Part shown: one piece after another, positions 1-35,562 of the stretch
Layout of the letters: every line of letters begins with the position of its first letter
How positions within the stretch are numbered: the first letter of the stretch is position 1
Source of the DNA: Treponema sp.
GTDB lineage: Bacteria > Spirochaetota > Spirochaetia > Treponematales > Breznakiellaceae
Reading direction: 5' to 3'
Assembly (NCBI GenBank): GCA_031279815.1
Contig: JAITHW010000225.1
Location: 1 to 35,562 of the forward strand
DNA: 35,562 nt
Position numbers and translations under genes: made by a program
Notes under the pieces: model-generated
What the model saw: the letters and a program-made list of their open reading frames with translations, nothing else
Database searches by the model: none
What the model was told of the DNA's origin: nothing

Positions 1-450
1 GCTCCCCGGTCTTACTGTATCTCCATAGACGTTACGTTCCCACGCTGCGTGGGTAGGTCTATTTGACTTTTTCAGTATACAACAAGATAGACAGGAGGTC
101 AAGAATGTTGTTTCAAAACCTTTTCGTTGCGCCTTATGCCTAAAGGCAGGGGTTTTACGGCGAACCGGATAAAAGAATGTTAATCATCATGGAACTTAAT
201 TATCCTTGGGCGGCAAGAGCATCAAGGCAGAATATTTGAAAAGCTGCCCCGCAACTTCGCCGCCTTAGTTTTTAAAGAGTTTTAAATACAGAGATAACTT
301 CGTTACCTCTACCGCCTCGCCGAATATACTCTTTGTGAGAATACGCTGTTTTTCCAGTTTTGCGCCGTTTTAGGGTCTGCGCCGGCCTTAATTCTGACAT
401 CCCCGCTGTGAAACAAAAATTGGAGGCAACTCTCTAAAAACATTATCTAA
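1..450. other. Non-coding stretch with small hairpins and a micro-ORF
   Basis: No convincing protein gene lies here. Visible structure includes a perfect 6-bp hairpin with a 3-nt loop at 40-54 (CCCACG-CTG-CGTGGG). There is also a nested hairpin in which AAAACC (115-120) can pair with GGTTTT (151-156) around TGCC-TAAA-GGCA (137-148). An ATG at 104 preceded by AGGAGGT (93-99) opens a 12-codon frame ending at 142. The region could be the 3' flank of a gene outside the window. Its role is unknown. Confidence 0.5.
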
Positions 451-524
451 TGGGCGATACAAGAATCGAACTTGTGACCCCCAGCGTGTCATACTGGTGC
501 TCTAACCAACTGAGCTAACCGCCC
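451..524 (-). tRNA. tRNA-Val (anticodon GAC)
   Basis: The minus strand folds into a complete cloverleaf. The acceptor stem is GGGCGGT/ATCGCCC, the D arm is GCTC-GAGC, and the anticodon stem is CCAGT/GCTGG with loop ATGACAC, giving anticodon GAC (valine). The T arm is ACAAG-TTCGAAT-CTTGT and the discriminator base is A. The 3' CCA is not encoded (TTA follows the discriminator), so it must be added by CCA-adding enzyme. A strong promoter lies just upstream at 577-606. Confidence 0.95.
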
Positions 525-576
525 GAATAACGGTACCTCTCGCAACCTTCCTGTACTAAGCGGAAGCCTTATATTT

Positions 577-606
577 AAGATACACGATCTCCGGCCTCTT
601 TGTCAA
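577..606 (-). promoter_or_regulatory. Promoter of tRNA-Val
   Basis: On the minus strand a perfect -35 TTGACA (601-606) is followed after 18 nt by TATCTT (577-582). A transcript would start near position 570, about 45 nt before the tRNA 5' end, leaving a short leader for RNase P to remove. Confidence 0.65.
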
Positions 607-695
607 GAGACCGCTTCATAATTTTTAGTGATTTTGAAATAAAAAATGTACCCCCTCCCAATCAATCCGGTGCCAAAATGATCTTAAATAATATC

Positions 696-734
696 TACTT
701 CATCTCTATCCTTTGCAAACGAAGAGATGAAGTA
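696..734 (-). terminator. 12-bp inverted repeat downstream of cheX
   Basis: A perfect 12-bp inverted repeat has arms TACTTCATCTCT (696-707) and AGAGATGAAGTA (723-734) separated by 15 nt. It sits about 37 nt after the cheX stop codon on the transcribed strand. The stem is A/T-rich and the U-tract after it is poor, so it may be a weak terminator or a hairpin protecting the 3' end of the chemotaxis mRNA. Confidence 0.45.
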
Positions 735-770
735 TTCATCCAAAGGTCACCCTATCCAGAAACAACAATT

Positions 771-1244
771 TTATGCCCGTTCACGAATGGCGACATTGAC
801 ATCGATTTTACCATTCTTCCCCAACTCCATAGGCACAATAAGGGCTTCCACCTTCAGGTTATTTGATACCTCCATATTGTCGCCTGTGAAAAGCGCCGGC
901 GGTGTCAAATCGAACTTAAATCCCAAGCTTGCCAACTGGGTAACTGCCCTGGCAGTTATCATGTTGGCAAGCTCCTGGATAGTCGCCTTAGCCATCTCGT
1001 CCATAGTGGTGAACACTTCTCCCCCATTCATGGCGCCTGCAACATACAACGCAGTGGATTTAGTCATATCGAAAAGAACCCGTCCTTCAACATCACCTGC
1101 CAGACCTACTAATGCGGCAACTCCCTGAATCGCCATACTCGAGGATTTGAGGTAAAGATCCCCCCGCTTAACCTCTGTGTCAAGAACTTCCTTGAGTACA
1201 TTAAACGCCGATTCCACAAAAGGGTTAATATATTCAACTCTCAT
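771..1244 (-). CDS. cheX: CheX, chemotaxis CheY-P phosphatase
   Basis: CheX dephosphorylates CheY-P and so ends the motor signal; spirochaetes use it instead of CheZ. The 157-residue product matches the family over its full length. It has the ExxN catalytic signature at Glu91 to Asn94 (ELAN), in the long helix that in known CheX structures inserts its acid and amide into the CheY active site. The start is supported by AAAGGAG eight bases upstream of ATG 1244. It is the last gene of the cheA operon, 26 bp after the CheW-CheR-like gene. In T. pallidum and T. denticola cheY comes next, but here no cheY follows within the window. Confidence 0.9.
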   Translation of the reverse strand: MRVEYINPFVESAFNVLKEVLDTEVKRGDLYLKSSSMAIQGVAALVGLAGDVEGRVLFDMTKSTALYVAGAMNGGEVFTTMDEMAKATIQELANMITARAVTQLASLGFKFDLTPPALFTGDNMEVSNNLKVEALIVPMELGKNGKIDVNVAIRERA

Positions 1245-1270
1245 CTACATGCTCCTTTCAATAGTTACAC

Positions 1271-2611
1271 CTATTTATTATGCGTAAACGCAGAAACAGG
1301 ATCCTTCCCCACAGCTTGCCATGCGTCTCCGGGCAGTACTTCATTCTTTCCCATAATAACGATGCCTCGGTTTTTCAGCTTTTCAGCGAATTCGCCGATC
1401 AACCGATTCTGATTTTCTACCGTAAAGAAGGAAAGAATATCCCTAACCAGGATAATATCTAGATCCGGCAACTGATTGACATTCAACACATCATGGTATT
1501 CAAACACGATTGAATCCTTGATGACATGATTAAAACTAAATCCATTGCGCCCTTCAACCAAGAAACTCCGGCAATATTCCGGCACTTCATTCAAATTAAA
1601 GGTCATATTAGGGGCATTGGCTATGGCCATAATATCGTTATCATTAGCCCAAATTTTTATATGCCCGTCAGGATAACGCGCTTTGAGTATACAGGCAAAG
1701 GAAAAAGTTTCATGGCCGCTTCCGCAGCCGATATCCCATACTTGGATATTATTTGAGCTCAAATTAGGCAGCACATCCTTGATCCTGCCGGCATATTCGG
1801 CTCCCCAGAATTTCCCCGTATCAGGAGAATAAAAGCTCGAAAGATATTCATCCGCATCAGAGACATTTTTAAGCTGTAGATCCGACTCGACCCGGGTGTT
1901 GCTCCATTCGGAAAACTGCCTGCGGAGCCACTCTTCGTTAATCGGACCGGGATGGAACTGCTTTAAGGCGGCAAGGCTTTCTTTGATGAAACCAAGAGCC
2001 GTATCCGCTATGGCGGCGAGTTTCTCCCTGGCCTGTTCCGGCGTGGGCGGCGGAGGTACAAAGTAATTATCCCCCGAACTCTCCTGAATAGTGGTCATGG
2101 ACTTCTGTTTTTCTTCTTCTTTCTGGGTAAACATCCTCACCACATCAAGAATAACGTAGAGTTCCCCCTGTTTTTCCACCACTCCGGTAATGAATTTGAT
2201 ATTGATTTCCCCAAACATGGGATGGGGCGGCTGGATCGTCTCCGAGTTAATACCCACCACCTTATCAATCTTATCAACTATGGCCCCGTATACCCGATCC
2301 TCAATATGAAGGATAAGCATATTTTCCTGGCCGTCGGCTTTTTTCTCAAGGGGCATATGAAAAAAGGTTCTCAGATCTATGATGGGAATGATATCGCCCC
2401 GGAGGTTATACACCCCCTTAACATAGGAAGCCGCGTTAGGCACATAGGTAAATTTATCCGCCTTGGCAATTTCCTTGACGTTCATAATATCAATCCCATA
2501 CTCCTTGCCCGCCAAGGAAAAGGTTACCATCTTAAAGTCAGCCGTATCGGCCCGTTCTTTCTGTTGCTGCAACTCCTCACTGACCGTTGCTAAGTCTTTA
2601 ATCACCGCCAT
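1271..2611 (-). CDS. cheW: CheW fused to a CheR-like methyltransferase domain
   Basis: This adaptor couples chemoreceptors to CheA. Residues of about 27 to 160 form a CheW domain (NLRGDIIPIIDLR near residue 70). A linker with a proline run follows, and the remainder is a CheR-like SAM-methyltransferase fold with a glycine-rich motif I (WDIGCGSGHE near 295). The fusion is a known treponemal architecture. The usual CheR motif TxFFR is replaced by a sequence reading SSFYS, so methyl transfer to receptors is uncertain and the domain may be structural. I chose ATG 2611 because AGGAG lies about 11 nt upstream. A GTG at 2623 is possible but overlaps that ribosome site. The gene begins within 20 bp of the cheA stop, so the two are probably translationally coupled. 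Confidence 0.88.
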   Translation of the reverse strand: MAVIKDLATVSEELQQQKERADTADFKMVTFSLAGKEYGIDIMNVKEIAKADKFTYVPNAASYVKGVYNLRGDIIPIIDLRTFFHMPLEKKADGQENMLILHIEDRVYGAIVDKIDKVVGINSETIQPPHPMFGEINIKFITGVVEKQGELYVILDVVRMFTQKEEEKQKSMTTIQESSGDNYFVPPPPTPEQAREKLAAIADTALGFIKESLAALKQFHPGPINEEWLRRQFSEWSNTRVESDLQLKNVSDADEYLSSFYSPDTGKFWGAEYAGRIKDVLPNLSSNNIQVWDIGCGSGHETFSFACILKARYPDGHIKIWANDNDIMAIANAPNMTFNLNEVPEYCRSFLVEGRNGFSFNHVIKDSIVFEYHDVLNVNQLPDLDIILVRDILSFFTVENQNRLIGEFAEKLKNRGIVIMGKNEVLPGDAWQAVGKDPVSAFTHNK

Positions 2612-2625
2612 GCTTTTCTTCACTC

Positions 2626-5034
2626 CTACCGTATAGCCGCTTCACGAATTTGGCGTTCTTCCAGTTCCTTGCGCAGCCCCAGTTCCAAGAGCTGGCCCAC
2701 ATCAATGATGAGAGAAACCGAACCGTCACCCAATATTGACGCTCCGGCAATACCCGGCGAATTGGTGTATTGATCCCGCAAAGGCTTAATAACCACGTCT
2801 TCCTCGCCGATAAGGCTGTCCACCATGAAGCCCATCTTCTTTTCGGCGGTACCCACTATGACAATGAAGTTATAGTCCTGCTGCTCTTCGGTTTTTATGC
2901 CGAAAAGCCGGTTAAGCCGGAGCAGAGAGATAACATCGTTTCGGATATTGAAAACTTCGTAGTTGTCGATCATCCTTATATCTTCGGGTTTGATCCGCAG
3001 GCTTTCGATAACCGAGGTGATGGGAATGGAGTAGATTTCCGGACCGACCCGAACCAGAAGCCCTTGGATAATGGCCAAGGTAAGGGGCAATTTAATGATG
3101 AATTTGGTCCCTTTCCCCTTTTCGGAGCTGACCGTAACGGTTCCGTTCAGCTTTTCAATCTGCCGGCGGACCACATCAAGACCGACCCCCCGACCGGATA
3201 TGGCGGTAATGCTCTTGGCGGTTGAAAATCCCGGTTCAAAGATCAGGTTAAAGGCTTCCACATCGGTCAAAATTTTATTAGGATGTATAAGCCCTCGTTC
3301 AATAGCCTTAGCCTTGACCGCCTCCACATCAATACCCTTACCGTCATCGGCGATTTCGATGATGATCATATTGCCTTCATTGGCGGCTTTGAGGAGTACC
3401 ATCCCCTCTTCAGGTTTCCCTGAGGCCACGCGTTCTTCCTGGGACTCGATCCCGTGATCCACGGAATTCCGTACCGAGTGCATAATGGGATCCAACAGGT
3501 CTTCGATGACCGATTTATCAAGTTCCGTTTCTTCGCCTTCGATAACCAGGTTGATCTTCTTGTTCAGCGTCTTAGAGATATCCCTGACCAGCCGCGGGAA
3601 ACGGCTGAAGATCTGGCTGATAGGCACCATCCGGATCCGCATGACCCCTTCCTGTAATTCGCCGGTGATCCGCCCTAAATTCTGAGAGGTAGACCGGAAT
3701 TTGCCTACATTGTTCTTGACCGTCGCTTCAAATCCGTCGAAGAGGGAGAAAATATCCCCGTACTGTTCTCCGATTTCCTTACGCACATCCTTAATAGACC
3801 GCCCAGTCTGAATACTTTCAAGATAATCCGGAAGGCTGTCAAAGAGATTTTTAATTTTATCCCGATAGATAACTTCTAAAGCATGGAGTTCGTTTACCAG
3901 ATCACTGAACTGGTTGCTTATCTGATTGAAGGTCGCCTTGGTAATAACCGTCTCGGAAACCAGATTCAAAAGATCGTCAATCCGTTTTGAATCGACTCGG
4001 AGGATAGAGCCCGCTTCTTTTCCTGCTTTTCTGGCGTCTGCGGCATCTTTGGTACTTCCCGTTTTAGCGGCCGCTTCATGGTGATCCCCCGCTTCCGGCG
4101 CGGAAGGTTTCACCGGCGCAGGCTTTTCAGCAGCCGGCGCAGGTTTCGGCGCTGCAGGCGCAGGCGGCGCGGAAGGAGCGGCGACCGGCGCAGGCGCGCT
4201 GACCGCTCCCACTATATCCTTTATATCCGCAACATCCACCCCAAGGCTTACGTCCGGGATAAGCACATGCCGTTTGAGATCAGCCACATCTTTGGTACTG
4301 GCTATATAATAATCGATTACGGGAAAGAAATTGTCTTCGTACAGTTGCTCGAAATCCGGTATGGTTTTGAGTATGGTCCCGTCTCCCTTTAGGGAAGCGT
4401 AGATCTGAATACCGCCAACCGTATTCATCAGCCCGTTTTCATCAAACTGCACCGAAACCCGATAGATCGGTATGCCGCTCTCCACTGATTCCCTGAGTTC
4501 CAGCAATTCGTATTCCGAAAGCCCTCCTGCTTTTGTGGCTACCGGCGCTGCGGTAACCGGCGCAGGGGAAGACGCCGCCAATTTCGGCGCCGGAGCTGCG
4601 GCAACCGGTTTGGCGCCGCCTTTTTTCCGGCCCGACCCCTCGGGCAGCAACGCGGAAAGGCGCTTTTCTATCTCAGAGGTATCTTCCTGATAAACAGACC
4701 CATCCATTCGCTGGCTAATCATGGCTTTGATAATATCAATCGCCGCCAGCAGGGTATCCACCACATCCTCATTTATGGTGACCGTATCGGAACGGATAGC
4801 ATCCAACACATCTTCGACCAGATGAGTAAAATGAGAAAGTTCCATCATCTCTACAGTGGCCGCCCCCCCCTTCAGAGTATGGGCCGCCCGGAAAATCTCA
4901 TCTACTGCGTCCCGGTTTCCACCTTCACTCTCAAGAACCAAAATGTTCTGTTCCAGGGTATCAACCTGCATTTGAGCTTCACTGAAAAAATCTTTGAGAA
5001 GCTCTTCATTATTGGGATCCAGATAGTCACTCAT
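2626..5034 (-). CDS. cheA: CheA, chemotaxis histidine kinase
   Basis: CheA autophosphorylates in receptor arrays and passes phosphate to CheY. The 802-residue protein has an N-terminal Hpt domain with phospho-His52 (AAHTLKGGA). Two Ala/Pro-rich linkers (about 135-170 and 275-340) flank a middle domain, followed by a long helical dimerisation region. The HATPase domain has an N box (HSVRNSVDHG), G1 (DDGKGID) and G2 (GRGVGLDVV), and a CheW-like domain closes the protein. The dimerisation region between about 350 and 490 is longer than in enteric CheA, as reported for spirochaetal CheA. The start ATG 5034 fits the family N-terminus but has no Shine-Dalgarno sequence. A promoter ends about 10 nt before it. 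Confidence 0.95.
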   Translation of the reverse strand: MSDYLDPNNEELLKDFFSEAQMQVDTLEQNILVLESEGGNRDAVDEIFRAAHTLKGGAATVEMMELSHFTHLVEDVLDAIRSDTVTINEDVVDTLLAAIDIIKAMISQRMDGSVYQEDTSEIEKRLSALLPEGSGRKKGGAKPVAAAPAPKLAASSPAPVTAAPVATKAGGLSEYELLELRESVESGIPIYRVSVQFDENGLMNTVGGIQIYASLKGDGTILKTIPDFEQLYEDNFFPVIDYYIASTKDVADLKRHVLIPDVSLGVDVADIKDIVGAVSAPAPVAAPSAPPAPAAPKPAPAAEKPAPVKPSAPEAGDHHEAAAKTGSTKDAADARKAGKEAGSILRVDSKRIDDLLNLVSETVITKATFNQISNQFSDLVNELHALEVIYRDKIKNLFDSLPDYLESIQTGRSIKDVRKEIGEQYGDIFSLFDGFEATVKNNVGKFRSTSQNLGRITGELQEGVMRIRMVPISQIFSRFPRLVRDISKTLNKKINLVIEGEETELDKSVIEDLLDPIMHSVRNSVDHGIESQEERVASGKPEEGMVLLKAANEGNMIIIEIADDGKGIDVEAVKAKAIERGLIHPNKILTDVEAFNLIFEPGFSTAKSITAISGRGVGLDVVRRQIEKLNGTVTVSSEKGKGTKFIIKLPLTLAIIQGLLVRVGPEIYSIPITSVIESLRIKPEDIRMIDNYEVFNIRNDVISLLRLNRLFGIKTEEQQDYNFIVIVGTAEKKMGFMVDSLIGEEDVVIKPLRDQYTNSPGIAGASILGDGSVSLIIDVGQLLELGLRKELEERQIREAAIR

Positions 5035-5043
5035 ATAGAATAT

Positions 5044-5071
5044 ATTTTATCCATAATTAGAGTTACGTCAA
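5044..5071 (-). promoter_or_regulatory. Promoter of the cheA operon, almost on the start codon
   Basis: On the minus strand TTGACG (5066-5071) and TAAAAT (5044-5049) are spaced by 16 nt. Transcription would begin near 5037, only a few bases before the cheA ATG at 5034, giving a leaderless or near-leaderless mRNA. A second possible -10, TATAAT (5098-5103), lacks a good -35 and would give a leader of about 60 nt. Confidence 0.55.
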
Positions 5072-5218
5072 GATATAAAGCATGATAAAACACATAAATT
5101 ATAGGAAATGTAAACTGAAGGATTGCTGAAAATCCAAAGCGTCTGGTGATGAAAAATTATCCGCCTTTATTCCGGTATTACATTGACGAAAGTAATATTT
5201 TAAGACAAACTAGAGAGT

Positions 5219-5551
5219 ATGCAGGAAAAACGACAACATATCAGATACCTCACCAAAGCCCAGGCCGGGATTCCCGGAATCTTTGAAAGCGGGGGGTTAT
5301 TAAAAGATATCAGTATTACCGGATGTTGTATAGAGTGTACCAGGCAGGTGAATATACAGCCTAATAACCAGTATACTATCCAGGTCTCGCCTGAACCTAA
5401 CGCAAATATAGGTAAATTCGACTTATTGGCTGAATCCCGTTGGATCAGGCCCAAAGGAGACTCTTATGAAATGGGGTTTATGATTGTGGAGTCTCCCAAG
5501 GGAAAACAATTTCAACGGTATGTAGATTATCTTGCCTGGCGCGCCTCCTAG
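5219..5551 (+). CDS. PilZ-domain protein, putative c-di-GMP receptor
   Basis: The 110-residue protein is a single PilZ domain. It has both ligand motifs: RxxxR near the N-terminus (RQHIR, residues 4-8) and (D/N)xSxxG (DISITG, residues 30-35). Proteins with both motifs usually bind c-di-GMP and relay it to motility or envelope machinery by protein contact. It is divergently transcribed from cheA and lies just upstream of the RlmM-like gene, so a link to chemotaxis or flagellar control is plausible but inferred. There is no clear Shine-Dalgarno sequence (only GAGAG before ATG). A TTGACG at 5183-5188 is a possible -35, but the matching -10 is poor. Confidence 0.8.
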   Translation: MQEKRQHIRYLTKAQAGIPGIFESGGLLKDISITGCCIECTRQVNIQPNNQYTIQVSPEPNANIGKFDLLAESRWIRPKGDSYEMGFMIVESPKGKQFQRYVDYLAWRAS

Positions 5552-5584
5552 CCGGAGAAATTTACTTACTGTGTTTCTCGTTTT

Positions 5585-6502
5585 ATGATTCTCTCACCCC
5601 TTGAAGGGCGGGTCTATCAAGGGGTTAGGGGATTTGAAACGCATTTGAAAGAAGAAATAGGGGGTTATAAAGCATCCTGGGGAACCCTTTATCATGGAAA
5701 AGCGGTAAAAGGACCTGTCTTTTGGAACCAGAATGTATGGCGCGCACCTTTTCGGATGGAATTTGGGTCGATTTCAGAGGCGGCGAAAGCCCTGCGGGAG
5801 ATTCAGCGAAATTGGGCGCCTGTATTGTTTACTCAGTTCCGCCGGGGCGCTTTGATCCGGTCCCAATTACCGCCTCTTTCCCATAAACCGCGGCCTTTCC
5901 CATGGCTGGCGCCTGATGTACCTATGGGGGCTTGGACCTTGGCGGATCCCCATACCATAATCGCCTCGGCTCAATGTTCCAGCCCTTTTCCCGGAGGAAT
6001 TATCGAATTTGAAGAAGACAAACAGGGCCCTCCAAGCCGGGCGTATCTCAAACTGTGGGAAGCTCTGGTTCGATGCGGCGCGTGGCCGGGACCGGGGGAT
6101 CGGTGCCTGGATGCCGGGGCAAGCCCCGGGGGCTGGACCTGGGCGGCGGCTCGATTGGGAGCGGAGGTTCTCGCGGTGGATCGGGCTCCTCTGGAGGAAC
6201 GGATCCTCGCCATGCCGGGAGTCGAATTTATAAAACACGATGCCTTTACCCTGAAACCTCAAAGCATAGGTCCTATCCGATGGCTTTTGTGCGATGTGGT
6301 TTGTTATCCCCCGCGGCTTTACCAGTGGATAGCCCGATGGCTTGATTCGGGGTTATGCGAAAACTTCATCTGTACGATAAAGATGCAGGGTTTGCCGGAT
6401 ATCGAGACTACCCGCCGTTTTGCGGCCATTCCCGGCAGCATGGTGGCGCATCTCTATCATAATAAACATGAATTGACCTGGATGAAGGTAAGGGATGCAT
6501 AG
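5585..6502 (+). CDS. rlmM: RlmM-like 2'-O-ribose rRNA methyltransferase
   Basis: The C-terminal half is an FtsJ/RrmJ-type SAM methyltransferase. Motif I is DAGASPGGWTW (176-186). The K-D-K-E catalytic tetrad can be placed at Lys156 (SRAYLKLWEA), Asp237 (LLCDVV), Lys266 (TIKMQG) and Glu296 (KHELTWM). The N-terminal part has the character of the THUMP region of E. coli RlmM, which methylates C2498 of 23S rRNA. At 305 residues it is shorter than E. coli RlmM (about 366), mainly in the N-terminal part. The exact target nucleotide is inferred from family only. It ends 12 bp before the convergent FAH gene. Confidence 0.8.
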   Translation: MILSPLEGRVYQGVRGFETHLKEEIGGYKASWGTLYHGKAVKGPVFWNQNVWRAPFRMEFGSISEAAKALREIQRNWAPVLFTQFRRGALIRSQLPPLSHKPRPFPWLAPDVPMGAWTLADPHTIIASAQCSSPFPGGIIEFEEDKQGPPSRAYLKLWEALVRCGAWPGPGDRCLDAGASPGGWTWAAARLGAEVLAVDRAPLEERILAMPGVEFIKHDAFTLKPQSIGPIRWLLCDVVCYPPRLYQWIARWLDSGLCENFICTIKMQGLPDIETTRRFAAIPGSMVAHLYHNKHELTWMKVRDA

Positions 6503-6514
6503 CGGCCGCTTTCC

Positions 6515-7231
6515 TCAGTTTGCCCGGATCCTTTCCGCCGTCACCGGATTACGCAGGATTCCTATTCCTTCAATCTCTATCTCTACTTCATCACCTGTAC
6601 GGACAGGGCTGATACCGGAAGGCGTGCCTGTGGCGATGATATCTCCCTGTTCAAGGGTGATATTTTTCGATATGTAGGCAATCAGTTCAGGGATTGAAAA
6701 GATCATATCCCGCGTGTTTCCCGACTGTTTTACCGCCCCGTTGATCCGGGAACAAATGGCCAGCCTTTGAGGGTCTCCAATATCGCAGTGCCGCACGACC
6801 ACGGGACCAACGGGGCCAAAGGTGTCGAACGACTTACCCCGGAACCAGCCTGAAACATCGCTGTTCTGGATGTTCCGCTGACTCACATCATTGAAGCACG
6901 TATACCCCAGCACATACTCGAAGGCCCGCTCCTGCGGAATATGGCGCCCCCGCTTTGCTATGATGATCCCTAATTCCGCTTCCGGGTCTGTTCGAGGCTC
7001 TTCAAACCCATACTCTTCAACAACGTCCGGAAGCACGATAGGGTCCCCGGGCCCGATAAGCACATTGGGGGTTTTGGCAAATAAGACCGGTTCTTTGGGA
7101 ACGGTAAAAGGTTTCTGATTCGGAGAAATGCCCTCTTTCACATGTTCCCGGTAATTGAGCCCTATCGCGATTATCTTGGAAGGCGATAAGATAATATTAT
7201 CCCCGGTCTTGGCTAAGGGTAACGTAATCAT
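6515..7231 (-). CDS. Fumarylacetoacetate hydrolase (FAH) family protein
   Basis: The 238-residue protein has the compact single-domain FAH fold of acylpyruvases and 2-hydroxyhepta-2,4-diene-1,7-dioate isomerases. Visible family features are the start IIAIGLNYREH, the metal ligands Glu84 and Glu86 (DPEAELGII) with Asp115 (FNDVSQRN), the RGKSFDTFGP loop at 131-140, and the ending IIATGTPSGI. Substrates of this family are 2-oxo or beta-diketo acids, often oxaloacetate or acylpyruvates; which one applies here cannot be read from sequence. The start ATG 7231 lies inside the last codons of clpC (35-bp overlap), indicating coupled translation. Confidence 0.85.
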   Translation of the reverse strand: MITLPLAKTGDNIILSPSKIIAIGLNYREHVKEGISPNQKPFTVPKEPVLFAKTPNVLIGPGDPIVLPDVVEEYGFEEPRTDPEAELGIIIAKRGRHIPQERAFEYVLGYTCFNDVSQRNIQNSDVSGWFRGKSFDTFGPVGPVVVRHCDIGDPQRLAICSRINGAVKQSGNTRDMIFSIPELIAYISKNITLEQGDIIATGTPSGISPVRTGDEVEIEIEGIGILRNPVTAERIRAN

Positions 7232-9782
7232 TGGTTTCCTCGGTTATAGGTAATTGGTTTTTCAGTTTCAGGGTTATTGCGCCGTCCTGAACATCCGCAA
7301 TAATGGCGGCGCCTCTGTTTCCTTCCTCCAGAATGAGCAGGGAAAGGGGATCTTCCAATTCTTTTTGTATGGTCCGCCGCAGAGGGCGCCCTCCGTATTT
7401 GGGATCCCAGCCTTTCTCTACGAGAAGCCGCTTGGCTGTGGGCATAACCTCAAGGTCATACCCCTGTTCCGCCAGGCGCCCGGAAAGCTCCCCAAGCAGG
7501 AGGTCTAGAATGGCTTCGACCTGGGGCATGGTCAAGGGGTGGAAAACCACCACCTCATCAATCCGATTGATAAATTCCGGGTTAAAGAACCGCCGCAGTT
7601 CCGACAGGGCCAGAGACTCTATTTCATCATGATTCATAAGCCCGGTCCCGGCGCCGAAACCAAGCCGGGAATCCCGGGAAATCTCCCGGATTCCGGCATT
7701 GCTGGTCATAATGATCACCGTATTGCGGAAACTTACTGTGTGACCCAAGTTGTCCCGGAGTTCCCCTTCCTCCAGCACCTGGAGGAGCAGGTTGAACACA
7801 TCACGATGGGCTTTTTCAATCTCATCAAACAAAATAACCCGGTAGGGATTCCGGCGAATCCGCTCGGTTAAGATGCCCCCCTCGTCATACCCTATATAAC
7901 CCGGAGGGGCGCCCACCAAGCGGGAAGCGTTATGTTTCTCCATGAAGTCGGACATATCGATACGGATTAACGCGTCTTCGGTCCCAAATAAATATGCCGC
8001 GAGGCGCTTGGCTAAGAGGGTCTTCCCGACTCCCGTAGGCCCTAAGAAGATGAACGAACCCAAAGGACGTTGCGGTGAGGATATACCCGCCCGGGACCTT
8101 CTGATAGCCGACGCAATACGCCTTACCGCATCGTCCTGGCCTATGACCGCTTGATGTATCTCTTCCTCAATTTTGAGAAGCCGCCTTGATTCCCGCTCCT
8201 CCAGATGCATCAGGGGGATCCCTGTGGATTCGGCCACCACCCGGCGAATATCCCCCTCATCGACCAGCGCCCGCTCATACCCTGCGACCCGCTCCCAGGC
8301 AAGCCGCACCGCGTCCAGACGATTCCGAAGATTCCGCACCTTATCCCGCAGTTGCGCGGCCCGCTCGTAATCTTGGGACGAAACCATAGCCCCCTTTTCT
8401 TGTATCAGGTGCAGAATTTCCACTTCAATACTGGAAATCTCAGGCGGGAGAACCCCAAACTCCAGCTTCCTCATAGCGCCTGCTTCATCCAGAATATCAA
8501 TCGCCTTATCCGGCATGAACCGGCCCGTAATGTACCGCTGGGCGAGGGCCGCAGTAGCCTGCACCGCTTTCTGAGTATAGCTTACCCGGTGATGATCCTC
8601 ATAATACTTTTGAAGCCCTTTCAGAATCTCAAGAGTTTCTTCCAAACCGGGTTCATCTACCTGAATCGCCTGAAACCGCCGATCCAGGGCAGCGTCTTTT
8701 TCAAAATGCTTACGGTATTCCGCGGATGTGGTAGCCCCTATACATTGGATCTCCCCTCGGGAAAGAGCGGGCTTAAACATATTGGCCGCGTCAATCGTTC
8801 CTTCCGCCCCCCCGGCCCCAATAATCGTATGAATCTCATCGATAAAGAGAATCACATTCCCCGCTTGGAGGATCTCCTTCATAATCTTCTTGATCCGCTC
8901 TTCAAATTCACCCCGGTATTTAGTACCCGCCACTACAGAACCTAAATCCAGAGACAGAATCCGCTTTCCTGCCAGGCTCTCCGGCGCTTTATCGCTTGCA
9001 AGGAGCCGGGCCAACCCCTCCGCAATGGCGGTTTTCCCAACCCCCGGCTCTCCCACAAGGATCGGGTTATTCTTGGTTCTCCGCGACAGAATCCGCACCG
9101 CCCGATCAATCTCTTGCTGCCGCCCGACTAGGGGATCTAATTTTCCTGCCCTTGCAAGAGCGGTGAGATCTCGAGAATACTCATCCAAAACCGGGGTAAG
9201 CACCGGATACGCCGGAGAAGGCTTCACCCGCACGGCAGGACGGGGCGCTTTACCGTCCCTAGCATCTCCCGGCCGGGGAAAATAGGACTGATACCCTTCG
9301 GAAGGAACATATTCTTCCTCATTTTCCAGATTCGAAGGATAGTAAAAAGTGGTCTGTACCACCACCCGGAGCATATCCGGATCCACCGCCCGTCCATCAA
9401 GATAAACCTGAATCAGGGAATTCTGCTCCCGCATGGCGGCAATGAGCAGATGTTCCGTCCCAATATACTCATTCCCCATAGCCCGGGCCTCATCATTGGC
9501 AAGCTCCAGCATGTTTTCGGCCCGTTTTGATAGAGGAATATCCCCGTAACACATGGTTGTCACCGCTCCAATATGAGGAATCCCATTTTCCAGTGTACGT
9601 CTGAAATCCGCCAGATCGATCCGGAGGAACATCAGGGCTTTACAGGCGGTTCCCGCCCCGTCTTTAAGCAGGGCAATAATGACCAGTTCAGGAGTGATCT
9701 CGTCGGCATTAGATCGGCGTCCCTCTTCCTGCGTATCGGTACCTAATATTCGGCGTACCCGCTGATTTAAACCTTTTACCAT
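7197..9782 (-). CDS. clpC: ClpC-type AAA+ unfoldase of the Clp protease
   Basis: ClpC unfolds proteins and feeds them to ClpP. The 861 residues show two N-terminal Clp_N repeats (about 1-145), a first AAA+ module with Walker A GEPGVGKT at 244-251, a UVR-type middle segment ([20 protein letters not shown]), a second AAA+ module with GPTGVGKT, and a D2-small domain. The tripeptide LGF in SRLGFGAG matches the ClpP-docking loop, so it should work with ClpP rather than as a ClpB disaggregase. The UVR motif indicates ClpC rather than ClpA. ATG 9782 is preceded by AAGGAG. It lies third in a four-gene minus-strand operon and shares its 3' end with the FAH gene. Confidence 0.92.
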
Positions 9783-9841
9783 GTTTCACTCCTTACCCAT
9801 TAAAAATAGCTTCAAACACCGGCTGCCCGCACCATACAGTC

Positions 9842-10351
9842 CTACTGCTTCCTTGTTAAATCCTCGCTTCCCAGAAGCCGGTCTCCCACTTTAATCCCGG
9901 CCCGGCTGAACCATGACCGGGGGACTTCCAAGGCAAACCGGGCAGAACGGCTTGAATGCACCGGCGTAAGATTAAAAGGTTCCATATCATGAATTTCAAG
10001 GATTTTACCTTCCACAGAGATAAATGCGATGGATAGGGGAATCCGGGTGTTTTTCATCCAGAAGGAGAGTATCTGGTCCCTTTCAAAGATAAAGATCATC
10101 CCTTTACCATCGGCAAGCCGGTTCCTGTTCATCAGTCCCTGTTCCAGTTGCTGTTTAGTACGGGCCATTTCAGCGACGATTTTCACTACATTCCCCTCTA
10201 CGGTCTCAATAGCTAACTCCGTTACTTCAAAATCCGACCCCCGGGCCATACAATTAATGGCGGTAGCCGCGAAGCATACATAGAAAAAGACATGAATCCG
10301 GTATTTTATTCTCCAAATCCCGAAATCCACAAACCCGCGGTTAGAATTCAT
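9842..10351 (-). CDS. DUF192 family exported protein
   Basis: The 169-residue protein has a hydrophobic N-terminal segment (about 18-36), ending in a region that could serve as a signal or lipoprotein sequence (ATAINC). This is followed by a DUF192 domain with its characteristic features: a segment reading RTKQQLEQGLMNR, then GKGMIFIF, SFWMKNTRIPLSIAFI and the C-terminal GDRLLG. DUF192 proteins are small, mostly secreted and of unknown function. The start overlaps the stop of the upstream gene by about 11 bp, and GGAGGA lies about 8 nt ahead of the ATG, so the two are co-translated. Confidence 0.85.
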   Translation of the reverse strand: MNSNRGFVDFGIWRIKYRIHVFFYVCFAATAINCMARGSDFEVTELAIETVEGNVVKIVAEMARTKQQLEQGLMNRNRLADGKGMIFIFERDQILSFWMKNTRIPLSIAFISVEGKILEIHDMEPFNLTPVHSSRSARFALEVPRSWFSRAGIKVGDRLLGSEDLTRKQ

Positions 10352-10919
10352 TCAAGAAATCCTCCCGCATACGCAGTTCGCCGGATTCGGCCGTTTTGGA
10401 TTCATTTTTTAATTCATTAAAAATCCCCATATCGATATATTTGACGGTTAAGGGCCGTTCAATGGCTATTCTGGTCTCTTCAGATTCCCACACCGCCTGT
10501 TTGGGGTCCAGAAATCCGGGTTCTCCATATTTTTTCACAAAGGAAGTAAATACCGAATAATAATCCACCAGCGCGGTATTCAAGGTAAAAGCCATCACAA
10601 AGACTTCCCCTGACTGAAGCTGAAAAAACGCCCGTTTGATAAAGGAAAAGCCCGTGGTTTCCACCAGATTCTGCTCCCTGGCAGGCAGAAACGAAACATC
10701 CCGATCCCCCCGAAAGCGGAAAAACTCATCCTTTTTCAGCGCTTCCTTCAAGGCATCAAGGCTCATACCCAGGGAAAGCTCCCGGTATGTCCGGGGAAGC
10801 GCCTGTCCTCCCTCAGAAGACCCTTCTGCGGCCCCTGCCGGTCCGGTCTGAGCCCAGCCGGTAACAGCCGGTAAAAGACAGATTGAGAAACAAAGGTAAC
10901 GCAGACGATTTATACTCAT
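10341..10919 (-). CDS. Secreted protein of unknown function
   Basis: I do not recognise the family. The 192-residue product starts with a typical signal peptide (hydrophobic core about 8-20, cleavage probably after GWAQ, near residue 24). A Gly/Ala-rich linker and a folded region of about 150 residues follow, beginning with YRELSLGMSLDALKEALKKD. That segment resembles the opening of small periplasmic proteins that start with a short helix-containing repeat (LGMSLDEVKEAL style). No catalytic motif is apparent. It is the first gene of the operon with DUF192, clpC and FAH, and is divergent from the flagellar rod genes. The start is supported by GAGGG five bases before ATG. Confidence 0.7.
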   Translation of the reverse strand: MSINRLRYLCFSICLLPAVTGWAQTGPAGAAEGSSEGGQALPRTYRELSLGMSLDALKEALKKDEFFRFRGDRDVSFLPAREQNLVETTGFSFIKRAFFQLQSGEVFVMAFTLNTALVDYYSVFTSFVKKYGEPGFLDPKQAVWESEETRIAIERPLTVKYIDMGIFNELKNESKTAESGELRMREDFLNEF

Positions 10920-11142
10920 ATAGCCCTCACTTCAAATTATTTACTAATATCGATAGATTACAATATTACTCATATTTATTATTTACTATAACTTTCATTA
11001 ACTATTAACAACAATATCGGTAAAACCGGGTCAAGAATCAATATGGCTGGCTGCGGCGTAAAATCCGGCAAGGCATATAATTATAACCCCAAGGCGAATA
11101 GTACGCGCAACGGGATAGGTATTTTTAAATCTCCTGCCGTAT

Positions 11143-11169
11143 TAAAGGCTTTTCCGTATGTGCCGATAT
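11143..11169 (+). promoter_or_regulatory. Sigma-28 (FliA) promoter of the flagellar rod operon
   Basis: TAAA (11143-11146), exactly 15 nt, then GCCGATAT (11162-11169). This agrees with the flagellar sigma-28 consensus TAAA-N15-GCCGATAA at 11 of 12 positions. The predicted start near 11176 leaves a 20-nt leader that carries GGGGAGG in front of the TTG start of the rod gene. Confidence 0.8.
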
Positions 11170-11195
11170 TTATTTTAAGTATGGGGAGGCTCTAA

Positions 11196-12047
11196 TTGAT
11201 TAGAGGATGGTATACCGGCGCCAGCGGGATGAGAGCGCAACAGTGGCGGCTGGATGCGATAGCAAATAACCTCGCAAACGTAGATGCGGACGGTTACAAG
11301 AAGGATATAACTTCTTTTAAAGCATTTCCGGAACTCCTCTTGCGCCGGGTGGAGGACGACGGGGTATTCGAGCATCCTTTTGGATCCGGAGATGCGGCTC
11401 CGATTATCGGGAAACTCGGTACAGGGGTAGAACTTAACGAACTGTATACCAGCTTTGAACAGGGGTCTATGAAAGAAACCCAGAGTGATTTTGACCTTGC
11501 TCTGGATGGGAAAGGTTTTTTTACCGTACAAACACCCTGGGGCGAACGGTATACCCGGAATGGGGCCTTTCACCTTGGGAAAGAGGGCTACCTTGAAACT
11601 AAGGAAGGGTATCCGGTACTGGGGGAAAAGGGACCTATCAAAGTCCAGGCCAACAATTTCCAAGTTGATAAGAGCGGCCGAATCTGGGTAAACGCAGCCT
11701 ATACCGATGATCCGAACGCGATGGTTTCCAGGGAAGGCAATACCTGGGAAGAGACCGCCCTGCTGGATACCCTGAAACTGGTAGAATTCGATGTGGACCG
11801 GTACCTTGAAAAACAGGGATCCAGCTTGTACCGTGCCACGGATATTTCCGGGGAGGCCCGGATCATAGAAACGGGGAACCACCCACGGGTGGTCCAGGGC
11901 TTCACCGAATCTTCCAATGTGGATGCGGTGCTTGAGATGGTTCAAATGATCGAAGTAAACCGGGCGTATGAGGCTAATCAAAAGGTGATTCAGACCGAAG
12001 ATGCCATGCTGGGTACTTTGATAAATCAGGTGGTACGGGTCACCTAA
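11196..12047 (+). CDS. flgF: Flagellar proximal rod protein (FlgF/FlhO type)
   Basis: This is a rod subunit of the periplasmic flagellum, exported through the flagellar type III system. The 283-residue protein has the rod/hook N-terminal signature (GASGMRAQQWRLDAIANNLANVD, residues about 8-30) and the C-terminal heptad helix ending in the ANQKVIQTEDAMLGTLINQV region. The D1 domain between them includes DFDLALDGKGFF. It is the first of two paralogous rod genes, matching the treponemal and borrelial pair usually called flgF/flhO and flgG. The start is TTG 11196, supported by GGGGAGG (11183-11189) and the family alignment (IRGWYTGASG). Confidence 0.88.
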   Translation: MIRGWYTGASGMRAQQWRLDAIANNLANVDADGYKKDITSFKAFPELLLRRVEDDGVFEHPFGSGDAAPIIGKLGTGVELNELYTSFEQGSMKETQSDFDLALDGKGFFTVQTPWGERYTRNGAFHLGKEGYLETKEGYPVLGEKGPIKVQANNFQVDKSGRIWVNAAYTDDPNAMVSREGNTWEETALLDTLKLVEFDVDRYLEKQGSSLYRATDISGEARIIETGNHPRVVQGFTESSNVDAVLEMVQMIEVNRAYEANQKVIQTEDAMLGTLINQVVRVT

Positions 12048-12079
12048 TAATTCGGTTGTATAGGGGGTATAAATATAAA

Positions 12080-12880
12080 ATGGTACGAAGTTTATGGACC
12101 GGCGCTTCCGGTATGATTGGCCAACAGGCTAATATTGATACGATTTCCAACAATCTGGCGAATGTGAATACCACAGGCTATAAAAGAATGCGGGCGGATT
12201 TTGAGGATCTCCTCTATCAAACGGTGAGAACCGCGGGGACTCCTGCTACGGAAGATACGGTGGTTCCCGTGGGGATTCAAATGGGTCACGGGATCAAACT
12301 CGCCGATACTCAGCGCCAGTTCAGTCAAGGGTCGCCTCAGAACACCGAGAATACCACGGATATGGCGATCATGGGAGAAGGGTTTTTCAGGATCCAGATG
12401 TACGATGGGAGCTGGGCGTATACTCGAAACGGCGCTTTTCAGATAGATTCTAATGGGCGGATGGTGACCGCCAACGGGTACTGGCTGCTGCCGGATATTA
12501 TTATGCCCGAAGGGTTCCTGCCGGAGAAGATAACCGTTTCCAAAGACGGCCGGGTTTCGGTAGTGGTACCCCAGATCAACGCCAACGAGCCGGTTCCGGT
12601 GGGACAGATAGAATTGTACCGTTTCCCCAATCCTGTAGGGCTTACCGCGGTGGGGGAAAACCTCTTTAAAATAACCGAAGCATCGGGGGATCCTATTCCC
12701 GGACGTCCCGGATATGAGGGGATGGGGCAGATATATCACAAGTTCCTGGAAATGTCCAATGTTGCGGTGGTTCGGGAAATGGTGGATCTCATCGTTGCCC
12801 AGCGGGCTTATGAGTTCAACTCCAAGACCATACAGACCAGCGATAATATGCTCGGCATTGCCACGGGCTTAAAACGCTAA
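12080..12880 (+). CDS. flgG: Flagellar distal rod protein FlgG
   Basis: FlgG polymerises as the distal rod. The 266-residue product opens with MVRSLWTGASGMIGQQ and the ISNNLANVNTTGYK rod signature. It contains a DMAIMGEGFFRI core and closes with a helix (MVDLIVAQRAYEFN, then TIQTSDNMLGIA), all typical of FlgG (usually 260-265 residues). I start it at ATG 12080, with AGGGGG at 12062-12067, rather than at the in-frame TTG 12056, because the extra eight residues are not part of the family. It follows flgF by 32 bp. Confidence 0.93.
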   Translation: MVRSLWTGASGMIGQQANIDTISNNLANVNTTGYKRMRADFEDLLYQTVRTAGTPATEDTVVPVGIQMGHGIKLADTQRQFSQGSPQNTENTTDMAIMGEGFFRIQMYDGSWAYTRNGAFQIDSNGRMVTANGYWLLPDIIMPEGFLPEKITVSKDGRVSVVVPQINANEPVPVGQIELYRFPNPVGLTAVGENLFKITEASGDPIPGRPGYEGMGQIYHKFLEMSNVAVVREMVDLIVAQRAYEFNSKTIQTSDNMLGIATGLKR

Positions 12881-12901
12881 AGAATAGCAGGGGAGTACAA
12901 C

Positions 12902-13330
12902 ATGGTTATAGAAGCGGCGGGTTCCTTGTATCTTGATGAGACGCGATTTTCGCCGGTTTCCCGGGGAATTGCCGGAACGGCTATTAAAGATCCCGGAAAA
13001 ACTGAAAAGAGTTTTTCTCAGATTCTTGATCATACTGCGAATCCGGAGGAAGGTCCGTCTTCAAAAAAACCGCGGATAGACAAAACAGATAAACTCTATG
13101 AGCAATGCGAAGCCTTAGAAACCTTTCTGATCAAGAACCTCCTTACCGGTATGCGCAGCACCGTTCAGAAATCAGGATTCATCGACGAAGGTTTCGCGGG
13201 TAAAATGTACGAAGATATGCTCTACGATGAATATGCCAAGGATTATGCCAGAAACGCCGGTTTCGGTCTCGCAGAATTGGCCTACCTGGAACTGACCGGT
13301 CAAAGGGGAAATATACTAGATAGCAAATAG
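12902..13330 (+). CDS. flgJ: FlgJ-type rod-binding protein
   Basis: The 142-residue protein matches the N-terminal rod-binding (Rod-binding/FlgJ_N) domain. Its first 60 residues are low-complexity. The domain starts at YEQCEALETFLIKNLLTGMR and ends with DYARNAGFGLAELAYLEL. The muramidase domain of enterobacterial FlgJ is absent, as expected for spirochaetes. It probably caps or scaffolds rod assembly, while another enzyme opens the peptidoglycan. It lies 21 bp behind flgG with GGGGAG upstream of ATG, closing the three-gene operon. Confidence 0.82.
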   Translation: MVIEAAGSLYLDETRFSPVSRGIAGTAIKDPGKTEKSFSQILDHTANPEEGPSSKKPRIDKTDKLYEQCEALETFLIKNLLTGMRSTVQKSGFIDEGFAGKMYEDMLYDEYAKDYARNAGFGLAELAYLELTGQRGNILDSK

Positions 13331-13498
13331 AACCCTAAATTACAAGAGGCGCCGTGCTGTCCGCCCAAACGTGCCGGAGCGAAGGGAATTGTTTCCGCGG
13401 CCAATCAGAACGCGGCAGTAAAGCTCTAAATTTTAGGCCCGGATCAAGCCTCGCGCTTTATTAAGATCGCCGGCAACAAAGGGGAAACCGGCATACCG

Positions 13499-14179
13499 CT
13501 AAAGACATTGATGTACCGGAAGTTGCCAACCGCTTAAAATATACACAAATCCATTATACCCCCCATGAGCCCAGGCAATACCGTGGAGGGATCGGTGTTT
13601 CATAAAAACAACGGATAATCCCAAACCCGCGAGGGCCGCGTTTAAGATCCCCCAGGGGCCTTCATAAATATGACAGCATGAAAAGAGCAGGGTTGAAAAG
13701 AAAATGCTTCTCCCCTTACCGATACCGGCATCTTCAAGCCGCGGCAAAAGGTAGAACCGGAAATAGCTTTCTTCCAAATAACCGGTCCCCAGGCAGGATA
13801 TTGCCATGACCAGCCACGCCGGAGGGCTGCCGGGAGCTTCCACATGAGGGCTTAGGGGAATGAAAAAAGAACCGGCAAATATAACGGCCGCCAGAGAGGA
13901 TAGGATTGAAACCCCGAAACCCAGGAGGATCAGTCCGGGCAGGCATATCATAAAGACTCTCAGATCGCTTAAACGGGGTTTTGGTATGCAGATTGCGCTT
14001 CGTACAGGTCTTTGATGCAGATACAGGATAAGCGCCAGAGCGGGTATGGTATAGGCAAAGAGCCGGATCAATTCCCGATGTATTGAAAAGGCAATCACCG
14101 CCGGGTACGTTCCACAGGAAAGCATGCCGGGCAAAAAGAAGATCAGATAGGGGATGAGGGCTTCGATTAAGGTACTCAC
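13499..14179 (-). CDS. CPBP family intramembrane metalloprotease
   Basis: The product is a polytopic membrane protein with about seven hydrophobic segments. It contains the CPBP (CaaX protease/bacteriocin-processing) motifs: EExxxR in LEESYFRFYLLPR, FxxxH in LFSCCHIYEG, and HxxxN in AWAHGGYNGFVY. It is therefore a predicted glutamate-dependent intramembrane protease. Substrates are unknown in most bacteria. GTG 14179 (AAGGA just upstream) gives 226 residues; ATG 14218 would add 13 and overlap lplA by 19 bp. It is the last gene of the lipoate operon, a link I cannot explain. Confidence 0.8.
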   Translation of the reverse strand: MSTLIEALIPYLIFFLPGMLSCGTYPAVIAFSIHRELIRLFAYTIPALALILYLHQRPVRSAICIPKPRLSDLRVFMICLPGLILLGFGVSILSSLAAVIFAGSFFIPLSPHVEAPGSPPAWLVMAISCLGTGYLEESYFRFYLLPRLEDAGIGKGRSIFFSTLLFSCCHIYEGPWGILNAALAGLGLSVVFMKHRSLHGIAWAHGGYNGFVYILSGWQLPVHQCL

Positions 14180-14199
14180 GGAGCGTTCCTTGCCGCGGA

Positions 14200-15021
14200 T
14201 TACCGCATATAAAGCCATTCAGAAGAAGCAAACTTAACGGCTGCCAATTCCTGGGCACGGGTTTCTTCCGGTACGGCAGGGCCGCCGGGATAGACCGGTT
14301 CCGGGGGCAACGCTTCAATGAAATCCAGGGACAGAGATCGACAAAAACCTTCGGACAGGGCAGCTTCCGTTTCTTCATAAGAAATATCCCGTCCTAAAAG
14401 TGTTTTGAGGCTTGTTACCCGCTCCTTTACATCTTGAATCAGCGTAGCTTTCACCTTTTCATCTTTTATTTTAATCGAGGGAACCTTGAGAAGTTCAAAC
14501 ATGAGATCCGCATCCAGATCCAATAGAATGGTACCGTGTTGCAGAACGCAACCCATCCTGCGGGTCTGGGCGTTGCCGGAAACCTTGCGCCCGCAGGCAA
14601 GGATGTCGTTAATCGGGGCAAATTGAGCGGGAACTCCCAACAGGGTAAGTCCTTGGATTATTCCGGCGCAGAGTTTTTCATAAGACTCCCCGATGGTCCG
14701 GCCTGCAAGGGGATGGGTAAGAGGCATGATGATACTGTAGGTAAGCTCCGCATGGTGAAAGACCGCCCCGCCTCCTGAGATGCGGCGGACCACATCCACC
14801 CCCCGGCGTTTGCATATATCCAGGTCCACCTCTTCTTCAAGGCTCTGAAAATACCCCACCGAAACCGTCTCAGGATCCCATCCGTAAAATCGTAAAACCG
14901 GCAAAGATTTTCCCTGGGCCACCGCTTCCAGCAGGGCTTCGTCAAGACCCATATTGTAAAACCCGCTATGACGGCCGGTTTTAAGCAGCCGAAACGGGTA
15001 CTTCTCTGCGCCGGGGTTCAT
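14200..15021 (-). CDS. lplA: Lipoate-protein ligase A, catalytic subunit
   Basis: This BPL/LplA-fold enzyme activates lipoate as lipoyl-AMP and transfers it to lipoyl domains. The 273 residues contain the lipoate-binding region RFYGWDPETVSVGYFQ, the RRISGGGAVFHH loop (about residues 89-100), the catalytic Lys in GRKVSGNAQ, and the LQHGTILLD strand. The LplA C-terminal domain is not part of this protein; it is provided separately by the preceding gene, as in the LplA/LplB pair of Thermoplasma. Its ATG overlaps the stop of lplB (ATGA), so the two subunits are made together. The last 30 residues are Pro-rich and less typical. Confidence 0.9.
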   Translation of the reverse strand: MNPGAEKYPFRLLKTGRHSGFYNMGLDEALLEAVAQGKSLPVLRFYGWDPETVSVGYFQSLEEEVDLDICKRRGVDVVRRISGGGAVFHHAELTYSIIMPLTHPLAGRTIGESYEKLCAGIIQGLTLLGVPAQFAPINDILACGRKVSGNAQTRRMGCVLQHGTILLDLDADLMFELLKVPSIKIKDEKVKATLIQDVKERVTSLKTLLGRDISYEETEAALSEGFCRSLSLDFIEALPPEPVYPGGPAVPEETRAQELAAVKFASSEWLYMR

Positions 15022-15308
15022 AAGAGGGCCTCTTTGTTTTTCAAGGCTGAAAACAACACCGACGCCAAGCCGTCTCCCGAGATACCGGATACCTCCACCC
15101 CCGCCAGGCGCAGCAGCCGATCAAAGGAATGGGCCACTTCCTCAAGGGAAAGACCTGCAAGGCGCTGTTCCACCTTTTCAAACTCCTCTTCCGGACTGGC
15201 GAAAAAATCTCCCCGGATCCGGATGGTTTTAATGCCGCCCTCTTCAATATCCGCCTGGATCCGTATAAGTTTGCATCCGCCGGGCTTTCCCATTCCCTCA
15301 ATCCGCAC
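15018..15308 (-). CDS. lplB: Lipoate-protein ligase accessory domain (LplB / LplA C-terminal domain)
   Basis: A 96-residue stand-alone version of the LplA C-terminal accessory domain. It starts near MGKPGGCKLIRIQAD, has the signature IKTIRIRGDFFASPEEEF and a second half of helices and a GISGDGLASVL ending. In split ligases such as Thermoplasma LplA/LplB this subunit is needed to form lipoyl-AMP. GTG 15308 is likely the start, because AGGAGG lies 10 nt upstream inside the end of lipA and it overlaps the lipA stop by 11 bp. ATG 15293 is the alternative. It overlaps lplA by ATGA. Confidence 0.82.
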   Translation of the reverse strand: MRIEGMGKPGGCKLIRIQADIEEGGIKTIRIRGDFFASPEEEFEKVEQRLAGLSLEEVAHSFDRLLRLAGVEVSGISGDGLASVLFSALKNKEALL

Positions 15309-16200
15309 GGCCGGACATCCTCCTGGAAGACGGTATAGCGATTTCCCTCTCTTTCCATGCATCAAGCGCGTGATAGCTGGTTCTGGCAAAGGGTGAGGAT
15401 ATCACCGAAGCAAACCCCCGGTTTCGCCCCGCTTGGGAATAAGCTTCAAATTGTTCCGGGGACAGATATTCCGCTACAGGAATCTGTTTTTTTGAAGGCT
15501 GCAAATACTGACCCATAACGAGAATATCCACACCGGCTTCCCGCAGTTCATCCATAGCCGCCAGTACCTCGTCCTCTGTTTCGCCAAGCCCTAAGAGCAG
15601 ACTTGTTTTAGTTACCCCGATATCTAAGATTTTAGCAGACCTAAGCGTATCCAGGCTTTTATCAAAAGAAGCCCTATGGTCCCGGACCCATTGGAGGGAA
15701 CGGACGGTCTCTACATTATGGGCAAGCACGTCGGGCATAGCCGCCGCAAGAGGGGCGATTTCAGCTTTATTATAATCGGGAATGAGAACCTCCATCAAGA
15801 TGCCGGGAAGGGCTTGTTTCAGGGCAGCAATGCAGGATGCAAAATGCCCGGCCCCGCGGTCAGGAAGATCATCCCTATTCACCGTGGTCAGGACCAGATA
15901 GGTAAGACCCAGCTCTTGTGCCGCAAGAGCGATTGCCCCCCCCTCGTCGCTACGCGGTTCCAGTCCTTGTCGCGCGGCGGACACCGCACAGAAACGGCAG
16001 GACCGGGTACAGGTATCTCCCAGAATCATAAAAGCCGCCGTCTTCGCTCCCCAACATTCCCCTTTATTAGGACACCGGGCTTCGTCGCATACCGTATGGA
16101 GACTATGTTTTTCAAGGACTTCGGATACCTGCTTCCAGGTTTCTCCTGCCGGGACTTTCACCCGGATCCAGGAGGGCTTTTGTAAGGATGATAAGGCCAT
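15298..16200 (-). CDS. lipA: Lipoyl synthase LipA
   Basis: LipA inserts two sulfur atoms into octanoyl groups on lipoyl domains using two 4Fe-4S clusters. Both cluster motifs are seen: the auxiliary CDEARCPNKGEC (C-x4-C-x5-C) and the radical-SAM CTRSCRFC (C-x3-C-x2-C). The family C-terminal region contains TSLLLGLGET and GQYLQPSKKQIPV. I prefer ATG 16200 (300 residues) because the family begins near KPSWIRVKVPAG. ATG 16236 would add twelve atypical residues. An extended -10 ends six bases before ATG 16200, so the mRNA may be leaderless. It is the first gene of the lipoate operon. Confidence 0.92.
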   Translation of the reverse strand: MALSSLQKPSWIRVKVPAGETWKQVSEVLEKHSLHTVCDEARCPNKGECWGAKTAAFMILGDTCTRSCRFCAVSAARQGLEPRSDEGGAIALAAQELGLTYLVLTTVNRDDLPDRGAGHFASCIAALKQALPGILMEVLIPDYNKAEIAPLAAAMPDVLAHNVETVRSLQWVRDHRASFDKSLDTLRSAKILDIGVTKTSLLLGLGETEDEVLAAMDELREAGVDILVMGQYLQPSKKQIPVAEYLSPEQFEAYSQAGRNRGFASVISSPFARTSYHALDAWKEREIAIPSSRRMSGRAD

Positions 16201-16206
16201 AGAGCT

Positions 16207-16235
16207 ACTATAGCACCTATAGGGACGGTAGTCCA
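16207..16235 (-). promoter_or_regulatory. Promoter of lipA with extended -10, leaderless geometry
   Basis: On the minus strand TGGACT (16230-16235) is followed after 17 nt by TATAGT (16207-16212), with the extended -10 TGC in front (16213-16215). Only six bases separate the -10 from ATG 16200, so transcription should start at or beside the start codon. No Shine-Dalgarno sequence precedes this ATG. Confidence 0.6.
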
Positions 16236-16264
16236 TAATGTTTCCGCCCCGGCGGTATCGCCGG

Positions 16265-16293
16265 TGGACATAGCGGATATAGTAGGGTATTGT
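16265..16293 (+). promoter_or_regulatory. Promoter of the envelope protein gene
   Basis: TGGACA (16265-16270), 17 nt, TATTGT (16288-16293). The predicted leader holds a small hairpin CAGGT-TTGT-ACCTG and AGAGGG before ATG 16334. It is divergent from the lipA promoter about 30 nt away. Confidence 0.45.
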
Positions 16294-16333
16294 ATCTTCA
16301 GGTTTGTACCTGTTTTAAAGAGGGAAAACAGCG

Positions 16334-17008
16334 ATGAGAAAGATGTTCCTAGTGTTCTTGTGGGGTCTGGCGGCGGCGTTGGGTTTTGCGCAGAATACCG
16401 CTCCCGCGGGCAGCGCCGGGGCGGATGATCCTGTTCTTGCGGCTGAGGAAGAAACGCCCGTAACATCGGCAGAAGATAGTTCTGAGGAAACCCCCATATA
16501 TGCCCCGGAGAAACCTGCGTCAAAGCCCTCCGTGTTTGCCCAATACTTCCGGTGGGGAAAAGGAGCGGCGGTACGGAAAGATTTTATTTTATCAACTCTT
16601 TTTTTTATGTGGGATACTGATAAGCAGGGGATAGGGGAAGAACTATTTACCCTCCACTGGTCTTTTTTACCTTTTACTTCGGTAGGTGTGGGCTTGGGGC
16701 TTAACGGCCTCTTCAGAGAGGGGTTTGCCTTTCCCCATTTTGTGGGCATCACCGCTCAAGTGGGGATTGTGCTGCCCGTTAGCGCAGAAATAAAAGTCTT
16801 TGGGGATTTTATTTTGGAGACAGGATACGGTACGGCCGGCAGGGCAGCCGATACCTGGTTTGCGCTGAATCCCGGGTATGATCTTGGGTTTGTGATCATG
16901 TTGGATAAAGACTTCGGCCTTGAGATAAAGTATAAAGGAATCTTGATGCCGGAAAACCGGTATATAAGCGCTTTAGGTTTCGGCTGGTTATGGAATTTTT
17001 GGTTATAG
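16334..17008 (+). CDS. Putative outer-membrane beta-barrel protein
   Basis: I do not recognise a named family. The 224-residue protein has a signal peptide (MRKMFLVFLWGLAAALGFAQ, cleavage near residue 20) and an acidic, Pro-rich linker to about residue 65. The remainder has alternating hydrophobic and glycine-rich strands (TSVGVGLGLNGLF, GITAQVGIVLPVSAEIKVFGDF, GYDLGFVIMLDKDFGLEIKY) and ends with an aromatic tail (GFGWLWNFWL), as outer-membrane barrels do. It could also be a periplasmic beta-rich protein. It is monocistronic between lipA and the rpsP operon. Confidence 0.65.
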   Translation: MRKMFLVFLWGLAAALGFAQNTAPAGSAGADDPVLAAEEETPVTSAEDSSEETPIYAPEKPASKPSVFAQYFRWGKGAAVRKDFILSTLFFMWDTDKQGIGEELFTLHWSFLPFTSVGVGLGLNGLFREGFAFPHFVGITAQVGIVLPVSAEIKVFGDFILETGYGTAGRAADTWFALNPGYDLGFVIMLDKDFGLEIKYKGILMPENRYISALGFGWLWNFWL

Positions 17009-17099
17009 ATTTTGGGAGAAAGGTGAGCCCGCGGGAATAACATCTGCAAATACCGCCGCCGCCCAAGAATTTCTCATCGTCTCTTCCTTGATATATATA

Positions 17100-17128
17100 T
17101 TGACTAAAATTCTAAGGTTTGCTATAAA
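17100..17128 (+). promoter_or_regulatory. Strong promoter of the rpsP operon
   Basis: TTGACT (17100-17105) and TATAAA (17123-17128) are spaced by exactly 17 nt, with TGC just before the -10. The start would be near 17135, giving a 27-nt leader with GAGGAGG ahead of ATG 17162. This is one of the best sigma-70 type promoters in the window, fitting a ribosomal operon. Confidence 0.8.
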
Positions 17129-17161
17129 TTACTCTATAAGCAGAATATGAGGAGGAACTCC

Positions 17162-17410
17162 ATGAGCGCCAGAATCAGGCTCAAGAAATTCGGAACTAAG
17201 AAACGGCCCTATTACCGCATAGTGGTTATGGATAAACGTGCGCCCCGGGATGGGAAGACCCTTGAGGAAGTGGGCTATTATCATCCCATCGCAGCGGAAG
17301 ATAAGCAGTTATTCCTTAATGAAGAGAGGGTAAAAAGCTGGCTGCAAAACGGGGCTACCCCAAGCGATACGGTTCATAAATTACTGAACAAGAAAGGGGT
17401 ATCCTTATAG
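17162..17410 (+). CDS. rpsP: 30S ribosomal protein S16
   Basis: The 82-residue S16 is recognised by its start SARIRLKKFGTKKRPYYRIV and the central RDGKTLEEVGYYHP. ATG 17162, with GAGGAGG seven bases upstream, is the family start. A longer frame from ATG 17147 would begin upstream of the ribosome site and is not needed. It is the first gene of the rpsP-khpA-rimM-trmD-rplS run that is conserved in many bacteria. Confidence 0.97.
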   Translation: MSARIRLKKFGTKKRPYYRIVVMDKRAPRDGKTLEEVGYYHPIAAEDKQLFLNEERVKSWLQNGATPSDTVHKLLNKKGVSL

Positions 17411-17499
17411 CGTATCCGGGATTATATATAACTTCCCTGGCTTACACGCGGGGGTTAGGGCGGTTTGATACATCGAATAATTAAAGGGGAGATGGATAG

Positions 17500-17733
17500 G
17501 TGGAAAAGGATCTGGTTGAGTATATTGTAAAATCCCTAGTTGATGATCCCTCGTCGGTAACCGTCAATATTGTGGAGGGAGAAAAATCCACCATATTGGA
17601 ACTGAAGGTCGCCTCTGATGACATTGGCAAGGTGATCGGGAAACATGGCCGTATTGCCAAGGCTATCAGAACCGTATTGCAGGCAGCTACCGCAAAGGGG
17701 GGGAAACATACGGTTCTGGAAATTTTAGACTGA
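17500..17733 (+). CDS. khpA: KhpA, KH-domain RNA-binding protein
   Basis: A 77-residue single type II KH domain with the GxxG RNA-contact loop at GKHG (IGKVIGKHGRIAKAIRTVL). KhpA binds RNA, usually with KhpB, and affects cell division, elongation and small-RNA function in other bacteria. Its place between rpsP and rimM is the classic location. GTG 17500 is the start, with GGGGAG upstream. Confidence 0.93.
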   Translation: MEKDLVEYIVKSLVDDPSSVTVNIVEGEKSTILELKVASDDIGKVIGKHGRIAKAIRTVLQAATAKGGKHTVLEILD

Positions 17734-17760
17734 TGCAGTACGTATCAATAGGATACTCAG

Positions 17761-18267
17761 GTGACCGAGCGGTTTGTAGCGGCCCTGATAGGGGCCCCCT
17801 TTGGAGTTAAAGGTTTTGTAAAGGTGCGGTCCCTGTCCGGGGAATATGATCATCTCAGGCGGCTCAAGTCGGTGGTGATCCGGTTGGGAGGTGCGGAACG
17901 GCTCTGGGAGGTGGAGGAGAGTATTCCGATTAATCGGGCATTGGCAATGAGATTTCGGGGTATTGATAGCCCGGAAGCGGCGAAATCCCTGAACGGAGCG
18001 GAACTGATTACCGACCGGGCGCATGCGGCTCCTCTAAAGGACAATGAATTTTATGTGGAAGACCTACAGGGGCTTGCCGTGATTTCAGACTCCGGGGAAG
18101 CGCTGGGTCATATTACCGGTGTGGTAGAGGGGGGGGGCGGCAGTTTGGTGGAAATCCGCCTTGTTTCCGGGGAAGTAAAGCTGGCTCCTTTCAGAAACGA
18201 ATTTTTTGGGGATATACGCCTTGAAACCGGTAAAGCAGTACTCCTCTGTCCCTGGGTGCTGGAATGA
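17761..18267 (+). CDS. rimM: Ribosome maturation factor RimM
   Basis: RimM assists 30S maturation, particularly the 16S head domain. The 168 residues show the N-terminal beta-barrel start VAALIGAPFGVKGFVKVRS and the C-terminal PRC-barrel (NEFYVEDLQGLAVIS, then EALGHITGVVEGG). The start is GTG 17761 with AGGA about 8 nt upstream. Its stop overlaps the trmD start by four bases (ATGA). Confidence 0.93.
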   Translation: MTERFVAALIGAPFGVKGFVKVRSLSGEYDHLRRLKSVVIRLGGAERLWEVEESIPINRALAMRFRGIDSPEAAKSLNGAELITDRAHAAPLKDNEFYVEDLQGLAVISDSGEALGHITGVVEGGGGSLVEIRLVSGEVKLAPFRNEFFGDIRLETGKAVLLCPWVLE

Positions 18268-19064
18268 AGTATACCCTGCTGTCTCTTTTCCCGGAGATTA
18301 TCGACGCTTTCTTTGCTCTTTCCATCTTGGCTAAGGCGGTACAGAGGGGAATTGTTGAATACCGCTCGGTAAATATCCGGGATTTTGCTGTTGATAAGCG
18401 CCGGACTTGTGACGACGCCCCCTATGGGGGAGGGCCGGGGATGCTTATGATGGCGGAACCGCTGGGCCGGGCGCTGGAGTCTGTGGGAGTCCGCAACAAG
18501 CTTGAATATTCCGGGGAAGAGCGGTCCGCAGGCAAGAACCATCGGGTTATCTATCTGTCCCCTTCGGGGCGGCCCTTCACCCAGGAGCTTGCTCACGAGT
18601 TGGCCGGGGAGCCGGAGCTTATTCTGCTCTGTGGCCGGTATGAGGGAATTGATCAGCGCATTATCGACGCATATATAGATGATGAAATTTCCATCGGGGA
18701 TTACGTGCTTTCCTCAGGAGAGACCGCTGCGCTGGTGGTGATTGACGCTACCTACCGCCTGGCGGAAGCGGTGATTACCCCGGCGTCTCTGGAGGAGGAG
18801 AGTTTTTCCGGCGGGCTTTTAGAATATCCCCAGTATACACGGCCGGAGATATATGGTATGCTTAAGGTGCCGGAGGTTTTACTTTCAGGTCACCACGAAA
18901 ATATACGGCTTTGGCGTTTGAGAAAACGGATTGAAAAAACCCTCGCCCTGCGCCCGGATCTGATCCGCGGGGGTATAGAAACGGGACTGTTTGATAGAAA
19001 AACCCGTGGTTTAATAGAAGAAATACAGGGAATAGCGGTGCGGGCCGGTACCCAAGATTCCTGA
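18264..19064 (+). CDS. trmD: tRNA (guanine37-N1)-methyltransferase TrmD
   Basis: TrmD methylates G37 next to the anticodon, preventing frameshifts. The 266-residue SPOUT enzyme has the motifs [23 protein letters not shown], the trefoil-knot [15 protein letters not shown], and [14 protein letters not shown]. Length and order are ordinary. It is coupled to rimM by ATGA and followed by rplS after 11 bp. Confidence 0.97.
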
Positions 19065-19075
19065 GAGGAGTACAC

Positions 19076-19465
19076 ATGAACGAGATACAGGCTATTGAAG
19101 CCGATCAAATGAAAGAAGGACTGGATCACTTCAAGATAGGCGATACCGTTAAGGTACATTTTAAGATAATTGAAGGAAAAAACGAGCGGATCCAGGTGTA
19201 TGAAGGGCTGGTTATTGCTTTCAAGAATGCCCGGAGCGGGAGAACCTTTACCGTGCGAAAGAATTCCTATGGCGTCGGGGTTGAACGGGTCTTTCCCCTC
19301 TACTCTCCCCGGATAGCCAAAGTTGAACTGGTCCGTCCGGGCAAGGTTCGCCGGGCAAAACTCTACTATATCCGGGACAAGATCGGTAAGGCTGCCAAGA
19401 TCAAAGAGCTTATTATCAAAAAGAAGCCCAAGGCAAAGGCCGCGGCGGAAGCGCCGCAAGGTTAA
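19076..19465 (+). CDS. rplS: 50S ribosomal protein L19
   Basis: L19 lies at the 30S-50S interface. The 129-residue protein shows [30 protein letters not shown] and [16 protein letters not shown], the family signature. It has a lysine/alanine-rich C-terminal extension of about 15 residues ([15 protein letters not shown]). GAGGAG precedes the ATG. Confidence 0.97.
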
Positions 19466-19476
19466 AAGTCCTTATG

Positions 19477-19512
19477 AGGGATTGGGGCGCGCCGGACTCT
19501 GCCGCAATCCCT
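19477..19512 (+). repeat. Hairpin between rplS and yraN
   Basis: A perfect 8-bp inverted repeat with arms AGGGATTG (19477-19484) and CAATCCCT (19505-19512) closes a GC-rich loop that can itself pair CGG with CCG. No U-tract follows, so it is unlikely to be a full terminator. It could be a processing site, a differential-stability hairpin or a partial attenuator separating highly expressed rplS from the downstream genes. Confidence 0.5.
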
Positions 19513-19525
19513 TGGGCGGCACAAC

Positions 19526-19882
19526 ATGGATAGATCTCATCAAAAAGGCCGGGAGGGGGAAAATGTAGCGGCTATAATTTTGGAAAAAGCGGGTATGCGG
19601 GTCATAGCGCGTAATGTGTGTTCCGATGTCGGCGAGATAGATTTGGTTGCTTTAGATGGAGAAACCATCGTCTTTGTTGAGGTAAAGGCCTGGTGTAAAG
19701 CAGGATTTGAGGAGTTACGGTACAGCATTACTAAAAAAAAGCAGCGCCGTATCATAGAAACAGCTAAGTATTTCCTTGCTTCCCATCGAGAATATAACTG
19801 TATGGCTGTTCGTTTTGATGTCGTATTCATTGGGCCCACGACTATTACCCATCTTGCATCAGCCTTCATGGAGTATGTATGA
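19526..19882 (+). CDS. yraN: YraN family (UPF0102) predicted nuclease-fold protein
   Basis: A 118-residue protein of the UPF0102/YraN family, a Holliday-junction-resolvase-like, restriction-endonuclease fold. It keeps the nuclease core (GEIDLVALDGETIVFVEVKA, about residues 35-54) with the acid-x-acid ... Glu-x-Lys pattern. The start GRxxE (KGREGENVAAIILEK) is also typical. The cellular role of the family is unsettled. The Shine-Dalgarno sequence is weak. It overlaps the next gene by ATGA. Confidence 0.9.
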   Translation: MDRSHQKGREGENVAAIILEKAGMRVIARNVCSDVGEIDLVALDGETIVFVEVKAWCKAGFEELRYSITKKKQRRIIETAKYFLASHREYNCMAVRFDVVFIGPTTITHLASAFMEYV

Positions 19883-20079
19883 TAGAGGGTCAGACGGAAG
19901 AGCGAACTGTTCGAGCAGGGAACCGTCTGGGACCCATTGAATTGGAACGGTTGCGGACGAAGATCAATGATCAGGATTATCTTTACGAAGCCATAGAATG
20001 TTTAGCAGTGGTACTGAGTAATGAAATTCTGAATATACCCCAGGGAGGAGTATACGGTGAGTGGGAGGGGGGGAAATAA
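19879..20079 (+). CDS. Small acidic protein of unknown function
   Basis: A 66-residue unknown, accepted because its ATG overlaps the yraN stop (ATGA), because the next gene starts inside its 3' end, and because codon use resembles the neighbours. It is probably mostly helical (GPIELERLRTKINDQDYLYEAIECLAVVLSNEIL) with no signal sequence or metal motif. It could be a subunit or regulator of one of its coupled neighbours. Nothing more can be said from sequence. Confidence 0.6.
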   Translation: MIEGQTEERTVRAGNRLGPIELERLRTKINDQDYLYEAIECLAVVLSNEILNIPQGGVYGEWEGGK

Positions 20080-20539
20080 CCGCCGAGGATACCGGCGCCG
20101 AGAGCGGGATAACGATATCTGGCAGGAAAACCTGCGGCAGGGAAGAAAAAGCGGAGGGAATCTCCGGTATGATAGAGGCCAGGGTGGTATTTATGAGAGG
20201 CTTCAATGGGTACCGCCGGTTATATCTACAGAACCCCTTCCGGTACCGGATTGTCCCTATTGCGGGAAACCGGTTAAAGATATTGCTTCGGCAATAGGGG
20301 ATAAAAATACGAATGAACCGGTTCATTTTGACTGTATAATCGCCAAAGTTGCCAAGGGTGAAACCCTAGAAAAAGGAGATTCAATTGTATATATTGGAGG
20401 AGGCCGTTTTGGGGTAGTTCATTTTAATGGTTCCCCGGTTATACCTCCGTTTAAAATTAAGAAAATTCTGGAGTGGGAGGATAAGGAAAATCGAGCGGAA
20501 TGGCGAAAAACCATTAGTGATCATTATTCCGTAACATAA
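20057..20539 (+). CDS. Unknown protein with Arg/Gly-rich N-terminus and zinc-ribbon-like motif
   Basis: I do not recognise a named family. The 160-residue protein starts with a basic, Arg/Gly-rich tail (GRGGNNRRGYRRRERD), a composition common in RNA-binding proteins. Then follows a CPYCGKPVKD knuckle whose partner ligands may be His and Cys in EPVHFDC, and a compact domain with GDSIVYIGGGRFGVVHF. A GTG start at 20057 is well supported by GGGAGGAG. It overlaps the 66-residue gene by 23 bp and the GGDEF gene by one base (TAATG). Its location in a ribosome-related operon suggests an RNA-linked role; this is inference. Confidence 0.75.
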   Translation: MSGRGGNNRRGYRRRERDNDIWQENLRQGRKSGGNLRYDRGQGGIYERLQWVPPVISTEPLPVPDCPYCGKPVKDIASAIGDKNTNEPVHFDCIIAKVAKGETLEKGDSIVYIGGGRFGVVHFNGSPVIPPFKIKKILEWEDKENRAEWRKTISDHYSVT

Positions 20540-21711
20540 TGGGGAACATAGTACATACGAATAACAAAAACTCTGATAGTATCAAAAATATTAAAACGGA
20601 TACCGCAGCGAAATACCGGGATTTTTTATCCATTCCCATTGTACAAGAAAACCTCAGCCTCCTCCGCAATCTGGGGATTATCCCTTATATCGACAGCCTC
20701 AATGCGAAAATACAGGATTACCAGGACCTTTTATCCAATGTGTTCGGTATTTTTCGCCATACCGCGCTGGATGATATACTTGAGACTGCGGTATTCCATA
20801 TTACTAATCGCGTGAATCCGGCTTCCATTATCTTTTTATGGAAATCCTTTCAAAACAAGGATGAGATAACCGTTAAAGGATATAAGCAGTATAAATTGGT
20901 AGATACGAACTTACATATCCGCAGCATTGCCCCGTTTGAATTTTTTTTTAAACAGTATTCCCAGTATATGATTACCTATGCCGACCTGGTGTCTCAGATG
21001 AACAATGCCGACGCGGCGCGGGATCTCTCTACGGTAAACCCGGAACTGATAATTCCCATCCTAAGCCCCTCCAGTCTTTACGGCCTGATACTGGTAAGCG
21101 GTAAAATAGAGAAGGGGGGGTTTAGCGATATGGAATTGATTTTTGTTCAGCATTTTATGTATTTTGTGTCTCTTGCTATTCAAAATTATCTTAATTATGA
21201 TCATTCCCTGCGGGACGTAAAAACCGGTTTGTATAACTACGGTTTTTTTATGACCCGGCTTACCGAAGAATTGGCCCGGATGAGGCGTAATGAGTATGTG
21301 TCTTCAGTTATTGTGATTGATGTGGATTTTTTTAAAAGATTTAACGATACCTACGGCCATGTGGCAGGGGATCGGGTGCTTGAACATATCGCGGCTCTGA
21401 TTAAACAAGGGGTAAGGCTGGAAGATGTGCCTTCCCGTTTCGGAGGGGAAGAATTCACCCTGCTTTTACCGGATACCAATTCGGAGGAAGCCTGGGGAGT
21501 GGCGGAGCGGCTCAGGCGGTCTATCTCCCGATTGGTGGTTCCCTGGGAAGTTCCCCTATCATCGGTTACCATAAGCCTGGGCATTTTTACTTTTGATAAT
21601 AGTACCGATTCAATCACTGAAATTGTCGATCGGGCGGATAAGGCCCTGTATAAGTCCAAAGAACTGGGGAGAAATTGCACCACCGTCTGGACATCAGACC
21701 TATTCCGTTAG
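20539..21711 (+). CDS. GGDEF diguanylate cyclase with GAF-like sensor domain
   Basis: The enzyme makes c-di-GMP from two GTP. The C-terminal GGDEF domain (about 222-388) has the active signature GGEEF at 302-306. Its inhibitory I-site RxxD (RLED, 293-296) lies five residues upstream, so product feedback is expected. The N-terminal region up to about residue 220 looks like a GAF fold (ALDDILETAVFHITNR to FVQHFMYFVSLAIQNYL). No transmembrane segment is visible, so it is probably cytosolic and senses a soluble ligand. It overlaps the preceding gene by one base and is followed 36 bp later by mtnN. Confidence 0.92.
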   Translation: MGNIVHTNNKNSDSIKNIKTDTAAKYRDFLSIPIVQENLSLLRNLGIIPYIDSLNAKIQDYQDLLSNVFGIFRHTALDDILETAVFHITNRVNPASIIFLWKSFQNKDEITVKGYKQYKLVDTNLHIRSIAPFEFFFKQYSQYMITYADLVSQMNNADAARDLSTVNPELIIPILSPSSLYGLILVSGKIEKGGFSDMELIFVQHFMYFVSLAIQNYLNYDHSLRDVKTGLYNYGFFMTRLTEELARMRRNEYVSSVIVIDVDFFKRFNDTYGHVAGDRVLEHIAALIKQGVRLEDVPSRFGGEEFTLLLPDTNSEEAWGVAERLRRSISRLVVPWEVPLSSVTISLGIFTFDNSTDSITEIVDRADKALYKSKELGRNCTTVWTSDLFR

Positions 21712-21747
21712 AGAGCGGTAAGGTTATTTAAAACTAGGGAGCGATGT

Positions 21748-22464
21748 ATGATCGGAATTATCGGCGCTATGGAGGATGAAGTTACCCTGCTCCAGTCGGC
21801 TATAGCGGATCCGCAGATTGAAATTATCGGCGGATTTACCTTTTTCTCTGGAAAACTTGAAGGAAAGCCGGCGGTGTTGCTGCGCTGCGGGATCGGCAAG
21901 GTGAATGCCGCGGTGGGATGCGCCTTACTCATTACCGCCTATAAACCGGAAGTGGTTATCAATACCGGTTCCGCAGGCGGGATAGATCCCTGTTTGCGTT
22001 TCGGGGACGCGGTTATTTCCGAGGGCTTGACGTATCATGACGTAGACGTTACGGCCTTTCGCTATGCTCCGGGCCAGCTTCCCAATATGCCGGCGGTATT
22101 TTCAGTTCCCGACGCGCTGATCAAAGAGGCGGAACAGGCGGTGGCGGCGCTGAAACAGGAAGGTATCCTTCCTGAAACCTTCAACTGCGTTCGAGGCGTA
22201 ATCGGTTCCGGTGATGTGTTCATGCACGAACCCGATCGGATTGCGGAAGTCCGCAGGCTGTTCCCGGAAGTAAAGGCCGTGGAAATGGAGGGAGCGGCGG
22301 TTGCCCACGCCTGCTTTCTGTTCAAAGTACCCGCCCTGATTATTCGCGCTCTTTCGGATATTGCCGGAATTGAATCGCCGGTTACGTTTAATGAATTTCT
22401 CCCTGTGGCGTCTAAGTATTCGACGGAAATCGTCCGTCGTATCATAAAGAATCATACAACATAA
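21748..22464 (+). CDS. mtnN: 5'-methylthioadenosine/S-adenosylhomocysteine nucleosidase
   Basis: MtnN removes adenine from methylthioadenosine and S-adenosylhomocysteine, giving S-ribosylhomocysteine for LuxS. The 238-residue protein has the N-terminal IGIIGAMEDEV with a catalytic Glu, the phosphorylase-fold loop NTGSAGGID, VEMEGAAVAHACF and the catalytic Asp in RALSDIAG. GGGAG lies upstream. Directly followed by luxS (15 bp), so this is a complete SAH recycling pair. Confidence 0.96.
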   Translation: MIGIIGAMEDEVTLLQSAIADPQIEIIGGFTFFSGKLEGKPAVLLRCGIGKVNAAVGCALLITAYKPEVVINTGSAGGIDPCLRFGDAVISEGLTYHDVDVTAFRYAPGQLPNMPAVFSVPDALIKEAEQAVAALKQEGILPETFNCVRGVIGSGDVFMHEPDRIAEVRRLFPEVKAVEMEGAAVAHACFLFKVPALIIRALSDIAGIESPVTFNEFLPVASKYSTEIVRRIIKNHTT

Positions 22465-22479
22465 AAAGGATATGTGTTT

Positions 22480-22956
22480 ATGGAAAAGATCGCTAGTTTT
22501 CAGGTTGATCATCTCCGCTTAAAACCGGGAGTATACGTCTCCCGGAAGGATCGTTTTGGGGATACGGTGATTACCACCTTTGACCTCCGTTTCAAAGAGC
22601 CTAATAAAGAGCCGGTTATGGATATGCCCGCCCTGCATACCCTTGAACATCTGGGCGCTACCTTTCTTCGTTCCCACAAGGATTGGGGAAACCGGATAGT
22701 CTACTTTGGACCTATGGGCTGCCGTACCGGCTTCTACCTGATTCTGGAAGGGGATAGGAATTCGGAGGAGGCGCTGCCCCTGCTTCGGGAAATGCTGGAG
22801 TGGATTCGGGCTTTTCAGGGAGCCATACCCGGCGCGGCCGCGGCGGAGTGTGGTAACTGGCGGGAACAGAACTTGGAGATGGCCCAATGGGAAGCGGCCC
22901 GGTATGCCGAGGCGGTACGGAATCCCGGGAAGGAACGTCTGAACTATCCGGGATAG
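22480..22956 (+). CDS. luxS: S-ribosylhomocysteine lyase LuxS
   Basis: LuxS cleaves S-ribosylhomocysteine to homocysteine and the AI-2 precursor DPD. The 158 residues carry the metal motif HTLEH (His53 and His57), the catalytic Cys81 (GPMGCRTGFYL) and the third metal ligand Cys in ECGNWREQNLEMA. I start at ATG 22480 because AAAAAGGA is nine bases upstream. GTG 22474 is too close to that site. Its 3' flank carries a promoter and an RNA-like transcript. Confidence 0.95.
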   Translation: MEKIASFQVDHLRLKPGVYVSRKDRFGDTVITTFDLRFKEPNKEPVMDMPALHTLEHLGATFLRSHKDWGNRIVYFGPMGCRTGFYLILEGDRNSEEALPLLREMLEWIRAFQGAIPGAAAAECGNWREQNLEMAQWEAARYAEAVRNPGKERLNYPG

Positions 22957-23036
22957 CAACAAATCCGCAGATTATACAGAGGGTTTAGGAGGCGTATTTT
23001 TATTACTAAAATAGTAATGTTTAGTGTATAAATGAC

Positions 23037-23065
23037 TTGACCTCCGGCGAAAAAAAGGGTACTTT
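23037..23065 (+). promoter_or_regulatory. Promoter of the RNA unit after luxS
   Basis: TTGACC (23037-23042), 17 nt, then TACTTT (23060-23065). The predicted start is near 23071. No gene starts within the next 160 nt, but a strong terminator does occur, so the promoter defines an RNA unit of about 140 nt. Confidence 0.6.
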
Positions 23066-23070
23066 ATAAG

Positions 23071-23213
23071 TAGACCTGATGATATGGTGTTATGCCTTTT
23101 TCATCACCGACATACAAACTACTGTGACTAGAGCAGCATCGTGTTTTACAGCAACCGTATTGTCAGGGAGTTGCCTCCCGGGTTTCCCACCTCCTTTTCC
23201 CGGGAGGTTTTTT
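23071..23213 (+). ncRNA. Candidate small RNA or leader with anti-Shine-Dalgarno terminator loop
   Basis: A non-coding unit from promoter to terminator, about 140 nt. It can form a hairpin from TGATGA (23078-23083) with TCATCA (23101-23106), a possible GCAAC/GTTGC pairing (23151-23155 with 23170-23174), and the terminator at 23174-23213. The terminator loop reads TTTCCCACCTCCTTTT; within it CACCTCCTTT (23188-23197) equals the highly conserved 3' tail of 16S rRNA that binds Shine-Dalgarno sequences. I do not recognise an Rfam family: no 6S, SRP, S-box or THF riboswitch core was seen. It may instead be the leader of the DUF2314 gene. Confidence 0.6.
23174..23213 (+). terminator. Intrinsic terminator with C/U-rich loop
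   Basis: A perfect 9-bp GC-rich stem CCTCCCGGG (23174-23182) / CCCGGGAGG (23199-23207) with a 16-nt loop and six Ts directly after it (23208-23213). Its left arm can alternatively pair as CTCCC (23175-23179) with GGGAG (23166-23170), forming a tight TTGC-loop hairpin that excludes the terminator. Confidence 0.9.
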
Positions 23214-23236
23214 ATTATTAACGTAACGGCTTATTG

Positions 23237-23737
23237 ATGACGAAATTAATGCGGTTGCTTCTTGTGTTATTGGTATGTTCTTGTCCGGGGTGTACCAAAC
23301 AGGCGCCGGCTCCGGGTATGACGATGCATCTCGGTCAATCAGACGATGCCTTGCAGGAAATAAGCCTTCAGGCGCGAGAGACCTTCCCGGTTTTTATGGA
23401 CAAACTGAAAAACCCGGAACCTGATGAACAGGATTTTTTGGTCAAGTATCCCTTTGAAGCGGACCCGGGAAGCGGTTTCGGTCATGAACAGTTATGGCTG
23501 GGGAATATTACGGTGGAAAACGGCATTTATTACGGTTCGGTTGCCAATAAGCCCTATTATGTTTCCCGTTTTAAACCTGGGGACCGGGTATCTTTTGACA
23601 AGGACGCGGTCAGCGATTGGATGTATATCAAGAAGGGCAAAATAACCGGAGGGTATTCCATCAAATACCTCATCGAACAGATCCCCCAGCCGGACCGGGA
23701 ACCGGACTTACGCAGGTACTATGAGATGTTTGAATGA
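23237..23737 (+). CDS. Lipoprotein with DUF2314 domain
   Basis: A 166-residue exported protein. The N-terminus (MRLLLVLLVCSCPGC) has a hydrophobic core and a spirochaete-style relaxed lipobox ending at Cys near residue 18. The mature part matches DUF2314 (YegJ-type): GHEQLWLGNITVENGIYYGSVANKP, a GDRVSF turn, and the invariant-looking SDWMYIKKGKITGGYSIKYL. Its function is unknown. ATG 23237 is preferred over TTG 23234. No Shine-Dalgarno sequence is visible in the 20 nt after the terminator, so expression may be low or depend on readthrough. Confidence 0.8.
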   Translation: MTKLMRLLLVLLVCSCPGCTKQAPAPGMTMHLGQSDDALQEISLQARETFPVFMDKLKNPEPDEQDFLVKYPFEADPGSGFGHEQLWLGNITVENGIYYGSVANKPYYVSRFKPGDRVSFDKDAVSDWMYIKKGKITGGYSIKYLIEQIPQPDREPDLRRYYEMFE

Positions 23738-23747
23738 ATAGGAAAAC

Positions 23748-23773
23748 ATACCGGGAGTCTAAAAATCCGGTAT
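23748..23773 (+). repeat. Inverted repeat in front of folE
   Basis: A perfect 7-bp inverted repeat ATACCGG (23748-23754) / CCGGTAT (23767-23773) with a 12-nt spacer lies directly upstream of the folE -10. No U-tract follows. It may end the DUF2314 transcript weakly or be an operator for folE. Confidence 0.4.
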
Positions 23774-23792
23774 ATTGCACAATTTCAGTCTT

Positions 23793-23801
23793 TGGTATAT
23801 C
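23793..23801 (+). promoter_or_regulatory. Extended -10 of folE, short leader
   Basis: TGGTATATC (23793-23801) matches an extended -10 (TGN then TATATC). The -35 would be around TTGCAC (23775-23780), which is weak. Transcription would start near 23808, leaving about seven bases before ATG 23815 and no room for a Shine-Dalgarno sequence. Confidence 0.4.
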
Positions 23802-23814
23802 GTGAAAAACCTAT

Positions 23815-24375
23815 ATGATAGATAGAGAACGTATTGAAAAAGCTATCCGGGAAATTCTCTATGCGATCGGGGAAGATCCCGGCCGGGAAGGTTTGAAAGA
23901 AACGCCGAATCGGGTTGCGCGGATGTATGAGGAAATCTTCGGAGGAATAGGCCGGGATCCCTCAGAGGAGATTAAACTCTTTAAGGAAGCAAGCCAAGAA
24001 ACAATGGTTCTGGTGAAGGATATCTCGTTTTATTCTATATGCGAACATCATCTGATGCCTTTTTGCGGTCATATCCATGTGGTATATATCCCTCAAGACA
24101 GGAAGGTTCTGGGGTTGAGCAAGATCGTGCGAATCGCGGATCTCGTTTCTAAAAAGCCCCAGCTTCAGGAACGGCTGACTACGGAGATAGGGGAAACCAT
24201 CATGAAAGGAACGGGAGCTTTGGGTGCGGCGGTGGTGGTTGAGGCGGAACATCTCTGCATGACCATGCGGGGGGTACGGAAACCGGGTTCCAAAACGATT
24301 ACTTCCGATTTCAGAGGGGTTTTAGCACATGATACTAATCTCAGAGCGGAAGCGCTTGGGTTAATTAAGAGATAG
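23815..24375 (+). CDS. folE: GTP cyclohydrolase I FolE
   Basis: FolE converts GTP to dihydroneopterin triphosphate, the common precursor for folate and queuosine. The 186 residues show the family start [29 protein letters not shown], the zinc and active-site motif [13 protein letters not shown], and [14 protein letters not shown] with the second Cys zinc ligand. An in-frame stop nine bases upstream excludes a longer protein. There is no Shine-Dalgarno sequence. It heads folE-folP-folK. Confidence 0.96.
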
Positions 24376-24379
24376 AAGC

Positions 24380-25222
24380 ATGGCGGAATCTAAAACACGG
24401 GTATTCCGGTGCCGGCAGTATTGTTTTCCTCTTGGCAAGAGGACGTATATCATGGGAATTCTCAATGTTACGGCGGATTCTTTTTCAGACGGAGGAAAAT
24501 ACCTTGACGCGGAACAGGCAACGGAACGGGCGCAACAGATGCTTGCCGATGGAGCGGATATTATTGATATTGGAGGAGAGTCAACCCGTCCAGGTTTTAT
24601 TCCGGTAGATGCGGAAGAAGAAATCCGGCGGGTAATACCGGTGGTTGAACGGCTTATCCCCGTCCTTAAAGCGCCTATTTCGGTTGACACCACCAAAGCC
24701 GCGGTGGCCGAACAGGCTCTTGCCGCAGGGGCCCACATCATCAACGACATCTGGGGATTCCAGAGAGAACCTGACCTTGCCGAGATAAGCGCGGAATATG
24801 ACGCCGGGGTGATCCTTATGCACAACAGCGACAGCGGCGGATATCAAGACATCATAGCGGATATAATCGCCTTTCTTCGCAAAGGCTTTGCCATTGCCCG
24901 GAAAGCGGGTATCAAAGAAGAGCGGATTGTCCTTGACCCAGGCATCGGATTTGGGAAAGACTTGAGCCAAAACCTTGAAGTTATGAGGCGGCTCAAGGAA
25001 CTGCAAGCCCTTGGTTTTCCGGTTCTTATGGGGACTTCGAGAAAATCCATGATTGGGAAGGTACTTAATCTGCCGGTACACGAAAGGATGGAAGGAACAG
25101 CGGCAACCGTGGCATTGAGTATTGCCTATGGAGCGGATTTTGTGCGGGTCCACGATGTGAAGGAAATGAAACGAGTCGCGGCTATGACCGACGCGATGGT
25201 ACGGGGCCTAAGCAATGGATGA
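24380..25222 (+). CDS. folP: Dihydropteroate synthase FolP
   Basis: FolP joins 4-aminobenzoate to the pterin diphosphate. The 280-residue TIM barrel has IMGILNVTADSFSDGGKY, the pterin-site DIGGESTRPGF, INDIWGF, VLDPGIGFGKD and TSRKSMIG, ending in VRVHDVKEM. The first 20 residues are a short extension common in the family. It begins four bases after folE and overlaps folK by eight bases, so all three fol genes are co-translated. Confidence 0.96.
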   Translation: MAESKTRVFRCRQYCFPLGKRTYIMGILNVTADSFSDGGKYLDAEQATERAQQMLADGADIIDIGGESTRPGFIPVDAEEEIRRVIPVVERLIPVLKAPISVDTTKAAVAEQALAAGAHIINDIWGFQREPDLAEISAEYDAGVILMHNSDSGGYQDIIADIIAFLRKGFAIARKAGIKEERIVLDPGIGFGKDLSQNLEVMRRLKELQALGFPVLMGTSRKSMIGKVLNLPVHERMEGTAATVALSIAYGADFVRVHDVKEMKRVAAMTDAMVRGLSNG

Positions 25223-25733
25223 TGCCTATATAGCTTTAGGTTCCAATATAGGCGATCGGGAGGCGTACCTGCTGAGAGCTTTGAAGATGTTCCGCAAAAC
25301 CGGACCGGTGAGCCTTACCGGACTGTCCGGCATATACCAAACCGCGCCGGTGGGTTATACCGAACAAGAGCCGTTTCTCAACATGGTATGCCGGCTGAGG
25401 GTCTCCGTAGGCCCCTTTGAACTTTTGGAGATGCTCCTTAACATTGAAACCGCGCTTGAAAGAAAGCGGACCACCCGCTGGGGACCTAGAACCATTGATC
25501 TCGATATGCTCTTGTACGGCAATGAAAAAATACACGCCCCTCTGCTCACGGTTCCCCACCCCTGCATGTTCGAGCGGGCTTTTGTGCTGGTACCCCTTAG
25601 GGATGTCTATCCCTTTGAGACCCTCGAAGGAGCGTCCCTTACGGAACGTATCGCATCTTGCTCCGACCGGGAAGGAATCGTCCTCTATCGATCATCCCAA
25701 GACGCAGAGTCCCTCTTGAATCAAGCGTCCTAG
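25215..25733 (+). CDS. folK: HPPK, 6-hydroxymethyl-7,8-dihydropterin pyrophosphokinase FolK
   Basis: FolK transfers pyrophosphate from ATP to 6-hydroxymethyl-dihydropterin, making the FolP substrate. The 172 residues contain AYIALGSNIGDREAYL, QTAPVGYTEQEPFLNMVCR, and the diagnostic RWGPRTIDLDMLLYG with metal-binding Asp-x-Asp, then VPHPCMFERAFVLVPL. It ends nine bases before the end of convergent queD. No folB (dihydroneopterin aldolase) accompanies it. Confidence 0.96.
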   Translation: MDDAYIALGSNIGDREAYLLRALKMFRKTGPVSLTGLSGIYQTAPVGYTEQEPFLNMVCRLRVSVGPFELLEMLLNIETALERKRTTRWGPRTIDLDMLLYGNEKIHAPLLTVPHPCMFERAFVLVPLRDVYPFETLEGASLTERIASCSDREGIVLYRSSQDAESLLNQAS

Positions 25734-25742
25734 GGTTTCCAG

Positions 25743-26117
25743 TCACCGTTCATACCTGGCCATATTGCGAGGGGTTTCAAATACATCCACCGCCCATAGC
25801 AGGGCCGGGTCCATCTGAAGCTCCGGCAGCATTGCTTCAACTTCTTTAAAAATAAAATGAGCGATCCGTTCCGCGCTGGGGTCCTGGCTGAATATGGGAT
25901 TATCATTGAGATTGGTATGATCCAGCGCGGCGGTAACGGTCCGCAGCGCCTGTTTAAGTACCCCGAAATCCGCCAGCATAGCGCCCGCGTCCAGGGTATT
26001 CCCTCTTGCCCACAGTCTGATCCGGTAATTATGACCATGCAGGTTCTCACACTTCCCATGATAATGGCTTAAAAAATGGGCCGCGGCAAACTCCGCCTCT
26101 ACTCGTACTGAAAACAT
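25743..26117 (-). CDS. queD: 6-carboxytetrahydropterin synthase family protein (QueD/PTPS)
   Basis: The 124-residue tunnel-fold protein has the zinc and catalytic motif CENLHGH (about residues 23-29), an upstream zinc His in AAHFLSH, and the LDHTNLND motif. QueD turns dihydroneopterin triphosphate into 6-carboxytetrahydropterin for queuosine. The motif joins the QueD catalytic Cys (C-x3-HGH) with Glu next to it (E-x2-HGH), the residue used by PTPS-III enzymes that replace FolB. A dual folate and queuosine role is therefore possible. The -10 ends six bases before ATG and no Shine-Dalgarno sequence is visible. Confidence 0.9.
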   Translation of the reverse strand: MFSVRVEAEFAAAHFLSHYHGKCENLHGHNYRIRLWARGNTLDAGAMLADFGVLKQALRTVTAALDHTNLNDNPIFSQDPSAERIAHFIFKEVEAMLPELQMDPALLWAVDVFETPRNMARYER

Positions 26118-26368
26118 GGCTACAGCATAGTGAAAAGATAAAAACAGATCAATGCACGCCGCCTTGATTTGGCGGTGGAGCGGGTTTTTTTTATAAATTT
26201 TTGTGCGCCTGTATATTCGGAATTTATAACAGGGAACAGGCGCCGGAAAAGAGCGTTTTGACCGGCCCGGGGAGGCCGCTCTTTCGTACCTATTCCTTTA
26301 TACCGCTTATTTATTAGCCGCTTCCCTATTTCACCTGTAACTCATTATATTAAAGAAAGGAGTAATTG
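26118..26368. other. Structured intergenic region upstream of fabV
   Basis: Besides the queD promoter, three hairpins are readable. CCGCC-TTGATTT-GGCGG (around 26159-26175) is followed after nine bases by eight Ts. GCGCCTGT (26205-26212) pairs with ACAGGCGC (26236-26243). AAAGAGCG (26248-26255) pairs with CGCTCTTT (26277-26284), with an alternative inner CGGCC/GGCCG hairpin (26263-26267 with 26274-26278). A possible fabV promoter is TTTATA then TATATT inside the loop of the second repeat. Attenuation or an operator for the fabV-acc operon is plausible. Confidence 0.45.
26124..26152 (-). promoter_or_regulatory. Promoter of queD with leaderless geometry
   Basis: On the minus strand TTGATC (26147-26152), 17 nt, TATGCT (26124-26129). 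Six bases (GTAGCC) then lead into ATG 26117, the same geometry as lipA, so the transcript probably starts at the start codon. Confidence 0.5.
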
Positions 26369-27616
26369 ATGATAATACGACCAATGATACGGAACAATCT
26401 CTGCCTGAATAGTCATCCCAAGGGATGCGCCTTGGCGGTAAAACGCCAGATTGACTATGTGCAAACCCATCTTGCCGGGGGAATAAGCCCGGAGAAACTA
26501 CGGGCCGGCGCGGCAGCGGGAACGCCTAAGCTGGCGCTGGTGGTGGGCTGTTCCACAGGGTATGGACTTGCCAGCCGGATTACCGCGGGATTCGGGTACG
26601 GGGCGGCTACGGTGGGGGTCTCCCTGGAAAAGCCGGGTTCCGCAGCCAAACCGGGAACGCCGGGATTCTACAATAACCTCGCCTTTGATGCCGAGGCGCT
26701 TCAGGCAGGGCTTCCTGCACGAACCCTTGAGGGCGACGCCTTTTCCGATGCCCTCAAAGCGGAGGCTGTTGCGGCGGTTAAGGGCATTGCTGTTGCAGCG
26801 AAGATTCCCCCCAAGATCGACCTTATCATCTATTCCTTAGCTTCGCCGGTTAGGACGGACCCGAAAGACGGGGTAATGTACCGGTCGGTGGTCAAGCCCA
26901 TTGGAAACGCCTATTCCGGGAAAACCGTGGACATGATGACCGGCAAGATCCGCGCCGTCTGTGTGGAACCTGCCGGAGAAGATGAAATCGCCGCTACGGT
27001 TAAAGTCATGGGCGGAGAAGATTGGGAGCTGTGGATCGACACGCTGGACAAGGCCGGAGTCCTCTCTCCTGCAATGCGGACCGTAGCCTATACCTATATA
27101 GGGCCTGAAATTTCCTGGCCGATTTATAAAAACGGTACTATAGGACGGGCAAAAGAAGATTTGGAACGGGCCGGCAAAGCGATCCGCCGGCGGTTTAGCA
27201 ATACCCGCGGCGGCGCTTGGGTTTCGGTGAACAAAGCCCTCGTAACCAGGGCAAGCGCGGTTATTCCGATCATTCCCTTTTACGTTTCCTGCCTTTTCAA
27301 GGTGATGAAAGAAAAATTACTCCATGAAGGGTGCATAGAACAGATGGCCCGGCTATTCCGGGACCGGCTGTACATTGACGCCGCCTACAGCGATCCCGCA
27401 GAGGTTCCGGTTGATAGTGAAGGACGGATACGCCTTGACGATTGGGAGATGCGGGCGGACGTGCAGAGGGAGACTGCGGCCGCCATGGATATCGCAGTTG
27501 AAGAGAATATCTTCACTTTTACCGATGTGGCGGGGTTCAAACACGACTTTCTTGAGGCTCATGGCTTCGATGTTCCCGGAGTTGATTACGAAGCCGGTGT
27601 TGACCCAAGCGGTATA
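26369..27616 (+). CDS. fabV: Trans-2-enoyl-CoA / enoyl-ACP reductase FabV (TER family)
   Basis: The enzyme reduces trans-2-enoyl thioesters with NADH, the last step of each fatty acid elongation round or of reverse beta-oxidation as in T. denticola TER. It has about 416 residues. The nucleotide-binding loop GCSTGYGLASRI lies at 60-71, with the FabV-typical segment YSLASPVR and the catalytic Tyr253-x8-Lys262 (PIYKNGTIGRAK). The start is ATG 26369, six bases after GAAAGGAG; TTG 26366 is the alternative. It is followed by the complete acetyl-CoA carboxylase genes, arguing for fatty acid synthesis. The coordinate end excludes the TAG stop (27617-27619). Confidence 0.95.
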
Positions 27617-27637
27617 TAGCGGGAATCGGGGGTGTCC

Positions 27638-28111
27638 ATGAAAGATGAGTTGGTTATCGCACTGGTGGAAAGATTCGGCGCGGGTTTAATAGGCGAACTG
27701 GATTTTGACGACGGAACAGCGCGGCTCATACTCCGTAAAGAGAGCGCCGCCTGTAGCGCTCCCGGATGCTGCGAGACGCCGCCTCAGCCGAAGATTAACC
27801 GGATGACGGGGAAACAAGACGGACCGGAAGACATGCCGTTGCCGGAGGGCCCTGCGGGGCAGATGATGAAAGGGGAAACCATTACCAGCCCGATTGTGGC
27901 GACCTTCTATGGGTCGGCCACTCCCGACGCTCCGCCGTTTGTGAGCGCCGGAACCCGGGTCAAAGCAGGGGAAACCCTCTGTATTTTGGAAGCCATGAAG
28001 ATGATGAACCATCTGGAAGCGGAATTCGACTGTGAAATTCTGAGCATCCACGCCACAAGCGGGGATCTGGTGGAATTCGGCCAGCCCTTGTTTGAAGTAA
28101 AGCGGCTGTAA
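27638..28111 (+). CDS. accB: Biotin carboxyl carrier protein of acetyl-CoA carboxylase
   Basis: The 157-residue carrier has the biotinylation motif EAMKMMNH with acceptor Lys121, in a lipoyl/biotinyl domain from about residue 81 to the end. The N-terminal 35 residues are a short helix-rich region. The linker (about 36-80) is Pro-rich and unusually carries three Cys (CSAPGCC, residues 39-45). The thumb typical of E. coli BCCP may be partly present (GSATPDAPPFV). ATG 27638, not GTG 27632, is favoured by spacing to GGGGG. accC starts 12 bp after its stop. Confidence 0.93.
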   Translation: MKDELVIALVERFGAGLIGELDFDDGTARLILRKESAACSAPGCCETPPQPKINRMTGKQDGPEDMPLPEGPAGQMMKGETITSPIVATFYGSATPDAPPFVSAGTRVKAGETLCILEAMKMMNHLEAEFDCEILSIHATSGDLVEFGQPLFEVKRL

Positions 28112-28123
28112 GGGAGCGCCGGT

Positions 28124-29455
28124 TTGATAAAACGCCTGCTCATAGCGAACCGGGGAGAAATAGCGGTCCGCATTATCCGTACCTGCCGGGAAATGGGAAT
28201 TGAAACCGTGGCGGTGTATTCTACCGCGGATAAGGATAACCTCCATGTCCTTTTGGCGGATAAGGCCGTGTGTATCGGACCGCCTCCTTCGGCGCAGAGC
28301 TATCTGGTCCGCAACAATCTTATCATGGCGGGCATACATACGCACTGCGATGCCATCCATCCGGGAGTCGGGTTTCTCTCGGAGAACGCGGAATTCGCCC
28401 GGCTCGCGCTGGATAACGGGTTCATATTCATCGGCCCCGACCCGCAGGTGATTGACCTGCTGGGGGACAAGGTCAAGGCTAGGACAACGGCTTGCAAGTT
28501 CGGTTTGCCGGTTACTCCGGGAACCGAACGGGCGGTGCCGGATATCGCGGGAGCCAGGAAAGCTGTGGAGCAACTGGGCTTTCCGGTGATCATTAAGGCC
28601 GCGGCCGGCGGCGGCGGTAAGGGGATGCGGGTAGTCCAGACCGCGGGGGAGCTTGAGGAAAATTTCCTCATTGCAGGAGCGGAAGCGCAAGCGAATTTTG
28701 CTGACGACCGGGTGTTTATTGAACGGTATATTGAAAATCCCCGCCATGTGGAGCTGCAAATCCTTGCGGACGGCAACGGCAGCGTGGCCGTTTTAGGGGA
28801 GCGGGACTGTTCGGTTCAGAAAAATCATCAAAAACTCATTGAAGAAAGCCCTTCCCCAGGGGTAACAAAGGATATGCGGGAGCGTATGGCTGCGGGCGCG
28901 GTGGAAATGTTCCGGGAACTCCGTTACCGGGGCGCGGGGACCATCGAGTTTCTTGTTGAAAGAAAAGATTTTTACTTTATGGAAGTGAACGCCAGGGTTC
29001 AAGTGGAACATCCTGTGAGCGAGTTCGTTACCGGCACGGATATCATACGGGAACAGATCCTTGCCTGCACCGAAGGGCAGATGGGCATCGATCCCGGCAC
29101 GATACGCCTCAACGGATGGGCTATCGAGTGCAGAATCAACGCCCTAGGTCCGGGCAAGGTTACAAGGCTGGACATACCCGGCGGGCCGGGAGTCCGGTTC
29201 GACAGCTTTTTGTATACCGGCTGCACGATGCCGCCTCACTACGACGCTATGGCGGCAAAGCTCATCGTATACGGGAAAGACCGGCAGGCAGCGCTTGCCA
29301 AGATGGATCGCGCGTTGAAAGAACTGAACATTCAAGGCATACAGACCAATAAAGCTCAACAGCAGTGGATTATACAAGACCCGCAATTTCGTTCCGGCAA
29401 TTTCGGAACATCCTATTACGATCAGATTGCAAAGGAGGCGGAACATGCCCGCTGA
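28124..29455 (+). CDS. accC: Biotin carboxylase subunit of acetyl-CoA carboxylase
   Basis: AccC carboxylates biotin with ATP and bicarbonate. The 443-residue ATP-grasp protein starts IKRLLIANRGEIAVRIIRTC. It has the ATP-binding GGGGKGMRVV, the EPGIGFLSEN-like HPGVGFLSENAEF, GERDCSVQKNHQKLIEE and the FMEVNARVQVEHPVSE catalytic segment. The start is TTG 28124, seven bases after AAGGGAG. Length is as usual for stand-alone AccC. The next gene starts inside the last codons of this one. Confidence 0.96.
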   Translation: MIKRLLIANRGEIAVRIIRTCREMGIETVAVYSTADKDNLHVLLADKAVCIGPPPSAQSYLVRNNLIMAGIHTHCDAIHPGVGFLSENAEFARLALDNGFIFIGPDPQVIDLLGDKVKARTTACKFGLPVTPGTERAVPDIAGARKAVEQLGFPVIIKAAAGGGGKGMRVVQTAGELEENFLIAGAEAQANFADDRVFIERYIENPRHVELQILADGNGSVAVLGERDCSVQKNHQKLIEESPSPGVTKDMRERMAAGAVEMFRELRYRGAGTIEFLVERKDFYFMEVNARVQVEHPVSEFVTGTDIIREQILACTEGQMGIDPGTIRLNGWAIECRINALGPGKVTRLDIPGGPGVRFDSFLYTGCTMPPHYDAMAAKLIVYGKDRQAALAKMDRALKELNIQGIQTNKAQQQWIIQDPQFRSGNFGTSYYDQIAKEAEHAR

Positions 29456-30269
29456 AACACTACCGGAGCAGTCCAATCCGGCCTGTCCGAGTTGCGGCGC
29501 TCAATACCGCACGGAAGATATTGCTAAGGCGCTCAAAACCTGTCCCGGATGCGGCTATCACTACCGCATGGAGCCGGTGGAGCGGATTCAATACCTGACC
29601 GATCCCGGAAGTTTTTCCGAATTTTCCGGGAATCTTATATCCCTCAACCCGATTGATCTCGGCGGCTATGAAGAAAAACTCTCGGAAGCGGAAGCCAAGG
29701 CGCAGATGAAAGACGCGGTTATCACCGGAACCTGTTCGATAGAAGGGAGGAAATTGATCCTCGGGTTGATGTCCTTTAACTTCATGGGCGGTTCTATGGG
29801 TTCCGTGGTAGGTGAAAAAGTCTGCCGCGCGTTGCTCATGGGCGCGGAAACCGGGCTGCCGGTGGTAATCTACACCACTTCCGGCGGCGCACGGATGCAG
29901 GAAGGGATATTTTCCCTCCTCCAGATGGCCAAGACCTCCAGCGCCGCCGCGGAACTGGATAAAGCGGGCGTACCGTTCTTCATTGTCCTGTGCGATCCCA
30001 CCACCGGCGGAGTTACCGCATCTTTTGCGATGCTGGCGGATATAACCCTGGCGGAACCCGGGGCGCTTATCGGTTTTGCAGGACCCAGGGTCATCGAAGG
30101 AACCATACGGGAGAGCCTGCCTGAAGGGTTCCAGCGGGCGGAGTTCCAGCAGGAAAAAGGCTTTGTGGATATAATTGTGAAGCGTCAGGATCAGCGGCGG
30201 ACGGTGAGGGAACTGATTGATCTGCATATAAGAGCGCCTGATGAGCGGAAAGAGGGAAAACCGGCATGA
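29445..30269 (+). CDS. accD: Acetyl-CoA carboxylase carboxyltransferase, beta subunit
   Basis: AccD and AccA form the heterotetramer that moves the carboxyl group from biotin to acetyl-CoA. About 274 residues. An N-terminal C4 zinc ribbon (CPSC, then CPGC 15 residues later) precedes the crotonase-like domain with YTTSGGARMQEGIFSLLQMAK, the CoA-binding DPTTGGVTASFAM and GFAGPRVIEGTIRE. ATG 29445 is selected because AAAGGAGG (29431-29438) is six bases upstream. This overlaps the accC end by 11 bp, and the gene overlaps accA by four bases. Confidence 0.96.
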   Translation: MPAETLPEQSNPACPSCGAQYRTEDIAKALKTCPGCGYHYRMEPVERIQYLTDPGSFSEFSGNLISLNPIDLGGYEEKLSEAEAKAQMKDAVITGTCSIEGRKLILGLMSFNFMGGSMGSVVGEKVCRALLMGAETGLPVVIYTTSGGARMQEGIFSLLQMAKTSSAAAELDKAGVPFFIVLCDPTTGGVTASFAMLADITLAEPGALIGFAGPRVIEGTIRESLPEGFQRAEFQQEKGFVDIIVKRQDQRRTVRELIDLHIRAPDERKEGKPA

Positions 30270-31249
30270 CGAATACCGCGATACTACAGGAAAAAATAGA
30301 AGAACTCAAAAAACTCGTGCATCAATCGGGGATTGACGCGAATCAAGAACTGGAACACCTGGAGGACAAGATTCAGTCGGGCGTCAAAACCGAAAACGCC
30401 TGGCGGCGGGTTGAACTTGCCCGTCATCCTGAACGCCCCTATTCCCTGGATTATATCAACCGGATTTTTGACGGTTTTATCGAACTCCACGGGGATCGGG
30501 CCTTTGGAGATGATCCGGCAATCATCGGAGGCTTAGGCTTTCTTGAGGGCCGTCCGGTTACGATTCTTGCCAACCAGAAGGGGCATACCCTCAAAGAAAA
30601 CATGTACCGCAACCACGGCATGGCGAATCCCGAGGGCTACCGGAAAAGCCTGCGTCTGGCCAAACAGGCGGAAAAGTTCCACCGTCCGATTGTTGCCTTT
30701 GTAGACACCTCCGGGGCGTATCCGGGATTGGGCGCGGAAGAGCGGGGCATCGGCGAAGCTATTGCCCGGAATCTTCGGGATTTCAGCCATCTGAAAACCC
30801 CGATAGTCTGCATTATCATTGGGGAAGGCGGTTCCGGCGGCGCACTGGGCCTCAGCGTGGGGGACAAGATATATATGCTGGAAAACGCCATCTATTCGGT
30901 GATCAGCCCTGAAGGCTGCGCCTCAATCCTGCTGCGGGATGCAACTAAGGCAAAGGATGCCGCCGCAATGCTCCGCATCACCAGTACGGACCTTCTTGAT
31001 TTTAAGGTCATCAACGGCGTTATCCCCGAACCTCCAGGCGGCGCCCACACCGACCCGGACGCGGCGGCTCGGATTATCAAAGAAATACTGGTGAAAGAAC
31101 TCAAAGACCTGTGCGGCCGCAATCCCTCGGTACTGGTCCGCTACCGGAACCAGAAAATCCGCAAGATTGGGCATTGGAAGGAGGTGCAGGGTGAGCCGCC
31201 GGATGCTAAAACCTTCGGCTTCTTGTTTCACAGGCAAGACGTACCCTAA
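30266..31249 (+). CDS. accA: Acetyl-CoA carboxylase carboxyltransferase, alpha subunit
   Basis: The 327-residue protein has the AccA helical start (ILQEKIEELKKLVHQSG), the segment ARHPERPYSLDYINRIFDGF, GDRAFGDDPAIIGGLG, and the catalytic region FVDTSGAYPGLGAEERG followed by GEGGSGGALGL and ISPEGCASILLRD. It overlaps accD by ATGA. The C-terminal 15 residues lie beyond the conserved region. With it the operon carries the full four-subunit carboxylase. It ends about 50 bp before convergent yaiI, with no clear terminator between them. Confidence 0.96.
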   Translation: MTNTAILQEKIEELKKLVHQSGIDANQELEHLEDKIQSGVKTENAWRRVELARHPERPYSLDYINRIFDGFIELHGDRAFGDDPAIIGGLGFLEGRPVTILANQKGHTLKENMYRNHGMANPEGYRKSLRLAKQAEKFHRPIVAFVDTSGAYPGLGAEERGIGEAIARNLRDFSHLKTPIVCIIIGEGGSGGALGLSVGDKIYMLENAIYSVISPEGCASILLRDATKAKDAAAMLRITSTDLLDFKVINGVIPEPPGGAHTDPDAAARIIKEILVKELKDLCGRNPSVLVRYRNQKIRKIGHWKEVQGEPPDAKTFGFLFHRQDVP

Positions 31250-31300
31250 TCGGGCAGGCGGTCTTTGTCTCCGCAGGGGTTTATGGGTACCGGTTAAAAA

Positions 31301-31762
31301 CTACTTACCCGAATCCCGAATGAGCCTGGACAAAATCCGGTCGAAGCTGTCCGCAAAGGCTTTGAGTTCCCGTTTGCCGTAAGAGGCGGCCCGGGGGCCT
31401 CCGAGACCGTTTTCAGCAAGGGCAACCATGAAATCCCGCAGGGAAAGCCGCGCCCGGATATTTTCTTTGGTGTAAACCTGTCCCCGGTCGTCGAGTACCG
31501 CAATCGCTGCTTCCACCAAGCGGTTTGCAAGAGGTATGTCCCGGGTCAAGACAAGGTCTCCAGGCCGGGCCGACTGCAGGATTCTGTTATCCGCCGCGCC
31601 TTCCTCACAGGGACAGATTTCCATCATCACCGTGTCTCCGGTTATACCCGGAATCGGGCGGTTTGCCGCGAAAACAGCCTGCACGCCGGTTCTTGCGGAA
31701 GCCCGCAACACCGCTTCCCGGGCCGGCCTAGGGCAGGAATCGGCATCGACGAAAATCTTCAC
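31301..31762 (-). CDS. yaiI: YaiI/YqxD family protein (DUF188), PIN-like fold
   Basis: The 153-residue product is a clear DUF188 member: IFVDADSCPRPAREAVLRA at the start, ADNRILQSARPGDLVLTRDIPLANRLVEA in the middle and GQVYTKENIRARLSLRDFM toward the end. The conserved Asp residues suggest a PIN-like nuclease fold, but the function is not established. The start is GTG 31762, which overlaps the manA stop in GTGA, so the protein is coupled to manA. A frame reaching upstream to 31876 exists only inside manA. Confidence 0.88.
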   Translation of the reverse strand: MKIFVDADSCPRPAREAVLRASARTGVQAVFAANRPIPGITGDTVMMEICPCEEGAADNRILQSARPGDLVLTRDIPLANRLVEAAIAVLDDRGQVYTKENIRARLSLRDFMVALAENGLGGPRAASYGKRELKAFADSFDRILSRLIRDSGK

Positions 31763-32994
31763 CAAGAGAGATCCCCGACTCCCGCGGCATAGAGGGTATA
31801 GTCTCCTGAAAAAGTATACGCTCCTGGCGTATCCGAGGCCGGAATAAACGCCGATTCTCCCGGTTCCAGTACGCAAAATTCTTCGCCGTTTTTATAATCT
31901 ATGGCCGATTTCCCCTGAGTAACCATCACGATGGCAGGGCCTCGTTTGAGAAACGAGAGATTATCGCCTTGATTGGTCAGCACCGAAAGAGCGAATTCTT
32001 TACAAGGAGTAGGATAAGCTGATTCTTGGAGGCCGAGGACCGCAGGATTAAAAGGGTCGAAGTTTAAGATGCGTAGCAATTCCTCATGGTCTATATGCTT
32101 AGAAGTCAATCCGCCCCGGAGTACATTGTCGGAACTGGCCATGAGTTCCACCCCAAAACCTGAAATATAGGCATGGAGAACCCCTTCGGGAATATAGATC
32201 GCCTGCCGAGGACGCAGATCAATGACATTAAGGTATAGCGGCGCAATCACCCCGGCATCCCCGGGGTACAGTTCCGCACAATAAGCGGCTGTTTCCCATT
32301 CTTTTGTATATTCGGGATAGGCGTTGAGCAGCGCGTCCCGGCAGGTTTTAGCGCAGGCGCTTAATCCGTGCTTGATTTCCGGGGAAAGCGCAAACAGCTC
32401 CTTGAAAAACGTCCGCAATCTGCATGACCGCTCTTGGGAACCGGTCAGCATCCGGCTTAGAGAAGTTAAGGAGGCTTGGAGGAACGGGGGCGCGAACCGT
32501 GCAAACCTATCCAGCAGCAGGGCAATCTCCGCAGATTCCCGGAATCCGCCCATTGCCCTGAAATCCTGTAGGGCGCAGAGAATCTCCGGCTTATGATTCG
32601 GGTCTTTGTAATTGCGATTCCATGCCTTGAAGGGTATCTTTTCTTGATTTTCCCGTTCAAAGCCCGCTTGGGCTTGGGCAAGAGTCGGATGGGCTTGAAT
32701 GGAAAGAGGTTTTCCTACGGCAAGCAGCTTAAATAAAAAGGGAAGCGTCCCAAAATAACGCCCGGTCTCGGCGCCCAAATACCTCAGCGGATCCCGGCGT
32801 ATCAGTTCCGAAAGAGCGATGGGTTTGCCTTCATACTCGGTTTCCGAAGGACCTTCCGGATGAATTCCCATCCATAACTCCGCCCAGGGAACGTTTTCCC
32901 GGTTATCCGCTCCTAGAAGCTGGGGAATCCGGTCGGGAGAACCCCAATCATAGTGCTTTATATGATTTTTTAGTTTAAAAATACGGCTCATCAC
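31759..32994 (-). CDS. manA: Mannose-6-phosphate isomerase, class I
   Basis: The enzyme interconverts mannose-6-phosphate and fructose-6-phosphate. The 411-residue cupin protein starts IFKLKNHIKHYDWGSPDRIP, has ELWMGIHPEGPS, the zinc-binding SIQAHPTLAQA and NHKPEILCAL, and the active-site region YIPEGVLHAYISG with EELLASSDNVLRGGLTSKH-like (VELMASSDNVLRGGLT). GTG 32994 or ATG 32991 is the start; no Shine-Dalgarno sequence is visible, but it lies 18 bp after the zapA stop, so translation may be coupled. Confidence 0.94.
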   Translation of the reverse strand: MMSRIFKLKNHIKHYDWGSPDRIPQLLGADNRENVPWAELWMGIHPEGPSETEYEGKPIALSELIRRDPLRYLGAETGRYFGTLPFLFKLLAVGKPLSIQAHPTLAQAQAGFERENQEKIPFKAWNRNYKDPNHKPEILCALQDFRAMGGFRESAEIALLLDRFARFAPPFLQASLTSLSRMLTGSQERSCRLRTFFKELFALSPEIKHGLSACAKTCRDALLNAYPEYTKEWETAAYCAELYPGDAGVIAPLYLNVIDLRPRQAIYIPEGVLHAYISGFGVELMASSDNVLRGGLTSKHIDHEELLRILNFDPFNPAVLGLQESAYPTPCKEFALSVLTNQGDNLSFLKRGPAIVMVTQGKSAIDYKNGEEFCVLEPGESAFIPASDTPGAYTFSGDYTLYAAGVGDLSW

Positions 32995-33012
32995 AATAGG
33001 GAGTATGGTAAT

Positions 33013-33381
33013 TCAGCGTTCAGCTTCCAGAACTTCATCAATACGGGAGATCAAATCCAAGGTAATTTGTTCCGCTTCCCTGGTTTCATAGGTATCGACA
33101 TGCTGTTCCATGGCTTCCCGCATATATATACGCTGGATTTTATCACAGAGTAAGAAACCGGTCAAAATGGCAAGTTTTAAGGGATCCCGGAGACCTGTGG
33201 ATTCTTGAATGTTCCCCAGAGCCAACCGGTAATTATTGAGTATCCCTTCAAGATACGCCGGTTCTTCTTCCGCCGTAATAGAAAAAGAAGTTCCCAACAG
33301 TTCGATATACAGATCATTTTTCATAGACTGAACGCCTTTTGAGGTCCGCTCATTTCTCTGAGAGTGGCCGTTTTTCGACAT
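33013..33381 (-). CDS. zapA: ZapA-like cell division protein
   Basis: ZapA binds and bundles FtsZ at mid-cell. The 122-residue protein has the family head LYIELLGTSFSITAEEEPAYLEGI, then a helical region with DPLKLAILTGFLLCDKI and a coiled-coil end. The ATG 33381 start is supported by GAGGAG six bases upstream, giving an additional 19-residue polar tail before the conserved MKNDLYIELLG. It follows a ZapB-like coiled coil, a usual pairing near rplT/pheT in many bacteria. Confidence 0.85.
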   Translation of the reverse strand: MSKNGHSQRNERTSKGVQSMKNDLYIELLGTSFSITAEEEPAYLEGILNNYRLALGNIQESTGLRDPLKLAILTGFLLCDKIQRIYMREAMEQHVDTYETREAEQITLDLISRIDEVLEAER

Positions 33382-33401
33382 GGGAACTCCTCAGCGCATA
33401 G

Positions 33402-33803
33402 CTATTCCGTAGCATCGTAAGGTTGGTCAGGATTTCCTTCCGATCCGCCATTTACGGGAACGGCTTCCCCCTCGGGCCGGGGCTTATCCGATGACGGCGC
33501 CGCCTCTTGTTCAGGAGATTCCGCGCCGGCCTGTTCGGGGCTGTCCTGACCAGCCGAGGCAAGCCTCTTTTCCACCGCGTCTTCAAATTGATTAAGCCGA
33601 TTGAGGGCGGAGAGAATCCCGTTCTCAATGGCGCTTTGCTCTTCCTTAAACGCCTGAATCAAAGACTCCAAGTCTTCAATCCGCTTTTGATATAAGGACA
33701 CCTTTTCCTTAAGCTGGACATTTTCTTCCATAAGCCGTCTGGCGAAATCGATTTCCTTATCGACTTTGGTTTCCAGCACTTTGACATTTTCAAGAATTCC
33801 CAT
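33402..33803 (-). CDS. ZapB-like coiled-coil protein with acidic tail
   Basis: A 133-residue protein. Residues 5-80 form a continuous coiled coil (VLETKVDKEIDFARRL, then VQLKEKVSLYQKRIEDLESL) of the size of division factors such as ZapB. The remaining 50 residues are a disordered tail rich in Pro, Glu, Ser and Gly. No enzymatic motif. Its immediate neighbour zapA suggests a division role; the family cannot be fixed by sequence reading alone. It lies four bases after the rplT stop. Confidence 0.75.
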   Translation of the reverse strand: MGILENVKVLETKVDKEIDFARRLMEENVQLKEKVSLYQKRIEDLESLIQAFKEEQSAIENGILSALNRLNQFEDAVEKRLASAGQDSPEQAGAESPEQEAAPSSDKPRPEGEAVPVNGGSEGNPDQPYDATE

Positions 33804-33807
33804 GTAT

Positions 33808-34173
33808 CTACGCCCCTACTTCTAATGCAGCCTTAGCCTGCGCCGCCACAGCTCTGAAAGCGCCCATATCTTCCACCGCAAGGAATGCCAGGGCTTTCCG
33901 GTTAATCGTAACCTTCGCCTTATTAAGGCCGTCAATAAGCCTGGAATAGGACAATCCTTCCTGCCGGCACGCCGCATTGATCCGGATAATCCATAGCCGG
34001 CGGAAATCTCCCTTTCGGTCTTTCCTGTCCCGGTACGCATAGAAAAGCCCTTTGGTTACCGCATCTTTGGCGGTTTTGTAGTTTGAATGACGCCGGCCCC
34101 AATACCCTTTTGCCTGTTTCAGAATCTTTTTTCTATGTTCCTTTCGTTTGGAACCGTCTACCGCTCTTGACAT
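33808..34173 (-). CDS. rplT: 50S ribosomal protein L20
   Basis: L20 is an early 50S assembly protein that in other bacteria also represses its own operon. The 121-residue sequence reads [37 protein letters not shown] and [16 protein letters not shown], all diagnostic. AGGAG lies about ten bases upstream. It is 12 bp after rpmI. Confidence 0.97.
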
Positions 34174-34185
34174 ACTTCTTCACTC

Positions 34186-34386
34186 CTATCCGTAGGGTAA
34201 TAATCTTTTTCTAATAACCGCTACATTATCCGCAGACAAGATCCCGGAGTGGCGGAGCTTCCGCTTCCGCTTACTCGATTTCTTGGTAAGGATATGGCGA
34301 AGGTTTTGCTTTTTATATTTTACCTTGCCTGTACCGGTAAAGGAATAACGCTTAGCCGCGCTCTTCTTGGTCTTCATTTTTGGCAT
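34186..34386 (-). CDS. rpmI: 50S ribosomal protein L35
   Basis: The 66-residue protein has the L35 signature [21 protein letters not shown] and [19 protein letters not shown], ending with [16 protein letters not shown] precedes the ATG. The 72-bp gap from infC contains no recognisable L20-binding pseudoknot that I can identify by eye. Confidence 0.97.
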
Positions 34387-34458
34387 GATACCACCCTCAT
34401 TTAAAATCTAACATCCCTCAAACCGCCCACTCCGTGAGCCTTTTGAGGGCTTATGCGC

Positions 34459-34977
34459 CTATTTTTTCGTCTTAGGGCTTAATACCATGGACATAAACCG
34501 CCCTTCCATCGACGGCGCCTTATCCATCACATATTCCCCTTCGATACGCTTGAGAACATCCTTGAGAACCTCTAATCCGAGTTCGGTATGGGCAAGTTCC
34601 CGGCCCCTGAAACGGATGGTTACCTTGACCTTATTGCCCTCGGCAAGAAAATCCCGAACATGCTTTGACTTGAAATCCATATCATGATCATCGATCTTAG
34701 GCTGCATACGGATTTCTTTCAATTTAAGCAGTTTCTGCTTCTGCTTTGAAGCCCGGACCTTCTTTTCATTCTCGAATTTGAACTTGCCATAATCCATGAT
34801 TTTGACCACCGGCGGAGCAGCCTGAGGGGCAACTTCCACGAGATCAAGACCTTGTTCTTTAGCAATGGCGAGGGCCTCCAGAGTGGGCATAATTCCCTGT
34901 TTCTCCCCCTCATTTTGAATGAGGCGGACCTCCCGCACCCGAATTTGTTCATTAATTCGTAAATCCTTATCCGACAA
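34459..34977 (-). CDS. infC: Translation initiation factor IF-3
   Basis: IF-3 controls start-codon selection and subunit dissociation. The 172-residue protein shows [40 protein letters not shown], and the C-terminal [22 protein letters not shown]. The start is TTG 34977, following AGGAGG by four bases. Many infC genes use a rare start that allows autoregulation; here it is TTG instead of the ATT of E. coli. It is the first gene of a seven-gene operon. Confidence 0.96.
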
Positions 34978-35032
34978 CTGACCTCCTCATTGGTTCCCAG
35001 CGTAATGGGGCATAACCGATCATTTAATCGTA

Positions 35033-35062
35033 ATTATAATAGATAAAGCGTCATTATGTCTA
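35033..35062 (-). promoter_or_regulatory. Promoter of the infC operon
   Basis: On the minus strand TAGACA (35057-35062, five of six consensus bases), 18 nt, then a perfect TATAAT (35033-35038). The leader up to TTG 34977 is about 50 nt. Confidence 0.75.
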
Positions 35063-35332
35063 GTGGGGATAAGGGGTAGAACGCGGGGCCGCACAAGAGA
35101 GGTTGGGCATAATTTTATATATTTTCCCGTTCGTTTCCTAATAAGATATATTAGATTGATCGGCTTGAGGTTTCCATATTTATATAGTATCCTTTTTGAT
35201 AAACATGGTTATTTTTGAGATCCTTATAAGCCGAAATAGATAGAGAGAATGGTATAGTCAATCCACTTAAGAAGGGCGAAGCTCAATTTTAGCTTCCTGA
35301 TATGGAACAGGCGAATTCTGGAAAAAATCCCC

Positions 35333-35401
35333 GGATTGTACGGATTTTCATGGATTATGCCGGTTCTGGGGAACTGAAATCCGTGTTAATCCATGTAATC
35401 A
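35333..35401. repeat. Imperfect palindrome of phased GGATT / AATCC units
   Basis: GGATT occurs at 35333, 35342 and 35352 (spacing 9 and 10). Its reverse complement AATCC lies at 35378 and 35388, with AATCA at 35397 (spacing 10 and 9). The arms thus mirror each other around about 35367, with the longest perfect pair CATGGATTA / TAATCCATG. It lies about 40 bp upstream of the putative restriction/helicase gene. Confidence 0.6.
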
Positions 35402-35440
35402 GTGGACCTTATTTAGTTATTTTTAAGGGGAACAACTATA

Positions 35441-35562
35441 ATGAATACCTTCGAGCGGGTTTTACAGAAATACAGGGATTATTCCTTCTCTGAGCGGGAT
35501 AAAGGTGGGCGTTTTGAGCGGCTTATGCAAGCGTTTCTTAAAACCTACCCGCTGTATCAAAA
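35441..35562 (+). CDS. Partial gene, N-terminus of a type ISP restriction / DEAD-box helicase-like protein
   Basis: Only 40 codons are inside the window; the frame runs off the end. The visible segment (FERVLQKYRDYSFSERDKGG, then RFERLMQAFLKTYPLYQ) resembles the opening of large single-chain restriction enzymes of the type ISP or similar helicase-nuclease proteins, which start with an Mrr-like domain introduced by a DKGxRFExL segment. AAGGGG lies ten bases before ATG 35441. Identification rests on this short motif and is moderately sure. Confidence 0.6.
   Translation, partial: MNTFERVLQKYRDYSFSERDKGGRFERLMQAFLKTYPLYQ

Follow-up and report, generated by a model that had tools for sequence, protein, structure and literature searches.

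Positions 23072-23213 of the window, which here means the whole 35,562-nt stretch of a Treponema sp. contig that was analyzed, are, as read from the sequence and its relatives, a standalone structured non-coding RNA. The best explanation of this RNA is that it is independently transcribed and acts in trans, probably masking Shine-Dalgarno (SD) sites by base pairing. Transcription from a sigma70-type promoter would yield an RNA of ~140 nt, in which the closed stem of the 5' domain probably shields the 5' end and keeps it apart from the terminator. The terminator hairpin displays an unpaired loop that is identical to the 3' tail of 16S rRNA. This loop would pair with the SDs of accessible mRNAs and keep the 30S subunit off them, and further selectivity might come from the accessibility of the mRNA or from the variable body of the RNA. 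The RNA belongs to a mostly single-copy family with an invariant anti-SD sequence throughout the Breznakiellaceae and related forms across the class, which raises the question of how an RNA that matches every SD site remains selective. Very little is known about small RNA regulation in spirochaetes outside Borrelia, and a conserved RNA family provides a concrete, testable entry point.

The preliminary description of this DNA placed the candidate RNA between luxS and the gene for a DUF2314 protein and found no credible open reading frame in it. Domain matches agreed with the placement (PF02664 and PF10077). The absence of a credible reading frame also held, because the sole open reading frame across the region (52 aa) runs through the terminator and the lengths of the RNA vary freely among relatives. 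Covariance model R1 matched positions 23076-23213 with 105 bits. The sequence CACCTCCTTT was located exactly where it had been described, inside the 16-nt terminator loop, and CCTCCTTT occurred a single time on the + strand of the 35.5-kb window. The positions of the features are listed in Table 1.

Table 1. Features of the predicted small RNA, its promoter, its neighbors and a candidate target site (positions in the window)
Feature	Position	Strand	Basis or remark
luxS	one flank of the predicted small RNA	same strand as RNA	PF02664
Perfect dyad ATTACTAAAATAGTAAT, possible operator	23002..23018		upstream of the -35 box
-35 box TTGACC	23037..23042	+	TTGAC in 70/81 sequences
-10 box TACTTT	23060..23065	+	17-nt spacer; exactly 17 nt in 76/81
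Predicted small RNA, ~140 nt	23072..23213	+	promoter and terminator; R1 match; no Rfam match
Basal stem P1, 5' strand CUGAUGAUAUGGU	23076..23088	+	13 pairs (13-14 bp in fold)
Variable interior of 5' domain	23089..23153	+	covarying hairpin P2 in most relatives
Basal stem P1, 3' strand ACCGUAUUGUCAG	23154..23166	+	fold and covariation
Intrinsic terminator hairpin P4	23173..23208	+	10-bp stem 23173-23182/23199-23208; 99.7% of cells paired
Terminator loop UUUCCCACCUCCUUUU, 16 nt	23183..23198	+	fold
Anti-Shine-Dalgarno CACCUCCUUU	23188..23197	+	identical to 16S rRNA 3' tail
Terminator T-run	23208..23213	+	94-99% conserved from 23209 onward
DUF2314 gene	other flank, then folE	same strand as RNA	PF10077; folE PF01227
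AAAGGAGG before accD, candidate target site	29431..29438	+	accD start 29445, PF01039

The predicted promoter of the window, TTGACC-N17-TACTTT, is of the sigma70 type and scored only 8/12, and a simple promoter scan missed it. Despite this score, the claim of a promoter was borne out by conservation, with scores of at least 8 in 72 of the 81 relatives compared to 19% of shuffled controls. The position of the promoter predicted a transcription start at ~23072-23075. In most of the aligned relatives the -10 box ended 7-11 nt before P1, and P1 therefore begins near the predicted 5' end. The shape of the dyad ATTACTAAAATAGTAAT was kept in the window's genus and in genus g14. No further copies of it within 2 mismatches were found elsewhere in this genome, and with a single occurrence it gave no clue to a regulator or regulon; it could be an operator serving a single promoter or could form a structure in the DNA.

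The 143-nt stretch folded at -45.9 kcal/mol, more stably than 200 of 200 shuffled sequences (z -3.77), and in the computed fold CCCACCUCCUUUU in the loop had an unpaired probability of 1.0. A structural alignment was made of 81 sequences (80 distinct) from dozens of genera of the Breznakiellaceae. Among the 80 distinct sequences there were double changes at all 13 of the 13 pairs of P1, and the alignment also contained double changes at 8 of 8 pairs of P2, in which 79% of cells were paired, and at 5 of the 10 pairs of the P4 terminator stem. In this alignment, which was fitted to the structure, there were 253 double-change cells versus 72 in shuffles, slid versions came nowhere near, and an independent MAFFT alignment concurred (42 versus 14). 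The interior of the 5' domain varied widely in length across relatives. The minimal form, 74 nt in genus g17, consisted of a single 5' hairpin followed by the anti-SD terminator, which suggests that the variable interior may be dispensable.

Conservation was strictest in the terminator loop. Its core, ACCUCCUUUU, was identical in 81 of 81 sequences, as was ACCUCCUUU, while CACCUCCUUU was present in 80 of 81 and UCACCUCCUUUU, an 11-nt match to the 16S rRNA 3' tail, in 75 of 81. In two relatives the 16S rRNA tail was GGAUCACCUCCUUUCAC, in agreement with the identity to the conserved 16S rRNA 3' end that had been claimed for the loop. The stem carried U-A, U-G or C-G at one pair and G-C or A-U at another. 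A loop that varied freely on a conserved stem had been named beforehand as evidence against the RNA, and the alignment showed the opposite, an invariant loop on a covarying stem. We give almost no credence to an ordinary terminator in which the CCUCC of the loop is accidental; C/U-rich loops are common among terminators, but this one did not change in any of the 81 sequences while the stem pairs did, the hairpin pattern occurred once in the window's genome, and reversed-pattern controls were near zero in the families having the pattern. Comparative evidence thus supports a structured RNA that is transcribed independently and has an anti-SD sequence in its terminator loop.

When 200 genomes of the family were searched at the DNA level, well over a hundred contained the terminator part (23173-23213), with ~80-98% identity, and the remainder of the RNA was conserved in close genera only. 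Covariance model R1 had strong matches in at least 122 Breznakiellaceae genomes, a count that is a lower bound because of the strict filters of the large search; most of these genomes had one copy and several had two. There was no R1 match in the nearly complete genomes of genus g11, which indicates that the RNA is not essential everywhere. The family includes Breznakiella homolactica and presumably also T. primitia ZAS-2 and T. azotonutricium ZAS-9.

The covariance search, which had been proposed for the luxS-folE intervals of treponemes, confirmed the RNA family, but this interval was not its general setting. The luxS/DUF2314 context was limited to the window's genus and, in part, genus g14. 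In many other genera an AMP-binding (long-chain acyl-CoA ligase-like) gene was found downstream of the RNA, and in many genomes of genus g54 there was a gene upstream that we read from its sequence as a PerM-like transporter. There were 65 different pairs of neighbors among 80 loci, and the neighbors were often on the opposite strand (37 of 72 upstream genes and 29 of 69 downstream genes), so in general the RNA neither is a leader nor derives from a 3' UTR. This makes it very unlikely that the window's RNA is a cis element, either serving the downstream gene as its attenuator or leader or forming the 3' end of the luxS mRNA. Both neighbors in the window are on the same strand as the RNA and there is no other obvious terminator between luxS and the promoter, as such an element would have it, but the promoter is the RNA's own and is conserved, and no same-strand downstream gene was conserved with it. 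A promoter and terminator of its own, both conserved, and an unpaired, conserved anti-SD motif are the features of a trans-acting small RNA of the anti-SD type.

A difficulty for SD masking in trans is that a loop equal to the anti-SD would by itself discriminate little between targets and would have abundant ribosomes as competitors. A related reading is a general translation brake, in which the RNA becomes abundant under some condition and occupies SDs non-selectively, lowering initiation genome-wide. The loop is a complete anti-SD, and the dyad that close relatives have upstream of the -35 box suggests that expression can be switched, but most genomes have one copy of the gene, whereas SD sites and ribosomes number in the thousands, and we regard this reading as improbable. 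If the RNA masks SDs selectively, the loop would still match any strong SD, and therefore mRNAs with a long SD, such as those of rpsU (GGAAAGGAGGUGA) and accD, would be the first to be affected. The site before accD to which the preliminary description had pointed is real, and its predicted duplex with the loop was -16.2 kcal/mol compared to a 1% background quantile of -14.2. The rpsU leader of the window's genome, against the same background, gave -17.9 kcal/mol. Some other start regions in the window, of putative genes, had duplex scores similar to those of rpsU and accD. A search for the 11-nt target AAAGGAGGTGA found rpsU in the window's genome; most of the other matches were to 16S genes, to the RNA itself or to sites that lacked a clear start codon. 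The body segment CACCGACAUAC, whose complement GUAUGUCGGUG resembles a start-codon context, was considered as another site of pairing; nothing convincing was found, and in the window's genome its only exact match was the RNA itself, with one-mismatch matches scattered. Hfq was not found in 30 relatives by a search that detected it in control genomes. Both Helicobacter and these spirochaetes are usually described as lacking Hfq.

The rpsU leaders of relatives mostly contained AAAGGAGGTGA or close variants. The SD of rpsU, which encodes bS21, was mostly extended in the Breznakiellaceae (for example GGAAAGGAGGTGA), and this would fit autoregulation of bS21 of the Bacteroidota type. The extended SD may instead be due to such autoregulation, as reported for Bacteroidota (PMC9976891), and rpsU is therefore a candidate target and not a finding. 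The same leaders bear on a reading in which the loop mimics the 16S rRNA 3' tail for a protein, titrating or sensing a protein that holds the tail (the platform proteins bS21 and bS18, Era, or S1) and coupling the level of the RNA to ribosome assembly or to bS21 autoregulation. In most of the Breznakiellaceae the identity to 16S rRNA does reach beyond the SD core (UCACCUCCUUU), Era recognizes GAUCACCUCC (PMC10582724), and in Bacteroidota, whose rpsU genes have extended SDs, the tail is held by bS21, bS18 and bS6 (PMC9976891), with the rpsU SDs of the relatives here mostly extended too. However, Era needs both adenines of GAUCA and the loop is without that G-A, and loops outside the Breznakiellaceae retain only (A)CCUCCUUUU, the part that pairs with SDs. 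We consider a protein mimic unlikely and favor the masking of SD sites.

RNAs with the same kind of loop were found elsewhere in the class Spirochaetia. Other families of the order had weak R1 matches with differing bodies and stems, and in about ten further families of the class an anti-SD terminator loop was carried on unrelated RNA bodies. In a pattern search across the phylum, 82 of 393 genomes had the loop hairpin; by our own tally, these included 29 of the 35 genomes of family f13 and 9 of the 11 of family f5. Controls with the reversed pattern were near zero in these two families, and outside the class the rate of the pattern was close to that of the control. All but two of 20 inspected matches were a hairpin with a T-run. 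A scan with named entries gave matches mostly from spirochaetes (termite Treponema, Sphaerochaeta, Rectinema and Breznakiella); those from Pseudomonas, Thermus, Enterobacter and other non-spirochaetes were without hairpin and T-run and were rejected. When 35 terminators were compared, in an alignment that placed the stems out of register, a constant CCUCCUUUU was found within stems of unrelated sequence.

A second CCUCCUUU, usually ACCUCCUUU, was found in apparently single-stranded RNA directly 5' of the terminator in the Sphaerochaetaceae, in Sediminispirochaeta-like genomes, in a T. denticola-like genus and in some deep Breznakiellaceae. The RNA of the Sphaerochaetaceae was distinct, ~120 nt long with a TTGATT-type promoter, and contained the AACCUCCUUUU motif twice, once in the terminator loop and once in an apparently single-stranded part. 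A further type, characterized by a conserved GTAACC segment and in most cases by two copies of the anti-SD, was present in the T. denticola-like genus, the Sediminispirochaeta-like genomes and deep Breznakiellaceae, and some genomes carried both this type and the window type. In families f4 and f5 a short RNA (AGAGUUCGUCAUGACUCU...GCUCCGGGGUUUUAACCUCCUUUUUCCCCGGAGC) was encoded upstream of a rex-like gene with CoA-binding and DNA-binding domains; in several genera of these families this RNA, with one anti-SD loop, lay directly upstream of the gene for the rex-like redox regulator. One spirochaete outside the class had a terminator hairpin with the loop UUUCACCUCCUUUU, a single case that could be chance. 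As a tentative and rather doubtful extension, much of the class Spirochaetia might share a layer of translational control by SD masking, in which Hfq-independent RNAs with exact 16S-tail terminator loops combine lineage-specific bodies with one constant anti-SD loop, possibly tied to bS21 and ribosome assembly.

Neither the window, nor the locus, nor any of 15 related loci had an Rfam match at the gathering score, and 6S RNA and other known RNAs were ruled out accordingly. The best sub-threshold match was anti-hemB RNA of Burkholderia (RF02837), at 14.5 bits versus a gathering score of 49.5; it shares a C-rich hairpin followed by a U-run, and the spirochaete RNA is not a member. The preliminary description knew of no spirochaetal RNA of this design, and none was found in the open-licence literature.

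Three further known systems are comparable. RepG of Helicobacter pylori pairs with a G-repeat upstream of the tlpB ribosome binding site, probably through its C/U-rich terminator loop (PMC6794450). The spirochaete RNA also has such a loop (UUUCCCACCUCCUUUU) as its proposed pairing site, so RepG, the analogue offered originally, was a fair one; however, the target of RepG is a G-repeat whereas the spirochaete loop matches the SD itself, and RNAs with true anti-SD motifs are closer. In Neisseria, anti-SD motifs of NmsRA and NmsRB mediate translational down-regulation (PMC5362039). Like the spirochaete RNAs with two motifs, these have two SD-pairing segments, of which one is located in a loop and the other between hairpins (PMC5362039), but their sequence, fold and phylum differ and their UC-rich segments are only partly complementary to the SD. 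The closest system is the alpha-r14 or "cuckoo" RNAs of the Alphaproteobacteria (NfeR1 and relatives), which are likewise trans-encoded and carry, in unpaired regions, an ultraconserved anti-SD motif on stems whose sequence varies (PMC10746234). Theirs is CCUCCUCCC in each of three hairpins. The spirochaete RNA, from another phylum, without an Rfam match and from a group in which Hfq was not found in 30 relatives, instead has a single motif, the exact 16S tail ACCUCCUUUU (81 of 81), in its terminator loop, and is built of a basal stem and a terminator. Its mode of action is probably like that of the alpha-r14/cuckoo RNAs, but it is not a member of that family. It shares neither the cuckoo motif nor the three-hairpin plan. 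We regard it as a new RNA family of a functional kind that is already known, and its conservation is unusually broad and strict.
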